Part shown: in pieces, positions 1 through 64,000 of the stretch
Numbering within the stretch: position 1 is the first letter of the stretch
How the letters are laid out: each line of letters begins with the position of its first letter
Assembly (NCBI GenBank): GCA_026414605.1
Contig: JAOAIP010000041.1
Span: 62,001-126,000, forward strand
Direction: 5' to 3'
Source of the DNA: Bacteroidia bacterium
GTDB lineage: Bacteria > Bacteroidota > Bacteroidia > B-17B0 > Aurantibacillaceae
Length of the DNA stretch: 64,000 nt
Program-made: the position numbers and the translations under genes
The notes under the pieces: model-generated
Told to the model about the DNA's origin: nothing
Databases searched by the model: none
Seen by the model: the letters and a program-made list of their open reading frames with translations, nothing else

Positions 1-674
1 TTGGTGAAGAAAGATGGGAATGGGCATTTCCTGAAATAAATAGGACTATTGTAAATTCATTAAGTTATTTTATTGCCGAAGATGCAAAAGCATGTCGTTA
101 TCTATTAAAGCAAGCAGGTTATCCCGATATTTCAAAAGCAAACATTGTTGAATACAATGAACATTCTGATGATAGCAGTGTTGAACATCTCACAAAACCA
201 TTGTTAGAAGGGCATTCTATGGGATTAGTGAGCGAAGCAGGATGTCCTGTAATAGCAGATCCTGGAGATAGTATTGTTCGGTGGGCACATAGGCATTCTG
301 TAAATGTGGTTCCTCTTATTGGTGTAAGTTCTATTATGTTAGCAATAATGTCTGCTGGCTTATCTGGAAATAATTTTGCATTTAATGGTTATTTACCCAT
401 AGAAAACCATCATAGAATTAGAAAAATCAAAGAATTAGAACAATTTTCATACAGCAAAAAACAAGCACAATTTTTCATTGAAGCACCTTATAGAAATCAA
501 AAGTTGTTAAGTTTATTAATACAAGTTTTACATCCCGATACTTGGTTGTCTTTGGCTTGTGCTTTGTATACAAAAGAAAGTTTTATATCTACCAAAAGAA
601 TTAGTGAGTGGAAAAAATCATCACTTCCCAATATCCAAAAAAAACCATGTATTTTTGGGATAATGAAAGAGTGA
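1..674 (+). CDS. RsmI-like SAM-dependent methyltransferase (5'-truncated by window edge)
   Basis: The reading frame is open from base 3, so the N-terminus lies outside the window; an internal ATG at 201 is not the real start because homologous sequence continues upstream of it. It belongs to the tetrapyrrole-methylase fold family of RsmI, which 2'-O-methylates 16S rRNA C1402. Visible family features are the loop GLVSEAGCPVIADPGD, a segment like the RsmI G-x-S-s-x-x-x-A-l-x-x-S-G-L stretch, and FNGYLP close to the RsmI GFLP motif. The piece seen is about 224 residues. Bacteroidota often carry a short RsmI paralogue besides RsmI; this could be either, so no symbol is given. Confidence 0.8.
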   Translation, partial: GEERWEWAFPEINRTIVNSLSYFIAEDAKACRYLLKQAGYPDISKANIVEYNEHSDDSSVEHLTKPLLEGHSMGLVSEAGCPVIADPGDSIVRWAHRHSVNVVPLIGVSSIMLAIMSAGLSGNNFAFNGYLPIENHHRIRKIKELEQFSYSKKQAQFFIEAPYRNQKLLSLLIQVLHPDTWLSLACALYTKESFISTKRISEWKKSSLPNIQKKPCIFGIMKE

Positions 675-819
675 AATAAAGATATTAAAAACGGTTTTCT
701 TCATTTAATCATCAAAAAAAACATTTTATTCAAAGTTTTTTGTCATTCAAGCAAATCCGTTTTTTTACTATTTTTGTAATAATAAAATCATAACTATCGC
801 TAAATCCAAAAGAATTAAG

Positions 820-827
820 TAATTTTG
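820..827 (+). promoter_or_regulatory. Candidate -7 promoter element (TAATTTTG) of the U32 gene
   Basis: TAATTTTG matches the Bacteroidota -7 consensus TAnnTTTG and lies 25 bp before the ATG at 853. A second match, TATTTTTG, lies at 769-776. No well-spaced -33 TTTG is visible for either, so support is moderate. Confidence 0.45.
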
Positions 828-852
828 CAGGATTGAAAAACGACTACAATTT

Positions 853-2121
853 ATGGAAAAATTAGAACTAATGGCTCCTGCAGGGAGTTTTGAAGCATTA
901 ATGGCAGGGATCAAAGCAGGATGCAATTCTGTTTACTTTGGAGTAGAGCAATTAAATATGCGTGCTCGGTCTTCCATTAATTTTACTTTAGAAGATCTTA
1001 AAGAAATTACACAAATAGCCAAAGAAAACAACATTAAAACTTATATTACACTCAATACGATTGTTTACGATCACGACTTACGCCTAATGCGTGAAATTGT
1101 TGATGCTGCCAAAGAAAGCGGCATTAATGCTATCATTGCTTCCGACCATGCAGTGCTTAATTATTGTCGCAAAATAAACATGCCTGCTCATATTTCTACA
1201 CAATGTAATATCACCAACATAGAAGCCGTTGAGTTTTATTCTGCTTTTGCCGATGTAATGGTGCTTTCAAGAGAATTAAGTTTAAAACAAGTAGCCGATA
1301 TTGTGAGAGAAATTAAGCGTAGAGAAATCACTGGTCCTTCAGGCGAATTAGTTCGCATAGAAATTTTTGGACACGGGGCTTTATGTATGGCTGTATCAGG
1401 AAAGTGTTATTTAAGTTTACACTCTCACAACGCATCTGCTAATCGCGGGGCTTGTATTCAAAACTGCCGTAGGAGTTATATTGTTATTGACAAAGAAGAA
1501 GGTTACGAGTTAGAAATTGACAACGAATACATTATGTCTGCCAAGGATTTGTGCACTATTGATTTTCTTGACAAAATCATAGATGCAGGCGTGAGTGTTT
1601 TAAAAATAGAAGGACGTGGAAGGTCTGCCGATTATGTTTATGAAACCACAAAGTGTTACAGAGAAGCCATTGATAGTATTTATGAAGGCACTTATACACA
1701 AGAAAAAATAGAAGCGTGGAAGCAACGTCTATCCACTGTATTTAATCGCGGCTTTTGGGATGGTTATTATCTTGGAAGAAAAATGGGTGAATGGAGCAAA
1801 GAACACGGGTCCTCTGCAACAAAGAAAAAGATATTTTTAGGAACAGGTAGAAAATACTTTGACAAAATAAAAGTAGGAGAATTTGTTATGGAAACCCACT
1901 CATTAAAAATAGGAGATGAAGTCATCATCACGGGACCAAAAACTGGTGTGGTAAAAACTAAAGTTGAAGAAATAAGAGTAAATGATGTTCCTGTTAATGA
2001 AGTTCACAAAGGCACTGTATTTTCTATCAAAGTGCCTGAAAAAATATATCCATCGGATAAGTTGTACAAGTGGGTTGATGTGGTTCAAGAAAAGCCAATC
2101 ACAACCGAAATTAACAGTTAA
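853..2121 (+). CDS. trhP: U32 family protein, tRNA U34 hydroxylation enzyme TrhP-like
   Basis: 422 aa, close to the length of E. coli TrhP (YegQ). Family knowledge: TrhP-type U32 proteins install 5-hydroxyuridine at tRNA position 34 using prephenate and need Fe-S cluster supply; older annotation calls them peptidases or collagenases. The N-terminal MAPAGSFEALMAGIKAGC and the U32 signature EIFGHGALCMAVSGKC followed by YLS are clear, with further cysteines in NRGACIQNCR, consistent with a metal or Fe-S site. The C-terminal part (about residues 325-415) looks like the usual small beta domain. A ferredoxin gene follows 156 bp downstream on the same strand, possibly an electron or cluster donor (inference). 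Confidence 0.85.
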   Translation: MEKLELMAPAGSFEALMAGIKAGCNSVYFGVEQLNMRARSSINFTLEDLKEITQIAKENNIKTYITLNTIVYDHDLRLMREIVDAAKESGINAIIASDHAVLNYCRKINMPAHISTQCNITNIEAVEFYSAFADVMVLSRELSLKQVADIVREIKRREITGPSGELVRIEIFGHGALCMAVSGKCYLSLHSHNASANRGACIQNCRRSYIVIDKEEGYELEIDNEYIMSAKDLCTIDFLDKIIDAGVSVLKIEGRGRSADYVYETTKCYREAIDSIYEGTYTQEKIEAWKQRLSTVFNRGFWDGYYLGRKMGEWSKEHGSSATKKKIFLGTGRKYFDKIKVGEFVMETHSLKIGDEVIITGPKTGVVKTKVEEIRVNDVPVNEVHKGTVFSIKVPEKIYPSDKLYKWVDVVQEKPITTEINS

Positions 2122-2277
2122 TTATTAGTGGTTTTTAAAGATAAAAGTGGTAAGGATATTTTGTAAGATTTAGTGTATGGGTGAAAAACTTTCAAACTAC
2201 CCTCTTTCCATTTTTTAACCAGTGTATTCTTTGTAGTAAAATTACAATCAAGACAATAACGAAATGTTTTAAATAAG

Positions 2278-2523
2278 ATGAAAAAACAGGTAAGAATAAT
2301 TCATTATCGTCAAAAATGTATTGGCTGCAATGCCTGTGTAGAAGCGGCTGAACAAAGATGGCGTATGTCCAAAAAAGATGGGAAAAGTGTATTACTTGGA
2401 TCTAAAGAAAAGAAAGGTATTTACTCTGCTATTGTGAATGAACAAGAATATGAATCCAATCTGGAAGCCGCTAAAAATTGCCCTGTAAATATCATTAAGG
2501 TGGAGATAATAGAGAAAGGTTAG
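2278..2523 (+). CDS. Small [4Fe-4S] ferredoxin
   Basis: 81 aa with Cys14-x2-Cys17-x2-Cys20 (CIGCNAC) and a remote Cys68-Pro69. These four cysteines can bind one [4Fe-4S] cluster, as in monocluster ferredoxins; the second half of a bacterial 2x[4Fe-4S] ferredoxin is absent. The 47-residue insert between the third and fourth cysteine is rich in Lys. It is cytosolic, with no signal peptide. It lies downstream of the trhP-like gene and may serve it, but the 156-bp gap leaves co-transcription open. The ATG is preceded by an A-rich stretch and no Shine-Dalgarno. Confidence 0.85.
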   Translation: MKKQVRIIHYRQKCIGCNACVEAAEQRWRMSKKDGKSVLLGSKEKKGIYSAIVNEQEYESNLEAAKNCPVNIIKVEIIEKG

Positions 2524-2648
2524 AGGTATGTGTAAAATTGTAAATGGCTGCTTTTATAGAAATACAATAGCATTTTGAAAATGCGATCTTCTAAATAATG
2601 GTGATTTAAAGAATACTAAATGTAGTAATAACAACTCAAAGAAAAAAT

Positions 2649-4811
2649 CTACTTCTTTTTCCCTTTTAGTTTTTTATGTTGACCACTAAATATCTCTAAG
2701 TCAATTTGTTTTTTTAATAAATCAGCACTTTTAATTTTTACAAGAATTTCATCGCCAAGAGAATAAATTTTTCTATAATGTTTTCCTATGTATCTAAAAT
2801 TTTCAGGATCATAAATATAAAAATCATCTTTCATATCTTTAATTCGTATCATTCCTTCACATAAATTCTCTGTAATCTCTGCATATATTCCCCATTCTGT
2901 AACACCTGTAATCACTGCATTGAACACTTCTCCCACTTTGTCCATCATATATTCTACTTGTTTGTACTTCACAGACGCACGTTCTGCATCGGTTGCCACA
3001 CGCTCTCTTTCAGAAGAATGTTTACAAAAGTATTCTAACTCTTCTTTATTAGAATACATTCCTTCATTCAGTCGGGCTTCTAATAGGCGATGCACCAACA
3101 CATCAGGATATCTACGAATAGGGGATGTAAAATGTGTATAATGTTCAAATCCTAAACCATAGTGCCCGATATTGTTAGTGGAATAAATGGCTTTTGCCAT
3201 ACTTCTAATGGCCAGCATTTCTATCATATTGGCTTCTTTTTTGCCCTTGACTTCTTGTAATACTTTATTGATGGAACTCACTGTTTTTTCAGGATTGCGA
3301 ATATCTACTTTATAGCCAAAGCGGGCACATATCTTTGCAAACTCTTCTAATTTTTCTTCTGATGGCGAGTCGTGCACTCTATACACCGATCCATATTTTT
3401 TTCTATCTTTTTTATCAATATAATCAGGGACTTCGCTTAAAAATTTTGCTACTGATTTGTTGGCTAACAGCATAAAATCTTCTATTAAACGATGGGCATC
3501 TTGCTGAATTTTGAAATACACTCCTGTTGGAATACCGCTTTCATCAAGGTGAAATTTGACTTCTACTTTATCAAAAATAATAGACCCTTTTTTATATCTT
3601 TCTTCTCGCATTTTTTTGGCCAACTTATCCAATAAGAGTAATTCCTCCACAAAGTCGCCTTTTTTTGTTTCTAAAATTTTTTGAACTTCTTCATAAGTAA
3701 ATCGTCTGTTGCTATGAATGATTGTTTTTCCAAACCATTGATGATGAATGCGGGCTTGTTCGTCCATTAAAAACACCGCACTAAAGCATAATCTATCTTC
3801 ATTAGGACGAAGTGAACATACATTATTACTTAATTTTTCGGGCAACATTGGAATCGTTCTATCTACAAGGTATACAGAAGTACCACGTAAAAATGCCTCT
3901 TTATCTAACTCGGTATGTGGCTTTACATAATGAGATACATCCGCTATATGAACTCCAATTTCCCACAATCCACTATGGTGTTTTTGAATAGACAGTGCAT
4001 CGTCAAAATCTTTTGCATCAACAGGATCTATGGTAAACGTCAGAACATCTCTAAAATCACGACGTTTACGAATTTCTTCTGATGGAATAGTTTCAGGAAT
4101 GGCTTCTGATTCAGCAATTACTTCATCGGGAAATTTATCTGTAAGTCCATATTCAAACATTATAGCGTGCATTTCTGTTTCGTGCTTACCGGGCTTACCC
4201 AATACTTTCACCACTTTACCAATGGGATTTTTATCTCCATCTTTCCAATCAATCAATTCTACTACTACTTTATCTCCATTTTTTGCCCCATTGATATGTT
4301 TTTCTCGTATAAAAAAATCTTTGTGTAGTTTAATAAAATCAGGAACGACAAAGGCATAATCATCCTTAATTTGGATATTTCCAACAAATTGGTTCTTAGA
4401 TCGTTTAATAACCTCTACTACTTTTCCTGCCAACTTTTTTTTCTTTTTTTCAAGCAATTTAACTTTTACATAGTCCCCGTGAAACGCTTTACCTGTGTCT
4501 TCTGCACTAATGTAAATATCTTCGTGCCCATCTTCGGTAAGCAAATAAGCATCGCTACGATTTGTAAATTCAATAATACCCACTACATATTGGTCAGGTT
4601 TCTTAAAACAATATTTACCTTTTTTTTGCTCGGTTACTAAACCATTTTTGTGCAATTCTTTAATTACATTTTCCACTTCTTCTTTTGTAAGTGGTATGCG
4701 TGATTTTAATTTTCCTGCAATTTGCTTATAGTTAAAGGATTTAGGATAATTCTTTTTTAATTCATCTAAAATTAAAGTATAGATATTTGTTTCTTTGTTT
4801 TTGTTTGACAT
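2649..4811 (-). CDS. rnr: Ribonuclease R (3'-5' exoribonuclease)
   Basis: 720 aa; E. coli RNase R is longer (813 aa), mainly at its ends. It degrades structured RNA processively from the 3' end in the cytosol. Order seen: winged-helix-like N-terminus (about 1-68), cold-shock/OB domains (about 75-235), RNB catalytic domain with TIDPVDAKDFDDALS (about 260-275) holding the metal-binding aspartates, and a C-terminal S1 domain (about 625-705), ending in a Lys-rich tail. Start ATG at 4811 lies 19 bp after TATATTCG on the minus strand (4831-4838), one base off the -7 consensus. Confidence 0.95.
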   Translation of the reverse strand: MSNKNKETNIYTLILDELKKNYPKSFNYKQIAGKLKSRIPLTKEEVENVIKELHKNGLVTEQKKGKYCFKKPDQYVVGIIEFTNRSDAYLLTEDGHEDIYISAEDTGKAFHGDYVKVKLLEKKKKKLAGKVVEVIKRSKNQFVGNIQIKDDYAFVVPDFIKLHKDFFIREKHINGAKNGDKVVVELIDWKDGDKNPIGKVVKVLGKPGKHETEMHAIMFEYGLTDKFPDEVIAESEAIPETIPSEEIRKRRDFRDVLTFTIDPVDAKDFDDALSIQKHHSGLWEIGVHIADVSHYVKPHTELDKEAFLRGTSVYLVDRTIPMLPEKLSNNVCSLRPNEDRLCFSAVFLMDEQARIHHQWFGKTIIHSNRRFTYEEVQKILETKKGDFVEELLLLDKLAKKMREERYKKGSIIFDKVEVKFHLDESGIPTGVYFKIQQDAHRLIEDFMLLANKSVAKFLSEVPDYIDKKDRKKYGSVYRVHDSPSEEKLEEFAKICARFGYKVDIRNPEKTVSSINKVLQEVKGKKEANMIEMLAIRSMAKAIYSTNNIGHYGLGFEHYTHFTSPIRRYPDVLVHRLLEARLNEGMYSNKEELEYFCKHSSERERVATDAERASVKYKQVEYMMDKVGEVFNAVITGVTEWGIYAEITENLCEGMIRIKDMKDDFYIYDPENFRYIGKHYRKIYSLGDEILVKIKSADLLKKQIDLEIFSGQHKKLKGKKK

Positions 4812-5087
4812 CGTATAATTTATTTTTTTGCGAATATACGGAAATTGTTGATGATTGATGGTGAGTGGTTAATTGTAAGTAATTTGTTTTGGGAATAATA
4901 AACAATAATGTTTCGTATTTAAATATAATTTGTTCTGAAAAACAAAGAATAATCGCATCAACAGTACTTTTTTATAAATATCCATTCTACTCTTATTTTC
5001 TATTCATCGCAAAAAATTGTTTATTTATCTAAATACTATTAGCACTATTGTGTTATTTATCTTTTATTTGTGCCGCAAAATTTTTTT

Positions 5088-7268
5088 ATGAGAAAAATGA
5101 AACAACTTCTTACATTTGGCCTTTCTTTTGGAATCATTACAAGCGTCCTTGCAGATGAAGGCATGTGGTTGCCCTTTTTAATAGGCGAAAAGACCTATCA
5201 AGATATGGTAAAAAAAGGATTAAAACTTACTAAGGAACAAATTTTCAGTGCAAACAAATCTTCTTTAAAAGATGCGGTTATTATTTTTGGTGGCGGCTGT
5301 ACTGGTGAAATAGTAAGCAATAAAGGACTAATATTTACCAATCATCACTGCGGATACGATGCCATTGCAAAAGTCAGTACCGTTGAACACAATTATTTAA
5401 AAAATGGTTTTTGGGCAAAAAACCTAAACGAAGAAATACACGTTCCTGGCTTAACCGTTCAATTTTTAGAAAGAATCAAGGATGTAACGGACAAAGTAAA
5501 TAATGAATTAAAAAACGTAGATGCTCTTAAAACCCTTAGTGAATTACCTAAAATACTAAATAGATTGGCACAACAAGAATTGAGTGAAGACGAAAAGAAA
5601 ACCAATTGTGAAGCACGCATTGTTCCAATGTTTTCGGGCAATCAATACATTTTATTTGTATACAAAAGATATAAAGATGTAAGATTGGTAGGAACGCCTT
5701 CTGAAAGTTTAGGAAAATTTGGTGGTGACACAGACAATTGGGAATGGCCAAGACACACGGCGGACTTTAGCATCTTTCGTATATATGCCGATAAAAATGG
5801 ACAACCTGCAGATTATTCCCCCGACAATATCCCCCTTACTCCAAAATATGTTATCCCCGTCAACATCAAAGGCATTAAAGAAAATAGTTATGCCATGACA
5901 ATGGGCTTTCCTGGTGGAACCAATCGCTTTGAAACTTCTTATGGTGTGGAATTAAAAACCAGTATAGAAAATCCAAGTACTGTAGAACTTCGTGATATTC
6001 GCTTAAAAAACATGATGGAAGAAATGAAAAAAAGCGAAGCAGTAAAATTGAAATTAGCATCGTATTATGCTCGTGTAGCCAACTATTGGAAATTTTTTGA
6101 TGGCGAAAATAAACAACTTTTGAAATACAAAGTTTACGAACAGAAAAAAAACGATGAACAAAAATTCATAGAATGGGCAAAACAAAACAATAAAACAGAG
6201 TATATTAACTTAATGCAAGAATTTGAACAATGCTTTAATAACTGGAAGCCCTATAGCAAAGCCCGAATCTATTTTCAAGAAGGGATATTGGGTAGCCAAT
6301 TGTTTTCTTACACTTACCGTTTATTATCCTTGCTACAACTATCAAAAGAAGATATTACAAAAAACAAAACACAATATCTTGAACAAGTAAAAGAATTAAA
6401 TAAGGAAATTGATTTGCCTTCTGATCAAAAAAATACGGCTGTTTTATTGAAAAAATACAAAGATGATATTGATGCACAATTTGTCCCCTCTAATGTTTAC
6501 GACAAAATTAGCAAAGATATTAGTATGACCAGCAATGACCAAAGTTCACTAACCGCTTATCAAAACTTTGTTAATGATTTATACAAAAACACCATCTTAT
6601 TAAAGCCAAGTGAATTTGAAAAGTGGCTGGAAAATCCTGATAAATCGGTACTTGAAAAAGATCCCGCTTTCTCAGTTTTAAATGCTTTTTATCAAATAGT
6701 TTCAACCAAAATTCTTCCTGAATACAACAAGTTTCAAAATTGTAATTTCTTATTGCAACAAAAATATCAAAAAGGATTAATAGAAATGTACAAAGGCAAA
6801 AAAGAATTTTATCCAGATGCCAATTTTACAATGCGTTTGTCTTATGGTGTTGTAAAGCCATATAGCCCCAAAGATGCTGTATTTTACAAAGAAATTTGCA
6901 CGATCAAAGGTGTTTTAGAAAAATACAAACCAGGTGATTATGAATTTGACTTACCAAAAGATTTTGTTGAAACGGCTACTAAAAAGGACTTTGGAAATTA
7001 TGCTGATAAAAGCATCAATGACATTGTAGTTACTTATATCACCACTAATGATATTACGGGCGGAAACTCTGGTTCTCCTGTCTTAAATGGAAAAGGCGAA
7101 TTGATTGGTTTGGCTTTTGATGGCAATTATGAAGCACTTAGCCACAAGATTCATTTTGATGCACAATACAATCGTACAATATGTGTAGATATTCGCTATG
7201 TGTTGTGGATCATAGAAAAAATCGGCAAAGCCGATAACCTTATCAAAGAATTAAAAATTGTGGCGTAA
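5088..7268 (+). CDS. S46 family dipeptidyl-peptidase (DPP7/DPP11 type), exported
   Basis: About 726 aa. S46 enzymes are periplasmic serine peptidases that remove dipeptides from oligopeptides, typical of Bacteroidota that live on protein. The chymotrypsin-like catalytic residues are visible: His in GLIFTNHHCGYDAI, the DTDNWEWPRHTADF block, and the nucleophile Ser in GGNSGSPV. A Sec signal peptide (MRKMKQLLTFGLSFGIITS, cleavage near VLA/DEG) supports starts at ATG 5088 or 5097; a GTG at 5070 would add six residues before the charged region and is less likely. Whether it prefers hydrophobic (DPP7) or acidic (DPP11) P1 residues cannot be judged here. It is monocistronic. Confidence 0.93.
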   Translation: MRKMKQLLTFGLSFGIITSVLADEGMWLPFLIGEKTYQDMVKKGLKLTKEQIFSANKSSLKDAVIIFGGGCTGEIVSNKGLIFTNHHCGYDAIAKVSTVEHNYLKNGFWAKNLNEEIHVPGLTVQFLERIKDVTDKVNNELKNVDALKTLSELPKILNRLAQQELSEDEKKTNCEARIVPMFSGNQYILFVYKRYKDVRLVGTPSESLGKFGGDTDNWEWPRHTADFSIFRIYADKNGQPADYSPDNIPLTPKYVIPVNIKGIKENSYAMTMGFPGGTNRFETSYGVELKTSIENPSTVELRDIRLKNMMEEMKKSEAVKLKLASYYARVANYWKFFDGENKQLLKYKVYEQKKNDEQKFIEWAKQNNKTEYINLMQEFEQCFNNWKPYSKARIYFQEGILGSQLFSYTYRLLSLLQLSKEDITKNKTQYLEQVKELNKEIDLPSDQKNTAVLLKKYKDDIDAQFVPSNVYDKISKDISMTSNDQSSLTAYQNFVNDLYKNTILLKPSEFEKWLENPDKSVLEKDPAFSVLNAFYQIVSTKILPEYNKFQNCNFLLQQKYQKGLIEMYKGKKEFYPDANFTMRLSYGVVKPYSPKDAVFYKEICTIKGVLEKYKPGDYEFDLPKDFVETATKKDFGNYADKSINDIVVTYITTNDITGGNSGSPVLNGKGELIGLAFDGNYEALSHKIHFDAQYNRTICVDIRYVLWIIEKIGKADNLIKELKIVA

Positions 7269-7507
7269 AAAACGATTAATTGTTATTGAGTGCTGAATTG
7301 GATTTGAATTTGTATGTACCCTTTTATCATTTTTGTAAAAATATCCATTTAAGTTAAGTAGCAATGGACTTTAATCCATCCTTAACAATATAATGCAAAA
7401 TAGTGCCTACAGCACTTATTAAATACATATCTACTAAAAGTTTACTAAACCCCTCAAAAAACACAAAATACGTTTGCATTAATCTGGAAACAAATGATAG
7501 TTGCTAA

Positions 7508-8263
7508 TTAAAAAATAGCATTGTTTGACGCCAATAAATTATAATAAACAAATGGCTTGTATTCAAGGTTTTCTTCAAACTTATCATCTATTAGTTGGAC
7601 GCCATTTTTTTCTATCAAATAAATATAAGAAAAAAGTTGTTTTAATTGTTGTAAATAACTTGTAGCCGAAGAACCTGCTTTTTGAATACCATACGGCCAA
7701 AACTCTGTAATCATAGACACTTGCGGATTTTTTTGAATCGTTTGCAACATTCCTTGAATAGCAATGGGCTCAAATCCCTGAATATCCATTTTGATAAGGC
7801 AAAGACGGATGTTGCTATTAATCATTTGAAAATAATCATCTAAAGTAATACAATCAATTTGATACGCTTGTTGAACATCGTCCGATGGATAGGTTCTATG
7901 ATCTACATTCAAAGGTGAATGATATAAAGTTATTTTTCCTGAATGATTTGAAATGGCCTTGTTTTCTATTTTCACATTATTCAAATGTAAGGTATTCCTT
8001 TTTAATTTTTCAAAATTATCTACATCGGGCTCAAAAGCAAATACCTTTCCATTATCGCCGACAATTTTAGAAAACAACAGCGTGTAAAATCCCACATTAG
8101 CACCTATATCTACTACACTATCATTTTTGTGTAAAATTTTTTGAATACACTCTATTTCTATTTTTTCTTGTTGTTTTTTGTAATAAAAATACACGGGCTG
8201 ATACATCATGTAAGCGTGTTTGTACAGCCATTCTCCTATTTTTAAGTGAAAAGGAATGTTCAT
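7508..8263 (-). CDS. FkbM family methyltransferase
   Basis: 251 aa. FkbM proteins are class I SAM-dependent O-methyltransferases, often modifying sugars of surface polysaccharides. Motif I is VVDIGANVGFYTLL, followed by FAFEPD and the family-typical LIKMDIQGFEPIAIQG. There is no signal peptide. It starts 9 bp after the stop of the upstream membrane glycosyltransferase gene (8273-9982), so the two are very likely one operon and may act on the same glycan; the substrate is unknown. Confidence 0.85.
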   Translation of the reverse strand: MNIPFHLKIGEWLYKHAYMMYQPVYFYYKKQQEKIEIECIQKILHKNDSVVDIGANVGFYTLLFSKIVGDNGKVFAFEPDVDNFEKLKRNTLHLNNVKIENKAISNHSGKITLYHSPLNVDHRTYPSDDVQQAYQIDCITLDDYFQMINSNIRLCLIKMDIQGFEPIAIQGMLQTIQKNPQVSMITEFWPYGIQKAGSSATSYLQQLKQLFSYIYLIEKNGVQLIDDKFEENLEYKPFVYYNLLASNNAIF

Positions 8264-8272
8264 CTTGATGAA

Positions 8273-9982
8273 TTACTTTAAATTTTCAGGATAATGAATT
8301 TCGTAGACATAACAAGATTCTACTTCACCTTCTGTATGAATAAGTTTTAAGGATTCAGGGTATTTTTTAGAAATGGGCTCTAATATATTATGTATCGTGT
8401 TGATGACTTGACCTGTGTTTTTGGTAGGATCTACTCTTAAATTGGCCAATAAAATGTGCGTTACTTTATTGTCTTTGAAAAATATCAAAGCACTATCAGG
8501 ATTAGATTGATTGGTTTCAGGATCTTTTTTAATGACACTATAAATAGGAAAGAATTTTCTTTTGCCATAAATAAAACTCATTGGGGCTTTTCTACTGGCT
8601 ACATAAGCCGTTTCAGGCAAGTTTTTCCCACACCATTCACTTGCTTTCAAAAAGTTTTGCCAATCCGGTGTATAGCCATAATAAATATCTCCTTGTAAAT
8701 TTTTAATTACAATAGGGATATTATTAATACCTCTCTTAATAGTAGAAATCATCATTGAAGCAATAAAAATAAATATCAAAAGTGTGTATACTTTTTTCCA
8801 AAAAACAGATGTGTGAAATACTTGATAAAATAAATAAAAATAAACTAATAATAAAACAGGCATTGCCACCATTATTATTCTTGGCTGATCCCACCTTGCT
8901 TGCAAAATAACAAAAGACAAAGCCATCAAACCAAGTGTATAAATAGAAGAAAACAACAAAAGATAGTGTTTTTGTTTATAAATCTTCCAAGAACCCCACA
9001 AAAACATCCCCCACATTAATAATGCAAGTATTCCATACGTGTCGGTGCTTTGTTCATTCATCCATCCAATGATTTGAAAAAATCTTTTACTTAAATACAA
9101 TTCGCTATTATCCAAAAATCTTTGAATAAACCCTGCAAAATCTTCTTGTCCCAAAGAAGCATCATAAGGATCTTTTTGTAATAATATCTTGGATTGATTA
9201 GAATATTGACTCACATTTCCAAATACCAAACGAATCAATAATTTGTAAGGTAAATAAAAAACCAACCAAGAAAGAATAGAATAAACAACGGCTTTTTTAT
9301 CTTTTATTATCCAAAGAAAGAAAAGAACAATTGTAGGAATTAAAACAATGGCACCACTTCTTGTTATCATTAATAAAAAAACAGAAAGACCAATTAAAAG
9401 ATATTCTTTATATAAATGCTTAAAATCTTTGTGTTGCAAATGCACATATCTATCTAAAAACAAACGAACAACATAAAACAAAAGTCCTTGAAAAAACATA
9501 AACATTGATTCTGTAAAAGTCATTGAAGAAAAGTAAATAATATGATGATTTCCTGAAACAAAAAACATTACAGGCAATAACACAACAAAAGGCACTTTTT
9601 TAAAGAATGCTTTAAAATAAAAATAAACAGATAGCAATAAAAACAAAACATTAAACAGTTTGAAAACAATAAGTTTAAATCCAAATAATTTCATCAAAAC
9701 AGCCAAAAACATTGGATAAAAAGGAGCATTTGCAGTATAAAAATAGTTTGGAAATTCTGTAACAAATCTATATGCGGCTTCTATGTACAAAGCATCATCG
9801 TGGGCTTCACTAATCCGTGCATTAAAATTTATCATTGCCATCAACAATGCCCATCCCAAAAAGAAAAGCAAAATACTTCTTTCTGAATATCTTTCAGGCA
9901 ATTGATTAATTTTATCAAACCAAGTAATTGACTTAATCGTTTTTTTATCTTTTGAAATGCTTGTTTGTTTTTTATTTTTCAT
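8273..9982 (-). CDS. GT39/ArnT-like polytopic membrane glycosyltransferase
   Basis: 569 aa from ATG 9982, with many hydrophobic segments. The first periplasmic loop carries acidic residues in SEAHDDALYIEAAYRF and then NAPFYPMFLAVL, as in GT-C fold glycosyltransferases (PMT/ArnT/GT39), which transfer sugars from polyprenyl phosphate donors. A longer frame reaches 10075 but would run through the -7 element TATTTTTG (9990-9997), so the ATG at 9982 after the promoter is chosen. It is followed closely by the FkbM methyltransferase gene. Acceptor and donor are not predictable. Confidence 0.72.
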   Translation of the reverse strand: MKNKKQTSISKDKKTIKSITWFDKINQLPERYSERSILLFFLGWALLMAMINFNARISEAHDDALYIEAAYRFVTEFPNYFYTANAPFYPMFLAVLMKLFGFKLIVFKLFNVLFLLLSVYFYFKAFFKKVPFVVLLPVMFFVSGNHHIIYFSSMTFTESMFMFFQGLLFYVVRLFLDRYVHLQHKDFKHLYKEYLLIGLSVFLLMITRSGAIVLIPTIVLFFLWIIKDKKAVVYSILSWLVFYLPYKLLIRLVFGNVSQYSNQSKILLQKDPYDASLGQEDFAGFIQRFLDNSELYLSKRFFQIIGWMNEQSTDTYGILALLMWGMFLWGSWKIYKQKHYLLLFSSIYTLGLMALSFVILQARWDQPRIIMVAMPVLLLVYFYLFYQVFHTSVFWKKVYTLLIFIFIASMMISTIKRGINNIPIVIKNLQGDIYYGYTPDWQNFLKASEWCGKNLPETAYVASRKAPMSFIYGKRKFFPIYSVIKKDPETNQSNPDSALIFFKDNKVTHILLANLRVDPTKNTGQVINTIHNILEPISKKYPESLKLIHTEGEVESCYVYEIHYPENLK

Positions 9983-9989
9983 AACAAGG

Positions 9990-9997
9990 CAAAAATA
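9990..9997 (-). promoter_or_regulatory. -7 promoter element (TATTTTTG) of the glycosyltransferase-FkbM operon
   Basis: Reads TATTTTTG on the minus strand, an exact TAnnTTTG match, only 7 bp before the ATG at 9982. This implies a leader of a few bases at most. Confidence 0.55.
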
Positions 9998-10123
9998 CAA
10001 ATAATTCAAGTAATGATGATGGAAGAATGAACAAGTAAACAATTTTAGTATTAGTCCATTCTTGGTCTTGTACATAAAGAACGTATTACTTTCAACTTTT
10101 AACTTTCAACTAATATTAATTAT

Positions 10124-10131
10124 TATCTTTG
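10124..10131 (+). promoter_or_regulatory. -7 promoter element (TATCTTTG) of dusB
   Basis: Exact TAnnTTTG match ending 5 bp before the dusB ATG at 10137; the transcript should be leaderless or nearly so. No clear -33 TTTG is seen. Confidence 0.55.
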
Positions 10132-10136
10132 CAGCA

Positions 10137-11207
10137 ATGAAAATAGGTCATATCAACATACCCGATTTTCCTTTGTTATTAGCCCCTATGGAAGATGTCA
10201 GCGATCCGCCCTTTCGTTTTGTTTGCAAACAAAACGGTGCAGATATACTATTTACAGAGTTTATCAGCAGTGAAGGGCTTATCAGAGATGCTATTAAAAG
10301 CAAACAAAAATTAGACATCTTTGATTACGAAAGACCTATTGGTATTCAAATCTTTGGCGGTGATGAAGAAGCATTGTCTTTGGCTGCTAAAATTGTAGAA
10401 GCCGTTCAGCCCGATTTTGTAGATATTAATTTTGGTTGTCCCGTCAAAAAAGTAGTTTGCAAAGGTGCAGGTGCAGGTGTATTAAAAGACCTTCGTTTGA
10501 TGGAAAAACTCACTCGTGCAGTAGTAAATGCTGTTCAACTGCCTGTAACTGTCAAAACCCGCTTGGGATGGGATGAAAAAAGCATCAACATTTTAGAAGC
10601 GGCTCTCCGCCTTCAAGACGCAGGCATAAAAGCATTGAGTATTCACGCACGAACACGTGTTCAAATGTACAAAGGCACTGCCAATTGGGAATACATTCAA
10701 ATGGTCAAAGAACATCCTGATATTGAAATTCCTATTTTTGGTAACGGCGATATTGACTCGCCCCAAAAAGCCAAAGCATATAAAGAAAAATACAAGGTAG
10801 ATGGCATAATGATTGGCAGAGCAAGTATTGGTTACCCTTGGATTTTTAAAGAAATCAAACATTATTTACAAACAAACGAACTTCTACCGCCTCCATCACT
10901 ACAAGAAAGAATTGCTGTATGTAAAACACACTTCTTGAAATCTATTGAGTGGAAAGGTGAAAAACTCGGTGTATTAGAAATGCGAAGACATTATGCCAAT
11001 TACTTCAAAGGTATTCCTTATTTCAAGAACATTCGTAATGAGTTAGTTACAACCTCCGAAATCCCTGCTATATTGGACATTCTACATTCTATTCCTGAAA
11101 AATTACAAAAATTGCAACAAAACAATCCTACACCCGTTATATCTGATAATGATGATATTTATTTAAATGAAAACCCTCCTTACCCCGAAAACTTTTGTGA
11201 TGCGTAA
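10137..11207 (+). CDS. dusB: tRNA-dihydrouridine synthase B
   Basis: 356 aa from ATG 10137. Dus enzymes are FMN-dependent reductases converting uridine to dihydrouridine in tRNA. Seen: LLAPMEDVSDPPFR near the N-terminus, the conserved catalytic-cysteine loop NFGCPVKKVVCKGAGAGVL, IHARTR and GNGDI in the flavin barrel, IMIGRASIGYPWIF, and a C-terminal helical RNA-binding part. The frame is open upstream to GTG 10062, but that stretch contains the -7 element at 10124-10131, so ATG 10137 is preferred. A downstream frame overlaps its last bases. Confidence 0.93.
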   Translation: MKIGHINIPDFPLLLAPMEDVSDPPFRFVCKQNGADILFTEFISSEGLIRDAIKSKQKLDIFDYERPIGIQIFGGDEEALSLAAKIVEAVQPDFVDINFGCPVKKVVCKGAGAGVLKDLRLMEKLTRAVVNAVQLPVTVKTRLGWDEKSINILEAALRLQDAGIKALSIHARTRVQMYKGTANWEYIQMVKEHPDIEIPIFGNGDIDSPQKAKAYKEKYKVDGIMIGRASIGYPWIFKEIKHYLQTNELLPPPSLQERIAVCKTHFLKSIEWKGEKLGVLEMRRHYANYFKGIPYFKNIRNELVTTSEIPAILDILHSIPEKLQKLQQNNPTPVISDNDDIYLNENPPYPENFCDA

Positions 11208-12855
11208 ATTTTTATTTCCTTTGTTACCAAACAGGTATTTTTACTACAAAGGATACAAAGAATTGTTACAAAATTCACAAAGAAATTTTTTTGATTTTTT
11301 ATCTGTGAAAACATTTACTTTATCAACATTATACGAATTTTTCATTGTCTCTTTTGTGTTTAAATTCAAGCATTTGAATAGATTGTTGTCCTTGAATGTT
11401 ATCTTTAAAAATCTATTTACATTTATTCTTTTGGCACTTACTTTAATAATTAACTCCTTATTCAGTCAAAACATCATCATTCACGGAAATGCTCATCCTG
11501 TTTACTTACAAAATTCCGACAAAGTAGCCCGCATCTATACTTATTCAGATTTTATTAGCCAACAAGAAGTTTTACAAGACAAAGATTCTCTTGACAATAA
11601 AGGTAGATTTACTTTAAAACTATATACTTCTCAAATTCAACCTGTTATTATTCGTATTAAAAATGCTGTCGCAAAAATCTATGTAGACCCACCACCACAA
11701 GGAATACAAGAATATATTATCAAAATGTATCCACCTGATTCTATTCAAGTAAACACAAACGATATTGATTTAAACGCCCCTGTGTCTATTCTTACCAATG
11801 ATAGTTTAGAACTCAACACATTGATTTTTGAATTCAATAAAATATACAACAAATACCTTGATGAAGCCCTTCAAAAGTTTTTAAATCGTTCTGTATTATT
11901 CAAAAAATTAGATAGTATTTTAATAGATGCTAAAACTACTTTCAAAAACATCGCACATCCTTACTTTCAAAATTATATCAACTATACCATTGCAAATATA
12001 AACTGCAATGCCACAAGAGATAAAAATACATTAGCGAATATCTTTTTAATACACAAGCCCGTCCAATCGCAAAACTATGAGTATATGGAATTTTTTAATT
12101 GCTTTTTTAAAGATTATCTTATTGCAGATATTACCAAACAAACTAACCAAACTATTTATTATGTTGTCAATAAAAGCACTAACATTCAACAACTTTTAAA
12201 TTACATAAAAGATGATAAACTTTTAAACTCCAATGATACATTAAAAGAATTAGTTCTCATTCAAAATTTGTATCACTTTTATTTCAACGAAAAATTTAAT
12301 CCCTATGCTGTGCAGATACTATTAGAACAACTTTTAAATTATTCCAAAATTAAAGCACACCAAAAAATCATTCAAAACATTATACAAGAATTCAATCAAC
12401 TCAAACAATCTATGCCTGCCCCTGATTTTGTAGCACTTACAAAAGATAGCACAGTATTTCAACTGTATTCCGTCCAAAAACTACCTATTTATTTAAACTT
12501 CTTTTCCATCAAAAGTCCTAACAGTTTAAAAGAACTAAAAGAATTACAATTCATACAAACCAAATTTGGACACAAAGTCAAAATCATTTCAGTTTGTATA
12601 GATGAAGATTTCAAAGAGTTTAAAACCTTTGTTAAACAGCACCCCGAATACAATTGGCTTTTCCTTTGGAATTTTCAACCACATAACGATTTTTCTGCCA
12701 AAACAAAATACAACATCAAAGCCACTCCCTTATTTTTTCTTATAGATACACAAAAAATTCTTCTCTTCTCCCCTGCCCCTGCCCCTTCTGATGGCATTTA
12801 CTATCAGTTTCAAAAAATGTTCAACAAAAGAAATTCTAACAGAATAGCAGAATAA
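11200..12855 (+). CDS. Exported thioredoxin-fold protein lacking the CxxC motif
   Basis: The C-terminal part (about 150 residues) resembles TlpA/AhpC-TSA domains of Bacteroidota: LPIYLNFFSIKSPNSLKEL, KIISVCIDEDFKEF and a late KATPLFFLI with the cis-Pro. Where active members have WCxPC, this protein has SPNS, so it is unlikely to be redox active. The middle is helical without recognisable motifs. The start is doubtful: ATG 11200 and ATG 11167 both overlap dusB, and the first 60-odd residues translate an interspersed DNA repeat. A strong signal peptide begins at the in-frame TTG 11392 (about 26 residues ending INSLFSQ), which may be the true start. Confidence 0.65.
   Translation: MRKFLFPLLPNRYFYYKGYKELLQNSQRNFFDFLSVKTFTLSTLYEFFIVSFVFKFKHLNRLLSLNVIFKNLFTFILLALTLIINSLFSQNIIIHGNAHPVYLQNSDKVARIYTYSDFISQQEVLQDKDSLDNKGRFTLKLYTSQIQPVIIRIKNAVAKIYVDPPPQGIQEYIIKMYPPDSIQVNTNDIDLNAPVSILTNDSLELNTLIFEFNKIYNKYLDEALQKFLNRSVLFKKLDSILIDAKTTFKNIAHPYFQNYINYTIANINCNATRDKNTLANIFLIHKPVQSQNYEYMEFFNCFFKDYLIADITKQTNQTIYYVVNKSTNIQQLLNYIKDDKLLNSNDTLKELVLIQNLYHFYFNEKFNPYAVQILLEQLLNYSKIKAHQKIIQNIIQEFNQLKQSMPAPDFVALTKDSTVFQLYSVQKLPIYLNFFSIKSPNSLKELKELQFIQTKFGHKVKIISVCIDEDFKEFKTFVKQHPEYNWLFLWNFQPHNDFSAKTKYNIKATPLFFLIDTQKILLFSPAPAPSDGIYYQFQKMFNKRNSNRIAE
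11234..11290 (-). repeat. Interspersed CTTTGTGAAyTTTGT-type repeat, copy 1
   Basis: On the minus strand this reads like CTTTGTGAATTTTGT followed by TTTGTAtCCTTTGTAGT. The same pattern recurs on the plus strand at 41192-41240. Such repeats are common in Bacteroidota genomes and give spurious Lys/Phe-rich reading frames, here apparently extending the N-terminus of the thioredoxin-fold frame. Confidence 0.5.
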
Positions 12856-12880
12856 ATGTTTTTTAATTAATTGTTTTATT

Positions 12881-13199
12881 TGGGCGTGCCCCTCGCCTAC
12901 CACAGTATTTTCAAACATTACAAATATCATCCATCATTCATTTCAAAACGACAAAAAATGTCGTTTAAAGATTTCTTATGGCTGTGGTAGGTAAGGGTCG
13001 GGCTGCTACGGGCTTCGCTATCGCTTCGGCAATCCTCGCCTTATCGTCATTACGAACGAAGTGAAGCAATCTCAAAAAGAATTGACACTACCCTACATGA
13101 GATTGCTTCGTCGCTTCGCTCCTCGCAACAACGCTGCAAAACGAAGGCGAGGCAGTGCTGCGGCTCGCTTCGCTCGCCGCACCCTCCGCATCCCTCACG
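12881..13199. repeat. GC-rich composite inverted-repeat block
   Basis: About 320 bp of clearly GC-richer DNA without a credible gene. Two inverted repeats stand out: GCCCCTCGCCTACCACAG (about 12888-12905) against CTGTGGTAGGTAAGGG (12982-12997), and GAAGCAATCTC (13063-13073) against GAGATTGCTTC (13099-13109), the latter flanked by an ACGAACGAAGT / GTCGCTTCGCTCCTCGC extension. The second unit resembles the widespread extragenic repeat with the core AACGAAGCAATCTC. It is probably non-autonomous repetitive DNA. Confidence 0.6.
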
Positions 13200-13323
13200 C
13201 GAATTTTAGTCAAAAGTTAAAAATCAAAAGTTGAAAGTAATTATCCTTAAAAAATTTAAAGCACCCAATATTTATCAAAAACATTATTCTTTATCACTTT
13301 CAACTTTTTTCCTTATAGGTGTC

Positions 13324-13428
13324 GCCCTTTCAGGGCTTGAAATGGTGTGGATTTATTTTCACAGGGCTTTGCCCTGTGCTATTGTATTTTGCCCCTTCGG
13401 GGCTACCCATATTTTGTCCCTACGGGAC
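13324..13428. repeat. Four-hairpin repeat unit, copy 1
   Basis: Four short palindromes follow one another: GCCCTTTCAGGGC (13324-13336), CACAGGGCTTTGCCCTGTG (13360-13378), GCCCCTTCGGGGC (13391-13403) and GTCCCTACGGGAC (13416-13428). Three of the four recur in the same order at 35260-35338. Small frames across this unit are not genes. The region 12856-13471 holds only this and the preceding GC-rich block. Confidence 0.7.
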
Positions 13429-13471
13429 ATATCACACTTTCAACTTTCTATTTCTTTTGCATTATATTCTA

Positions 13472-14842
13472 CTAAAACTGAAAATAAATAAAAGGCACAG
13501 CGTGAAAATTTCCAAAAACAAAAATACACACCAACAAAACCACATAAAACACTTCTCTGTATTTATCCTTAACTATTTTTAATGCACTATGCAAATGTTC
13601 TTCTGAAAGTTCTTTTATAAACAAAAATACCACCATCATCCATCCAAAATACCAATATATTTTATCTTGATAAGAAGATAAATGTGATAAATGAAACGAC
13701 CAATCTTGAAAAAAGTTTTTATACGCCTCTGCTAAATCATAAACACTTGGACATCTAAACGCTAACATTGATACGCTATGGAAAAGCAATAAATAGATAT
13801 TCCCAAAAATTGTTTTTATCCATTTTGAAGATTGAAAAAAGTAATGTTCAATTAAGAAAAAAATCCCGTGCAATGATCCCCATATAATAAAAGTATAATT
13901 TGATCCGTGCCAAAACCCACTAATCACAAAGGTTAAAAAGATATTTATCATCCAACGACTCTTACTCACTCTATTTCCTCCCAAAGAAATATACAAATAA
14001 TCTCTAAACCACGTCGTTACACTGATATGATTTCTACTCCAAAACTCTTTAATACTTTTTGATAAAAACGGACGCATCCAATTGATAGACAAATGAACAT
14101 TAAACAATTTTGCTATTCCTGTAGCAATGTCTGAATATCCACTAAAATCGCAATACACCTGCACTGCAAATAAAAACCCTGCTATTATCGTTTCAATGGC
14201 ATTCAATTCTGCAATGTGTTGATACGCAGGCGTTACCACCACATCTAAGTTATCTGCAATAACCATTTTTTTAAAGTAACCCCACACACACCACTTGAAT
14301 GCATCCCACCAAGGAATATCCTTGAAATAAGTGATTTGTTTTAATTGAGGCATTAGTGAATAATAACGAACTACTGGTCCTGCTACCATATGCGGAAAAA
14401 AAGACACATACAACAAAAATTCTGCAAAGGTATCATTCGGACGATATTTATTTCTATACACATCTATCACATACCCCATTGATTGAAATGTATAAAACGA
14501 CAAACCCACTGGAATAGCCCAATTATATTGCCATTCCGTAGATTGAAATAGATTCAAAAAAAATTGTCCATACTTAAATATCCCCAAAGCCAACAAATTC
14601 ATTCCTATACTTATCCACAAAAAAAATCTCTTCTTATCTTGATGTTTCAACATCTTTTGCACTGCCCAAAAGTCAATCAGCGTTGTAAGTAATAATAATC
14701 CCACATACCACCATTCAAAACACGCATAAAAATAAATAGACGCTAATAATAAAAAATACTTCCTCCATCTTTCTGGAATACTCCAATAACCCACAAACAC
14801 AAATACTAAAAACACTATAAAAGAAAGTGAATTAAATAACAC
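13472..14842 (-). CDS. MBOAT family O-acyltransferase (AlgI-like)
   Basis: 456 aa, polytopic. MBOAT proteins transfer acyl groups, in AlgI/DltB-like bacterial members to cell-surface polysaccharide or teichoic acid. Family features: IPVGLSFYTFQSMGYVIDVY, SFFPHMVAGPVVRY, VQVYCDFSGYSDIATGIAKL, FWSRNHISVTTWFRDYLYISLGG split across one segment, and the catalytic-type His312 in SGFWHGSNYTF. No AlgJ/AlgX-like periplasmic partner is seen next to it. It starts 3 bp after the fructosamine-kinase-like gene, so they are co-transcribed. Confidence 0.88.
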   Translation of the reverse strand: MLFNSLSFIVFLVFVFVGYWSIPERWRKYFLLLASIYFYACFEWWYVGLLLLTTLIDFWAVQKMLKHQDKKRFFLWISIGMNLLALGIFKYGQFFLNLFQSTEWQYNWAIPVGLSFYTFQSMGYVIDVYRNKYRPNDTFAEFLLYVSFFPHMVAGPVVRYYSLMPQLKQITYFKDIPWWDAFKWCVWGYFKKMVIADNLDVVVTPAYQHIAELNAIETIIAGFLFAVQVYCDFSGYSDIATGIAKLFNVHLSINWMRPFLSKSIKEFWSRNHISVTTWFRDYLYISLGGNRVSKSRWMINIFLTFVISGFWHGSNYTFIIWGSLHGIFFLIEHYFFQSSKWIKTIFGNIYLLLFHSVSMLAFRCPSVYDLAEAYKNFFQDWSFHLSHLSSYQDKIYWYFGWMMVVFLFIKELSEEHLHSALKIVKDKYREVFYVVLLVCIFVFGNFHAVPFIYFQF

Positions 14843-14845
14843 AAA

Positions 14846-15730
14846 CTAAAATTTTTTAATAATAGATTTAATGTCGTAAATATAAGACATTCCAAATAAA
14901 ACAGCGTGTACTAACAATGGATATAATTGACTAATGTCTTTTCTTTGCATAAATGATTTTTCTAAAGGATACACAGAATTGTAAGCATCAAAAAAAGAAG
15001 AAGGCAAATGCCCAAACAATAAATTCATAGCAATATCCATTTCTCTATGACCATAATAACAAGCCGCATCAAAAACCGCAGCTCCTTCTTTTACGGGCAT
15101 TCTATTGCCTTGCCACAAATCTCCATGCAACAAAGCCGATGGCTCATTAGGATAAATATCATCTAATCTATTGTATAAATTTTCAAACGAACGAATACTA
15201 ATTTTATCCAGCATCTTTTTATCATAACATTCTTTTACAAGTGGATCTAATCTCTGTGTAATATAAAATTCTGACCAAGTAGATCGTTGATTATTTTGTT
15301 GTACTAAACTTCCAATATAATTGTCGTGATACCAACCAAAAAAAGATGTTGTATTTTTATGTAATTCGGCTAACCCCTTACCATACGCCAAGAAAAAAGC
15401 ATCATCTTCAACAGTTCTTTCCAAATACTCTAATACCAAATATACTTTATCATATTCTTCAAATAAAGCAATGACTTCTGGTATTCGTAATGATGATTTG
15501 CCCTTTAAGTAGTTTAAATTAAATTTTTCTTTTTCAAAATTATCCTTTGCTTCATTAATATTAATTTTCAAAAAAACTTTTTCATTCGTATGGAACTGAA
15601 TAGCATAACAATTATTTATACACCCCCCACCAACTGTAGAAATAGATTGTATGTTTCCTTTTATTCCTGCTTTTTGTAAATGAAAATGTAATATCTTTTT
15701 TTCATTATCACCTAACATAGTAGTTTTCAT
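14846..15730 (-). CDS. Fructosamine kinase family protein
   Basis: 294 aa of the FN3K/aminoglycoside-phosphotransferase fold. These kinases phosphorylate ketosamines on glycated proteins or related amino sugars. Seen: a Gly-rich loop ISTVGGGCINNCYAI, FLKIN for the ATP-binding lysine, the catalytic LLHGDLWQGN and the metal-binding VFDAACYYGHREMDIAMNLLFG (given in part). Starts at 15730 (MKTTML) or 15718 are possible. It leads a two-gene operon with the MBOAT gene 3 bp downstream. Confidence 0.85.
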   Translation of the reverse strand: MKTTMLGDNEKKILHFHLQKAGIKGNIQSISTVGGGCINNCYAIQFHTNEKVFLKININEAKDNFEKEKFNLNYLKGKSSLRIPEVIALFEEYDKVYLVLEYLERTVEDDAFFLAYGKGLAELHKNTTSFFGWYHDNYIGSLVQQNNQRSTWSEFYITQRLDPLVKECYDKKMLDKISIRSFENLYNRLDDIYPNEPSALLHGDLWQGNRMPVKEGAAVFDAACYYGHREMDIAMNLLFGHLPSSFFDAYNSVYPLEKSFMQRKDISQLYPLLVHAVLFGMSYIYDIKSIIKKF

Positions 15731-15739
15731 CCATCAGCC

Positions 15740-15747
15740 CAAAAATA
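15740..15747 (-). promoter_or_regulatory. -7 promoter element (TATTTTTG) of the kinase-MBOAT operon
   Basis: Exact TAnnTTTG match on the minus strand, 9 bp before the ATG at 15730. Confidence 0.5.
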
Positions 15748-15823
15748 AGACAAATTCTCCGCATAATTTGATTCAAAAACAACCTTATATTAAACACCCT
15801 AATTCCAAATATCTATAAATACT

Positions 15824-15852
15824 ACCCTTTCAGTATTTTGTCCCTACAGGAC
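15824..15852. repeat. Shortened hairpin repeat unit
   Basis: CCCTTTCAG is followed directly by TATTTTG and GTCCCTACAGGAC (15840-15852). This looks like an internally deleted or degenerate copy of the four-hairpin unit at 13324-13428. Confidence 0.4.
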
Positions 15853-15898
15853 TTTGAACTTATAACTTTCTACTTTCAAACTTTCCACTAATAATATG

Positions 15899-15906
15899 TA
15901 CTTTTG
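15899..15906 (+). promoter_or_regulatory. -7 promoter element (TACTTTTG) of the flavin reductase gene
   Basis: Exact TAnnTTTG match. An upstream in-frame ATG at 15896 overlaps this element, so translation more likely begins at ATG 15920, 13 bp after it. Confidence 0.55.
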
Positions 15907-15919
15907 TGCCAAAAAACTT

Positions 15920-16801
15920 ATGAAAGTTCTACCCAAAGAAACACCTACCAAAGATCTACATCAATACCTCTTGGGCAGTATTGCTCCTCGCCCTATTGCT
16001 TTTGTTAGCACCATAGACAAAGATGGAAAAATCAACCTTGCACCTTTTAGTTTTTTTAATGTCTTTTCTGCTAAACCACCCATTGTTGTGTTTTCGCCTG
16101 CTTATAGTGGTAAAACAGGACTATCCAAAAACACCCTTGATAATGTAAAAGAACATCCCGAATGTGTTATTAATGTAGTGAATTACTCAATGGTGCATAA
16201 AATGAATTTAGCCAGTAGCCCCTATCCAAAGGGCATCAACGAGTTTGAAAAAGCAGGATTTACGCCTATTCCATCAGAATTTGTAAAGCCCCCTCGTGTT
16301 TTAGAATCACCTGTTCAATTAGAATGCAAAGTGCAGCAAATTATTGAATTAGGAAAAGAAGGTGGTGCAGGAAATTTAGTAATTGCCGAAGTTTTATTAC
16401 TGCACATCAACGACAATATACTGAATGATGAAAAAATGATAGACCCCCGAAAAATTGATTTGGTGAGCAGAATGAATGGGAATTGGTATTGTAGAGCCAA
16501 CGGAGATGCTTTGTTTGAATTGCCAAAATTAGACAGCGACATTGTGGTAGGAATAGATGCTATCCCTGAATATGCAAAACAATCAGGTGTTTTTTCAGAA
16601 AGTGATTTGATAAAATTAGCATCAGAAAAATCTTTGCCTTCTGATGAAGATGTCAAAAAATTAAAAAATGATATTCAAAACGAACTTTCTGCTTTGCCAA
16701 CCGAAAAATTATATTTAAATTTGTGCCTCCATGCAAAAGAATGCTTGCAAAAAAACGAATTATCAAAAGCATGGCAATATCTTTTAATCCCTAAACTTTA
16801 A
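15920..16801 (+). CDS. Flavin reductase-like domain protein
   Basis: 293 aa from ATG 15920. The N-terminal two thirds is the FMN-binding split-barrel of the flavin reductase-like family: YLLGSIAPRPIAFVSTID, INLAPFSFFNVFSAKPPIVVF, TLDNVKEHPECVINVV. These proteins bind FMN and may reduce flavins with NAD(P)H; many are of unknown role. The C-terminal part after about residue 190 is an extension rich in Lys/Glu without a motif I know. The DUF3127 gene follows 21 bp downstream, so both are likely one transcript ending at the terminator at 17288. Confidence 0.85.
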   Translation: MKVLPKETPTKDLHQYLLGSIAPRPIAFVSTIDKDGKINLAPFSFFNVFSAKPPIVVFSPAYSGKTGLSKNTLDNVKEHPECVINVVNYSMVHKMNLASSPYPKGINEFEKAGFTPIPSEFVKPPRVLESPVQLECKVQQIIELGKEGGAGNLVIAEVLLLHINDNILNDEKMIDPRKIDLVSRMNGNWYCRANGDALFELPKLDSDIVVGIDAIPEYAKQSGVFSESDLIKLASEKSLPSDEDVKKLKNDIQNELSALPTEKLYLNLCLHAKECLQKNELSKAWQYLLIPKL

Positions 16802-16822
16802 ACTAAAAATAAATCAAACTTT

Positions 16823-17257
16823 ATGGAAATCGTAGGAAAAATCAAAAAAATAATGGACGTGCAAGTCGTAAGTGATAGATTCAAAAAGAGAGAATTTGTA
16901 CTTTCTACAGACCTTAACACGCCTTATCCTCAACACATTATCTTTCAAACCACACAAGAAAAATGTGCAATGCTGGATAACTTAAAACCCAATGATGAAG
17001 TAAAGGTGTTTTTCAATATACGTGGAAGAGAATGGACAAGCCCTCAAGATAACCAAGTTAAATACTTTGTAACTTTAGAAGCATGGCGAATTGATAAATT
17101 TACTCCCGTAGACGCTGCTCCTACTACTACTTCTACAAGTTATTCATCTACTCCATCTAATACCTATTCTACTCCTTCTGTAAGCAATTCTGCCGCCTCA
17201 TCAGAACCTATAGAAGACATTATTCAAGGCAACGAAAGTGACGATTTGCCTTTTTAA
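16823..17257 (+). CDS. DUF3127 OB-fold-like protein with SSB-type acidic C-terminal tip
   Basis: 144 aa. Residues 1-95 match the Bacteroidota DUF3127 family in my recognition (MEIVGKIKKIMDVQVVSD, then HIIFQTTQEKCAML and VFFNIRGREW), a small beta domain likely of OB type. A Ser/Thr/Tyr-rich linker (about 98-130) leads to an acidic tail ending DDLPF. This architecture of domain, low-complexity linker and DD-hydrophobic-P-F tip is that of single-stranded DNA-binding protein SSB, whose tip recruits PriA, RecQ, RarA-type and other partners. A single-strand binding role is inference. Co-transcribed with the flavin reductase gene. Confidence 0.8.
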   Translation: MEIVGKIKKIMDVQVVSDRFKKREFVLSTDLNTPYPQHIIFQTTQEKCAMLDNLKPNDEVKVFFNIRGREWTSPQDNQVKYFVTLEAWRIDKFTPVDAAPTTTSTSYSSTPSNTYSTPSVSNSAASSEPIEDIIQGNESDDLPF

Positions 17258-17287
17258 TTCATACTATCCTTTTTCTTGTTATTCTTG

Positions 17288-17330
17288 AAAGCCCTGTTAT
17301 TTATTTATTAAAGATGGCAGGGCTTTTTTA
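17288..17330 (+). terminator. Rho-independent-type terminator after the DUF3127 gene
   Basis: AAAGCCCTG (17288-17296) pairs with CAGGGCTTT (17318-17326) across a 21-base loop and runs into a T tract. It lies 30 bp after the stop codon at 17257. Confidence 0.75.
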
Positions 17331-17394
17331 ATTTTAATACAATCTTGTTTTTATTCGTCATCTTAATTCTTTCTCTCATAAATATCATTCTAAT

Positions 17395-18111
17395 ATGATG
17401 AAAAAAAAGGATAATAAAAAACACATCGTAGTATTCACTGGTGCAGGTGTAAGTGCAGAAAGTGGACTTAAAACTTTTAGAGATAGTGATGGCTTATGGG
17501 AAAATTATAGAATAGAAGAAGTAGCCACACCAGAAGCATGGGAAAGAAATCCAAAATTAGTATTAGAGTTCTACAACATGCGACGAAAACAATGTATGGA
17601 AGCCAAGCCCAACAATGCCCATTTATTAATTGCTCAACTTGAAAAACACTATAATGTTTCCGTTATTACCCAAAATATTGATGACCTACATGAAAGGGCT
17701 GGAAGTACAAATGTTCTTCATTTACACGGTGAAATAATGAAAGTAAGAAGCAGTGTAGATGAAAATCTAATTTATCCAATAAATAAGTGGAATTTAGAAT
17801 TAGGCGAAAAATGTGAAAAAGGTTCTCAATTAAGACCGCATATTGTGTGGTTTGGCGAACCTGTTCCAATGATGGAAAAAGCCATAGAAATAGTCCAAAC
17901 AGCAGATGTATTTATTGTTGTAGGAAGTTCATTAGTAGTGTATCCTGCGGCGGGTTTGATTTTTTATGCCCCCACAGATATCCCAAAATATCTTATAGAT
18001 CCTGGTGAATTTAGTTCTACCATTACAAAAAATTTAATTCATATAAAGAAAAAAGCCACTGAAGGAATGCAAGAATTATACGAGTTGTTAACAAAAAATG
18101 TATGGGTGTAA
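17395..18111 (+). CDS. cobB: Sir2-family NAD-dependent protein deacylase (CobB type)
   Basis: 238 aa. Sirtuins remove acyl groups from lysines using NAD. Seen: GAGVSAESGLKTFRDSDGLW, the catalytic TQNIDDLHERAG and HLHGE, LRPHIVWFGEPVP, VVGSSLVVYPAAG. FYNMRRKQ carries the Tyr-x-x-Arg pair typical of sirtuins that act on succinyl or malonyl lysine (SIRT5/CobB class). The four zinc cysteines of E. coli CobB are not conserved: only one cysteine (EKCEKG) remains in the small domain. ATG 17395 and 17398 are both possible starts. It ends 1 bp from the convergent msrA stop codon. Confidence 0.92.
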   Translation: MMKKKDNKKHIVVFTGAGVSAESGLKTFRDSDGLWENYRIEEVATPEAWERNPKLVLEFYNMRRKQCMEAKPNNAHLLIAQLEKHYNVSVITQNIDDLHERAGSTNVLHLHGEIMKVRSSVDENLIYPINKWNLELGEKCEKGSQLRPHIVWFGEPVPMMEKAIEIVQTADVFIVVGSSLVVYPAAGLIFYAPTDIPKYLIDPGEFSSTITKNLIHIKKKATEGMQELYELLTKNVWV

Positions 18112-18112
18112 T

Positions 18113-18703
18113 TTATTTTTTCAACTTATCCTTAAATATCTTTTCAAACTTTTCTACTTTGGGCTTAATTACAAATTGACAATAAGGTTTGTTTGTGTTT
18201 TGACGAAAGTAATTTTTATGATAATCTTCTGCAGGATAAAAATTGGTAAAGGGCTCAATGGCTGTTACGACTGGCTTCCTAAATACATTATGATCATTTA
18301 GTTCTTTCTTGATTTTTTCTGCACTATTTTTTTGAGTATCATTGTGATAAAAAATAACAGATCGGTATTGATATCCTACATCTTCGCCTTGTCTATTAAG
18401 GGTTGTAGGGTCATGAACTTGAAAAAACACTTCTAACAATTCTTCAAAACTAATTTGCTTCGGATCATATACAATTTGTGCCACTTCTGTATGTCCCGTA
18501 TTTCCAGCACACACTTGTTCATAAGTTGGGTTTTTTATGTGTCCACCTGCATATCCAGGTGTTACGCTTAGTACACCTTTTAATTCTTGAAAAATGGCTT
18601 CTGTGCACCAAAAACACCCCATTCCAAAAGTTGCTGTTTCAAAATTTTGTCCATTCATATTCATAGATATTATGTAAAGAAAAATAATAGAAGACCACTT
18701 CAT
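18113..18703 (-). CDS. msrA: Peptide methionine sulfoxide reductase A
   Basis: 196 aa. Reduces methionine-S-sulfoxide residues. The catalytic motif [41 protein letters not shown] and the C-terminal YCQFVIKPK are all present. A hydrophobic N-terminus ([14 protein letters not shown]) before [11 protein letters not shown] suggests export to the periplasm. Its ATG overlaps the stop of the upstream gene (18700-18703), so it is translationally coupled to the small exported protein at 18700-19161. Confidence 0.94.
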
Positions 18704-19161
18704 TTTTTGGACTCTTTAATTTTTGTGGCTTTTTCTGTGCCACTAAATTCAAATTGCTTCTTGAGTTTGTCGTTTTTTAAGATTTTGATATCTCCTTGTA
18801 TATTTTCATTTTCAATCTTACACATCACAAATGTTTCTTCTTTATCTTCATTTTTATACAATGCTTTCACTTCAAAATAACGAATATTGGCTTCTGTTAC
18901 AGAATCTATGTAAGTCGTGTCTTTTTGGATACTGTAATTTATCCAACTGATATTAAACTTATCATTTAAAAATTTACTAAACACTTTTCCGTCTTTAAAT
19001 TCTAATTCATCTGCAATACTTTTGTTTGATGGTGCACCATTTTTAATTTCCATTACATTTGTAATAAAAACTCGCTTGTGCAAAGGGTCTTTTTCTTTAT
19101 CCTTAAAAACAGCATAGATGCTTAATAAAACAAGCCCACTTACAATAACAATATTTTTCAT
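18700..19161 (-). CDS. Small membrane-anchored or exported protein, unknown function
   Basis: 153 aa with one N-terminal hydrophobic segment ([19 protein letters not shown]) followed by a Lys/Glu-rich soluble domain with one cysteine ([10 protein letters not shown]). I recognise no family. It overlaps the msrA start by 4 bp in one operon, so a role in envelope protein maintenance is conceivable but unproven. The promoter region is shared with the divergent rarA gene. Confidence 0.65.
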
Positions 19162-19171
19162 ATAACTTTTG

Positions 19172-19196
19172 GGCTTAAATGTAGTAAATTTAAGCC
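19172..19196. promoter_or_regulatory. Inverted repeat between divergent genes, overlapping both putative -7 elements
   Basis: GGCTTAAAT (19172-19180) and ATTTAAGCC (19188-19196) form a perfect 9-bp dyad with a 7-base spacer. Each arm contains a TAnnTTTA sequence facing outward, one base from the -7 consensus, toward 19161 (minus) and rarA at 19213 (plus). It could be an operator or simply the symmetric pair of promoters. Confidence 0.45.
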
Positions 19197-19212
19197 GATA
19201 TACACAAAACCT

Positions 19213-20439
19213 ATGCCACCATTAGCAGAAAGAATGCGTCCCAAAAAATGGGAAGAAATCATAGGTCAAAACCATCTTGTTGGAGAATCGGGTATTTTGA
19301 CAAAATTTATTCAACAATCATTTATTCCATCAATGATATTGTGGGGTCCGCCAGGTGTAGGTAAAACAACCATTGCCAGTTTATTAGCAGAAAAATTACA
19401 GCGTCCTTTTTTTATCCTTTCTGCTGTAAATGCTGGTGTCAAAGAAGTACGTGAAGTTTTAGAAAAATCTCAAAAAAATTTATTTACACTCAAAACCACG
19501 CCCATTTTATTTATTGATGAAATACATCGTTTTAATAAATCACAACAAGATGCTTTGTTAGCCGCTGTTGAAAAAGGAATTATTACACTCATAGGTGCAA
19601 CTACCGAAAATCCCTCCTTTGAAGTAGTTCCTGCCTTGCTTTCAAGAATGCAAGTGTTTGTTTTACATCCCTTAAATAAGCAAGAAATGCTGATGATTCT
19701 TCAAAAAGCCATTAAAGAAGATGTTTTTTTATCTCAAAAAAAGATCACACTTCATCAAACAGATGCTTTGTTAGCACACAGCGGTGGAGATGCGAGAAAA
19801 TTACTCAATGCTTTAGAAAGCATTGTCCAACAAAACCCATCAGATGAAATTATTATTACAGATGATTTAGTAAAAAACACACTTCAAAAATCAATACTGT
19901 ACGACAAAAACGCAGAACAACATTACGATGTAATATCTGCATTTATTAAGTCAATACGTGGGTCAGATATTAATGCATCGTTGTATTGGTTGGCTGTAAT
20001 GATTAAAGGTGGTGAAGATCCTGTATTTATTGCCCGAAGATTAATCATCTTAGCCGCAGAAGATATTGGACTGGCCAATCCTAATGCGTTGTTGTTAGCC
20101 AATGCGTGTTTTGATGCTGTGCATAAAATAGGAATGCCTGAAGCAAGAATTGTTTTAGCCGAAACCACCATTTATTTGGCTCAATCACCAAAAAGTAATT
20201 CTGCATATCTTGCTATTGACAAAGCATTAGAATTTATTGATAAGCACGGAAATCACCCTGTTCCTCTACATTTACGAAACGCTCCTACACAACTTATGAA
20301 AGAATTAAACTACAGTATAGGATACAAATATCCCCACGACTATCCTCAACATTCTGTAGAACAACAATATCTTCCGGATGATTTAAAGGACATTCAATTT
20401 TTCACCCCTTCTGATAATGATAAAATCAATAAAAGATAA
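19213..20439 (+). CDS. rarA: Replication-associated recombination protein A (RarA/MgsA) AAA+ ATPase
   Basis: 408 aa. RarA acts at stalled replication forks. Seen: the N-terminal PLAERMRPKKWEEIIGQ, Walker A GPPGVGKTT, Walker B ILFIDEIHRFNKSQQDALL, sensor GATTENPSFEV, and the C-terminal MgsA tetramerisation region with KGGEDPVFIARRLIILAAED and YKYPHDY. The ATG at 19213 gives the usual N-terminus MPPLAERMRP. It diverges from the msrA operon. Confidence 0.94.
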   Translation: MPPLAERMRPKKWEEIIGQNHLVGESGILTKFIQQSFIPSMILWGPPGVGKTTIASLLAEKLQRPFFILSAVNAGVKEVREVLEKSQKNLFTLKTTPILFIDEIHRFNKSQQDALLAAVEKGIITLIGATTENPSFEVVPALLSRMQVFVLHPLNKQEMLMILQKAIKEDVFLSQKKITLHQTDALLAHSGGDARKLLNALESIVQQNPSDEIIITDDLVKNTLQKSILYDKNAEQHYDVISAFIKSIRGSDINASLYWLAVMIKGGEDPVFIARRLIILAAEDIGLANPNALLLANACFDAVHKIGMPEARIVLAETTIYLAQSPKSNSAYLAIDKALEFIDKHGNHPVPLHLRNAPTQLMKELNYSIGYKYPHDYPQHSVEQQYLPDDLKDIQFFTPSDNDKINKR

Positions 20440-20520
20440 ATTTAAAAACTATGAACTTAAACTATTTTTGCTTACTCTGACCATTTGTAACTACACCCAA
20501 AAGCCCTATAATAAAATAAT

Positions 20521-20528
20521 TATATTTG
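20521..20528 (+). promoter_or_regulatory. -7 promoter element (TATATTTG) of porT
   Basis: Exact TAnnTTTG match 19 bp before ATG 20548. Confidence 0.55.
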
Positions 20529-20547
20529 CCGTTTTTATTGAATACTT

Positions 20548-21315
20548 ATGATTGCTAAAAAAATAATTTTATTCTTTATTGCACTACTCGGATTTGAATT
20601 GTTGTATTCACAACACAATGAAGGGGCGGGGCAAAATTTGCCCAACTTCTATCAAAATCGTTTACATTTTGGTTTTACAATTGCATTAAACTCAACCGAC
20701 TTTCGCATTCACACAAAGCCCATTGCTCAATTACCAGACACAATTATAGATACCGTTCGTTATTCAATGAAAAATATCTATCATCGGGCTGCTCCTGGCT
20801 TTGCATTAGGAATTGTAAGCGATTTTCGCTTGCACGACTACGTACGATTACGCTTTACTCCCAACATCAGTTTTGCATCAAGAAGTTTAGAATATTATTT
20901 GTATAACAAAAACGGTGATAGTTCATTAGTGTTTACAAAAAGTGTAGAATCCACTTTTTTAATTTTTCCATTAGAACTTAAAATTCAATCCAAACGGGCT
21001 TTTAATTTTAGTGCTTATGTAATAGGTGGTGGCGGTTATGCTATGGATTTAGCAGGAAACAAAAAATCACAAGGCACATCAGGAAGTGGAAATGTTTTAG
21101 ATAATAGTGTTGTAAAATTATACCGAGACGATTATTTTTATAGCGGTGGCGGTGGCGTTGATTTTTATTTAAAATATTTCAAATTTGGATTAGAAATAAA
21201 AATTTTAGCAGGAACAAGAAATTTGCTTTATCAAAGAAACAATATCTTTTCTCAAAAAAGTATAGACAAAGTGAATTCCCGAATGGTGGTCTTTACCCTC
21301 ACATTTGAAGGTTAG
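20548..21315 (+). CDS. porT: PorT family outer-membrane protein, type IX secretion
   Basis: 255 aa. The signal peptide (MIAKKIILFFIALLGFELL, cleavage near YSQ) is followed by NLPNFYQNRLHFGFTIALNS, the characteristic beginning of PorT proteins, and by alternating aromatic/hydrophobic strands of an eight-stranded-type barrel. PorT is required for type IX secretion in Porphyromonas and relatives. It converges tail to tail with the PorG-like gene and their stop codons overlap (21312-21315). Confidence 0.8.
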   Translation: MIAKKIILFFIALLGFELLYSQHNEGAGQNLPNFYQNRLHFGFTIALNSTDFRIHTKPIAQLPDTIIDTVRYSMKNIYHRAAPGFALGIVSDFRLHDYVRLRFTPNISFASRSLEYYLYNKNGDSSLVFTKSVESTFLIFPLELKIQSKRAFNFSAYVIGGGGYAMDLAGNKKSQGTSGSGNVLDNSVVKLYRDDYFYSGGGGVDFYLKYFKFGLEIKILAGTRNLLYQRNNIFSQKSIDKVNSRMVVFTLTFEG

Positions 21316-22268
21316 AACTTACTTCTTAAGCGACTTCTACCTCTTTTGTATTTAAACACATATCCACCTTTTAACTGCACACTAAAATACGAATCCTTTT
21401 GATTAGGATCACCTCTCTTAGCGGGTGTTCCATCTGCTGCGGGCTTTGAAAAGCCAGGGATGTTTCCCAAACTTGGGTCTGCCATTTCTGCGGACTTTGG
21501 TCCATAAGCAGCCGATAACTTTACAGGATCATAATAATTTGTACTCACATCATCAATATAATCTGTAAAGGTTTTTCTCCAATTAATTTCCAATCCTAAT
21601 GTCCATTGTTTTTTAATATACATATTAACACCTATTCCCATTGGAATACAAATAGAAAAATTGCTGTACTGCTTTGGTCCACCAGGAAGCCCTTGTCCTT
21701 CTGTATGTAATGGTTTTAGCGCTACCCAATTGCCTGATTTATCCAGACCTTTAGGATTGTAATAAAATCCACCTATACCTATGAATGCTATCCATTCTGT
21801 TTGTACTCCTTTCATTCTTCTGCTAAAGGTTTTCTTGATATTATATCGACTTGTTACTCTATTAGCAAAATAAGCAAACTCTATTCTTCCTGCTAATTCA
21901 AAGATATTAGATTTAAAATTCAAATTTCTCTCGTGGCGGAAAGTTTCATTAGTCAACTTGTCATCGCCCTTTACTATAAGCCAATTAAAAGTTCCTACTA
22001 CATTCAACCATTTTTGAAGTTTGTATTTATATCCAATACCCATTGCTGTTCTGGTAATCTGAAAATCATAATCTACAGGCGAATAATCTGTACCCACTTT
22101 ATCTAACCCTCCTAAATCACCTAAAAAACCAGATGCTCCCATTTGAATGAATACTTCTTTTCTTATTTTTTTCCAATCATTTGACCTAGCAAAGTTTTGT
22201 GCCGATAGTTTAAATATACTACCGATCATAAAAAGTGTAAAAGAATAAAGTATAAAAATTTTTTTCAT
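21312..22268 (-). CDS. DUF6089/PorG-like outer-membrane beta-barrel protein
   Basis: 318 aa from ATG 22268. A signal peptide (MKKIFILYSFTLFMIGSIF, cleavage near LSA) precedes EVFIQMGASGFLGDLGG, like the start of DUF6089 barrels, the family that includes PorG of the type IX secretion system. The body shows repeated barrel strands (GIGYKYKL, WIAFIGIGGFYYNP, SICIPMGIGVNMYI) and a basic C-terminus. The frame is open to ATG 22304, but that would overlap the -7 element at 22294-22301. Its position opposite porT supports a secretion or envelope role; assignment to PorG itself is uncertain. Confidence 0.72.
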   Translation of the reverse strand: MKKIFILYSFTLFMIGSIFKLSAQNFARSNDWKKIRKEVFIQMGASGFLGDLGGLDKVGTDYSPVDYDFQITRTAMGIGYKYKLQKWLNVVGTFNWLIVKGDDKLTNETFRHERNLNFKSNIFELAGRIEFAYFANRVTSRYNIKKTFSRRMKGVQTEWIAFIGIGGFYYNPKGLDKSGNWVALKPLHTEGQGLPGGPKQYSNFSICIPMGIGVNMYIKKQWTLGLEINWRKTFTDYIDDVSTNYYDPVKLSAAYGPKSAEMADPSLGNIPGFSKPAADGTPAKRGDPNQKDSYFSVQLKGGYVFKYKRGRSRLRSKF

Positions 22269-22293
22269 AAAAAATTCCCTTTGAAAATTTTGG

Positions 22294-22301
22294 CAAATAT
22301 A
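22294..22301 (-). promoter_or_regulatory. -7 promoter element (TATATTTG) of the PorG-like gene
   Basis: Exact TAnnTTTG match on the minus strand, 25 bp before ATG 22268. Confidence 0.5.
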
Positions 22302-22357
22302 CATTATTTTTTTTAGATCCTTGATATTAATTTTTTACAAAGTTTTGGTTACTAATT

Positions 22358-22410
22358 AGGGTTATATTTATCACAAAGAATACCTTGGTAAAAGTTGAAA
22401 GTTTATAAAA
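22358..22410 (+). repeat. Interspersed TAAAAAGT/TTGAAAGT repeat, left part (copy 1)
   Basis: GGGTTATATTTATCACAAAG followed by GGTAAAAGTTGAAAGT matches the left portion of the roughly 140-bp repeats at 27650 and 33069. Apart from this and the promoter-like site at 22587, I see nothing in 22305-22625. Confidence 0.5.
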
Positions 22411-22586
22411 AGAATTTTATATGAATAAGCAATTTAAGATTTTAGTAGCAAAAACCTTTACTTTCTTCATTCTACTAAATATTTATTCCTTTTTATGTTG
22501 AAATTTAAATGCTGAAATAATTTTTACTTTAATAAGAAAACATTCAAAGACCAATAATGTATAAAATTAAACTCATATTAAATATC

Positions 22587-22594
22587 TATATTCG
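22587..22594 (+). promoter_or_regulatory. Near-consensus -7 element (TATATTCG) of the OmpA-domain gene
   Basis: One mismatch to TAnnTTTG, 31 bp before ATG 22626. It lies inside the longest open frame (from 22557), which argues for the later start. Confidence 0.35.
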
Positions 22595-22625
22595 CCCAAA
22601 ATTTAATTGGCCAGCATCTTATTTA

Positions 22626-23744
22626 ATGTTAAGATTTAGTTACATAATTTTTATTTATACTTTTATCTCTTTTCAAACATTTCTTTTTGCTCAAGAATTA
22701 TTAACCAATAAAAACCTTGTGCCTAATGGAAGTTTTGAAAATTATAAAAAGAAAGGAAGTAGCATTAAACACGCCATTCCTTGGACTCAAATTGCCTCGG
22801 TAGATTTTTATCAAAAACCCATAGATAATGATACTACCAAAGATCGTGGTGCTATTGATGGAGAATGTTACATAGGATTGCGATTTCAAAAGCACTATAA
22901 AGAGTTTGCACAAGTAAAATTAGTAGAACCCCTCAAGTTTAAGCATTTGTATTACTTTGAAATGTGGGTAAGATCAGGGTTTTGGAGCAATGCAGTATTA
23001 AAGTCATTTGGTGTATTGTTTACAAAAACAGGATATAAAAATCAAAAAGATGTGGATAAAGCATTTATGATAGATACCATTAACGTAAAACAAGGACTAC
23101 ACAATAATTACAAGTGGTTTAAAATTAGTGGTTATTACAAATCTTATGGAGGAGAAAAATACTTAACAATTGGAAATTTTAGTGAAGTTATTAAAAAAGA
23201 CCTTTTACGATTAAATTTTTTCAAATATGGTTTTAGAGTATTTGGTTTTTTAGAGGCCTATTATTTTGTAGATAATGTAAAACTTATTCCTGTAAAAGAA
23301 CCCGAAGAACCAATAGAGGTAGAAATTGTAGGAAGTGTCTATGTTGAAAAATCCAATCATCAGCAAGACAGTATAAAATCTGTAAAAGAAACATTAAAAT
23401 CAGGAGATAAGATTGTATTGAAAAATATCTATTTTGATGAAGGAAAATCCTATTTATTACCCGATTCATATCAAGAATTAAATAAAGTAGCAAAGTATCT
23501 TAATCAACATCCCGAATGGGTTGTACAAATAAATGGTCATAGCGACAATACAGGTAGTAAGAGAAAAAATTTAAAACTCTCTGAAGAACGAGCCAAAGCC
23601 GTATTTACTTATTTAATTGAGAAAGGAGTGCAAAATAAAATGTATTTTAAGGGCTTTGGAGATTCAATGCCTATTGGAGACAACAACACATTAGAAGGGC
23701 GTATAAAAAACAGACGAGTAGAAATTGAAATACTAAAAAATTAG
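22626..23744 (+). CDS. OmpA-family protein with N-terminal jelly-roll-like domain
   Basis: 372 aa from ATG 22626. The signal peptide ends near LFAQ. Residues about 25-215 begin LVPNGSFENY, a pattern typical of carbohydrate-binding-like beta-sandwich domains of Bacteroidota. Residues about 260-372 form an OmpA C-terminal peptidoglycan-binding domain (NIYFDEGKSYLLPDS, QINGHSDNTGSKRKN, LSEERAKAVFTYL, NRRVEIEI). It should sit in the outer membrane or periplasm and bind the wall. The frame extends to 22557 but the shorter start gives a proper signal peptide. Confidence 0.88.
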   Translation: MLRFSYIIFIYTFISFQTFLFAQELLTNKNLVPNGSFENYKKKGSSIKHAIPWTQIASVDFYQKPIDNDTTKDRGAIDGECYIGLRFQKHYKEFAQVKLVEPLKFKHLYYFEMWVRSGFWSNAVLKSFGVLFTKTGYKNQKDVDKAFMIDTINVKQGLHNNYKWFKISGYYKSYGGEKYLTIGNFSEVIKKDLLRLNFFKYGFRVFGFLEAYYFVDNVKLIPVKEPEEPIEVEIVGSVYVEKSNHQQDSIKSVKETLKSGDKIVLKNIYFDEGKSYLLPDSYQELNKVAKYLNQHPEWVVQINGHSDNTGSKRKNLKLSEERAKAVFTYLIEKGVQNKMYFKGFGDSMPIGDNNTLEGRIKNRRVEIEILKN

Positions 23745-23793
23745 GAAATAAGGTATAATGGTTAATTGAATCAAACACTGCGAAATATGAATA

Positions 23794-23824
23794 GCCCTGA
23801 AAGGGCGAAATCATCTCGGAGATG
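23794..23824. repeat. Two-hairpin repeat
   Basis: GCCCTGAAAGGGC (23794-23806) and CATCTCGGAGATG (23812-23824) are adjacent perfect palindromic hairpins between the OmpA-domain gene and the MFS gene. The first resembles the first hairpin of the 13324 unit on the other strand. It might also aid transcription termination, although no T tract follows. Confidence 0.5.
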
Positions 23825-23935
23825 AAAGTTTAATAAACCGTTGATACAACACGGATTATATCAGATAATAAAAAATCCGTATTATCTGTGTGCTATTGAA
23901 TAAAATAAGACAAAAACTTACAATACATATCACAA

Positions 23936-25243
23936 ATGAAAATCAAGAATAACAAAAAAATCATACAGGGTTGGGTCTTTTATGATTGGGCAAATTCTGT
24001 ATTTCCATTAGTCATTACTTCTGCTATATTTCCTAATTTTTATGAATATGCCACTTCACATCGCAATGAAAATCAACAATTTACAGGCACTACTGTAGAA
24101 TTCTTAGGGCATTCATTTCAAAATACTACTGTGTATTCAATGGTTTATTCCTTTGCGTTATTGATTGTTGTGTTATTAGTTCCACTATTAAGTGGTGTAG
24201 CGGACTATCTTGGAAACAAGAAAAAATTTCTTCAGTTCTTTTGTTATTTAGGTGCATTATCCTGTATGCTTTTATATTTTTTTCATCCCCAACATCTTGA
24301 AATGAGTATGCTTCCTTTTATGACTGCTACCATTGGATATTGGGGAAGTTTAGTGTATTACAACTCTTATTTACCTGAAATTGCAGATGCAGAACATCAA
24401 GATAAAATTAGTGCCCAAGGATTTGCTTATGGTTATTTTGGAAGTTCTTTATTACTCATTCTTTGCTTAATTTTAATTCTCTCTTTCAAAGTGCCTGTAA
24501 AATACACTTTCTTATTAGTTGGATTATGGTGGATAGGATTTGCACAATTTACCTTTCTTCGATTGCCCAATATCGTAGGAGGAAAATCACATTCCACTAA
24601 AAACATAATTTTAAAAGGTTACAAAGAATTGTCTCAAACATTCAAAGAAGCAATGTTTATATCTTCCATCAAAAAGTTTTTATCTGCTTATTTTTTTTAC
24701 AATATGGGCGTTCAAACCGTAATGGTAATGGCAGTTTTATTTGCACGGCAAGAAATTCAATGGCCTTCTGAAAATTATAAAACGACAGCACTTATCATTA
24801 GTATTCTAATCATACAATTTTTAGGCATCGCAGGATCTTACTTTTTTTCCTATTTGTCCAAAAAATTAGGAAATATCATTGCCTTGATAATTGCTGTTAC
24901 AATTTGGATTGGAATATGTTTATACACTTATTATTTTGTTTACTATCCTGAACAATTTTATGTAGTAGCCGCTACTGTCGGTTTTGTAATGGGCGGAACC
25001 CAATCTCTTTCACGGTCTACTTATAGCAAATTACTTCCTGAAACACTTGACCACGCCAGTTATTTTAGTTTTTTTGATGTCCTCGAAAAAATCGGAATGA
25101 TTCTTGGAACACTTTCTTTTGGCTTAATTGGCGAATATTTTGGAGGATTAAGAAACTCTGTACCTATCCTGAGTGTCTTTTTTATTTTAGGTTTAATTTT
25201 ACTATTTTTGCTGATTAAAGAAAACAAGTATTTAAAGAAATGA
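23936..25243 (+). CDS. MFS transporter, UMF1/Atg22-like
   Basis: 435 aa with about 12 hydrophobic segments. The N-terminus IIQGWVFYDWANSVFPLVIT is the hallmark of the UMF1/Atg22-like branch of the major facilitator superfamily (vacuole effluxer-like), and VPLLSGVADYLGNKKKFL corresponds to the cytoplasmic loop 2-3 motif. Late in the protein GGTQSLSRSTYSKLLPE is also branch-typical. The substrate is unknown. Its stop overlaps the start of the hydroxylase-like gene by 4 bp, so both are one operon. Confidence 0.88.
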   Translation: MKIKNNKKIIQGWVFYDWANSVFPLVITSAIFPNFYEYATSHRNENQQFTGTTVEFLGHSFQNTTVYSMVYSFALLIVVLLVPLLSGVADYLGNKKKFLQFFCYLGALSCMLLYFFHPQHLEMSMLPFMTATIGYWGSLVYYNSYLPEIADAEHQDKISAQGFAYGYFGSSLLLILCLILILSFKVPVKYTFLLVGLWWIGFAQFTFLRLPNIVGGKSHSTKNIILKGYKELSQTFKEAMFISSIKKFLSAYFFYNMGVQTVMVMAVLFARQEIQWPSENYKTTALIISILIIQFLGIAGSYFFSYLSKKLGNIIALIIAVTIWIGICLYTYYFVYYPEQFYVVAATVGFVMGGTQSLSRSTYSKLLPETLDHASYFSFFDVLEKIGMILGTLSFGLIGEYFGGLRNSVPILSVFFILGLILLFLLIKENKYLKK

Positions 25244-26019
25244 CATTATCTACAAATAAAAATTCTCTTTGGTTTAGCATTTTATCAAAAGATGCTTATT
25301 ATTCATCTACTGAAGAAAATTTTATTAACCCCGAAAAATTTGATTGGACAAAAAATTCATCAGATATTGCAAATATCATTAAACAAGAATTATTGAATTA
25401 TATTAAAGAAAATAATTTAGAATCTTACTTTAACACCAAAATGTCTGATGATGTTAGAAAATGGAAAACCATTTCTCTAAAATGGTGGGGATTAGAATTT
25501 TATTCTCGTCAAAAGCACTTTCCTAATACCACCAAATTTATCAATAGCATTCCAAATTTAGTGTCTGCTTCTTGTAATTTATTAGAGCCCCATACCAAAA
25601 TTTATCCACATTGTGGAGATACTAATGGCATTTATCGTTGCCATTTAGGGCTTATTATTCCTGCTTCTTTGCCCGAATGTGGATTTAGGGTAGATACAGA
25701 ACAAAAATCTTGGGAAGAAGGCAAATGGCTGATATTTATTGATGCTAAAAATCACGAAGCGTGGAACGATTCTAACGAAAATCGTTTTATTTTTGTATTA
25801 GACATCATTAGAGAAGAATATAAAAGTAATAAAAATTTTATTAATACAGTAGTATTAACCGGTCTTTTTTTACAGAAAATAGCAGAAAAATTTCCAATCC
25901 TTTGCAAACTACAAAATTATCACTTCATCAAAAAAAGTTGCGTTTATTTCCTGTTGCCTTTTTGTTTTATTGCTATAAAGATTCGTAATTTATTAAGCAA
26001 ACTATCTTTGACAACTTGA
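25240..26019 (+). CDS. Aspartyl/asparaginyl beta-hydroxylase family protein
   Basis: 259 aa. Members are Fe(II)/2-oxoglutarate-dependent cupin-fold oxygenases. Seen: a proximal HCGDTNGIYRCHLGLIIP with the first metal-binding His and the conserved Arg, then DAKNHEAWNDSNENRFIFVLD with the second His and the 2-oxoglutarate-binding Arg. The C-terminal 60 residues contain a hydrophobic stretch (CVYFLLPFCFIAIKI) that may anchor it to the membrane. The ATG overlaps the MFS stop (ATGA), implying translational coupling. The substrate is unknown; bacterial members often modify lipids or peptides. Confidence 0.82.
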   Translation: MTLSTNKNSLWFSILSKDAYYSSTEENFINPEKFDWTKNSSDIANIIKQELLNYIKENNLESYFNTKMSDDVRKWKTISLKWWGLEFYSRQKHFPNTTKFINSIPNLVSASCNLLEPHTKIYPHCGDTNGIYRCHLGLIIPASLPECGFRVDTEQKSWEEGKWLIFIDAKNHEAWNDSNENRFIFVLDIIREEYKSNKNFINTVVLTGLFLQKIAEKFPILCKLQNYHFIKKSCVYFLLPFCFIAIKIRNLLSKLSLTT

Positions 26020-26107
26020 AAAACATTTCAAGATTTAATTTGCCGTCTAACCGTTTAACTCAAACAAAAAAGATATTCTTACATTCAGTATTCATTCTTA
26101 AAATATG

Positions 26108-26115
26108 TACATTTG
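26108..26115 (+). promoter_or_regulatory. -7 promoter element (TACATTTG) of pepP
   Basis: Exact TAnnTTTG match 15 bp before ATG 26131. A TTG at 26113 in the same frame overlaps the element and is therefore not the start. Confidence 0.55.
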
Positions 26116-26130
26116 CCAAAAATAAAATTT

Positions 26131-27426
26131 ATGCCAAGATATTCAAAAATTCCTAATCAACTATTCATTCAAAACAGAAATAATTTCAAAGAACACTTAA
26201 AGCCCAATTCAATTGCTATATTTTTTAGCAATGATATAATGCCTACTAATGCTGATGGGGCAATGGGATTTAAACAAAACTCAGATTTGTTTTACTTATC
26301 TGGTATTGACCAAGAAGAAAGTATTCTCGTAATTTTTCCTGATGCAAAAGATGAAAAACATAAAGAAATTTTATTTTTAAGAGAAACGAATGAAACTATT
26401 GCTATTTGGGAAGGAGAAAAACTCACCAAAGAACAAGCCACTGAAATTAGCGGCATTAAAACTATTTATTGGACACATCAATTTGAACAGATATTAAGAA
26501 CCTTAATGTATCAAGCAGAATATGTTTATCTAAACAGCAATGAACACTTAAGAAAATACATAGAAACCGAAACTGCCCAAGACCGATGGAATAAAAAAAT
26601 AATGCAGAATTATCCATTACACAAGTATGAAAGGGCAGCACCCATTTTGTTTAAATTAAGAACCATAAAACATTCTATTGAAATAGATCTCATTCAACAA
26701 GCGTGCAATATTACGGAAAAAGCATTTAGACGCATCTTGAAATTTGTTAAGCCCGGCGTTTGGGAATACGAAATAGAAGCCGAAATGCTTCACGAAACGA
26801 TTATCAATCGCAGCAAAGGTTTTGCTTATTCGCCCATTATTGCATCTGGACATAATGCTTGTGTACTTCACTATGTAGAAAATAACAAACAATGTCAAGA
26901 CGGCGAGGTTATTTTGATAGATGTAGGATCAGAATATGCTAACTATGCAAGCGATATGACTCGCTGTATTCCTGTAAATGGTAAATTTACAAAAAGACAA
27001 AAAGAAGTTTACAACAGCGTTTTATTTGTCCTAAAAGAAGCCACTAAATTACTTCGTCCAGGAATGACTTTTGAAAAATACAATGCAGAAGTAGGACGCC
27101 TAATGACCGAAGAATTATTAAAACTTAAACTACTCACCAAAGAAGATGTTCAAAAACAAACACCCGAAAAACCTGCTTACAAAAAATACTTTATGCACGG
27201 TACATCGCACTTTTTGGGCTTAGATGTACACGACGTTGGATTTTTTTATGAACCAATGCAAGCAGGAATGGTATTTACCTGCGAACCTGGTATTTATATT
27301 CCTGAAGAAAATTTAGGTATTCGTTTAGAAAACGACATTTTAATTACACAAAATGGACAAATCAATTTAATGCAAAACGTTCCAATAGAAGCCGAAGAAA
27401 TTGAAACATTGATGAATGAAAGGTAA
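26131..27426 (+). CDS. pepP: Xaa-Pro aminopeptidase (M24B)
   Basis: 431 aa from ATG 26131. Removes N-terminal residues preceding proline. The N-terminal AMP_N domain (QNSDLFYLSGIDQEES) is followed by the creatinase fold with all metal ligands of M24 enzymes: Asp in LIDVGSEYANYASDMTRC, His in MHGTSHFLGLDVHDVG, Glu in FTCEPGIYIPEE, and Glu in IRLENDILI. No signal peptide, so cytosolic. It is monocistronic. Confidence 0.94.
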   Translation: MPRYSKIPNQLFIQNRNNFKEHLKPNSIAIFFSNDIMPTNADGAMGFKQNSDLFYLSGIDQEESILVIFPDAKDEKHKEILFLRETNETIAIWEGEKLTKEQATEISGIKTIYWTHQFEQILRTLMYQAEYVYLNSNEHLRKYIETETAQDRWNKKIMQNYPLHKYERAAPILFKLRTIKHSIEIDLIQQACNITEKAFRRILKFVKPGVWEYEIEAEMLHETIINRSKGFAYSPIIASGHNACVLHYVENNKQCQDGEVILIDVGSEYANYASDMTRCIPVNGKFTKRQKEVYNSVLFVLKEATKLLRPGMTFEKYNAEVGRLMTEELLKLKLLTKEDVQKQTPEKPAYKKYFMHGTSHFLGLDVHDVGFFYEPMQAGMVFTCEPGIYIPEENLGIRLENDILITQNGQINLMQNVPIEAEEIETLMNER

Positions 27427-27649
27427 TGGAATATTACAAGTAATTATTTTTCTTACCCCTATATTTTAGTCTGTTTTAAATATTCCTATTGACTTAAATT
27501 TTAAATACAATTTGGTCTTAGTGAAAAAGTTTCAACCAATTAATATTTACTAAGTTACTAAACCTTTACCTTTTTCCTCTTTTTGTGTACTGTTTTTATC
27601 AAATTTTCTTAAAAACCCTTATTCCTGATAATTTTAAGGTTTACTATCT

Positions 27650-27788
27650 GGGTTATATTTTAAGGCAAAGAAATATTTAGTGAAAAGTATAAAGTTTGAA
27701 AGTAAAAGGAATATTTTTCAATATAATGATGTGGTGTTTTAATACTTTTTACTTTGAACTTTCAAATAATTATTGTGTTAAGTTTGAA
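27650..27788 (+). repeat. Interspersed imperfect-palindrome repeat, full copy (copy 2)
   Basis: This roughly 140-bp segment aligns along its length with 33069-33217. Both contain TTGAAAGTAAAAGGA, then an AT-rich centre with AATATAAT, then TTTTAATACTTTTTACTTT, CTTTCAA and TTAAGTTTGAA. The left and right arms are imperfect inverted repeats, so the unit can fold as a hairpin. It fills most of the gap between pepP and the next gene; the rest of 27427-27811 shows nothing. Confidence 0.65.
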
Positions 27789-27811
27789 ATGTTTATTTAG
27801 TATTTTAAAAT

Positions 27812-28567
27812 TTACTTTTTCACTCCCAGTAATATCAACCTTTCAGAAATTTCAATATCAAAATCATTTAGGGAATAATCTCCCCAAGTAGATATTATGC
27901 CTATCTTATTCCTATCAAACTCTCTTTCAAAAAAACTCTTCGTTAGTAACCTAACTCTTTCTAAATAATTAAATTTATTGTTACCATCTATAACCTGTAT
28001 GTGTTTATAAACAAATCCTTTTTTTATTTCTCTTTTTATTTCAAACACAATATCATCCACCAATTTTGTTTCACGTGGAACTAAATTTTTATTTAAATAA
28101 TTAGCATTTAAAAAGTCAATGAGAATAAGTCCCGATTTCTTTAACGAATTAGACATCACTTTAATTGCTTTTTCTTCTTCATAAACATAATCAAAATATC
28201 CTATGCTTGTAAATATATTAATCGCAAGGTCAAAATAATTTAAATAAAACTCCCTTCGCATATCGTGAATAAAAAAATTCAAATTCGGCAATTGAAAATT
28301 AGATTGAGCAAATTGTATATTGGAATCACAAATATCTGTGCCTATAACATTAAAACCCTTTTTAGCAAAAATATAAGCGTGCCTGCCATTTCCACAAGCA
28401 TTATCCCAAATCAAAGAATTTGGCTTTATATTTACTTTTTCTATAAAATTAGAAATAAAAAACTCTGCTTCAGAAAAATCTCTGTTCTTGTATAAAATAT
28501 GGTAATACTTTGAGTTAAACCAATTTTTGAACCACTCATTGCATACTAATTGTTCCATGTGAAACAT
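27812..28567 (-). CDS. Class I SAM-dependent methyltransferase
   Basis: About 251 aa from ATG 28567; ATG 28585 (overlapping the upstream stop) and ATG 28558 are alternatives. The N-terminus WFNSKYYHILYKNRDFSEAE is typical of a Bacteroidota methyltransferase group, followed by the SAM motif IWDNACGNGRHAYIFAKKG, VIGTDICDSNI and the post-motif INIFTSIGYFD. The target is unknown. It is the last gene of the mnmG-methyltransferase-hydrolase run. Its first codons coincide with a parS-like site (28551-28566) and a second such site (28067-28082) lies inside it. Confidence 0.8.
   Translation of the reverse strand: MFHMEQLVCNEWFKNWFNSKYYHILYKNRDFSEAEFFISNFIEKVNIKPNSLIWDNACGNGRHAYIFAKKGFNVIGTDICDSNIQFAQSNFQLPNLNFFIHDMRREFYLNYFDLAINIFTSIGYFDYVYEEEKAIKVMSNSLKKSGLILIDFLNANYLNKNLVPRETKLVDDIVFEIKREIKKGFVYKHIQVIDGNNKFNYLERVRLLTKSFFEREFDRNKIGIISTWGDYSLNDFDIEISERLILLGVKK
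28067..28082 (-). other. parS-like site 1
   Basis: On the minus strand AGTTCCACGTGAAACA, 15 of 16 positions matching the chromosomal parS consensus TGTTNCACGTGAAACA bound by ParB. It lies within the methyltransferase gene. Confidence 0.6.
28551..28566 (+). other. parS-like site 2
   Basis: TGTTCCATGTGAAACA, one mismatch (position 8) to TGTTNCACGTGAAACA. It spans the start region of the methyltransferase gene. Confidence 0.6.
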
Positions 28568-28568
28568 T

Positions 28569-29519
28569 TTATTTTTTAATAACAAATCCTACAATATTTG
28601 GAATTAAATCTTTTGATAAAGGCAAATTAGGATCTTTATATGTTTCAGTATTTAATTTTTTATCATTAGGGGCATCTACTAAAATATGATTCATATTTGG
28701 GATAAATTTTAATTCAGCATCTTTTTTAAAAGATTTAAGGCGATTAGCATCTGATATAGAAATTTGTATATCGTTTTCACCTTGAATAATCAATGTTGGG
28801 ATATTAACTTTTGACAATTCAACAGCAGGATCAATACATAAAAATGATATCATATAGTTTTGTACAGATTCTCTAAAAAGAAAAGATAACATAGGGGGAA
28901 CATTATCTACTCTTTTACCCTTGGATAGAGAATCAATAATTGGGAAAATAATTTTTTTTGCATTTTCGTGTAAGTTAGACAATTGTCTTTTAATAATTGT
29001 ATCTCCCCTAAAGCCCATTCCATTTAATAAAATCAACTTTTTTACTTTTTTAGTTTTTTGAGCAGCCAGGGTTGAAATTAATGCCCCTTCACTATGCCCA
29101 ATCAAAACAAAATTTTTGAAATTATATGGTGGTTTTGAAAAATAATCTATCCAAAGAAGCAGGTCATTAACATAAGAGTAAATATTTAAACTATCTTCTG
29201 AAGCGAGATCGTCTTTACTTTTTCCAACTCCTCTTTTATCAAAACGAAATGTGGATATGTTATGATCTGATAAACTATCCGCTAACTTCATTAAATAATT
29301 ACTTTCTACACCAAAATCATTATTACCATTTCTATCTGTAGGACCAGATCCAGGGTGAATAATACAAAGTGTTTTATTATTTTTTAAAATCAAACTCCCA
29401 TACAAACTATCAGGATAAGTATAAATTGCTATTTCTTTTTCAACTATATTTTGTGAAAACAGATAGAATGGAAATAAGAAAATAAACAAAATTTTAATGT
29501 GAAACTTTTTGTAACACAT
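28569..29519 (-). CDS. Exported alpha/beta hydrolase
   Basis: 316 aa. An N-terminal hydrophobic signal (IKILFIFLFPFYLFSQ) suggests export. The alpha/beta-hydrolase elements are HPGSGPTDRNGNN (oxyanion region), FRFDKRGVGKSK, the nucleophile elbow LIGHSEGALIS, IQGENDIQI with the acidic residue, and the late NMNHILVD with the catalytic His. Related Bacteroidota proteins are annotated as esterases or peptidase-like hydrolases; the substrate is not predictable. Its start overlaps the preceding methyltransferase by 26 bp, within the mnmG operon. Confidence 0.82.
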   Translation of the reverse strand: MCYKKFHIKILFIFLFPFYLFSQNIVEKEIAIYTYPDSLYGSLILKNNKTLCIIHPGSGPTDRNGNNDFGVESNYLMKLADSLSDHNISTFRFDKRGVGKSKDDLASEDSLNIYSYVNDLLLWIDYFSKPPYNFKNFVLIGHSEGALISTLAAQKTKKVKKLILLNGMGFRGDTIIKRQLSNLHENAKKIIFPIIDSLSKGKRVDNVPPMLSFLFRESVQNYMISFLCIDPAVELSKVNIPTLIIQGENDIQISISDANRLKSFKKDAELKFIPNMNHILVDAPNDKKLNTETYKDPNLPLSKDLIPNIVGFVIKK

Positions 29520-30369
29520 AAATTAAACTTGAATATTCATTGGTTTTAATAGCAGAAAGATTGGATATAAAACCTCTATACATTCCTTTCAAAAACGGGA
29601 AAGAATTTTCTTTATATTTTTCCGAAAGAATAGACACATAAAAAGAATCAAAATACATTGGTTGGATTGTCAATAAATTAAATTTATTTTTTGTAAGATG
29701 GATTATATCTTTTTTTGTGAAATGAAACAAATGTCTTGGTACATCATAACCTGCCCAATATTCTTTATAATATCTTGCATCACAACTATTTCTATTTGGC
29801 AAAGCCAAAATTAAAAACCCTTTCTCTTTTAATAATTTTTCTGATTGACTAATAAATTCATCAGGATTATATAAATGCTCCAATACGTGCCAAAGCGTAA
29901 TTACATCAAATTTTTTATTCAAAGCAAAAATATCAGAAAGAGAAGAGAACACATTTAATTTTTTGCTTAATGCCACTTCCCTTGCTCTTTGACTTGGCTC
30001 TACTCCATAAGATTCAAAACCTTGTTTTTTAGCAGATTCTAAAAAATACCCTGTTCCACAACCAAAATCAAGAATTGTTCCACATGGAACATTTTGCTTA
30101 ACTAAATTTACTTTTTGTAAAACCGTATACTTTCTTACTAAATGATAAATTTTTTCAAAAAAGGTTTGTTTTGTGTCGGAATGAGAAATATACTCGTTTG
30201 ATTCGTAATATCCGCTTATTCTATCTTTTTGGGGATAAGGAAAAGTTTGCCAAAGCCCACATTTCTTACACTCAACTATATTAAAATTTTCTTTTGATAC
30301 AGTGTAATCCTTACAGGTATTAACATTCTTATATTCATTATTTTTACATATAGGACAAATAAAGTTCAT
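29494..30369 (-). CDS. Zn-ribbon plus class I SAM methyltransferase
   Basis: 291 aa. The N-terminus has CPICKN and CKKCGLWQTFPYPQ, a zinc-ribbon-like pair, followed by a Methyltransf_23-type domain: ILDFGCGTGYFLESAKKQG (given in part), GVEPSQRAREVA, ITLWHVLEHLYNPDEF and ALPNRNSCDARYY. It begins 8 bp after the mnmG stop, so it is co-transcribed. The residues just before motif I (NVPCG) are encoded by the third parS-like site (30076-30091). The substrate is unknown; relatives often act in surface glycan loci. Confidence 0.85.
   Translation of the reverse strand: MNFICPICKNNEYKNVNTCKDYTVSKENFNIVECKKCGLWQTFPYPQKDRISGYYESNEYISHSDTKQTFFEKIYHLVRKYTVLQKVNLVKQNVPCGTILDFGCGTGYFLESAKKQGFESYGVEPSQRAREVALSKKLNVFSSLSDIFALNKKFDVITLWHVLEHLYNPDEFISQSEKLLKEKGFLILALPNRNSCDARYYKEYWAGYDVPRHLFHFTKKDIIHLTKNKFNLLTIQPMYFDSFYVSILSEKYKENSFPFLKGMYRGFISNLSAIKTNEYSSLIYVLQKVSH
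30076..30091. other. parS-like site 3
   Basis: TGTTCCACATGGAACA; the minus strand reads TGTTCCATGTGGAACA. Two mismatches to TGTTNCACGTGAAACA, with the palindromic outer GTTCC/GGAAC retained. It lies within the zinc-ribbon methyltransferase gene. Confidence 0.45.
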
Positions 30370-30377
30370 TATCTTTT

Positions 30378-32243
30378 TTATTTAATGATTTGCATTAAAA
30401 GGATATTTATATCGGCGGGTGAAATACCTGAAATTTTAGATGCTTCTTCTATAGTAGAGGGTTTGAATCTTTTTAGTTTTTGACGGGATTCGTTACTTAA
30501 AGATGGAATTTTATCATAATCAAAATCAGGATTAATTTTAAAGTTCTTCCATTTGTTAAGTCGTTCTACTTGTTCTTTTTCTCTTTCAATATAATCATCG
30601 TACTTTACTAAAATTTCTGCTTGAAATATAGATTCTTCATTTTTAGTTGACAAAAAATTTCTCAAAACCTCATCATATTTAGCCATTTCCCTTAAACTAA
30701 CATTTGGTCTTGATAATATATTTTCGTATCTTATCTTTTGTTCAAGTGGGGCAGAATTTATACTTTCTAAATAGGAATTAATTTTTTCAGGAATTGCTGA
30801 GTTTGTTTTTAAGAAATTTATAACCTCTTCTGTTTCTTTAATCTTTTTTTGAACCTTATCATACCTTTCTTGACTTGCCAATCCTATTTTAAAAGACAAC
30901 GGCGTTAAACGAATATCTGCATTATCTTGTCTTAATAATAATCTGTATTCTGCACGAGAGGTAAACATTCTGTATGGTTCGTCAGTTCCTTTGTAAACCA
31001 AATCATCAATTAAAACCCCGATGTATGCTTCGTGTCTTTTTAAAATAAACGGTTCTTTCTCGTTAATTTTCAAATGGGCATTTATACCTGCTATTATACC
31101 TTGAGCAGCGGCTTCTTCATATCCTGTAGTGCCATTAATTTGACCTGCAAAATATAAATTTTCAATAAGTCGTGTCTCTAACGTAGGATAAAGTTGGGTA
31201 GGGGGGAAATAATCATACTCTATAGCATATCCAGGGCGAAACATTTTAGCATTTTCAAGGCCTGGTATTTTTCTTAATGCTTTGTATTGAACATCTTCGG
31301 GTAGGGAAGTAGAAAAACCATTTAAGTATACTTCAACAGTATTCCATCCTTCGGGCTCTATAAATAATTGATGTCTTTCTCTTTCGGCAAAACGAGTAAT
31401 TTTATCTTCTATACTTGGGCAATATCTTGGTCCTAATCCTTTGATTCGTCCGCTAAACATTGGGGATTTATCAAAGCCCGTTTCCAAAATTTGATGGACT
31501 TCTTTGTTAGTATATGTGATAAAGCAGGGCAGTTGTTTTTCTAATGGTTTAGTAATATCTGAAAAGGAAAATTTAAATTCAGGCGGATCGCCATCTTGTC
31601 TTTCTAAAATAGAGTAGTTAATTGTACGGCCATCAATTCTTGGCGGTGTTCCTGTTTTCATTCTGCCGCTTTCAAATCCTAAACTTACTAATTGTTCGGT
31701 TAACCCTTTGGCTGCTGGTTCGCCTGTTCTTCCTCCGCCAAATTGTTTTTCTCCGATATGAATAACTCCATTCAAAAAAGTTCCATTAGTGAGAACTACT
31801 GCTTTTGAATAAAAACGAACGCCCATTCCTGTGATAACACCCAATACTCTTTTATCCTTCACAATAAGTTCTTTGACCATATCTTGCCAAAAATCAATGT
31901 TGGGGGTTTGTTCCAACATTTCACGCCATTTTGCTGCAAAAAGCATTCTGTCGTTTTGAGCCCTTGGGCTCCACATTGCAGGACCTTTACTTCTATTGAG
32001 CATTCTAAATTGAATGGCAGATAAATCTGTAACAATGCCTGAATAGCCACCAAGAGCGTCTAATTCACGTACTATTTGTCCTTTGGCTATGCCCCCCATT
32101 GCAGGATTACAACTCATTTGTGCAATGGTTTGCATATTCATTGTAATAAGTAGGACTTTTGAACCGAGATTAGCAGCGGCAGCGGCGGCTTCACAACCCG
32201 CGTGACCAGCCCCTACTACAATAACATCGTAATTAAATTCCAT
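30378..32243 (-). CDS. mnmG: tRNA uridine-5-carboxymethylaminomethyl modification enzyme MnmG (GidA)
   Basis: 621 aa, normal length. With MnmE it installs the cmnm5 group on U34 of tRNAs reading split-box codons. Seen: the FAD-binding [18 protein letters not shown], the conserved [60 protein letters not shown], and the C-terminal helical domain ending [12 protein letters not shown]. Starts at ATG 32243. It leads a run of four genes (mnmG, methyltransferase, hydrolase, methyltransferase) with overlaps or single-digit gaps. gidA lies near oriC in many bacteria. Confidence 0.96.
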
Positions 32244-32266
32244 AAACAGAACAAATAATTGAATAA

Positions 32267-33043
32267 CTATAACAAATTTAATCTTCTAAAAACTTCATCT
32301 TTATAATTTCCTCCAATAGGAATTGTTTTAGGGAAATTTTCAAGAACAAGTTCTTGATTTTCAATACTTTGTATTTTATCTATTCGTACAATAAAGGATC
32401 TATGTGCACGGATAAAATCTTTTTGACCCAGTTTTTCTTCAATAAATTTCATAGTAGCGTGAACAATGTATCTTCCGTGAGTAGTATGAAAGGTTACATA
32501 GTCCTTTAATGCTTCTACAATAAAAATATCTTCAAATTTAATTTTAACCATTTTTCCACCGGACTTAACAAATATCATATTTGCAGAAGGATCTTGATCT
32601 TTGCTTTCTACAATAGAATACAAAAGTTCTTTTTCTTTTTTTCTTTCTAAATCTTTTTTAAACCTAAAAAGGGTAATTTCAATAGCCGACAAAATATCAG
32701 AGTTTTTGAATGGTTTAGTAATATATGCATAGGGCTCTACTATTTTTGCTTTTTCTAATGTAGGCAGATCAGAGTAAGCAGTCAAAAATATAATAGGCAC
32801 ATCGTATTCTTCTTTGATTTTTTGGGAAAGTTCTATACCATTGATATTTCCTTTAATCATAATATCCATCAAAATAACATCTGGTAATTGTTGGGATAAA
32901 TAGTTTAAAGCAGTATCAGCATTATTGGCAATACCTAAAATCTCATAATTATTTTTTAATAAGATGTTTTGAATATCTTTGGCAACAATAGATTCGTCTT
33001 CTACTATTAAGACCTTTGTTTTCTCTTCGTTTGAGTTTGACAT
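32267..33043 (-). CDS. LytTR-family response regulator
   Basis: 258 aa. The receiver domain (about 9-125) has the acidic pair in [10 protein letters not shown], phospho-acceptor Asp60 in DVILMDIMI, Thr in IIFLTAYSD and Lys in YITKPFKN. After a linker, a LytTR DNA-binding domain (about 155-258) follows: [35 protein letters not shown]. LytTR regulators bind direct repeats upstream of targets. No histidine kinase is adjacent, so it is an orphan here. The gap to mnmG is only 23 bp, so some read-through is likely. Confidence 0.93.
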
Positions 33044-33068
33044 AATGTGTTTGTATTTTTAGTATTGT

Positions 33069-33217
33069 TTATGTTATGTTTTACCAGAAAGAACACTTTA
33101 GTAAAAAGTGAAAAGTTGAAAGTAAAAGGAAATATTTTTTAATATAATAATGTAGCGTTTTAATACTTTTTACTTTTCACTTTCAACTTTCAACTAATCA
33201 TCGTGGTTAAGTTTGAA
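33069..33217 (+). repeat. Interspersed imperfect-palindrome repeat, full copy (copy 3)
   Basis: The best-preserved copy of the family: AGTAAAAAGTGAAAAGTTG in the left arm and ACTTTTTACTTTTCACTTTC in the right arm around an AT-rich centre, ending TTAAGTTTGAA. It matches 27650-27788 along its length. It occupies most of the gap between the LytTR regulator and the PD40 gene. Confidence 0.65.
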
Positions 33218-33239
33218 GGGCTGAATAGCACCCAAATTC

Positions 33240-34862
33240 TTATTTTTTCATTAAGAAATCTTTGACCAATGTATAAGTATCTTCTTTTCCAATGGGCAGT
33301 GTGATTTTTTCAGAGGCGGGTTGAAATCCTTTGGCATTTACTTTAATGGTATAGGTCTTATCACCAGGTAGCGTTAAAAAGTACTCTCCATTTTCATTTG
33401 TAATAGTTGAGGACACCAATACATCTTTGTCATCATAAAATTCTACTTTAGCATCGGCTATTCCAAATCCTTCAAAGCCATCTCTAATTGTGCCTTTAAT
33501 TATACTTAAGCCATTTAAGAGTTTGTCTTTTTTATTACCCAGTAATGGATAATTGGATAAATCAATCATATAAATGTCTTTTTCACCAAGACCACCGGAT
33601 CTATCAGAAGAAATGTATGCTACTCTACCTGTAGCATCCATAGAAATAGGACCGTCTGAAAATTCTGTATTAATAGGATAGCCAAGATTAACAGGTTCAG
33701 ACCATCTTCCATTTTCAAATGTTGTTTTGAAAACATCGTAAGATCCCATTGAGTTAGGACCATTAGAAGCAAAGAACAAGGTCTTTCCATCAGGAGCCAT
33801 AAAGAGCCCTACTTCGTCGTAAGGTGTATTTACAGGGCTTCCTAAGTTTTCTGGCTTACTCCATTCTTTGTTGTTGATTTTTTTGGACATCCAAATATCA
33901 GAGTGCCCGAATCCGCCTTTTCTTTCACTTGTAAAAAAGAGTGTTTTGCCATCAGGCGATAAGCAAGCACCACCTTCCCAGTAGGTAGAATTGATGGGCT
34001 TTCCTATTGGTTCAGGTGTTTTCCATTTGTTTTTCATAACTTTTGAAATAAAAATATCGCCACCGGATGCTTCATTATCTCTGGTGTCGTTTTTGTAAAT
34101 AAAAATAATTTTTCCATCTGGAGATATAGATGTAATAGCATCGTGAGCGTCTGTATTGACATTCCCTGGTACAGGTTCGGCAGGTTTCCATTTTTTATTA
34201 ATGGTATCAAAATAAGACACATAAATATCTTGAAAATACTTACCATCTCCTTCAATATCAACAGGAGAGTTGTTGTCTTCGGGGCGGCGAGAATTAAAAA
34301 ACAACATCTTACCATCCGCAGTAATACAAGGCGTTGCATCGTCGTAAGGGCTATTAATGTCTTGTCCTAAATTTATAATTTGAACAGGTATAGGGTTTTG
34401 CTTCATTTTGATAGCGTTATTGCATTGAGAAATATAAACATCTACATCACTTTCTTCTATTTGTTTTTTGGAATTTACTTTTGACTTGAAGGTTTCAAAC
34501 TCCCTGATGGCTTTGTCAAACTCACTTTGTTTTTGAAATAATAGTCCTAAGTAAAGATATGTTTCTGGATTGGATGCACCGTTTTGTTTGGCTTCGTTGA
34601 AGTAGGTAAAAGCATTTTTAAAGTCACCGATTTCATAATAGCAATACCCTATATAATGTGGTAATTCAGAATTGGCGGGATATTTGTCATACAGTTCTTT
34701 GAACTGTTGAATGGCTTTTTTATACTTGCCTCCATACATTGTTTGCTTAGCGATCAAAAGCTTAGGATTATCTAAAATATCAATTTTAGATTTGTTGGAT
34801 TCTTGTGCAAAGATGTTGGATCCTAAAAAAATGAAAAATAAAGGAAATAGTAATTTCTTCAT
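33240..34862 (-). CDS. Exported TPR-PD40-CarboxypepD_reg protein (PorE-like without OmpA domain)
   Basis: 540 aa. The signal peptide (MKKLLFPLFFIFLGSNIFA) is followed by TPR repeats (about 40-140: YGGKYKKAIQQFKELYDKYP, IGYCYYEIGDFKNAFTYFNE), a six-bladed PD40/WD40-like propeller (about 165-435, repeated SPDGKTLFF, TADGKMLFF, APDGKTLFFAS and DIYVS/DIWMS/DVFKT elements), and a carboxypeptidase-regulatory-like beta-sandwich (about 450-530). Proteins such as PorE of the type IX secretion system have this order plus a C-terminal OmpA domain; here the protein ends after the sandwich. No matching OmpA module follows. Confidence 0.85.
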   Translation of the reverse strand: MKKLLFPLFFIFLGSNIFAQESNKSKIDILDNPKLLIAKQTMYGGKYKKAIQQFKELYDKYPANSELPHYIGYCYYEIGDFKNAFTYFNEAKQNGASNPETYLYLGLLFQKQSEFDKAIREFETFKSKVNSKKQIEESDVDVYISQCNNAIKMKQNPIPVQIINLGQDINSPYDDATPCITADGKMLFFNSRRPEDNNSPVDIEGDGKYFQDIYVSYFDTINKKWKPAEPVPGNVNTDAHDAITSISPDGKIIFIYKNDTRDNEASGGDIFISKVMKNKWKTPEPIGKPINSTYWEGGACLSPDGKTLFFTSERKGGFGHSDIWMSKKINNKEWSKPENLGSPVNTPYDEVGLFMAPDGKTLFFASNGPNSMGSYDVFKTTFENGRWSEPVNLGYPINTEFSDGPISMDATGRVAYISSDRSGGLGEKDIYMIDLSNYPLLGNKKDKLLNGLSIIKGTIRDGFEGFGIADAKVEFYDDKDVLVSSTITNENGEYFLTLPGDKTYTIKVNAKGFQPASEKITLPIGKEDTYTLVKDFLMKK

Positions 34863-34935
34863 AATGCTATTTTTTTGCAGAACAAATTAAAGGAATTGTT
34901 TGATACTATGCAAGTAAAAAAATTTTATTTTTTTA

Positions 34936-34968
34936 TTTGGAAGTTACGAAAACTTTTGCGTATAATTG
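34936..34968 (+). promoter_or_regulatory. Promoter of the tRNA-Lys gene
   Basis: TTTG (34936-34939), 21 bp, TATAATTG (34961-34968), one base off TAnnTTTG, ending 16 bp before the tRNA. Confidence 0.6.
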
Positions 34969-34984
34969 CAGCCCCAAACAAAAC

Positions 34985-35057
34985 GATTCCGTAGCTCAGC
35001 CGGTAGAGCATTACACTTTTAATGTAAGGGTCCCGGGTTCGAGTCCCGGCGGAATCA
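34985..35057 (+). tRNA. tRNA-Lys (anticodon TTT)
   Basis: 73 nt cloverleaf. Acceptor GATTCCG pairs with CGGAATC, discriminator A; the D arm contains AGCTCAGCCGGTAGAGC; the anticodon stem TTACA/TGTAA encloses loop CTTTTAA with anticodon TTT; T arm CCCGG GTTCGAG TCCCGG-type. CCA is not encoded. It has its own promoter and terminator and stands alone. Confidence 0.97.
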
Positions 35058-35060
35058 CTG

Positions 35061-35093
35061 AAAGCCCCTCGTTGATGAGGGGTTTTTTATTTT
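35061..35093 (+). terminator. Rho-independent terminator of tRNA-Lys
   Basis: CCCCTC (35065-35070), loop GTTGAT, GAGGGG (35077-35082), then TTTTTTATTTT. The stem is extended by AAAG before it. It begins 4 bp after the tRNA. Confidence 0.9.
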
Positions 35094-35259
35094 GATTAGT
35101 ATGTATTCTTAAAAAAACTGTTTTTCTATAAGTTAGAAATAACACACTGAATAACATGGATCTTTGAGAAAAGAATGGATTTTTTAATCATCTGTTTTAA
35201 TCCGTTTTATTTGTGTCATCTGTATTCTATTAAACTTCCTAATTGCTAATATAATTTCA

Positions 35260-35338
35260 CCCTTTCAGGGCTTCAAATTACACTGTTTAATTTTCACAGG
35301 ACTATGCCCTGTGCTGAGGTATTTTGCCCCTTCGGGGC
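35260..35338. repeat. Hairpin repeat unit, copy 2
   Basis: CCCTTTCAGGG (35260-35270), CACAGGACTATGCCCTGTG (35295-35313) and GCCCCTTCGGGGC (35326-35338), in the same order and with the same intervening words (TTTTCACAGG, ATTTTGCCCC) as the unit at 13324. The remainder of 35094-35545 shows no gene. Confidence 0.7.
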
Positions 35339-35545
35339 TACCAGTATTCAATACATAAGAGATACAGCACTTTTAAATTTGTTCTTCTAAATAAAAATTC
35401 TTTTTGTCAATGGGCTGAATTCTATGACTACAGTACCTTTTTTATTCTTACGAAACTTATTATTTTTGAGTATATAGCATTATTGAATATTATTTTCAAA
35501 ATTATTCAACATTGTTCAGCACCTCAAAAAAGAATTTGCCCAAGA

Positions 35546-37360
35546 CTAACTTTCTTTTTTACTAAAATAATCCAGTATTGCTTGGGCTTTTGAACGACCA
35601 ATAATTTTAGCAATATCGTTTAAGGATTGTTTTTTAATTTGTTCTACTGAACCAAATTCTTGTAATAGTTTTATAGCCATCTTTTCACCTACGCCTTTGA
35701 TGTTTAAGAGTTCGCTTTGAAAAGCGGACTTTGTTCTTCTTTTTCTATGATGAGTAATGCCAAAGCGATGTACTTCGTCTCTTATGTGTTGTATGACTTT
35801 TAATGTAGGGCTTCTTTTGTCTAAATATAATGGCAGAGGATCATTAGGGAAGAATATCTCTTCTAATCTTTTGGCAATAGAAATAACGTGCACCTTATCT
35901 TTTAATCCTAATTCTGTCAATGCTTCTAAGGCGGCATTTAATTGTCCTTTTCCACCGTCAATCACTATTAAATCGGCTAATGGCAAGTTTTCTTCTAATA
36001 CTCTTTTGTATCTACGATAAATGACTTCTTTCATTGTTGCAAAATCGTCGGGCTTTCCTTCTTCAACGGTTTTGACATTAAAGTGTCTGTATTCTTTTTT
36101 GGCGGGCTTTCCATCAATAAATACAGCCATTGCACTTACAGCGTTTGTCCCTTGGATGTTGGAATTATCAAATGCTTCTATTCGTCTTGGTTCCTTGGAC
36201 ATTCTGAGGTCTTTCATCATTTGTTGCATCAATTGAGTAGTATAGGTTTCAGGGTCTTTGATGGCTAATTGTTTTTCTTTTTCATTTGCGTATTGTTCAA
36301 GGTTCGTTTGTAACAAATCTAATAATTTTTTCTTATCGCCGATTTTTGGAACGGTATATTTTACATTTGGTATTTGATAAGAAACTTCTAATGGTACAAT
36401 AATTTCATTGGCGTTGCTATTTAATTTATCTCTAAGTTGAGAAATCATTGTGCTCAATATTTCATCATCGTCTTCTTCTATGTAATAAGAAGTATCTGAA
36501 ATAAATGTTTGAATAATAAAACCATTCACTATTCTCAAAAATCCAACATATACTTTTTGATTGTATTTGTAGATATTGTAAACTTCTGCGTCTTTTACTT
36601 CTGCAGATACTACTTGTGATTTGGCTTGATATTTTTGAAGAATTTCAAGTTTGTTTTTAATGATGTGTGCTTTTTCAAATTCTAATTTATTTATGGCGTC
36701 TTGTTTTTGTTCTTCCAAAAATTCTTTAACTTCTTTGATTTGGCCTTTAATTATTTTTTTTATTTGTTGAATGTTTTTATTGTATTCTTCTTCGGTTTGC
36801 CAACCAACGCAAGGGGCTTTGCACTTTCCAATATGATAATCAAGACAAGGACGAAATTTATTTTTTTCAATGTTTTCTTGTGACAATTGATAATTACAAG
36901 TTCGTAAAGGAAAAATTTCTTTGATAGTTTCAAGTAATGTACGAACTGCCAATACCGATGGATAAGGACCATAATACTCAAACTCGGGGATGTTTTTCTT
37001 TCGGGTATAAAATACCTTTGGAAAACGTTCTTTTGTTATTACAATCCAAGGATAGGTCTTGTCATCACGCAATTGAATGTTGTACTTTGGTTGTAAACTT
37101 TTTATAAGTGTGTTTTCTAAAATGAGTGCATCATATTCAGTAGGTACATTGATTGTTTCAATATGATGAATCTTTTTGACTAATAGTTTTAATCTTAAAC
37201 TATCGTGTTCTTTTTGAAAATACGAACTTACACGTTTTTTTAAGTTTTTGGCTTTGCCAATATAGAGTAATTGATGATTGCTATCATAAAACTTATAAAC
37301 ACCTGGACTTTCGGGCAAGGTTTGCAGTTGTAATTGAATGTCTTGATTGTCTTGCATCAT
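35546..37360 (-). CDS. uvrC: Excinuclease ABC subunit C
   Basis: 604 aa, normal length. Makes both incisions in nucleotide excision repair with UvrB. Domains: GIY-YIG nuclease (about 12-95: PGVYKFYDSNHQLLYIGKAK), UVR motif (about 205-240), RNase-H-like C-terminal nuclease with EAFDNSNIQGTNAVSAMAVF and LIVIDGGKGQLNAALEAL, and tandem helix-hairpin-helix motifs at the end (LLNIKGVGEKMAIKLL). Start ATG 37360, with a second ATG one codon later. No uvrA or uvrB is in the window. Confidence 0.96.
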   Translation of the reverse strand: MMQDNQDIQLQLQTLPESPGVYKFYDSNHQLLYIGKAKNLKKRVSSYFQKEHDSLRLKLLVKKIHHIETINVPTEYDALILENTLIKSLQPKYNIQLRDDKTYPWIVITKERFPKVFYTRKKNIPEFEYYGPYPSVLAVRTLLETIKEIFPLRTCNYQLSQENIEKNKFRPCLDYHIGKCKAPCVGWQTEEEYNKNIQQIKKIIKGQIKEVKEFLEEQKQDAINKLEFEKAHIIKNKLEILQKYQAKSQVVSAEVKDAEVYNIYKYNQKVYVGFLRIVNGFIIQTFISDTSYYIEEDDDEILSTMISQLRDKLNSNANEIIVPLEVSYQIPNVKYTVPKIGDKKKLLDLLQTNLEQYANEKEKQLAIKDPETYTTQLMQQMMKDLRMSKEPRRIEAFDNSNIQGTNAVSAMAVFIDGKPAKKEYRHFNVKTVEEGKPDDFATMKEVIYRRYKRVLEENLPLADLIVIDGGKGQLNAALEALTELGLKDKVHVISIAKRLEEIFFPNDPLPLYLDKRSPTLKVIQHIRDEVHRFGITHHRKRRTKSAFQSELLNIKGVGEKMAIKLLQEFGSVEQIKKQSLNDIAKIIGRSKAQAILDYFSKKES

Positions 37361-37428
37361 TGTAAAATTTTTTCAACACAACATTTTCTACCTAATACTA
37401 TAATGTACCTATCTTAAATTACTTCTCT

Positions 37429-38136
37429 TCAATACAAATAGGGTTTGAGTTCAGGAATATACTGTGGTCTATTGGTTTTTTGATAAAACTTTAAAAAGTT
37501 TCTATTGAGTTTTGAAACATATTTTTCATACTTTAAGATATTTGTGCCGCTCACATAATAAGGAAAAGGTCTTTTGAGTTGATGTCCATATTTGTTTTTT
37601 ATCAAGATAGCGGCAGTTTTTATAGAACTTCCTGTTTCTGATACTTTGGGTGCAAGAGAATCGGGGACTATCGGTAAAGTAGATTCAATAATTGGTGATT
37701 GAATGTCTGCAAATAAATAATACTTTTGCTTTAAATAAATAGTAGAATCAATTTGTAAACTTTCATTTAAGAAAACATTTTTCACTTTGCCTTTTATTAT
37801 TTCTAATGATAAATAATCATAAGTAAAATAGACAGGTGAGAATTGATATTTAGTAAGAAATGCTTTGATGATAATGGCATTTTCATAATCTCGTTGTTTT
37901 TTAATCCATTCTACTTGTTGGTTTTGTTGATTGTTGGTAAGTATTTGAATAAGTTTTTGTTTTGACGGCAAGCGAACAATAATAGCACCACTATCGGCTA
38001 ATTGATGAATTTGCCATTCAGCAATATAGTTTCTTAATTTATTGTAACTAATTTTAAACTCATTTTTAAATTGAGCAAAACTCCAATAATTTAAGCAAAG
38101 ACAAAAGGCAACAAATATCAAAAAATGTTTATGCAT
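37429..38136 (-). CDS. Exported protein of unknown function
   Basis: 235 aa with a clear signal peptide (MHKHFLIFVAFCLCLNYW, cleavage near SFAQ). The mature part has a positively charged C-terminal region. KTAAILIKNKYGHQLKRPFP may be part of a conserved domain, but I recognise no family. There is no transmembrane segment after the signal. It begins 21 bp after the leuS stop on the same strand, so it probably shares the leuS transcript, and it precedes uvrC by 68 bp. Confidence 0.7.
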   Translation of the reverse strand: MHKHFLIFVAFCLCLNYWSFAQFKNEFKISYNKLRNYIAEWQIHQLADSGAIIVRLPSKQKLIQILTNNQQNQQVEWIKKQRDYENAIIIKAFLTKYQFSPVYFTYDYLSLEIIKGKVKNVFLNESLQIDSTIYLKQKYYLFADIQSPIIESTLPIVPDSLAPKVSETGSSIKTAAILIKNKYGHQLKRPFPYYVSGTNILKYEKYVSKLNRNFLKFYQKTNRPQYIPELKPYLY

Positions 38137-38157
38137 TCTCCTAAATATTCAAAATTA

Positions 38158-40977
38158 CTACATCACGATATTGACAATCTTTTTTTCTACAAAGATAAAT
38201 TTCTTGGGGGGATTGTTGTTTAAATATTTTTTAGTAAGTTCGTGATTGAGCACAATTTCTTCTACTTGTTCTTTGGGTATATTCAATGGAATTTCTAATG
38301 TAAATCTTGTTTTTCCATTAAAAGAAATAGGATAATGAAACACATCGTCAATCGTATATTCATCAATATATTCGGGATAAGGTGCTAATATCACAGATGA
38401 TGTATGTCCTGCTTTTGCCCACAAATACTCTGCTGTAAAGGGTGCAAATGGTGCTATTAAAACAATAAGCGGTTCTAAAATCTCTCTTTTGTTAGTTTTT
38501 AATTCTGTAAGTTTGTTTACTAATATCATTAAATTACTTACACAGGTATTAAATGAAAATTTTTCTATATCCTCACGTATCTTCTTAATGGATTTATGTA
38601 ATAATTTGTACTCTTCTTTAGTGGGCTTTTCATCAGATAAGTAAAATGTACCATATGATGTAAAGTATAAACGAAAGAGTTTTTTCAGAAAGTTGTAAGT
38701 ACCTGTAATTCCATTGGTAATAAAGGGTTTGTGTTGTTCAATAGGTCCTAAAAACATTTCGTACAAGCGAAAAGTATCTGCACCATATTTATCAATTAAA
38801 TCATCAGGATTTACTACATTCCATTTGGACTTTGACATTTTTTCAATTTCTCTTTCGCACAATATCTTGTTTTTATGGGATGTTATAAATTTTAAATTTT
38901 CACCATAAATCTGTGGCTTTGACAAAATACTTTGAATGGATATAAAATTATTTTCATCTACTTCATTGACATCTACATGAATTTTACTTATTGTTATTCC
39001 TTCTGTATTTATAGTAGATAAAGCATCTGCAGAAACATAGGTGTTTTGATTTATTCTGTAAATGTATGCACTGTTTCCTAATATCATTCCTTGATTGATA
39101 AGTTTTTGAAAGGGCTCATCAAAACTAATATAGCCCAAATCATACAAAAATTTTGTCCAAAAGCGAGCGTATAAAAGATGCCCTGTAGCGTGCTCTGATC
39201 CGCCCACATACACATCTACTGTATTCCAATAATCTGTTGCTGATCTATCTGCAAAAGTTTGGTCATTATGCGGATCCATATAACGCAAGAAATACCAACT
39301 ACTGCCTGCCCAACCTGGCATTGTAGTTTTTTCAAATTCGTATTTTTGTTTGTATTTCCAATTTTCTGCACGTGCCAGGGGCGGATCGCCTGTTTCTGTA
39401 GGAAGATATTTATCAATGTTCGGCAATTCTATGGGCAAATCTTTTTCATCTACCGTTTGTGGAATACCATTTTCATCGTAATAAATGGGTATAGGTTCTC
39501 CCCAATATCTTTGTCTTCCAAATATAGCATCACGTAATTTGTAATTGACGACTCTCTTACCAATGCCTCTTTTTTCAACTTCTTCAATGCATCTTTGAAT
39601 AGCATCTTTTACTTCTAATCCATTAAGAAAATCAGAATTGATGCACTTTCCTTTTTTCTCATCATACGATTGTTGATTTAAGTCCCAATTTTCGGGCACT
39701 TCAATGACTTGTTTGATAGGCAAGTGAAAATGTTTAGCAAAGTTAAAATCTCGGGAATCGTGGGCAGGAACGGCCATTACAGCACCTGTACCATAATGAT
39801 ATAAAACATAATCGGCTGTCCATACAGGAATTTCTTCGCCAGTAAATGGATGCACAACATACGATCCTGTAAATGATCCTGTTACTTTATTGACATCGGC
39901 TTGTCTTTCGCGATCACTGCGATTTTTGGCGTATTGAACGTATTTTTCAACAGTTGCCCATTGTTCGGGTGTTGTGATTTTTTCTATTAATGGATGCTCG
40001 GGTGCAAGGACAATATAAGTAACACCGAAAATAGTATCGGGGCGAGTAGTAAATATCTTAATTGTCAATGGTTCTATTTGCTTTGTTTGAATACTTTTAG
40101 GACTTAAAGAAAAATGTATTTCTGCCCCTTCGCTTTTTCCAATCCAGTTTCTTTGGGCTTCTTTAATGCTTTCACTCCAATCAATGTGATTAAGTCCTTC
40201 TAATAATCTATCGGCATAAGCCGTAATTCTCAAACTCCATTGTGGCATCAATTTCTTTTCAACAGGATATCCTCCTCTTTCTGAAACTCCATCTTTGACT
40301 TCATCATTGGCCAAAACAGTGCCCAAAGCCGGACACCAATTTACGTATGCTTCAGAGTGGTATGCCAAACGATAATTCATCAGTATTTCTGATTTCTTTT
40401 TTTCTGAAAATGACTTCCATTCTTCTGCGGTGAATTTTTCAACCTCATCGCTTGCCGCATTGACAAATTGATTTCCGTTTTTTTCAAACTCTTCTATCAA
40501 TAATTGAATGGGCTTGGCTTTTTCTTCGTTTTTGTTATACCAAGAATTGAATAGTTGAATAAAAATCCACTGTGTCCATTTGTAATACCGTGGATCGGAT
40601 GTAACTACTTCTCTGTCCCAATCGTAAGAAAGACCTATTTTATTTAATTGTTCTTTATATCTCTTAATGTTTTGTTGAGTAGTAATTGCGGGGTGTTGCC
40701 CTGTTTGGATAGCGTATTGTTCAGCGGGCAACCCAAAAGCATCAAAACCCATAGGATGCAAAACATTGTATCCACAATGTCTTTTGTATCTTGCATAAAT
40801 ATCAGAAGCAATATAACCCAATGGATGACCCACATGCAAGCCCGATCCCGAAGGATAGGGGAACATATCTAAAACATAAAACTTCTTTTTACTAAAATCA
40901 TTGTATACTTTGTAAACATTTTGATTTTGCCACTTTTCACGAGCAATTTGTTCACATTCTTTAAAGTTATATTCCAT
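38158..40977 (-). CDS. leuS: Leucyl-tRNA synthetase
   Basis: 939 aa class I synthetase. HIGH-type motif in SGSGLHVGHPLGY near residue 45, the CP1 editing domain with TTRPDTIFGVTYIVLAPEHP, the GSSWYFLRYMDP segment before the catalytic core ends, and KMSKSKWNVVNPDDLIDKYG near residue 715. The anticodon-binding and C-terminal domains complete it. ATG 40977 lies 13 bp after a -7 element. The signal-peptide protein downstream is likely co-transcribed. Confidence 0.96.
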   Translation of the reverse strand: MEYNFKECEQIAREKWQNQNVYKVYNDFSKKKFYVLDMFPYPSGSGLHVGHPLGYIASDIYARYKRHCGYNVLHPMGFDAFGLPAEQYAIQTGQHPAITTQQNIKRYKEQLNKIGLSYDWDREVVTSDPRYYKWTQWIFIQLFNSWYNKNEEKAKPIQLLIEEFEKNGNQFVNAASDEVEKFTAEEWKSFSEKKKSEILMNYRLAYHSEAYVNWCPALGTVLANDEVKDGVSERGGYPVEKKLMPQWSLRITAYADRLLEGLNHIDWSESIKEAQRNWIGKSEGAEIHFSLSPKSIQTKQIEPLTIKIFTTRPDTIFGVTYIVLAPEHPLIEKITTPEQWATVEKYVQYAKNRSDRERQADVNKVTGSFTGSYVVHPFTGEEIPVWTADYVLYHYGTGAVMAVPAHDSRDFNFAKHFHLPIKQVIEVPENWDLNQQSYDEKKGKCINSDFLNGLEVKDAIQRCIEEVEKRGIGKRVVNYKLRDAIFGRQRYWGEPIPIYYDENGIPQTVDEKDLPIELPNIDKYLPTETGDPPLARAENWKYKQKYEFEKTTMPGWAGSSWYFLRYMDPHNDQTFADRSATDYWNTVDVYVGGSEHATGHLLYARFWTKFLYDLGYISFDEPFQKLINQGMILGNSAYIYRINQNTYVSADALSTINTEGITISKIHVDVNEVDENNFISIQSILSKPQIYGENLKFITSHKNKILCEREIEKMSKSKWNVVNPDDLIDKYGADTFRLYEMFLGPIEQHKPFITNGITGTYNFLKKLFRLYFTSYGTFYLSDEKPTKEEYKLLHKSIKKIREDIEKFSFNTCVSNLMILVNKLTELKTNKREILEPLIVLIAPFAPFTAEYLWAKAGHTSSVILAPYPEYIDEYTIDDVFHYPISFNGKTRFTLEIPLNIPKEQVEEIVLNHELTKKYLNNNPPKKFIFVEKKIVNIVM

Positions 40978-40990
40978 CTTTTTTTGTTGG

Positions 40991-40998
40991 CAAATATA
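40991..40998 (-). promoter_or_regulatory. -7 promoter element (TATATTTG) of leuS
   Basis: Exact TAnnTTTG match on the minus strand, 13 bp before ATG 40977. Confidence 0.55.
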
Positions 40999-41060
40999 AT
41001 GGTTTGTTTGATATTTTAATTTAAGAAGGGATTGTTTTAAAAAGGTTCTACGTTAATCTA

Positions 41061-41101
41061 TGGTTGTATTTACCACAAGGAACGCATTAGTAAAAAGTGT
41101 A
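41061..41101 (+). repeat. Interspersed TAAAAAGT repeat, left part (copy 4)
   Basis: TGGTTGTATTTACCACAAGG and CATTAGTAAAAAGTG correspond to the left end of the repeat family seen at 33069. The right part is missing. Confidence 0.4.
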
Positions 41102-41191
41102 ACATGTGATGTGTCCCGTAAAAACTGAATATTGGTAGCACAAATAATAGTAAAAACTATATTATCCCTACAGTACAAAATATAATTATCA

Positions 41192-41240
41192 AAGATACTT
41201 TGTGAACTTTGTGCAAATCTTTGTGTTCTTTATGGTGTAG
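41192..41240 (+). repeat. Interspersed CTTTGTGAACTTTGTG repeat, copy 2
   Basis: CTTTGTGAACTTTGTGCAAA followed by TCTTTGTGTTCTTTATGGTG is a short-period repeat of a kind widespread in Bacteroidota intergenic regions. It matches 11234-11290 on the opposite strand. Confidence 0.55.
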
Positions 41241-41349
41241 AATACAACCTAAGTCGTTGTGCAATTTCTTTTTGTGTTTTATTGCAAGATAATAGAATGT
41301 GAATTTTAATTCCGTCATCTTTGCTTAATTGCTTATAATTGCGTGCCAT
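41230..41349 (-). pseudogene. Remnant of an IS30-type transposase N-terminus
   Basis: A 39-codon frame starting MARNYKQLSKDDGIKIHILL and continuing with KTQKEIAQRL matches the helix-turn-helix N-terminus of IS30 family transposases (pattern YKQLT-x-E-x-R-x-x-I-x-x-L-L then S-Q-K-E-I-A-x-x-L). It stops early and no DDE domain follows. The bases 41489-41554 on the plus strand encode LTKEQRQKIESVIKQKD, which may be another such fragment. The region is therefore a decayed insertion site. Confidence 0.5.
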
Positions 41350-41555
41350 AGGATAATAATTTACAAGACCCAACAGATGAGCACATTGAGAAAGGTTTTT
41401 CTTTCCTGATTCCTTTGTTTGAAATATGAAAGTTTGTTTTTATTAAAAAATTGCACTTAGTTGAAAGTTCAAGGTTAAAACTAATTAAGATCTTGTGGGT
41501 TTAACCAAAGAACAAAGACAAAAAATTGAAAGTGTGATTAAACAAAAAGATTAAT

Positions 41556-42095
41556 ATGAAAAGCATGATGGTAAAAAATAAGTTTTTAAATTTAGGATTA
41601 CTATTAATTTTCGTTCATAATTTTATTTATATCTCAATTTATGGTCAAACAATAAAAACAATATCTAAGAATAAATATGGAATTATTAAAGGGAAAGTAT
41701 TTAATATAATAGAATCTTGTAACGGAGAAGAAGAGTCACGTAAAGTGAATGTTAAAGTATGTGCAATAGATGCAAGGGATACAAGCATTCGGTATTGTGT
41801 AATGAGCAAAGGATCAAAATATTCAATCAAAGTACCTGTTGGTATGTACTATGTATACGCAAAAGCAATTTCGGATTGGGGGGATGCATATTATACTGAC
41901 AACGTTATATGTAATCATAATTATGAATATTTCTTACCATATAGTTGTGAAGATATTAATGGTGGTAGAAGTATCTTGTTATTAGTTAGAGTTGATGCAA
42001 ATAAAATTACAAATAATATTAATCCATTAGATGTTTTTTGGAGAGAGTTATTAATGATTAGAAATGATACTATAATAGTTTTTAGAAGAAAATAA
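41556..42095 (+). CDS. Exported protein with carboxypeptidase-regulatory-like fold, unknown function
   Basis: 179 aa. A basic start and hydrophobic stretch (FLNLGLLLIFVHNFIYISIYG) form a signal peptide. The mature part (GIIKGKVFNIIE, YSIKVPVGMYYVYAKA) has the look of a single beta-sandwich of the carboxypeptidase-regulatory-like type, with four cysteines that could form disulfides. It is the only plus-strand protein gene within the minus-strand block and sits between repeats and a transposase remnant, so it is probably accessory. Homology is not certain. Confidence 0.6.
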   Translation: MKSMMVKNKFLNLGLLLIFVHNFIYISIYGQTIKTISKNKYGIIKGKVFNIIESCNGEEESRKVNVKVCAIDARDTSIRYCVMSKGSKYSIKVPVGMYYVYAKAISDWGDAYYTDNVICNHNYEYFLPYSCEDINGGRSILLLVRVDANKITNNINPLDVFWRELLMIRNDTIIVFRRK

Positions 42096-42101
42096 ACCCC
42101 T

Positions 42102-42240
42102 ATTGCCCAAAATGTTTTTTGAAATTATATGAAATCAATAGCAACAATGAAAAGCGGAGGTGAAAAAAAGAGGGGGAGTAGTTTTTCAAAACTATAAAAT
42201 TTGATTATCAATTTTTTTATTAACAGTTATTTTGGACAAT
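42102..42240. repeat. Possible small element with 12-bp terminal inverted repeats
   Basis: ATTGCCCAAAAT (42102-42113) and ATTTTGGACAAT (42229-42240) are inverted with 11 of 12 bases complementary, enclosing 115 bp without a gene. No target-site duplication is evident. It could be a MITE or chance. Confidence 0.3.
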
Positions 42241-42330
42241 GGTGATTCAAAACAACAAAAAAATTATTGTAACTTAATCCCTATCTATTTTTCACCAATC
42301 CCTAATTACCCTTTAAGCATCTCAGATAAA

Positions 42331-44103
42331 TCACATTCTATCAGGTACATCAATACCTAACTTTTGTAGCATTTCTTTAATCATTTGTGCTGTTGTGTAA
42401 GAAAGATGTAATCTAAACAAACGATGTTGTTCATTTGTTTCTTTAAGAATAGGATGATCTTGATAAAATCGATTAAATTTTTTTGCTAACTCATACACAT
42501 CATTAGCAATAACGGCAGGATTGTATTGTTGTGCGGCTTCTTTGTATACATCAGGGATATTTAATAAATGTTTAATGAGTTCTCTTTCTGCTATATTCAG
42601 AGTTTCTACATTACCAAATTGGGTAACTTGATATTCTGCTTTTCTTAGTAATGATTGTATTCTTGCATAAACATATTGTATAAAAGGTCCTGTGTGTCCT
42701 TCAAAATCAATGCTTTCTTGGGGATTAAATAGAATTTTCTTTTTAGGATCAATTTTCAAAATAAAGTATTTTAATGCCCCCATTCCTATGATTTCATACA
42801 AACGTTTTTTTTCTTCTTCAGGAAGTTCGTGTACTTTGCCTAATTCTTCTGTAATTTGCTTAGCCGTTTGATACATTTCATCCATCAAATTATCTGCATC
42901 TACGACTGTACCTTCACGGCTTTTCATTTTTCCTGTAGGAAGTTCTACCATTCCATACGATAAATGATAGCATTCTTTGGCTTGAGGATAACCTAATTTT
43001 TCAAGTATCTTAAACAGCACTTTGAAGTGATAATCTTGTTCGCTCCCCACAACATAGATAAGTTGAGATAAATTTGGATATTCACTAAATCTCTGTACTG
43101 CCGTTCCAATATCTTGTGTAATATAAACAGAGGTGCCATCTGAACGCAGCAATACTTTCTCATCCAACCCTTCGTTTGATAAATCAATGCGTATACTTCC
43201 GTCGTTGGCTTTGTAAAACACGCCTTTTTCTAATCCTTCTAATACGATGTTTTTTCCGAGTAAATAAGTTTGACTTTCATAATAAATCTTATCAAAATCC
43301 ACACCCATTCTTTTGTAAGTGGCTTCAAATCCTTGATATACCCAACTATTCATCATTTTCCATAATTCTATTACTTCGGGCTTCCCTGCTTCCCAATCTC
43401 TTAATAATTGTTGTGCTTCTTGTAAAATAGGTGCTTGCTTTTCTGCTTCCTCTTTGCTTAACCCTTGTTGAATCAATGCTTCTACTTCTTGTTTAAAATG
43501 TTTATCAAATAACACATAATACTTTCCTACTAAATGATCGCCTTTTATACCTGTGTTTTCAGGTGTTTCGCCATTTCCCCATTTCTTCCACGCAAGCATA
43601 CTTTTACATATATGAATACCTCTATCATTAATAAGATTGGCTTTGATAACTTTATGACCTTGCGTTTTGAGAATTTCTGCCATTGACCATCCGAGCAAAT
43701 TATTTCTGATATGTCCAAGATGCAATGGTTTATTGGTGTTTGGCGATGAGTATTCAATTAGAATTTCCTTGCCCGATGGATGATTAACAATTCCCCATTG
43801 ACTTTGAACCGCTTGATATTTTGACAAAAGATATTGGTCTGTAACAGATAGGTTCAAAAATCCCTTCACTACTTCATAAGAAGAAAAGATATGTGGATAT
43901 TTTTCAACAACATATTGACCTAACTTTTTACCAATTTCATCGGGCTTTTGTCCTATGTTTTTACTAAACTGAAAAAGCGTGATTGTGTAGTCCCCATTAA
44001 ATTCTTTTTTAGTAAAACTAATAGGAATGTTTTCAGGAATAAACTGAAACAAATCATTAAATGCTTTTGAAACACTTTCTAATAAAGAACTATGTGCTAT
44101 CAT
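42331..44103 (-). CDS. argS: Arginyl-tRNA synthetase
   Basis: 590 aa from ATG 44103, class I synthetase. N-terminal Add-1 domain, then SSPNTNKPLHLGHIRNNLLG with the HIGH-type HLGH motif, VGSEQDYHFKVLFKILEKLG, GMVELPTGKMKSREGTVV in place of KMSKS, and a DALR-type anticodon-binding C-terminal domain ending with KLGIDVPDRM. The frame is open to 44115 but that ATG would overlap the -7 element at 44113-44120. Divergent from comM across a hairpin array. Confidence 0.96.
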   Translation of the reverse strand: MIAHSSLLESVSKAFNDLFQFIPENIPISFTKKEFNGDYTITLFQFSKNIGQKPDEIGKKLGQYVVEKYPHIFSSYEVVKGFLNLSVTDQYLLSKYQAVQSQWGIVNHPSGKEILIEYSSPNTNKPLHLGHIRNNLLGWSMAEILKTQGHKVIKANLINDRGIHICKSMLAWKKWGNGETPENTGIKGDHLVGKYYVLFDKHFKQEVEALIQQGLSKEEAEKQAPILQEAQQLLRDWEAGKPEVIELWKMMNSWVYQGFEATYKRMGVDFDKIYYESQTYLLGKNIVLEGLEKGVFYKANDGSIRIDLSNEGLDEKVLLRSDGTSVYITQDIGTAVQRFSEYPNLSQLIYVVGSEQDYHFKVLFKILEKLGYPQAKECYHLSYGMVELPTGKMKSREGTVVDADNLMDEMYQTAKQITEELGKVHELPEEEKKRLYEIIGMGALKYFILKIDPKKKILFNPQESIDFEGHTGPFIQYVYARIQSLLRKAEYQVTQFGNVETLNIAERELIKHLLNIPDVYKEAAQQYNPAVIANDVYELAKKFNRFYQDHPILKETNEQHRLFRLHLSYTTAQMIKEMLQKLGIDVPDRM

Positions 44104-44112
44104 TTTTTTGTG

Positions 44113-44120
44113 CAAATGTA
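44113..44120 (-). promoter_or_regulatory. -7 promoter element (TACATTTG) of argS
   Basis: Exact TAnnTTTG match on the minus strand, 9 bp before ATG 44103. Confidence 0.55.
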
Positions 44121-44238
44121 AGTATAAGGATAGAATTTAGGGTGATGAAAATTGATTGAATATAAATTTTGTGTGTGTTTGAAAATCAAATTAGCAATGT
44201 TTTTTATTTACAAAAAAACTAATTGGATAGCATTTTCA

Positions 44239-44574
44239 TTTATTTCATTTGTAAAACTTTTTTCATATTTGTTCGCCATCTGTCTTTTTTATCAAGGTGC
44301 TCACGAATACGAAAAAAGTTTTACTTAAACAGAGGAATTTATGTTTATTTCATTTGTAAAACTTTTTTCATATTTGTTCGCCTCTCTTTTTATTAAACTA
44401 ATGTGCTCACGAATGTGCTTAAATAACGAATGAATTTTTTTATTTTTTATATTTTAAGCACATTTGTTCGCTTGTATTTTTGTTTTTTTAAGGTGCTCAC
44501 GAATACGAAAAAAGTTTTACTTAAAACAGAGGAATTTATGTTTATTTCATTTGTAAAACTTTTTTCATATTTGT
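44239..44574. repeat. Nested hairpin array between argS and comM
   Basis: Left units containing GTAAAACTTTTTTCATATTTG start at 44239, 44344 and 44541; right units containing CGAATACGAAAAAAGTTTTAC start at 44296 and 44492. Left and right units are inverted repeats of about 20 bp. An inner pair, GTGCTCACGAATGTGCTTAA (44403) and TTTTAAGCACATTTGTTCGC (44452), nests inside the second unit. Full left units are followed by TTCGC, right units are preceded by GTGCTCA, and outer right units are followed by CAGAGGAATTTATG. No similar sequence is seen elsewhere in the window. The rest of 44104-44592 has no gene. Confidence 0.75.
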
Positions 44575-44592
44575 CTCAAAAAATAAAGAGAA

Positions 44593-46137
44593 ATGTTGTT
44601 CAAAACTTATGGATACGCTGTTAATGGAATAGAAGCCACAAAAATCATTGTAGAAACAAATATCACACAAGGTATTAATTTCTTTTTAGTTGGATTGCCA
44701 GACAGTGCTGTAAAAGAAAGCCAACAACGTATTCAAGCGGCATTAAAAAACATCAATTACCGAATGCCAGGCAAACAAATCACCATCAATATGGCACCCG
44801 CAGATATACGAAAAGAAGGGTCTGCCTACGACACTACTATTGCCATAGGAATTTTAGCCGCCTCCGAACAAATCCATTTAAGCCATCTTGAAGATAGCGT
44901 AATAATGGGAGAATTGGCACTGGATGGCACTTTAAGACCTATAAGAGGAACGCTTCCCATTGCCATCAAAGCACAAAAAGATGGATTTAAAAAACTTTTT
45001 ATTCCTGCTGAAAATGCCCAAGAAGCCGCCATTGTCAATGGATTAGAAGTTTATCCTGTTCAACACCTATCTCAGCTCATTCAACATCTTAATGGAGAAA
45101 ATCTCATTGAGCCATTAAAAATAAATGTTGAAGAATTGTTTTTAAAGAAACTCAATGATTACGAATTGGACTTTGCGGATGTCAAAGGACAACAAAACAT
45201 AAAGCGAGCACTTGAAATAGCCGCTGCTGGCGGACACAATGTTATTCTGATAGGTCCGCCTGGTGCGGGAAAAACAATGATTAGCAAACGTTTGCCGTCT
45301 ATTCTTCCACCACTAACATTAGAAGAAGCATTAGAAACTACCAAAATACACAGCGTTGCAGGAAAAATTGGAAAAAACATTGGGCTTATCACCCAAAGAC
45401 CTTTTCGTAGCCCCCATCATACTATTAGCGATGTCGCATTAGTTGGTGGAGGCAATAATCCACAACCCGGAGAAATATCTCTTGCTCACAATGGCGTTTT
45501 GTTTTTAGATGAATTGCCAGAATTCAAACGTACTGTTTTAGAAGTTCTTCGCCAACCCCTGGAAGATAGAGTAGTTACTATATCAAGAGCAAAATTTTCG
45601 GTTCAATACCCTGCCAGTTTTATGTTAGTAGCCAGTATGAACCCTTGTCCTTGTGGCTACTATAACCATCCCGAAAAAGAATGTGTGTGTACGCCCGCAA
45701 TGGTTCAAAAATATCTAAGTAAAATTTCAGGTCCTCTAATGGATAGAATTGATTTGCACGTAGAAGTAGTGCCCGTTAATTTTGAAGAACTTGCTTCACG
45801 CAATATTCCATCTGAATCCAGCAAAACCATTCGTGAACGAGTAATAAAAGCACGAAATATACAAACCGAACGATTTAAGGGAATTGCTTCTGTATACTGC
45901 AATGCACAAATGCGAAGTCAAGAAATCAAAAAGTATTGTGTATTAGATGACACAGGAATGAAAATACTAAAAAACGCAATGGAAAAATTACAACTCTCCG
46001 CTCGTGCTTATGATAGGATATTGAAAGTTGCTCGCACTATTGCAGATTTAGAAAACTCAGAAAACATTCTTGCACAACACGTTGCAGAAGCCGTCCATTA
46101 TAGAAGTTTAGATAAACAAAATTGGGGCGGAAATTAA
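44593..46137 (+). CDS. comM: ComM/YifB family Mg-chelatase-like AAA+ ATPase
   Basis: 514 aa, normal length. ComM promotes branch migration during integration of transforming DNA in Vibrio and Haemophilus; in other bacteria the role is less clear. N-terminal ChlI-like domain ([20 protein letters not shown]), Walker [10 protein letters not shown], Walker [24 protein letters not shown]-like segment ([12 protein letters not shown]), [11 protein letters not shown] with the zinc-type cysteines, and the C-terminal Mg_chelatase_C domain ([20 protein letters not shown]). The ATG lies 19 bp after the last array unit. Confidence 0.94.
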
Positions 46138-46185
46138 GTTACAACAAATAATCCTTTTTAAATCAATCAAGAAACCTAATCTTAA

Positions 46186-46887
46186 ATGTCAACACAAAAC
46201 ACACATAAACTGGGCATTCTTGTAGCAGATGATGAGGATAATTTGAGAGAAATTATATCGTTTAATTTACAACAAGAAGGTTATGATGTTTATCCCGCAA
46301 AAGATGGTGAAGAAGCGTGGAAAATTTTTACAACTAAAAAACCTCATTTACATTTAGCATTGCTTGATGTGAGTATGCCTAAAATAAATGGATTTGACTT
46401 GTGTGAAAAAATAAAATCAGTAGATGATAAATTTCCTGTGTTTTTCTTAACCGTAAGAAACGATAGAGAAGATAGAGTTTTTGGATTAAAAATAGGAGCA
46501 GATGATTATTTATCAAAGCCTTTTGATTTAGAAGAATTATTATTACGAGTAAAAAAAATTCTTCAACGATTTTATCTCACAGATAAAATAACAATCAACG
46601 GAAGAAGTATACATTTTGAAACACATATTGTTCGCCTTCCTGATGGTAAAGAAAAGATATTATCAACAAAAGAAGCGGACTTATTAAGATATTTATTGAT
46701 GAATAAAAATAAGATAATATCTCGCCAAGAGATATTAGAAGCCGTATGGGGAGAAAAAGCGGAAGAAGCATCTTATAGAACCATTGATAACATCATAGTA
46801 GAATATCGTAAATTATTTGAAGACAATAGCAAACAGCCAAAACATTTTTTGTCTGTAAGGGGAGTAGGGTATATGTTTAAGGAGTAA
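46186..46887 (+). CDS. OmpR-family response regulator
   Basis: 233 aa. The receiver domain has ILVADDEDNLREI, phospho-acceptor Asp61 in LALLDVSMPKINGFDL, the Thr/Lys pair in FFLTVRNDREDR and YLSKPFDLEELL. The C-terminal winged helix (about 135-233) has ILSTKEADLLRYLL, SRQEILEAVWGE, RTIDNIIVEYRK and GVGYMF. Bacteroidota relatives such as RprY have this layout. No kinase gene is adjacent. It lies 48 bp after comM and may be co-transcribed with it. Confidence 0.93.
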   Translation: MSTQNTHKLGILVADDEDNLREIISFNLQQEGYDVYPAKDGEEAWKIFTTKKPHLHLALLDVSMPKINGFDLCEKIKSVDDKFPVFFLTVRNDREDRVFGLKIGADDYLSKPFDLEELLLRVKKILQRFYLTDKITINGRSIHFETHIVRLPDGKEKILSTKEADLLRYLLMNKNKIISRQEILEAVWGEKAEEASYRTIDNIIVEYRKLFEDNSKQPKHFLSVRGVGYMFKE

Positions 46888-46947
46888 TATGTGATTGATG
46901 TCTTTATAGTGTTAAGCATTATTAGATATTACAACATTTTTAGAGTA

Positions 46948-46979
46948 TTTGAAACAAGAAAAATGTTTGTGTAAATTTG
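46948..46979 (+). promoter_or_regulatory. Promoter of the DpnII-like restriction-modification operon
   Basis: TTTG (46948-46951), 20 bp, TAAATTTG (46972-46979): a full consensus Bacteroidota promoter 25 bp before the dpnM-like ATG. Confidence 0.75.
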
Positions 46980-47004
46980 CATAATAAAAATTAGTTTTAA
47001 AGAG

Positions 47005-47928
47005 ATGACAAAAATTACTGCTAAACCATTTTTAAAATGGGCAGGAGGGAAAACACAAATTATTGATGAAATAGCAAAATTACTGCCCCAAAAATTACAT
47101 AAAACAAGTTTTACTTACATAGAACCCTTTGTTGGCAGTGGTGCTGTTTTATTTTGGATGTTGAAAAATTTCCCTAATATCAAAACTGCAATCATAAATG
47201 ATATAAACGAAGATTTAATAAATGTTTACAAAGTTATAGCGAAAAATCCGCAAAAATTAATTTCAATACTTGAAAAATATCAAAAAAGATATTATGAGTT
47301 AGAAAATAATGGTGATGCAAAAAAAGAATATTATTACAAGCAAAGAGATTTATTTAATCAAAGAAAAGAAGATAAAATAACGCATGCGGCTTTGTTTATT
47401 TTCTTAAATAAGACGTGCTTTAATGGATTGTATAGAGTTAATAGCAAAAATGAGTTTAATGTTCCTATTGGAAAGTATAAATATCCCAAAATATGCGATA
47501 AAGAAAATATATTTGCAGTTAGTGCTAATCTTAAAAAAGTTAAAATCCTTTGTGGTGATTTTGAAAACACATTAGATTATGTTGATAAAAATACCTTTGT
47601 TTACTTAGATCCACCTTATAAGCCAATCAGTAAAACTTCCAGTTTTCAATCTTACACAATGTTTGATTTTACAGATAAAGATCAGATACGATTAAAAAAT
47701 TTTTGTAAAAAATTAGATGATCTTGGATGTACTTGGATTTTGAGCAATTCAGATTTAACTAATACAAACTCAAACGATTTGTTTTTTGACAATTTGTATT
47801 CAGAGTTTCTTATAAAAAGAGTAAATGCAAAAAGATTTATTAATGCAATTGGTAACAAAAGAGGGACACTAAAAGAATTACTAATAACAAATCAAAAAAA
47901 CATAAAAGAATATGCCGAAGGACTTTGA
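47005..47928 (+). CDS. dpnM: Dam/DpnM-type adenine DNA methyltransferase (GATC)
   Basis: 307 aa of the D12 class (alpha arrangement). Methylates N6 of adenine, in this family in GATC. Seen in order: FLKWAGGKTQIIDEI, motif I YIEPFVGSGAVLFWML, INDINEDLINVYKVI, NKTCFNGLYRVNSKNEFNVP (given to 20), catalytic motif IV VYLDPPYKPIS, and ILSNSDL. Its stop overlaps the next gene by 17 bp. It heads a three-gene system with the endonuclease and a second methylase, as in DpnII/MboI systems. Confidence 0.92.
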   Translation: MTKITAKPFLKWAGGKTQIIDEIAKLLPQKLHKTSFTYIEPFVGSGAVLFWMLKNFPNIKTAIINDINEDLINVYKVIAKNPQKLISILEKYQKRYYELENNGDAKKEYYYKQRDLFNQRKEDKITHAALFIFLNKTCFNGLYRVNSKNEFNVPIGKYKYPKICDKENIFAVSANLKKVKILCGDFENTLDYVDKNTFVYLDPPYKPISKTSSFQSYTMFDFTDKDQIRLKNFCKKLDDLGCTWILSNSDLTNTNSNDLFFDNLYSEFLIKRVNAKRFINAIGNKRGTLKELLITNQKNIKEYAEGL

Positions 47929-48754
47929 GAAATTTATTTCACAACTAACAGAAACAAATGCCACTTTAGATTATTTTACTGATTTTAATAAAATAAAGAA
48001 AAACGTAAATAAAATTGCTATAAAATTGAATCAACTAAATTATCTTATCGGTCAAACAGATTTGAAAAAAGCCATAAAAGAGATATACGAAGAAAATCCC
48101 AAAACATTTGATGTATTGGGAATTCTAATTGCTGTACGCAACAACAAAGAAACAAAAACATTAAACAAAAACGGCCAAGTTACTATAATAGATTCTTATT
48201 TTAATTCCCCAGAAAGTATTTATGAATTTATTGAAGAAACAGGTCTAATTGAAATTTTTAGGAACAAAGACGTTAAAAATTTAGTGGATTATGTATTCGG
48301 AATAGAAGTGGGTTTAGATACTAATGCAAGAAAAAATAGAGTAGGAAAAAATATGTCAAAAGCAGTATCATTAATATTTGACAAAGAAAACATTTATTAC
48401 AAAAAAGAAGTTGAAAGTACTGTATTTCCTGAAATTTTAAGTTTAGGTGTGGATATAAAACGATTTGATTTTGTAATTAAAACAAAACTAAAAACATATT
48501 TAATAGAAACCAACTTCTATAACAGCAGTGGTTCAAAATTAAATGAAACGGCAAGATCTTATTCTGATTTGGCAATAAAAATTAATCAATATCATAATTA
48601 CGAATTTGTATGGATAACTGATGGTATGGGATGGCTTGCCGCTAAAAATAAATTAGAAGAAGCATTTAATATAATACCAAGTGTCTATAATTTAAAAACA
48701 CTTATGGCATTCATTGATAAAATTAAAGCCGAGAATATAGTTAGTAATTGGTAA
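47912..48754 (+). CDS. DpnII/MboI-type restriction endonuclease (GATC)
   Basis: 280 aa, the usual size for R.DpnII. It cleaves unmethylated GATC. Recognisable parts are DFEKFISQLTETNATLDYFT near the start, FDVLGILIAVRN, the region EVGLDTNARKNRVGKNM, and the likely PD-(D/E)xK core around IKRFDFVIKTKLKTYLIETN (D then ETN in place of ExK) followed by YNSSGSKLNETARSY. The start overlaps the preceding methylase by 17 bp, coupling expression. Specificity is inferred from the family and both flanking methylases. Confidence 0.88.
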   Translation: MPKDFEKFISQLTETNATLDYFTDFNKIKKNVNKIAIKLNQLNYLIGQTDLKKAIKEIYEENPKTFDVLGILIAVRNNKETKTLNKNGQVTIIDSYFNSPESIYEFIEETGLIEIFRNKDVKNLVDYVFGIEVGLDTNARKNRVGKNMSKAVSLIFDKENIYYKKEVESTVFPEILSLGVDIKRFDFVIKTKLKTYLIETNFYNSSGSKLNETARSYSDLAIKINQYHNYEFVWITDGMGWLAAKNKLEEAFNIIPSVYNLKTLMAFIDKIKAENIVSNW

Positions 48755-48782
48755 AATTATTCATTTATATTTAATAAAGTAT

Positions 48783-49616
48783 ATGGTTAATCCCTATTTC
48801 CAATCCAAAGACAAAAACTTTTATCTATTTTTTGGAGATACCTTTGACGTTTTGACTAAATTTGATTTTCAATTTGATGTGGTTTTCGCAGACCCTCCTT
48901 ACTTCTTATCAAATGATGGCTTAACTATTCAAAATGGACAAATAACTTCTGTAAATAAAGGACTATGGGACAAATCCTTCGGTTTTGATCATATTAATGA
49001 ATTTAATAGAAAATGGATTTCCTTGGTTCGTAATAAAATGAAAGATAATGCTACAATATGGATTAGTGGTACAATGCACAATATATTTTCTATTGGACAA
49101 ATACTTATAGAACTTGGATTTAAAATCTTAAATATCATAACTTGGGAAAAAACAAATCCTCCACCTAATTTTTCTTGTAAGTACTTTACCCACTCTTCAG
49201 AACAAATTATATGGGCAAGAAAATATCCTCTCATCCCTCATTATTTTAATTATGAATTAATGAAAGCCCTTAATGAAAATAAGCAAATGAAAGATGTTTG
49301 GAGATTGCCTTCAATTGCACCTTGGGAAAAAAATTGCGGCAAGCATCCAACTCAAAAACCATTAGCGTTGTTATCAAGAATAATTTTGGCATCAACAAAA
49401 CCAAATGCTTGGATCTTAGACCCATTTACAGGAAGTTCTACCACAGGCATTGCAGCAAATCTTTTCAATAGAAAATTTGTAGGCATTGATAAAGAAGAAA
49501 GTTTTTTACAAATGAGCATTAAAAGAAAACTTGAAATAGAAAACCCTCAAACAGCAGAGATATTCAGACAACGATTGTCATTAGGTTCAAACTTGTTTCT
49601 ACTAGAAAATTTATAA
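48783..49616 (+). CDS. dpnA: DpnA-type second DNA adenine methyltransferase
   Basis: 277 aa, beta arrangement: catalytic motif DVVFADPPYFLSNDG precedes the SAM motif WILDPFTGSSTTGIAANLF near the C-terminus. DpnA methylates GATC, including single-stranded DNA in Streptococcus, where it protects incoming plasmid DNA. Here the order is methylase, endonuclease, methylase, resembling MboI-like operons. It starts 28 bp after the endonuclease stop. Confidence 0.9.
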   Translation: MVNPYFQSKDKNFYLFFGDTFDVLTKFDFQFDVVFADPPYFLSNDGLTIQNGQITSVNKGLWDKSFGFDHINEFNRKWISLVRNKMKDNATIWISGTMHNIFSIGQILIELGFKILNIITWEKTNPPPNFSCKYFTHSSEQIIWARKYPLIPHYFNYELMKALNENKQMKDVWRLPSIAPWEKNCGKHPTQKPLALLSRIILASTKPNAWILDPFTGSSTTGIAANLFNRKFVGIDKEESFLQMSIKRKLEIENPQTAEIFRQRLSLGSNLFLLENL

Positions 49617-49701
49617 TTTGTTCGAAAAACCTTCCCTTTACTCTAAAAAAATATTTTTCCAATTATAAATTCTTTCTATTATTCAGTATTTCACTATTCA
49701 A

Positions 49702-49733
49702 TTTGCTTCATTGATCCCTTCAATGTATCTTTG
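49702..49733 (+). promoter_or_regulatory. Promoter of priA
   Basis: TTTG (49702-49705), 20 bp, TATCTTTG (49726-49733). It lies only 4 bp before the GTG at 49738, so the mRNA should be leaderless or almost so. It also excludes the upstream in-frame TTG 49711 and ATG 49723 as starts. Confidence 0.7.
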
Positions 49734-49737
49734 CTTC

Positions 49738-52203
49738 GTGGCTTATTTTGTAGATGTCATATTACCTTTGAGTGTCTCTTCAACCTATACTTATGAAGTG
49801 CCCGACGAATGGGCTTCTGAAATATCGGTAGGGAAAAGAGTGGTTGTTCAATTTCATTCTAAAAAGTTTTACTCTGCTGTGATTGCTAAAATACACCAAC
49901 AAGCACCCACTGAATACAAAGCCAAACCTATTGAATACGTCTTAGATGAATATCCTTGTGTCTTTGAATATCAAATCCAATTTTGGCAATGGTTGTCAGA
50001 ATACTATATGAGCAAGTTGGGCGATGTAATGAATGCCGCATTGCCCTCGGGATTAAAAATTGAAAGTATATCCAATATTCAAATCAACCCTGACTTTGCA
50101 ATTGATAAAGATGTTTACGATAATTTGAATGAAAAAGAATTAAAAGTAGTAGAACTATTGGCACATCAAAGAAAAATTAAAATCAACGAGTTAGAAAAAA
50201 TTATCCCAAAATCATCTGTTCCAAAAGTAATTAAATCTCTTGTAGAAAAAGGCATTGTGTTTTTTTCAGAAGAATTTGAAGAAAAATATCGTCCTAAATT
50301 AGTGGCTTATTTAAAATTACATCCTAATTACAAAAACAACGATGATTTAAATAAACTAATAGAACGATTAGAAAAAAAAGCATTTAAACAATTAGAAGCA
50401 CTCTTGTTGTTTATACAATTATCTAAAACAAATGAATTTGTAAGAAAATCTGTAATAACCGAAAGAGTAGGAGTAGCCGCTGTAAATGCTTTGATTGATA
50501 AAAATGTTTTAGTAGAACATTTAATGGAAGAAAGCCGCATAGAAAGTGATAAATCAGATCAAATAAAACACACATTAACTGATGTTCAAGCAAAAGCATT
50601 TGAAACTATCAAAGAAGAATGGAAAAACAAACAAACTTGTTTATTATATGGAGAAGTAGGAAGTGGAAAAACCGAAATTTACATTGAACTCATTAAAGAA
50701 CAAATCCTACACGGAAAGCAAACACTTTATCTCGTTCCTGAAATTGCATTAACAACACAACTTATCCAACGTTTAAAAAAAGTTTTTGGAAATCAAGTGT
50801 ATGTGTATCATTCTAAATTTTCAGAGAATGAAAGAACAGAAGTATGGAATAAATTATTACGATTTTCTCTTGAAAAAGATGATAATGTAAATCAAGAAAA
50901 AGCAGCGTACATTATTTTAGGTCCAAGATCTGCACTCTTTTTGCCTTTTCAAAATTTAGGTTTAGTAATCATTGATGAAGAACACGATTCATCATTCAAA
51001 CAAAGACAAAAACATCCTTACTATAATGCAAGAGATGCGGCTATTTATTTAGCCCATTTATTAAAAAGTAAAGTTATATTAGGTTCTGCCACACCTGCTA
51101 TTGAAACATTATATAACAGTAATATTGGTAAATATGGAAAAGTGGTATTGAAAGAAAAATACGGCAAAGCCAAAGTAAATAGAAGGTTGATAGATATTCG
51201 CAAGTATTATCATCAAATGCAAAACACAACTTTGATTACACCACCACTTTTTGAAGCCATTAAAGATCGTTTGAATAAAAAAGAACAAGTATTGTTATTT
51301 CACAATAGAAGGGGATATGTGCCTTTTATTCAATGCACACAATGCGGATGGGTAGCAAAATGCAAACAATGTGATGTGAGTTTGGTGTATCATAAGCAAC
51401 ACAATTTATTACTCTGTCACTACTGTGGAGAAATGAATGATCTTATCCAACAATGTCCTGCTTGTGGTTCTACTCAAATTAATTACAAAGGATGGGGCAC
51501 CGAAAAAATTGAAGAAGAACTCCAACGTTTATTCCCAAATTACAGCATTTATCGTATGGATCAAGATACTACACGAAGTAAATTTGCTCATAAAAACATC
51601 ATTGAACAATTTGAAAAACAACAAATAGATATTTTAGTAGGCACACAAATGATTACAAAAGGACTTGATTTTAAGAATGTAACACTTGTGGGCGTTTTAA
51701 ATGCTGATAGTTTTTTATATTTTCCTGAGTTTAGATCTTACGAAAAAGCATTTCAACTGCTTTATCAACTCAGCGGAAGAGCAGGTAGATTAGACAAAGA
51801 CGGCGAAGTATTAGTACAAACATTTCATCCCGAAAATTCTGTATTACAATTGTATTTAGAAAATGATTATGATAAACTTTACGATCAAGTATTAAAAGAA
51901 AGACAACAATATCTTTATCCTCCATTTTGTCGTTTGTGTGAAATCGTTATTAAAAGTAAAGATGAAACTCTTTGTTATAAATCTGCACAACAACTATTTC
52001 AATTTTTGATTCCTTATTTTGGTGAATACGCATTAGGTCCTATTCGCCCTTATGTTTCAAAAATTAATAATTACTATTTACAGCACATTTTACTAAAAAT
52101 TCCACTCAATAAATCCTATCAACAATTTAAAAAAATTATTTTACAACAACTACAAAAAGTTCAAAACAATAAAGTCATTGTAGATATTATTGTGGATGTA
52201 TAA
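49738..52203 (+). CDS. priA: Primosomal protein N' (PriA helicase)
   Basis: 821 aa from GTG 49738. Restarts collapsed replication forks by loading the replicative helicase. Domains: 3'-end-binding domain (YFVDVILPLSVSSTYTYEVP), winged helix, SF2 helicase with Walker A LYGEVGSGKTEIYIEL and DEEHDSSFKQ, eight zinc cysteines (CTQCGWVAKCKQC, then CHYCGE and CPACGS), and helicase motifs VGTQMITKGLDFKNVTLVGV and QLSGRAGR. The start is set by the promoter at 49702-49733. PriA is a known partner of SSB C-terminal tips elsewhere. Confidence 0.95.
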   Translation: MAYFVDVILPLSVSSTYTYEVPDEWASEISVGKRVVVQFHSKKFYSAVIAKIHQQAPTEYKAKPIEYVLDEYPCVFEYQIQFWQWLSEYYMSKLGDVMNAALPSGLKIESISNIQINPDFAIDKDVYDNLNEKELKVVELLAHQRKIKINELEKIIPKSSVPKVIKSLVEKGIVFFSEEFEEKYRPKLVAYLKLHPNYKNNDDLNKLIERLEKKAFKQLEALLLFIQLSKTNEFVRKSVITERVGVAAVNALIDKNVLVEHLMEESRIESDKSDQIKHTLTDVQAKAFETIKEEWKNKQTCLLYGEVGSGKTEIYIELIKEQILHGKQTLYLVPEIALTTQLIQRLKKVFGNQVYVYHSKFSENERTEVWNKLLRFSLEKDDNVNQEKAAYIILGPRSALFLPFQNLGLVIIDEEHDSSFKQRQKHPYYNARDAAIYLAHLLKSKVILGSATPAIETLYNSNIGKYGKVVLKEKYGKAKVNRRLIDIRKYYHQMQNTTLITPPLFEAIKDRLNKKEQVLLFHNRRGYVPFIQCTQCGWVAKCKQCDVSLVYHKQHNLLLCHYCGEMNDLIQQCPACGSTQINYKGWGTEKIEEELQRLFPNYSIYRMDQDTTRSKFAHKNIIEQFEKQQIDILVGTQMITKGLDFKNVTLVGVLNADSFLYFPEFRSYEKAFQLLYQLSGRAGRLDKDGEVLVQTFHPENSVLQLYLENDYDKLYDQVLKERQQYLYPPFCRLCEIVIKSKDETLCYKSAQQLFQFLIPYFGEYALGPIRPYVSKINNYYLQHILLKIPLNKSYQQFKKIILQQLQKVQNNKVIVDIIVDV

Positions 52204-52286
52204 TTATATTGAAATAAAAAAACATTGCATTTGATAACAATTAAAAACAAAAGATTTATTATTACATAAAATATCTTTCCATCATT

Positions 52287-53237
52287 ATGCAAAAAATTTT
52301 AGTCATACGATTCAGTTCTATTGGTGATGTAGTTCTTACTTCGCCTGTTGTAAGATCCTTGAAAAACAAAGGATACGAAGTGCATTATCTTATTAAACCA
52401 AAATTTGTATCCGTCATTGCTTCCTCTCCATACATTGATAAAATTCATTTATTTCAAAATGTTTCACAAAGTATAAAAGAGTTATCAAAAGAAAAATTTG
52501 ATTTTGTTGTAGACCTACAAAACAATTACAAGAGTCGTTTGATACGATGGGGATTGAATAGACCAAGTGCAGGTTTTCCAAAATTAAATATCCAAAAATT
52601 TTTAGTGGTTTTATTTAAGAATAGAAAACTTTTGCCTCACAAACACATTGTAGATAGATATTTCGAAGCCACCAAAAAATTACACATTGAAAACGATTTA
52701 AAAGGTCTTAATTTTTTTATTGATGAAAATAAAGTATCTGATGCTATAAAAAATTTTGAAAAACCTTTTGTAGCCCTTGTGGCAGGCGGTTCTTATGGCA
52801 CAAAGCGAATACCTTATCTTAAAATCAAAGAAATCTGCATTCATTTATCACCTAAAAAAATTGTTCTACTTGGCGATACGCTTGATAAAACACTTACAGC
52901 AGATATTGAGAAAGAATGCTCTAATGCTATTAATCTTTGTGGGCAATTGAACTTATATGAAAGTGCTTATTTAATCAAACAATCAGAATTTGTAATTAGT
53001 TCAGACACAGGACTAATGCACATTGCTGCAGCATTTCATAAAAAAATTTATTCATTGTGGGGAAATACCATTCCTGAATTTGGAATGTATCCTTATATGC
53101 CCAATCCTAAAAGTAAAATCATTCAAAATAATCATCTTTGGTGCAGACCTTGTAGTAAATTAGGATACCAACAATGTCCATTAAAACATTTTAAGTGTAT
53201 GCTATCATTGGATATTAAAGAAATTGATCAGTATTAA
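52287..53237 (+). CDS. Glycosyltransferase family 9 (heptosyltransferase-like)
   Basis: 316 aa. GT9 enzymes such as WaaC/WaaF add heptose to the lipopolysaccharide core. Seen: ILVIRFSSIGDVVLTSPVVR at the N-terminus, FDFVVDLQNNYKSRL, VALVAGGSYGTKRIPY, and the nucleotide-sugar-binding FVISSDTGLMHIAAAFHKK with SLWGNTIPEFGMYPY. The C-terminal cysteines CRPCSKLGYQQCPLKHFKC are usual for Bacteroidota members. It stands alone between priA and the methylase remnant. Confidence 0.9.
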   Translation: MQKILVIRFSSIGDVVLTSPVVRSLKNKGYEVHYLIKPKFVSVIASSPYIDKIHLFQNVSQSIKELSKEKFDFVVDLQNNYKSRLIRWGLNRPSAGFPKLNIQKFLVVLFKNRKLLPHKHIVDRYFEATKKLHIENDLKGLNFFIDENKVSDAIKNFEKPFVALVAGGSYGTKRIPYLKIKEICIHLSPKKIVLLGDTLDKTLTADIEKECSNAINLCGQLNLYESAYLIKQSEFVISSDTGLMHIAAAFHKKIYSLWGNTIPEFGMYPYMPNPKSKIIQNNHLWCRPCSKLGYQQCPLKHFKCMLSLDIKEIDQY

Positions 53238-53276
53238 AATAATCATTCGCCTTTTCAAACACAACTACATTTAATT

Positions 53277-53307
53277 TTTGCTACACTTTAGTTTTTAAGT
53301 AAATTTG
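53277..53307 (+). promoter_or_regulatory. Promoter upstream of a truncated DNA methylase
   Basis: TTTG (53277-53280), 19 bp, TAAATTTG (53300-53307), a full consensus promoter 23 bp before ATG 53331. Confidence 0.65.
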
Positions 53308-53330
53308 CACAAAGAATAAAATAACTCTAT

Positions 53331-53564
53331 ATGTTATACAACAAAATATACCAAGGAGATAGTTTGAAATTATTGGAAGAAATTGAAGATAATAGTATTG
53401 ACTTAATTGTGTGTGATGGTCCTTATGGAGTTACAGAAAATGAATGGGATAAAATATCTAATATACAAGAATTTAATTTAAATCTTATTAAGATATTTTC
53501 AAGAATACTTAAACCCGGTGAAAAAAGTTCTTCTTCAAGCAGACACATTAATATTTCAGAATAA
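53331..53564 (+). pseudogene. N-terminal fragment of a DNA methyltransferase
   Basis: 77 aa. YNKIYQGDSLKLLEEIEDNS and DLIVCDGPYGVTENEWDKI are the start and catalytic motif IV (D29-G-P-Y, canonically DPPY) of a beta-class N6-adenine or N4-cytosine DNA methyltransferase. Homology fades after RILKPGE, and the protein ends in a low-complexity tail (SSSSSRHINISE). The rest of a methylase, including the SAM-binding motif, is not encoded downstream before the M1 peptidase gene. It keeps an intact promoter. It is most likely a remnant of a lost gene. Confidence 0.65.
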
Positions 53565-53635
53565 GAAATTGTAACCATTGGATCAAAATTAATTTACCTA
53601 AAAAATAAATCATAGACAATTTAAATCTCTTTATT

Positions 53636-56600
53636 ATGAAAAAAACATTTTTAAGTTTAGCAATACTATCTCATTTCATCAGTTTTTCTCAACAAGAATA
53701 TCTTCAATATAGAAGTAAAAACAATCCTCTCTATTGGAAAAATAGAAAGCCACACGCCGCCTATTGGCAACAAGATGTGCATTACAATATATATGCTACT
53801 CTCGATGATACCACAGATATAATCACTGGAAAAGAAGAAATCATTTATTGGAACAACTCGCCCGATCAATTAAAAGAATTGTTTTTCCATCTCTACAACA
53901 ACGCTCAATGCAAAGATTCTTATTTATCGGATTTGTATAAAAATAATCACATCCCTTTAAAATATGGTAAATACAGAGAAAAAAATTTAGGCACACAAGT
54001 TCTTCAAATTAAAATAAAAAGAAAGTACTCTTCTCATTGCGATTCCGTTATTCAAGTTAATCTATCCGATAATAATACAATGAAAGAAATGATCTATGTT
54101 GTTTGCGATACTATCTATAGCGAAAAAGAAATTACAAACTATGAAATAGATGGTACTATTTTGCGAGTTCCCTTGGATGTGCCACTTAAACCTAATGATT
54201 CCTTACAAATTGAAATTCATTTCAAAACTTACTTTGATAAAGAAGCCATTCGTAATAGAATGAAAATGTTTGAATCTTTTGGCTACAAGCATTATGATAT
54301 TGTGCATTGGTATCCTCGTTTAGCCGTTTATGATCACAAAATGAAATGGGACACTCAACAACACCTTGACCACGAATTTTACGGCGACTTTGGATCTTAT
54401 TATGTAGAATTACGTTTGCCCGAACATTATATTTTAGATGGCACAGGCATTATGATTAATGAAAACGAAGTACTACCAAAAGATTTGCGTCAAAAATTAG
54501 ATTTTTCTAACTTCAAAAACAAGCCATTTAATTCCCCACCATCTGAAATTATTAAACCATCTGGTAAATACAAAACTTGGAAATTTAGTGCTATTAATGT
54601 TCACGATGTGGCTTATACTGCTGATCCTACTTACCGCATTGATGAAAAAATATACAATGGTATTCGTTGCATCGCATTAGTTCAAGAACCACACGCGGCT
54701 GGTTGGTTGAATGCTACCGATTATATGACCAAAATCATTGCCACAAATAGCAAAAACATTGGACCTTATCATTATCCAAAAATGATTTGTGCAGACGCCC
54801 AAGATGGAATGGAATATCCTATGCTAACACTGGATGGTGGCTTTGATCCTTTTTATAGAACCCTTCTCATTCACGAAATGACACACAATTGGTTTTTTGG
54901 AATGGTCGGAAGTAACGAAACTTATCGTGCTTTTTTGGATGAAGGTTTTACACAATTTTATACTGCAGACACTTATCAACAAATTGACGGACCTTTTTCA
55001 TTTAATCATTTGCCACAAAATAAATATGAAAAAATTTCTTTTGAACCACTCAAAGAAATGGATGCATCTGTGTACAACCCTTATTATTCTTATGTTGTGA
55101 TACAACAATTAGATATGCCCTTAAATACTCATAGCGATGATTTTAACGGTGGAACAAGACACGGCGGTGGATATAGTTTAGTTTATTTCAAAACAGCCAC
55201 AATGCTCAAAAATCTTGAATACGTACTTGGTAGAAAACTCTTTGATGAAGCAATGCAATATTATTTTAATAAATGGAAATTTGCTCACCCTTATCCTGAA
55301 GATTTTAAGGAAGCCATTATTGAATACACAAAAATAGATTTAAATTGGTTCTTTGATCAATGGTTGGAAACAACAAAAACAATTGATTACAAAATTAGCA
55401 AAGTCAAAAAGATAGACGATGGTATCTATAAAATAACATTCAAACGTAAAGGTGAAATGCAGATGCCCATTGATTTTACTATTATTGATAAAAACGATTC
55501 TGCTCATCATTTTCATATACCAAATACTTGGTTTGTTAAACCCACACAAGCACAAGCACTTAATAGATGGATAGGTTGGGGACCAAAATTAAAACCTTCT
55601 TATACTACTACTGTAAATATCGGACCATCTAATAAAATCAAACAAGTTATTATTGATCCATCGTGTCGTCTTGCAGATGTTGATTGGACAAATAACATTT
55701 ATCCTTTTTCAACAGATATTAATTTTGATTGGAAAGTATACAAACCTATTAACTGGAAAAGTTATGATTTAAAACTCTTTCCTGCTCTGTGGTATAATGG
55801 TTACGATGGTATTAAAATTGGCATCAATCTTACAGGAGATTATTTGAAATACAAGCATATTATTGATGTCTGTTTTTACTTTAATACAGGTCTTGCTCAA
55901 AATTACTTAGATAGTTCAATATCCAAAAATAGTTTTTATCCTTTTTCTCTATTATTCAACTATAAAACAAGATTAAATTTTCTTGGTAAAGAAACTTATC
56001 TTTTTACAGACATTAGGCACATTGATGGTTTGAAATTAGCATCACTCGGATTTGAAAAATTCTTCAATAATAAACAAACACGAATATACCTCTATTACAA
56101 AGGAATGATAAGAGATCAACACAGAGATAGTATTTATTTACTTAATCCTTCATTATGGAGAATTAAGGCATTCAACGGGGCTTTTCATACCGGCATTGAA
56201 CACACTTATACAAGACCTTCTTTCACAGGATTATTTTCTTTAGATATTCGTGCATCAGCGTTTTCTATGTATTATGATTTTTCTTATATTCGTTTTCAAA
56301 ACATACATCGTCAAAAAATTGGTAAGTTTGATTTACATACAAGAATTTTTGGTCAATTTGGTGTTGGTAATTATATCCCTGGTGAATCTGCACTCTTTGT
56401 AGCAGGTGCTAATCCTGAAGAAATGATGGATAATAAATTTACTCGTTCAATGGGAATAATACCGCCTGATTGGGCAAAATTAGGACCTACCACTAATCAT
56501 TTTTCTTATGGTGGTGGCTTAAATTTAAGGGGATATAATGGTTATCTTTTACCTTATGTATGGAACCAAAATTTTATTGATTATGCGTTTGCTGGTTTAT

Positions 56601-56935
56601 CAGGTGCTTCTGTTAATGCAGAATTAGAATTTACTCGTTTATTTTCTTTTTTGAAAATCAAAAAACTGAATAATGCAATGAAATTACAACCTTATTTATT
56701 TGGAGATATTGGTGTTATAGATGTTGGTTATTCGCCTTCGTATATGAAAGCATCTGATATAATGGCAGATGCAGGTGCAGGTATTGCACTTACTATTTAT
56801 AAATGGGGACCCATCACACAAGTTAAACCTTTTACCATTCGTTTTGACGCACCATTATTTTTAAACAAACTTCCTTTTGCAGAAAAAGATTATTTTCAGT
56901 TTAGATGGCTAATAAGCGTAAACAGGGCGTTTTGA
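53636..56935 (+). CDS. Exported M1 metallopeptidase with C-terminal Omp85-like barrel
   Basis: 1099 aa. A signal peptide (MKKTFLSLAILSHFISF, cleavage near SQQ) is followed by an M1 aminopeptidase-like region with zinc site His413-Glu-Met-Thr-His417 and Glu436 eighteen residues later in AFLDEGF; a GxMEN-type motif is replaced by DGMEYPMLTLDGG. From about residue 700 to the end the sequence changes to alternating barrel strands with GGGLNLRGYNGY (about 960-971), FGDIGVIDVG, ADAGAGIALTI and a terminal RWLISVNRAF ending in Phe. These are features of the bacterial surface antigen (Omp85) barrel. Domain assignment of the C-terminus is my inference. Confidence 0.88.
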   Translation: MKKTFLSLAILSHFISFSQQEYLQYRSKNNPLYWKNRKPHAAYWQQDVHYNIYATLDDTTDIITGKEEIIYWNNSPDQLKELFFHLYNNAQCKDSYLSDLYKNNHIPLKYGKYREKNLGTQVLQIKIKRKYSSHCDSVIQVNLSDNNTMKEMIYVVCDTIYSEKEITNYEIDGTILRVPLDVPLKPNDSLQIEIHFKTYFDKEAIRNRMKMFESFGYKHYDIVHWYPRLAVYDHKMKWDTQQHLDHEFYGDFGSYYVELRLPEHYILDGTGIMINENEVLPKDLRQKLDFSNFKNKPFNSPPSEIIKPSGKYKTWKFSAINVHDVAYTADPTYRIDEKIYNGIRCIALVQEPHAAGWLNATDYMTKIIATNSKNIGPYHYPKMICADAQDGMEYPMLTLDGGFDPFYRTLLIHEMTHNWFFGMVGSNETYRAFLDEGFTQFYTADTYQQIDGPFSFNHLPQNKYEKISFEPLKEMDASVYNPYYSYVVIQQLDMPLNTHSDDFNGGTRHGGGYSLVYFKTATMLKNLEYVLGRKLFDEAMQYYFNKWKFAHPYPEDFKEAIIEYTKIDLNWFFDQWLETTKTIDYKISKVKKIDDGIYKITFKRKGEMQMPIDFTIIDKNDSAHHFHIPNTWFVKPTQAQALNRWIGWGPKLKPSYTTTVNIGPSNKIKQVIIDPSCRLADVDWTNNIYPFSTDINFDWKVYKPINWKSYDLKLFPALWYNGYDGIKIGINLTGDYLKYKHIIDVCFYFNTGLAQNYLDSSISKNSFYPFSLLFNYKTRLNFLGKETYLFTDIRHIDGLKLASLGFEKFFNNKQTRIYLYYKGMIRDQHRDSIYLLNPSLWRIKAFNGAFHTGIEHTYTRPSFTGLFSLDIRASAFSMYYDFSYIRFQNIHRQKIGKFDLHTRIFGQFGVGNYIPGESALFVAGANPEEMMDNKFTRSMGIIPPDWAKLGPTTNHFSYGGGLNLRGYNGYLLPYVWNQNFIDYAFAGLSGASVNAELEFTRLFSFLKIKKLNNAMKLQPYLFGDIGVIDVGYSPSYMKASDIMADAGAGIALTIYKWGPITQVKPFTIRFDAPLFLNKLPFAEKDYFQFRWLISVNRAF

Positions 56936-57546
56936 TATAATACTATTGCTCAATTTATTGATTCTGGTTAATTCATTAATAAACTTTTACTTTTATTATT
57001 CTAACTTAATTAAAATCAATCATTATTTGTTTTCATCCTTTTTAAAGAATTACCTTTAGAAAAATTTATATTATTTCAAACATCTCATCTTATACTTTTC
57101 AAGCAATATGCAATAACTCATTGTATCTAATCAACTTAAATTTTCAAAAATTTTTCCACAATAACATCCCATAACCTGTTCAAAAATTCTCTTAAAATTT
57201 TATTATTTCCTTTTGTTTAATTCAAAATTATTTTTTCGTAAAACTTTCTATGATTTATACAAGATATTTTTATCCTTTTCTTTATTTTTTAAATAATAAT
57301 TTATTAACATAAAATTAATTCAAATCGCTCTTATATTTTAATAACAAAATTTGTGGATAATTCTGTTAGTAAACTACAATTGTTCTAAATGTCTTTATTT
57401 TTCAATACTTTACAAAGCATATTATTTTGTACTTTTGTTGATGAATTTTTAATAATCAATTTTACAAGAAATATTTAAAAATTTTTTGAACACTACTAAC
57501 AACCTATTATTACTATTATAGTTTAAAAATTTAAAAAAGTATATTT
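56936..57546. other. Very AT-rich 611-bp gap with two DnaA-box-like 9-mers
   Basis: No gene is visible. TTTTCCACA (57152-57160) is one base from the DnaA box TTATCCACA and TGTGGATAA (57352-57360) is an exact box on the minus strand. The gap ends in a candidate nadA promoter, TACTTTTG at 57430-57437, which would leave a leader of about 105 nt. I see no riboswitch fold that I can name. Confidence 0.45.
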
Positions 57547-58485
57547 ATGAATACGAATGTAGAAATTGATTTGGTAGATGAAATTTTAAAACTAAAAAAG
57601 CAAAAGAATGCCGTTATATTAGCCCATTATTATCAAATGGGAGAAATTCAAGACATAGCCGATTTTATTGGAGATAGTTTGCAATTAGCACAAGCCGCAC
57701 AAAAAACAAATGCAGATATTATTTTGTTTGCAGGTGTGCATTTTATGGCCGAAACTGCCAAAATTTTAAATCCTGATAAAAAAGTTATTATCCCTGATAT
57801 GAACGCTGGATGCTCGTTAGCCGACTCTTGTCCCGTTGATAAATTTTCTGAATTTATTCAACAACATCCTGATGCTGTTGTGATTTCTTATATTAATTGC
57901 ACTGCCGAAGTAAAAGCCCTTTCGGATATTATTTGTACCAGTAGTAATGCAGTAAAAATTGTTGAAAGTATTCCAAAATATAAGCCCATCATCTTTGCAC
58001 CTGATAAGAATTTAGGAAGATATATTATCAAAAAAACAGGAAGAGATATGATTTTGTGGAATGGTGTGTGTGAAGTACACGAAAAATTTTCATTACAAAA
58101 GATATTACAATTAAAAACACAACATCCCGATGCCTTGCTTATTGCTCATCCTGAATGCGAAGAAGATGTTTTGAATTATGCTGATTTTATTGGAAGTACA
58201 TCTGCTTTATTGAATTATGTAAAAACAAGTGATGCTCAAAAATTTATTGTAGCCACCGAAACAGGCATTTTACATCAAATGCAAAAATATTGTCCTGATA
58301 AAACATTTATACCTGCACCACCTAATAATACCTGTGCTTGTAACGAATGTCCTTATATGAAATTAAATACACTTGAAAAAATTTACACAGCATTGAAAGA
58401 AGAACAACCCGAAATAATAATGAGTAATGAACTTATTGAAAAATCTAAAAAATCATTACTGCGAATGTTAGAATTATCAAAATAA
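57547..58485 (+). CDS. nadA: Quinolinate synthase A
   Basis: 312 aa. A [4Fe-4S] enzyme that condenses iminoaspartate with dihydroxyacetone phosphate in de novo NAD synthesis. Seen: [20 protein letters not shown], the conserved DNMNAGC-like segment ([13 protein letters not shown]), [20 protein letters not shown] and [20 protein letters not shown], together providing the three cluster cysteines. No nadB or nadC lies next to it. It heads a run of four tightly packed genes. Confidence 0.96.
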
Positions 58486-58491
58486 TTGCAG

Positions 58492-60174
58492 ATGAAAAAG
58501 ATTTTAATAATAATTATTTCTTTACTTAATATCTTTGTTTTTGCACAAAAAAAAGATGGCTTTGTTCAATTTAAATATCCTGATGGAAAGATTGCTTCTG
58601 AAGGTTATCTAAAAGATGGAAAACCCGATGGTTATTGGAAAAATTATTATCAAAATGGAAAAATTAAAAACGAAGGAAATAGAAAAAATTTTTTATTGGA
58701 TAGTATATGGAAATTTTATGATACAGATGGAAAATTAGTCAAAACAATAGAATACAAGCAAGATAAAAAAAATGGTTGGCTAAAAGAATACGATACAAGT
58801 GGTGTAGTTATATTCAAACAAAAATATAATAACGACATTCCTGTTGATACGGCTTATTATTACTATACAACAGGACAATTAAAAAAAATCATTCCTTATC
58901 AAAAAGGAAAAGCCAATGGAGTATTTTATGAATTTGACAAGGACTCTGTGATTATTGCTGTTGGAGAATATCAAAATGGCTTTTTATTGAAATATGAAAA
59001 AATCAATCAAAAAGACGAAAAAGGACAAAAGCAAGGTGTATGGAAAGAATTTTATGCAGATGGTAAAGTCAAAAAAGAAGTAGATTATAGAGATAATAAA
59101 ATTAATGGTTATGTCAAAGAATACGACAAAAAAGGTAATTTAGTAAATGCAGAAAAATATTCTTTTGGAAAAAAAATTGAAAACCCAAAAGAATTCGCAT
59201 CTGTAGATATGTATAGAGATTATTATGAAGATGGCACATTAAAATACGAAGGACCTTACGTTAAGGGCTATCCTGTTGGAACACATTATCATTATATTAA
59301 AGTGTTTAGATGCGACTCTACACTTATTCCAAGAGACGATACATCAGATGTTTATATTAAAAAACAAGTGTGTAAAAATAAACCTCTGCCCGATTCTGCT
59401 TTTGTTTATGAAAACAATGTTCTTGTAGAAAAAGGACCTATTGATAGTTTGAGAAATCGTCAAGGAATATGGTATGAATATTATTATTCAGGAGAATTGC
59501 GTGGAAAAGGAAAATACAAAAACAATGTCAAAGTAGGAGAATGGACGTATTATTATCCTGATGGAAAAATAGAACAAAAAGGCAAATACACCAATGGAAA
59601 ACCCGATGGACAATGGATTTGGTATTATCCTAATGGAACTATTTTAAGAGAAGAAAATTACATTAAAGGTAAAAGAGATGGAGAATTTAAGGACTACACA
59701 GAAGATGGAAAAATACTAACAGCGGGCTTATACATTGATGATAATAAAGAAGGTTTGTGGATATATGAATTACCTAACTATAAAGTAATTGGAAAATATA
59801 CCAATGGAAACCCCGATAGCACTTGGATTTCATACTATATGCCTTCAGGCAAAGTACGATTCAAAGGAAACTTTATCAATGGCGATCCTGATGGTGTTCA
59901 TTATTGGTATTATGAAAATGGTAATAAAATGATGTTTGGTCCTTATCAAGGTGGAGTAAAAAATGGAGAATGGAAATTTTTTGATGAAGAAGGACATAAC
60001 TATCTCAATATTACTTATGAAAATGACATTGAAGTAAAATGGATGGGACAACCTATCATTCCTACTTATGAAGACGCAATGAAAGTATATGAAACCATTT
60101 TAGAAAATTCAAAAAAATATCAAGAGTTATTAAAAAAGAAAAAAGAAAATAATTCAAATGAGTATTCCGAATAA
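58492..60174 (+). CDS. Exported MORN_2/YwqK-type repeat protein
   Basis: 560 aa from ATG 58492, 6 bp after the nadA stop. The signal peptide (MKKILIIIISLLNIFVFAQ) is followed by about 20 repeats of roughly 22 residues built on the pattern Y-x-DGK-x-x-x-E-G-x-Y-x-x-G-K-x-DG-x-W-x-x-Y, as in KYTNGKPDGQWIWYYPNG and KGKRDGEFKDY. Such proteins are often named YwqK family antitoxin, but no toxin partner is visible and the repeats are widespread, so that label is not supported here. The repeats probably form an elongated beta structure in the envelope. Its end overlaps the kinase start by 17 bp. Confidence 0.88.
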   Translation: MKKILIIIISLLNIFVFAQKKDGFVQFKYPDGKIASEGYLKDGKPDGYWKNYYQNGKIKNEGNRKNFLLDSIWKFYDTDGKLVKTIEYKQDKKNGWLKEYDTSGVVIFKQKYNNDIPVDTAYYYYTTGQLKKIIPYQKGKANGVFYEFDKDSVIIAVGEYQNGFLLKYEKINQKDEKGQKQGVWKEFYADGKVKKEVDYRDNKINGYVKEYDKKGNLVNAEKYSFGKKIENPKEFASVDMYRDYYEDGTLKYEGPYVKGYPVGTHYHYIKVFRCDSTLIPRDDTSDVYIKKQVCKNKPLPDSAFVYENNVLVEKGPIDSLRNRQGIWYEYYYSGELRGKGKYKNNVKVGEWTYYYPDGKIEQKGKYTNGKPDGQWIWYYPNGTILREENYIKGKRDGEFKDYTEDGKILTAGLYIDDNKEGLWIYELPNYKVIGKYTNGNPDSTWISYYMPSGKVRFKGNFINGDPDGVHYWYYENGNKMMFGPYQGGVKNGEWKFFDEEGHNYLNITYENDIEVKWMGQPIIPTYEDAMKVYETILENSKKYQELLKKKKENNSNEYSE

Positions 60175-62338
60175 ACCTATAAATATACAAGAATTTAAGA
60201 ATGTTTTTAAGGACATTCCTTTTCTCATTTTAAATAAAAAAGAGATTGTTTTTATCAACAGTAAAGCAAAAAAAATTTTGTGCATTACAAATAAAAACAA
60301 AGAAGAAATACATTCTCTTTTGTATAATAATGTCAATAAGAAAAAACACGAAACAAAAATTACTTGCAATAACAAAGAAATAAAATTAATCTACCAAAAA
60401 AATAAAGATCATTATTTTGTATTTATTGAAGATTTGACCAAACAAAAAGAACAAGAAAAAAATATAAAAACACAATTAAAACTATTTAATGACATATTTG
60501 AAAATTTGCCTGTTGGTATTTTATTACACGATTATGGAAAACTAAAGTATGTCAATAAAGAAGGAAAAAGAATCATTGGAACATCTGATAAGAAAAAATA
60601 CTACAATTTTAATCTACTAAACTTTCTCTATATTGACAAAGAAAAACAAAAAGCCATAAATCGTATAAAGAAAGTATATGTTGAAAAAAAATTACCACCC
60701 ATTATCTATCATATTAAAGATTTTAAAAACAAAGAAAAGATTATAGAATTAACAGCATTATTGTTTTTTGATGAAAAAAATCAGCCACTCTCTTTACTAA
60801 TTGTTCAAGACAAAACAGAAGAATTAAAAAAACAACAATTAGAAATTGAAACACAATTAAAAATTCAAGAAAATAAATTGTTGAAAAAACAAAATGAAGA
60901 AAAAGAAAAGTTATTACAAGAATTAAAGTCAACACATAATCAACTTATTAATACTATCAACTATTCCGATTATTTATTTTGGATAACCGATAATAAGTTA
61001 AATATACAATTGTTCAATCAAGCATTCAAAGATTATTGTTTAAGATATTACAATGTAAAATTAAAAGGCGGAGAAAATACACTTGATTTACAAAAAATAA
61101 TGAATGAACAAGAACCTTCAACTGCAACTACAAGACAAAGAGTACTTAAAGAGATATTACAAACTAAATCTGATTATTCCTATGAAATTAGTCATTTTGA
61201 TAAGACACTTAAAAAAACAAGAATCTACAAAATAACCTTTAAGCCCTACATTGACGAATCTAATACACTACAAAACTTTTATTGTTTTGGTCACGAAATC
61301 ACTGAAAAATACGAGTTTCTTCAACAAATAGAAAGTCAGGCATTAAAACTCAATACCATTATTCAACACAGCCCTATTTATTTGTGGTCATTAAATCAAA
61401 ATTATGAACTTGTTTTATTTAATAACAAGTATGAAAATTTAATAGAGTTTCTTTATGGCGAAAAACCTGTAGTAGGAAAAAAATTAACTCGTGGAAAATT
61501 TGAGAAAAATAAGGACTTAATAGAAACATTAAATTATCATTACGAAAAAGCATTCAATGGTTCAAATGAAAATTTTAAACTTAATTATGAATTAGAAAAC
61601 GGTCAAAAAATTACTTTAGATGTGAATTTATTTCCCATCGTAGTAAATAATCAAATTAAAGAAATAGCAGGCATAGCCACAGATATAACAGCAGAAATTG
61701 AAAAGCAAAATCAATTACAAACTTTATTGTATGAAAATGAAGTATTAATGAAAGAAATTCATCATAGAATTAAAAACAATCTACAAGTCATTTCCAGTAT
61801 GCTCAATTTACAAATACAAAATGAAGAAAATACTCAAATTCAAAACGTCTTGAAAGATACTCAAAACCGTGTTTATTCAATGGCAATTATTCATCAAACG
61901 CTTTATCAAAACAAAAATTATTCTACCATTAATGTATCTGCTACTATTCTATTTTTGATACAAAACATTTTGTATTCTTTTAATAGAACAGATATTGAAA
62001 TAGAATCCGATATTGAAGAAATTATTTTAGATGTAAATATGGCTATTCCTATTGCACTTATCATTAATGAAGCCATTACAAATGTTCTAAAATATGCTTT
62101 TCCCGAAAACTTTACTATGTCAAAGAAAGTATTTATTCAACTAAAACGAAAAGATTTTTCCATTGAATTATCAATTAAAGATAATGGCATAGGTATAGAT
62201 AAAAAAATGATTCAACAACTTTCAAATGTTGGATTTTCTATTATCAAAGCATTGGCTGAACAAATCAATGCTCAACTTTTTATATATTCTGAAAAAAATC
62301 AAGGCACAGAAATTAAATTACTAATTCCATTATTGTAA
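60158..62338 (+). CDS. Cytoplasmic multi-PAS sensor histidine kinase, HisKA_2 type
   Basis: 726 aa with no membrane segment or signal peptide. About four PAS-like modules precede the catalytic core: about 1-100 (weak), 100-215, 255-385 (FWITDNKLNIQLFNQAF) and 390-520 (LWSLNQNYELVLFNNKYENL), with a coiled coil at about 215-255. The core has MKEIHHRIKNNLQVISSMLN (phospho-acceptor at His535/536), N-box IALIINEAITNVLKYAF and D-box IKDNGIGID. The glycine-rich G2 box is degenerate (LSNVGFSIIKAL). It begins inside the end of the MORN_2 gene. No response regulator is adjacent; orphan regulators at 32267 and 46186 are possible partners. Confidence 0.9.
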   Translation: MSIPNKPINIQEFKNVFKDIPFLILNKKEIVFINSKAKKILCITNKNKEEIHSLLYNNVNKKKHETKITCNNKEIKLIYQKNKDHYFVFIEDLTKQKEQEKNIKTQLKLFNDIFENLPVGILLHDYGKLKYVNKEGKRIIGTSDKKKYYNFNLLNFLYIDKEKQKAINRIKKVYVEKKLPPIIYHIKDFKNKEKIIELTALLFFDEKNQPLSLLIVQDKTEELKKQQLEIETQLKIQENKLLKKQNEEKEKLLQELKSTHNQLINTINYSDYLFWITDNKLNIQLFNQAFKDYCLRYYNVKLKGGENTLDLQKIMNEQEPSTATTRQRVLKEILQTKSDYSYEISHFDKTLKKTRIYKITFKPYIDESNTLQNFYCFGHEITEKYEFLQQIESQALKLNTIIQHSPIYLWSLNQNYELVLFNNKYENLIEFLYGEKPVVGKKLTRGKFEKNKDLIETLNYHYEKAFNGSNENFKLNYELENGQKITLDVNLFPIVVNNQIKEIAGIATDITAEIEKQNQLQTLLYENEVLMKEIHHRIKNNLQVISSMLNLQIQNEENTQIQNVLKDTQNRVYSMAIIHQTLYQNKNYSTINVSATILFLIQNILYSFNRTDIEIESDIEEIILDVNMAIPIALIINEAITNVLKYAFPENFTMSKKVFIQLKRKDFSIELSIKDNGIGIDKKMIQQLSNVGFSIIKALAEQINAQLFIYSEKNQGTEIKLLIPLL

Positions 62339-62345
62339 ATTAAAG

Positions 62346-63983
62346 ATGAATATTCGTAATTGTTTTTTTATTTTTCTCACGTGTTTCGTTTTTGCCTATA
62401 AAATTTCTTTCTCACAAATACTTTTTTCTTTTCCCATTGATACTATTGATATTACTGGAAACTTTGGCGAAATAAGAAACAAACATTTCCACCAAGGCAT
62501 AGATTTTTCTACAAAAGGAAAAGAAAACTATCCCGTCAAAAGCATTGATGATGGCTATGTGTATCGCATTAAAATAAGTCCTTATGGATATGGAAAAGTA
62601 ATGTATATTCATCATTCATCTGGATTACTTTCTGTGTATGCACACTTAAATTCTTTTTCAGATAAAATACAATCTCTCGTAACAAAATACCAAATGCAAA
62701 ATCAAATTAATGAATTAGATGTGCTCTTAAAAGCCGATTCTATTAAGGTTAAAAAAAATGAAATCATTGCTTTTTCAGGAAATACAGGCACTTCATCAGG
62801 TCCTCATTTACATTTTGAAATAAGAGATGAACTTACAGAAATTCCAATAAACCCTCTGTTTTATTTTCCCATTCAGGATACCACAAAACCTGTTGTTGAA
62901 CACATTCTATTCTACAATTTATCAGACACTATATCACCATCGCCCATACTATCTACATTTACAAAAATCAAAGACACACTGTTACTTCCACCTATTTTTG
63001 CTGTGGCGTTTTCTGGCTACGATAAAATGTATCCAAAAGGCAACCCTAATAATATCTACAAAGTTCAAATTTTTTTGGACAATCAAAAAATCTATCAACA
63101 CTGCTTGCAACACATTACTTTTGATAACACAATGTATGTGGAATATTATTCCGAAAAAATAAAAAACAAAATTGTTCAAAAATGTTTTGCTCCTCATTTA
63201 TATCCTACATACTTTTATGACACCCTTGTTAATAAAGGCAGAATAATACTTTCAGACACAAATTACCATCAACTTAAACTCATCTTTTGCGATGAAAAAG
63301 AAAATTGTATTGAAAAAAAATTCATTATCAAGACAAAGCATACACCAAAATATAAATCTATTAAAACAAATTCTCTTATTTTATGCACACAATCAAACAC
63401 TATCAAACATCCTTATTTTGAAATTTTTATTCCCGAAAAATCTTTATTCAACGACCTCAATGCAAATTTTGTATTTAATGAAAAACTAAAAAAAATTCAA
63501 TGGACGTATTCTCAATCAATAACACTGAAATATCCCGCAATCCTCAAAATACACCATCATTTCAATAACAACGAATTAAAAAAATCCGTTTTAGTAAGTG
63601 GTAACAAATTTTATTCTCCTGAAAATTTTGACTCTCAAACCATCACTTTCAAAGTCAACGAATTAAACGATTATTATTTACTTGTAGATAATACTCCTCC
63701 ACTTGTAAAACCCTTGTCATTCAACAAAAAGAAAAAAGGTATTATTCTTAATCAACACACACCTAATTTATTTTTTCAAATAAAAGATAACACCAAAATA
63801 CAAAGCATTAAAACGTATTTTAATAATCAGTTTTGCATATCCTATTTTTATGGCACAAAGCATCTTTTGAAAGTAGAACTACCCAATGAACTCATAGCCA
63901 CCGATGAAAATTTTATTCAAATCATCATTACCGATATTGCAGGGAATACTACTCACAAGACCTACAAAATTATCCTTAAATAA
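62346..63983 (+). CDS. M23 (LytM-type) metallopeptidase, exported
   Basis: 545 aa. A signal peptide ends near ISFSQ. The LytM domain occupies about residues 25-175: ITGNFGEIRNKHFHQGIDFS gives the first zinc ligands (HxxxD), VMYIHHSSGLLSVYAHLNS the next, and GTSSGPHLHFEIRD the final HxH, so it can be an active peptidoglycan endopeptidase. A 50-residue insert between YAHL and the end of the domain is predicted helical. The long C-terminal region has beta-sandwich character without a named domain. It starts 7 bp after the kinase stop, completing the nadA-ywqK-kinase-M23 run. Confidence 0.9.
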   Translation: MNIRNCFFIFLTCFVFAYKISFSQILFSFPIDTIDITGNFGEIRNKHFHQGIDFSTKGKENYPVKSIDDGYVYRIKISPYGYGKVMYIHHSSGLLSVYAHLNSFSDKIQSLVTKYQMQNQINELDVLLKADSIKVKKNEIIAFSGNTGTSSGPHLHFEIRDELTEIPINPLFYFPIQDTTKPVVEHILFYNLSDTISPSPILSTFTKIKDTLLLPPIFAVAFSGYDKMYPKGNPNNIYKVQIFLDNQKIYQHCLQHITFDNTMYVEYYSEKIKNKIVQKCFAPHLYPTYFYDTLVNKGRIILSDTNYHQLKLIFCDEKENCIEKKFIIKTKHTPKYKSIKTNSLILCTQSNTIKHPYFEIFIPEKSLFNDLNANFVFNEKLKKIQWTYSQSITLKYPAILKIHHHFNNNELKKSVLVSGNKFYSPENFDSQTITFKVNELNDYYLLVDNTPPLVKPLSFNKKKKGIILNQHTPNLFFQIKDNTKIQSIKTYFNNQFCISYFYGTKHLLKVELPNELIATDENFIQIIITDIAGNTTHKTYKIILK

Positions 63984-63991
63984 CAATTTAG

Positions 63992-63999
63992 TATTTTTG
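63992..63999 (+). promoter_or_regulatory. -7 promoter element (TATTTTTG) of a gene beyond the window
   Basis: Exact TAnnTTTG match 8 bp after the M23 stop, at the window edge. It suggests a new plus-strand transcription unit begins just outside. Confidence 0.45.
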
Positions 64000-64000
64000 C

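Follow-up and report, generated by a model that had tools for sequence, protein, structure and literature searches.

Three 16-bp palindromes clustered within about 2 kb in the analysed window (the whole stretch of 64,000 nucleotides) are, judged from the DNA sequence and its comparison with relatives, very likely chromosomal parS sites at which ParB would nucleate and load. The earlier note had read them as the ParB loading centre of this chromosome, and that reading is supported by a cluster unique in the genome, by exact copies of the motif beside mnmG in relatives, and by a genome that encodes a parS-type ParB together with ParA. In other species, the helix-turn-helix domain of a ParB dimer reads the 16-bp palindrome, and the dimer then closes as a CTP-dependent clamp that slides into neighbouring DNA; the ParA ATPase moves the ParB-coated region, and the origin region is thus segregated first. 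In the present genome, ParB would bind and form CTP-dependent clamps at the three sites, which would lie close to the origin. Elements of this kind are already known, and the sole unusual part of the cluster is a shift in the core of its sites.

A motif scan with TGTTNCACGTGAAACA reproduced exactly the coordinates and mismatch counts (1, 1 and 2) previously claimed for the three 16-mers, all on the minus strand. The first site (28067 to 28082; AGTTCCACGTGAAACA on the minus strand and TGTTTCACGTGGAACT on the plus strand) has an intact CACGTG core and lies inside the gene for MT2, a SAM-dependent methyltransferase (27812 to 28567, minus strand); it differs from TGTTNCACGTGAAACA at one position on the minus strand and at two on the plus strand, and its single mismatch to the palindromic form falls at the outer end. 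The second (28551 to 28566; given as TGTTCCATGTGAAACA, TGTTTCACATGGAACA on the minus strand; 1 mismatch to TGTTNCACGTGAAACA) has the core CACATG and overlaps what is probably the start codon of MT2 (ATGTTTCACATGGAACAA, translated as MFHMEQ), the mechanical open reading frame beginning at a TTG at 28585. The third (30076 to 30091; given as TGTTCCACATGGAACA, TGTTCCATGTGGAACA on the minus strand; 2 mismatches to TGTTNCACGTGAAACA) has the core CATGTG and lies inside the gene for MT1, a class I SAM methyltransferase (29494 to 30369, minus strand) whose named relatives are all from Bacteroidota and just 39 to 49% identical. Each of the three is one mismatch away from the palindromic TGTTYCACGTGRAACA. 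An alpha/beta hydrolase gene (28569 to 29519, minus strand) stands between the second and third sites as a bystander, and MT1 adjoins mnmG (gidA; 30378 to 32243, minus strand; TIGR00136, 852 bits), a conserved neighbour of the cluster. The proposed adjacency to mnmG was thus confirmed, with the sites in a three-gene run downstream of it on the minus strand. The statement that the sites lie inside protein-coding sequence held for those at 28067 and 30076 and failed for the one at 28551 to 28566, which sits at the very start of MT2, over the probable ATG.

We then evaluated how often such 16-mers would be expected. Allowing one mismatch, TGTTYCACGTGRAACA matched three times in the window against an expectation of 0.01, and none of 100 shuffles reached three matches. 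A loose scan of the window with TGTTNCACGTGAAACA at up to 3 mismatches gave 7 strand-matches versus 2.43 expected from shuffles and, taken alone, is therefore only mildly unusual. Pattern searches of the whole draft genome (2.48 Mb, 76 contigs, 96% complete) returned five places with at most 2 mismatches, and three of the five, including both 1-mismatch places, were this cluster; by palindromic form, the three cluster sites were the best of the five. The reversed-pattern control gave 5 matches over the same genome. Of the observations that the earlier note said would refute its reading, a scatter of equally good matches and a better cluster elsewhere were both absent from the genome-wide scan of the 2.48 Mb, and the best match in the 40 kb around parAB had 3 mismatches.

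The motif recurs well beyond this genome. Within the family, TGTTYCAYRTGRAACA was present in 44 of 61 genomes at 1 to 4 copies (control pattern, 1 genome), usually grouped in some 2 kb of DNA next to mnmG and a methyltransferase gene; MT1 adjoined the parS sites in all 29 family loci read, and mnmG fell within the 3-kb locus in 22 of them. Across the phylum, 224 of the 297 genomes carried TGTTYCACGTGRAACA, against 1 with the control pattern, and mnmG was at most 1.5 kb away in 23 of the 30 loci read. The link is not universal, since six distant loci had no mnmG match in the roughly 10 kb read on each side; in a seventh locus without a nearby mnmG, the site was 545 bp from the contig end. Our searches of the open literature turned up no earlier account of an association between parS and mnmG in Bacteroidota, a result that does not prove it undescribed. 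In loci from other Bacteroidota families (L175 to L203), parS sites cluster immediately upstream, rather than downstream, of mnmG, and two of these loci (L196 and L202) carry 2 to 3 copies at a spacing of about 46 bp. Two metagenome-assembled genomes labelled Chryseobacterium gleum (L039) and Cryomorphaceae BACL11 (L043) share the same site offset and the same gene layout, and one of the two labels is probably wrong.

These comparisons bear on two other explanations. One is that the 16-mers arose by chance or from methyltransferase codons (VPHGT before the ILDFGCGTG motif, and MFHMEQ at the start). Two sites are indeed within coding sequence and the third is over a start codon, and genus members agree at 14 of 16 positions of the MT1 site, a level that about 13% of windows in that stretch also reach. 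However, the expectation of 0.01 matches per window, the near absence of control patterns from family and phylum genomes, and the exact motifs that relatives carry elsewhere, on either side of mnmG, speak against it. Among 92 sites measured relative to mnmG, 43 were upstream, 48 downstream and 1 inside; position and host gene vary while sequence and neighbourhood persist, so coding constraint is not the explanation. We regard this alternative as largely refuted and give it hardly any credence. The other is that the sites are operators of a local transcription factor for mnmG or the methyltransferase genes, as might be suggested by the motif lying 20 to 160 bp upstream of mnmG in several lineages. 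But the sequence is the parS consensus, its several copies extend over up to 2 kb, and in the family to which this genome belongs the motif is downstream of mnmG. ParB can itself repress nearby genes, and such repression would not make the sites a different element. An operator function in place of parS is accordingly extremely improbable.

The reading as parS sites also calls on the partition proteins. The sole ParB above cut-off in the genome (TIGR00180, 203 bits, C60:89092-89613) is directly preceded in an operon by parA, whose product matches PF13614 (231.6 bits). The earlier note had proposed locating parAB and dnaA; both were found on contigs other than that of the cluster (dnaA on C13), so adjacency to partition genes cannot serve as support. 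The ParB can be aligned to solved structures of ParB/Spo0J and Noc. It carries GERRFRA, the motif region that serves CTP binding in ParB, and its DNA-reading residues are GKQRSTVAN and GHAR. Arg173 and Gly201 (Caulobacter numbering) separate parS readers from Noc proteins (PMC7383237); the corresponding residues here, Arg (GKQRS) and Gly (GHAR), are of the parS type. Noc binding sites were considered and rejected, because the equivalents of Gln173 and Arg201 are absent; the Noc chains 7ng0 and 7nfu read GKGQS and ERHAR.

The CACGTG core is missing from two of the three sites, which counts against the parS reading. We compared three orthologous positions in three members of the genus (G000, the genome studied here, and its relatives G019 and G012). 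Among these nine sites, six had CATG-type cores (CACATG or CATGTG), one had CTCGTG (G012, MT1 position), one was decayed (G019, 28067 position), and only the window site at 28067 kept CACGTG. The second site has an orthologue in both readable relatives, identical in G019, and its spacing of 484 bp from the first is the same in G012; the third has orthologues in both, with differing cores. Elsewhere in the family, the CG core was present in 45 of the 47 exact-pattern sites read. No site was found in a further genome of the genus, G002, which is 85% complete. The loci of the genus relatives (L025, L026, L108 and L109) combine mostly CATG-type parS cores with CpG depletion: observed/expected CpG was 0.75 to 0.80 in the genus (longer stretches) versus 1.00 to 1.16 in three family relatives. 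Mutation pressure may therefore suffice to explain the core shift, which may be simple CpG erosion.

The same depletion, together with the retention of CACGTG at just 1 of 9 orthologous sites and the loss of one site in G019, could also suggest a relic cluster, with sites decaying in the genus while ParB loads elsewhere or segregation proceeds independently of ParB. However, the host proteins share only 55 to 66% identity, yet 8 of the 9 sites are at most 1 mismatch from the palindromic consensus; ParB is intact and unique in the genome, and the genome has no other cluster. We consider a relic very unlikely and retain the reading as active parS sites. Under that reading, the site at 28067, with its intact CACGTG, is predicted to be the best binder of the three, and the two CATG-core sites would either bind more weakly or be tolerated by the ParB of the genus. 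A bolder version, in which the preference of the genus ParB has shifted or relaxed at its parS centre and CATG-core sites act as full-strength centromeres, unlike in P. aeruginosa, is possible but doubtful. The recognition helix reads STVAN in the two genus ParBs, and T replaces the A in the other 28 family ParBs. We dropped this residue as the cause of the CATG core: ParBs from other phyla read VAN as well, so the A by itself cannot be what causes the core shift. The genus-wide change of core nevertheless offers a natural experiment on the coevolution of parS and ParB.

Cumulative GC skew in relatives with long contigs gives moderate support to a position of the cluster near the replication origin. 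The distance between cluster and skew trough was 16 kb in G055, 47 kb in G008, about 71 kb in G019 and 82 kb in G004; G019 has a further low of nearly equal depth at the cluster itself. The cluster of G005 coincided with a local trough, though the stretch ended lower. In the genome studied here, the skew of the 128-kb contig merely flattened near the cluster, with no clear trough, and a DnaA-box scan of that contig revealed no convincing cluster. The dnaA gene of G008 is on the same contig as its parS cluster, 1.1 Mb away. That of G019 (G019:C7:149606-150989) is in two pieces, with a stop or frame break in a draft assembly. Since parS clusters of Bacteroidota are often anchored at mnmG even where parAB and dnaA are far away, this neighbourhood could be a practical guide to the origin in draft genomes. 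For this uncharacterised Bacteroidota chromosome, the cluster described here marks the likely segregation centre and, roughly, the origin region.

A search of this genome (96% complete), limited to SMC and ScpB, found no SMC above cut-off and no ScpB. As SMC and ScpB were not detected, ParB here probably works without a classical condensin, and the loading centre probably serves ParA-driven segregation rather than SMC-ScpAB loading. Where SMC and ScpB are absent, the question arises of what the ParB-parS complex recruits.

Compared with known systems, the cluster shares with chromosomal parS clusters a 16-bp palindrome, several copies in 2 kb, its standing as the sole cluster of the genome, and a canonical ParA-ParB pair, the chromosomal consensus being quoted in PMC10197239, after Livny et al. 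2007, as TGTTTCACGTGAAACA. It differs from them in that two of the three sites have changed the core CG to TG or CA and in that parAB is not adjacent. Hi-C of gut bacteria, two Bacteroidetes among them, placed parS clusters at the origin with no consistent link to dnaA, and known condensins were not found in the two Bacteroidetes (PMC10197239). These two, Bacteroides caecimuris and Muribaculum intestinale, resemble the present case in belonging to the same phylum, in having dnaA as an unreliable marker and in lacking a detected known condensin; their cluster positions were drawn from Hi-C, skew and coverage, whereas ours come from sequence alone, and mnmG goes unmentioned in that paper (PMC10197239). 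A parallel for differences among the sites is the hierarchy of perfect and imperfect sites parS1 to parS10 in P. aeruginosa, where parS1 and parS4 have an outer-end mismatch and still bind with high affinity, and where the core matters for affinity, the core-diverged parS5 being bound worst (PMC4368675). The site at 28067 resembles parS1 and parS4. In P. aeruginosa, however, CACGTG is retained at the sites near the origin, and sites with a diverged core are weak and do not suffice (PMC4368675), whereas here core-diverged sites make up most of the cluster.

Follow-up and report, generated by a model that had tools for sequence, protein, structure and literature searches.

A predicted fusion of an M1-type zinc peptidase with an Omp85-type outer membrane barrel in the Bacteroidia

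Results

The locus and the layout of the fusion protein

We analyzed a window of 64,000 nucleotides on contig JAOAIP010000041.1 of a Bacteroidia bacterium, from an assembly of 76 contigs (GCA_026414605.1). The gene described here encodes a predicted M1 metallopeptidase followed by an Omp85-type beta-barrel (Table 1). Its signal peptide is predicted from the sequence to be of the Sec type. Elsewhere in the window, positions 47005 to 49616 hold a Dam-like methylase, an overlapping DpnII-like endonuclease frame, and a second DNA methylase, which together resemble a restriction-modification set of the DpnII type. A 562-aa secreted MORN-repeat protein is encoded at positions 58486 to 60174, the second gene downstream from the fusion.

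Table 1. Features of the fusion gene and its product, with positions in the window
Feature	Positions	Strand	Basis
Whole gene, M1 metallopeptidase-Omp85-type barrel fusion, 1,099 aa	53636..56935	+	ORF and translation; full-length homologues
Signal peptide, about residues 1-19, no lipobox Cys	53636..53692	+	Sequence; hydrophobic N terminus also in the aligned homologues
M1 N-terminal beta domain, about residues 47-330	53774..54625	+	Predicted strands; Foldseek to ERAP1/IRAP over ~700 columns
G391-M-E-Y-P motif, putative GxMEN counterpart; E393 and Y394 49/49	54806..54820	+	Homologue alignment
Peptidase_M1 catalytic domain, residues 409-576	54860..55363	+	PF01433, E 1.1e-13
HEMTH zinc motif (H413, E414, H417)	54872..54886	+	49/49 conserved
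E436, third zinc ligand	54941..54943	+	49/49 conserved
Y517, aligned with the catalytic Tyr (PepN Tyr381)	55184..55186	+	HMMER alignment to E. coli PepN chain; 49/49
Beta-sandwich after the catalytic domain, residues 585-675	55388..55660	+	DSSP of model, strands only
16-strand Omp85-type barrel, residues 710-1099	55763..56932	+	Two models; Foldseek
Loop L6 between strands 11 and 12, residues 911-988	56366..56599	+	Predicted model
L964-R-G-Y967, Omp85 L6 signature; R965 49/49	56525..56536	+	Homologue alignment
F1022-G-D-I-G1026 on strand 13, FxDxG signature of BamA/TamA type; F, D, and G 49/49	56699..56713	+	Model; alignment
Terminal F1099, end of the outer membrane protein beta-signal	56930..56932	+	49/49

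The peptidase half

An intact HExxH-x18-E zinc site after a signal peptide had been read in the initial annotation, and we confirmed it. The motif H413-E414-M-T-H417 is followed after 18 residues by E436, with all four residues invariant among the 49 aligned homologues, and PF01433 (Peptidase_M1) matches this region with 51.8 bits against a curated cutoff of 27.7. Both E393 and Tyr517 are likewise identical in 49/49. Foldseek searches with the full-length model returned M1 aminopeptidases as the best matches (E ~1e-21). By its sequence, the peptidase half is predicted to be catalytically complete and of M1 type.

The position of the GxMEN motif reads GMEYP, which we take to be its M1 counterpart; the glutamate is kept and the asparagine is replaced by tyrosine in all 49 homologues. 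Because of this reading, N-terminal (aminopeptidase) specificity is uncertain. DSSP analysis of the AlphaFold model found only short helices past residue 580 and no helical/HEAT domain IV. The C terminus varies among M1 enzymes, and a helical domain IV is not a required feature.

The barrel half

We modeled the full protein with AlphaFold2 on the 49-sequence alignment (pLDDT 84, pTM 0.82) and obtained a C-terminal barrel of 16 strands (residues 710-721, 725-736, 740-750, 770-779, 787-796, 799-810, 815-825, 847-860, 863-874, 883-895, 898-910, 989-998, 1015-1029, 1042-1057, 1066-1075, and 1090-1095), with lower pLDDT in L6 and strands 12 to 16. A separate model of just the barrel gave the same 16 strands in the same order. 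The initial annotation had suggested a barrel with an LRGY loop, of a length to fit 16 strands, in the last 380 to 400 residues; both models bear out the strand number and the place of the loop, and the start of the barrel shifts from residue 700 to near residue 710. The ADAGAGIALTI segment that it had called a strand does lie on a predicted strand, number 14, and the terminal phenylalanine to which it had drawn attention proved invariant.

When the barrel-only model was compared with the PDB by Foldseek, all 50 of the matches listed were BamA or TamA (best E 5.6e-9), among them BAM structures from F. johnsoniae and B. thetaiotaomicron; TM-scores were moderate, at 0.38 to 0.50, with rmsd of 7 to 16 Å. 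Maier et al. (2015) described two Omp85 motifs that lock together: (V/I)RG(Y/F) sits at the L6 tip, and (F/G)xDxG lies on strand 13 and takes the form FxDxG in BamA/TamA and GxDxG in the exporter FhaC (PMC4490367). Both of these "lid-lock" motifs are placed in the fusion model as in Omp85 proteins: LRGY (part of GGGLNLRGY at 959 to 967) falls in the loop that joins strand 11 to strand 12, and strand 13 carries FGDIG. The proposed likeness to a VRGF/Y loop thus stands for the position and the invariant arginine, although the motif itself is LRGY; its first residue is L, I, M, or V among the homologues. R965 and D1024 are also present in 33/33 distant relatives that are stand-alone barrels.

Profile-profile comparison with Omp85 barrels of related Bacteroidota genomes gave P values of 3.4e-5 (local) and 1.7e-6 (global), at a probability of only about 72 to 80%; reversed-profile controls, in local mode, gave 0.28 and 0.06. 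In narrow hhalign comparisons with BamA alone, the barrel gave no significant match. The C-terminal 400 residues matched no Pfam or NCBIfam family, and PF01103, by which the barrel was initially expected to be recognizable, did not match residues 700 to 1099 even at E 10. This profile also failed to match distant relatives, and it found only BamA and a TamL-like protein in the source genome. We regard the miss as a detection limit of the library rather than a biological criterion. With no PF01103 match, the identity of the barrel is visible only from structure and conserved motifs.

No POTRA domain is visible by DSSP of the model, in which residues 585 to 709 form only a beta-sandwich. In PMC4104836, the superfamily is defined by the barrel and includes non-POTRA subfamilies, so on that definition a POTRA domain is not required for membership. 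Judged by structure and motifs, the predicted barrel belongs to the Omp85 superfamily despite the PF01103 miss: its fold matches, both signature motifs are invariant, and the profile-profile P values are low. The models, Foldseek matches, motifs, and conservation together support the original suggestion that an M1 peptidase is fused to an Omp85-like barrel.

Distribution and relatives

We searched for the barrel family with a barrel profile and found it in 78/87 genomes of the order and in 123 of the 198 genomes sampled from the class, mostly as a single copy within a fused frame of 1,050 to 1,150 aa. Across a phylum-wide sample it was present in 53/297 genomes; many of these barrels are stand-alone proteins of ~420 aa from one taxonomic family outside the class. 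At four loci from that family (f44) and a relative (L210, L211, L213, and L217), the stand-alone genes adjoin NUDIX genes and often greA and acetate-kinase-like genes. These four ~420-aa proteins matched no Pfam family.

The source genome also encodes a member of a second M1-barrel family, family B (P0002, 1,009 aa; C58, L035:5926-8955), with the same layout. The family B barrel is related to that of the fusion at P 7.5e-10 in profile-profile comparison and has lost the LRGY arginine motif. Its gene lies directly upstream of one for a 706-aa protein that, from its sequence, resembles a tandem peptidyl-prolyl isomerase of the SurA/PpiC type. Two further M1 enzymes in this genome have C termini that are not barrels, and relatives carry 630-aa M1 enzymes without a barrel. 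Family A forms one clade in the M1 tree, which does not separate loss of the barrel from repeated gain.

Omp85 matches of 1,070 to 1,150 aa in relatives were considered as M1 fusions or metallophosphoesterases and set aside, as the six scanned look like propeller-Omp85 proteins. Large Omp85-barrel proteins at L261 and L265 have a weak N-terminal Peptidase_MA_2 match (E 0.005 to 0.014, below the cutoff), possibly a second, degenerate gluzincin-Omp85 link.

Retention of the barrel without an active peptidase

Three lineages have an inactivated or deleted peptidase and have kept the barrel, twice at the same syntenic locus. At L222, the M1 fold is present and HExxH is gone, and the barrel scores at E ~1e-77. 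At L221, just 209 aa of N-terminal sequence stand ahead of the barrel. L249 and L250 encode 445-aa barrel-only proteins with their own signal peptides at a NadC-YihY locus, where L254 to L256, from the same genus, carry the intact fusion of 1,066 to 1,083 aa. That the barrel persists after loss or inactivation of the protease suggests that selection acts on the barrel itself, which would then be more than an anchor.

RlmH-NadC-YihY lies upstream of the fusion or barrel-only gene in 27/91 loci, some of them lacking one of the genes; the arrangement does not occur in the window. We saw this gene order at L249, L250, L254 to L259, L039, L040, and L221. Often the YihY gene and the fusion share a strand and either overlap or all but abut, and they may therefore be cotranscribed. 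We found no clear functional link between the fusion and NadC or YihY as conserved neighbors, and none in a search of the YihY/YhjD literature.

Discussion

Computation shows the order of the domains, the residues of the active site, the fold of the barrel with its lid-lock motifs, the sequence conservation, and the survival of the barrel where the protease has been lost. The likeliest reading of the fusion is an outer membrane-anchored periplasmic aminopeptidase on a barrel with its own role. We favor, with moderate confidence, a secreted outer membrane protein that carries a catalytically complete M1-type zinc peptidase on a BamA/TamA-type (FxDxG) barrel, the barrel having its own role and the periplasmic peptidase being auxiliary. 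BAM would insert the barrel, and the peptidase would hang beneath it; the M1 domain is expected in the periplasm because the even strand number and the C-terminal aromatic beta-signal put both barrel termini there. The peptidase may trim the N termini of peptides or unfolded polypeptides in this compartment. The barrel's own work would most likely be some outer membrane-linked assembly or transport, to which the peptidase would be an accessory.

Another reading is a factor for outer membrane protein assembly or translocation, in which the barrel would engage substrates as BamA/TamA do and the M1 domain beneath it would trim or clear, with some lineages doing without the peptidase; we consider this fairly unlikely. 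Processing of nascent outer membrane proteins by the fusion, also raised in the initial annotation, is possible. The barrel might instead be an anchor or peptide pore only, with an aminopeptidase at its periplasmic mouth trimming, for uptake, peptides that come in through the outer membrane or arise close to it. Such a role would suit the invariant catalytic residues, the service of ordinary M1 enzymes in peptide degradation, and a genome with two ordinary non-barrel M1 enzymes and a second M1-barrel paralogue, but it is made doubtful by L222, L221, L249, and L250, which keep the barrel with the protease lost or inactive, and by the invariance of R965, F1022, D1024, and G1026, which exceeds the needs of an anchor.

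Export of the peptidase to the cell surface through the barrel was suggested at the outset. It would resemble the type Vd-like display first proposed for the patatin-Omp85 protein PlpD, in which the enzyme likewise comes before the barrel. We now find it quite improbable: an even-stranded barrel with a C-terminal beta-signal leaves the N-terminal domain in the periplasm, the lipase domain of PlpD, first thought to be displayed, was placed in the periplasm by experiment (PMC11116518), and strand 13 has the FxDxG of the BamA/TamA insertases, with F1022 in 49/49, rather than the GxDxG of the FhaC exporter (PMC4490367). Very little weight falls on a 16-strand outer membrane barrel unrelated to Omp85 and alike by convergence. 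The missing PF01103 match, the limited profile-profile probability, and a sister family B without the arginine motif would agree with convergence, whereas the 50 Foldseek matches listed are exclusively BamA/TamA, and both signature motifs are invariant on the right loop and strand, with R965 and D1024 extending to the distant stand-alone barrels. Nothing was found in favor of an ordinary M1 enzyme whose C terminus folds into a soluble helical or beta-sandwich domain, and we give that reading almost no credence; the predicted all-beta 16-strand barrel rules it out.

Nearly all Omp85 superfamily members studied so far build or cross membranes, and with the predicted fusion the superfamily gains an architecture that includes a true protease. 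The gene is conserved, occurs in more than half of the genomes sampled from the class, and is mostly single-copy. Natural variants that have a dead active site or consist of the barrel only, two of them at the locus of the intact fusion, offer ready controls for the role of a POTRA-less Omp85 barrel, and they bear on whether outer membrane protein quality control in the Bacteroidota includes a membrane-tethered aminopeptidase. The case also shows that surveys relying on Pfam overlook an entire group of Omp85-type barrels.

We found no description of an M1-Omp85 fusion in the open literature, an absence that is not proof, as subscription papers and preprints were mostly outside the search; two 2025 papers on Bacteroidota BAM structures do not mention a peptidase. 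PF00149, which we take to be the family of calcineurin-like metallophosphoesterases rather than of peptidases, has no match in the fusion by Pfam search. Heinz and Lithgow (2014) recognized ten Omp85 subfamilies by barrel search, among them a "Metallo" subfamily, called "metalloprotease," with a metalloenzyme domain on an Omp85 barrel and defined by PF00149; no M1 peptidase is named among the architectures in the available text (PMC4104836). The fusion resembles this subfamily in joining a metalloenzyme domain to an Omp85 barrel and differs in that its domain belongs to PF01433, a true peptidase family. WD40 (TolB-propeller) Omp85 proteins of related Bacteroidota genomes also carry a non-POTRA N-terminal module on an Omp85 barrel, but theirs is a beta-propeller and their barrels are detected by PF01103. 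The closest parallel among studied proteins is PlpD, which likewise has a hydrolase N-terminal to an Omp85 barrel, shown to be periplasmic in PlpD and expected to be so in the fusion; PlpD has a patatin lipase and one POTRA domain, in contrast to a zinc peptidase and no POTRA domain here.

Compared with the M1 aminopeptidases PepN, ERAP1, and LTA4H, the fusion shares the catalytic domain, HExxH-x18-E, the catalytic tyrosine, and the beta-sandwich, and differs in reading GMEYP for their GxMEN and in having a barrel where they have a helical C-terminal domain. With BamA/TamA it has in common the 16-strand C-terminal barrel, the L6 RG(Y/F) motif between strands 11 and 12, FxDxG on strand 13, and the C-terminal aromatic beta-signal, whereas its barrel sequence is too divergent for PF01103 and its N-terminal module is an M1 peptidase instead of POTRA domains. 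The barrel would replace the helical C-terminal domain of an M1 enzyme, and the peptidase would replace the POTRA domains of an Omp85 protein.
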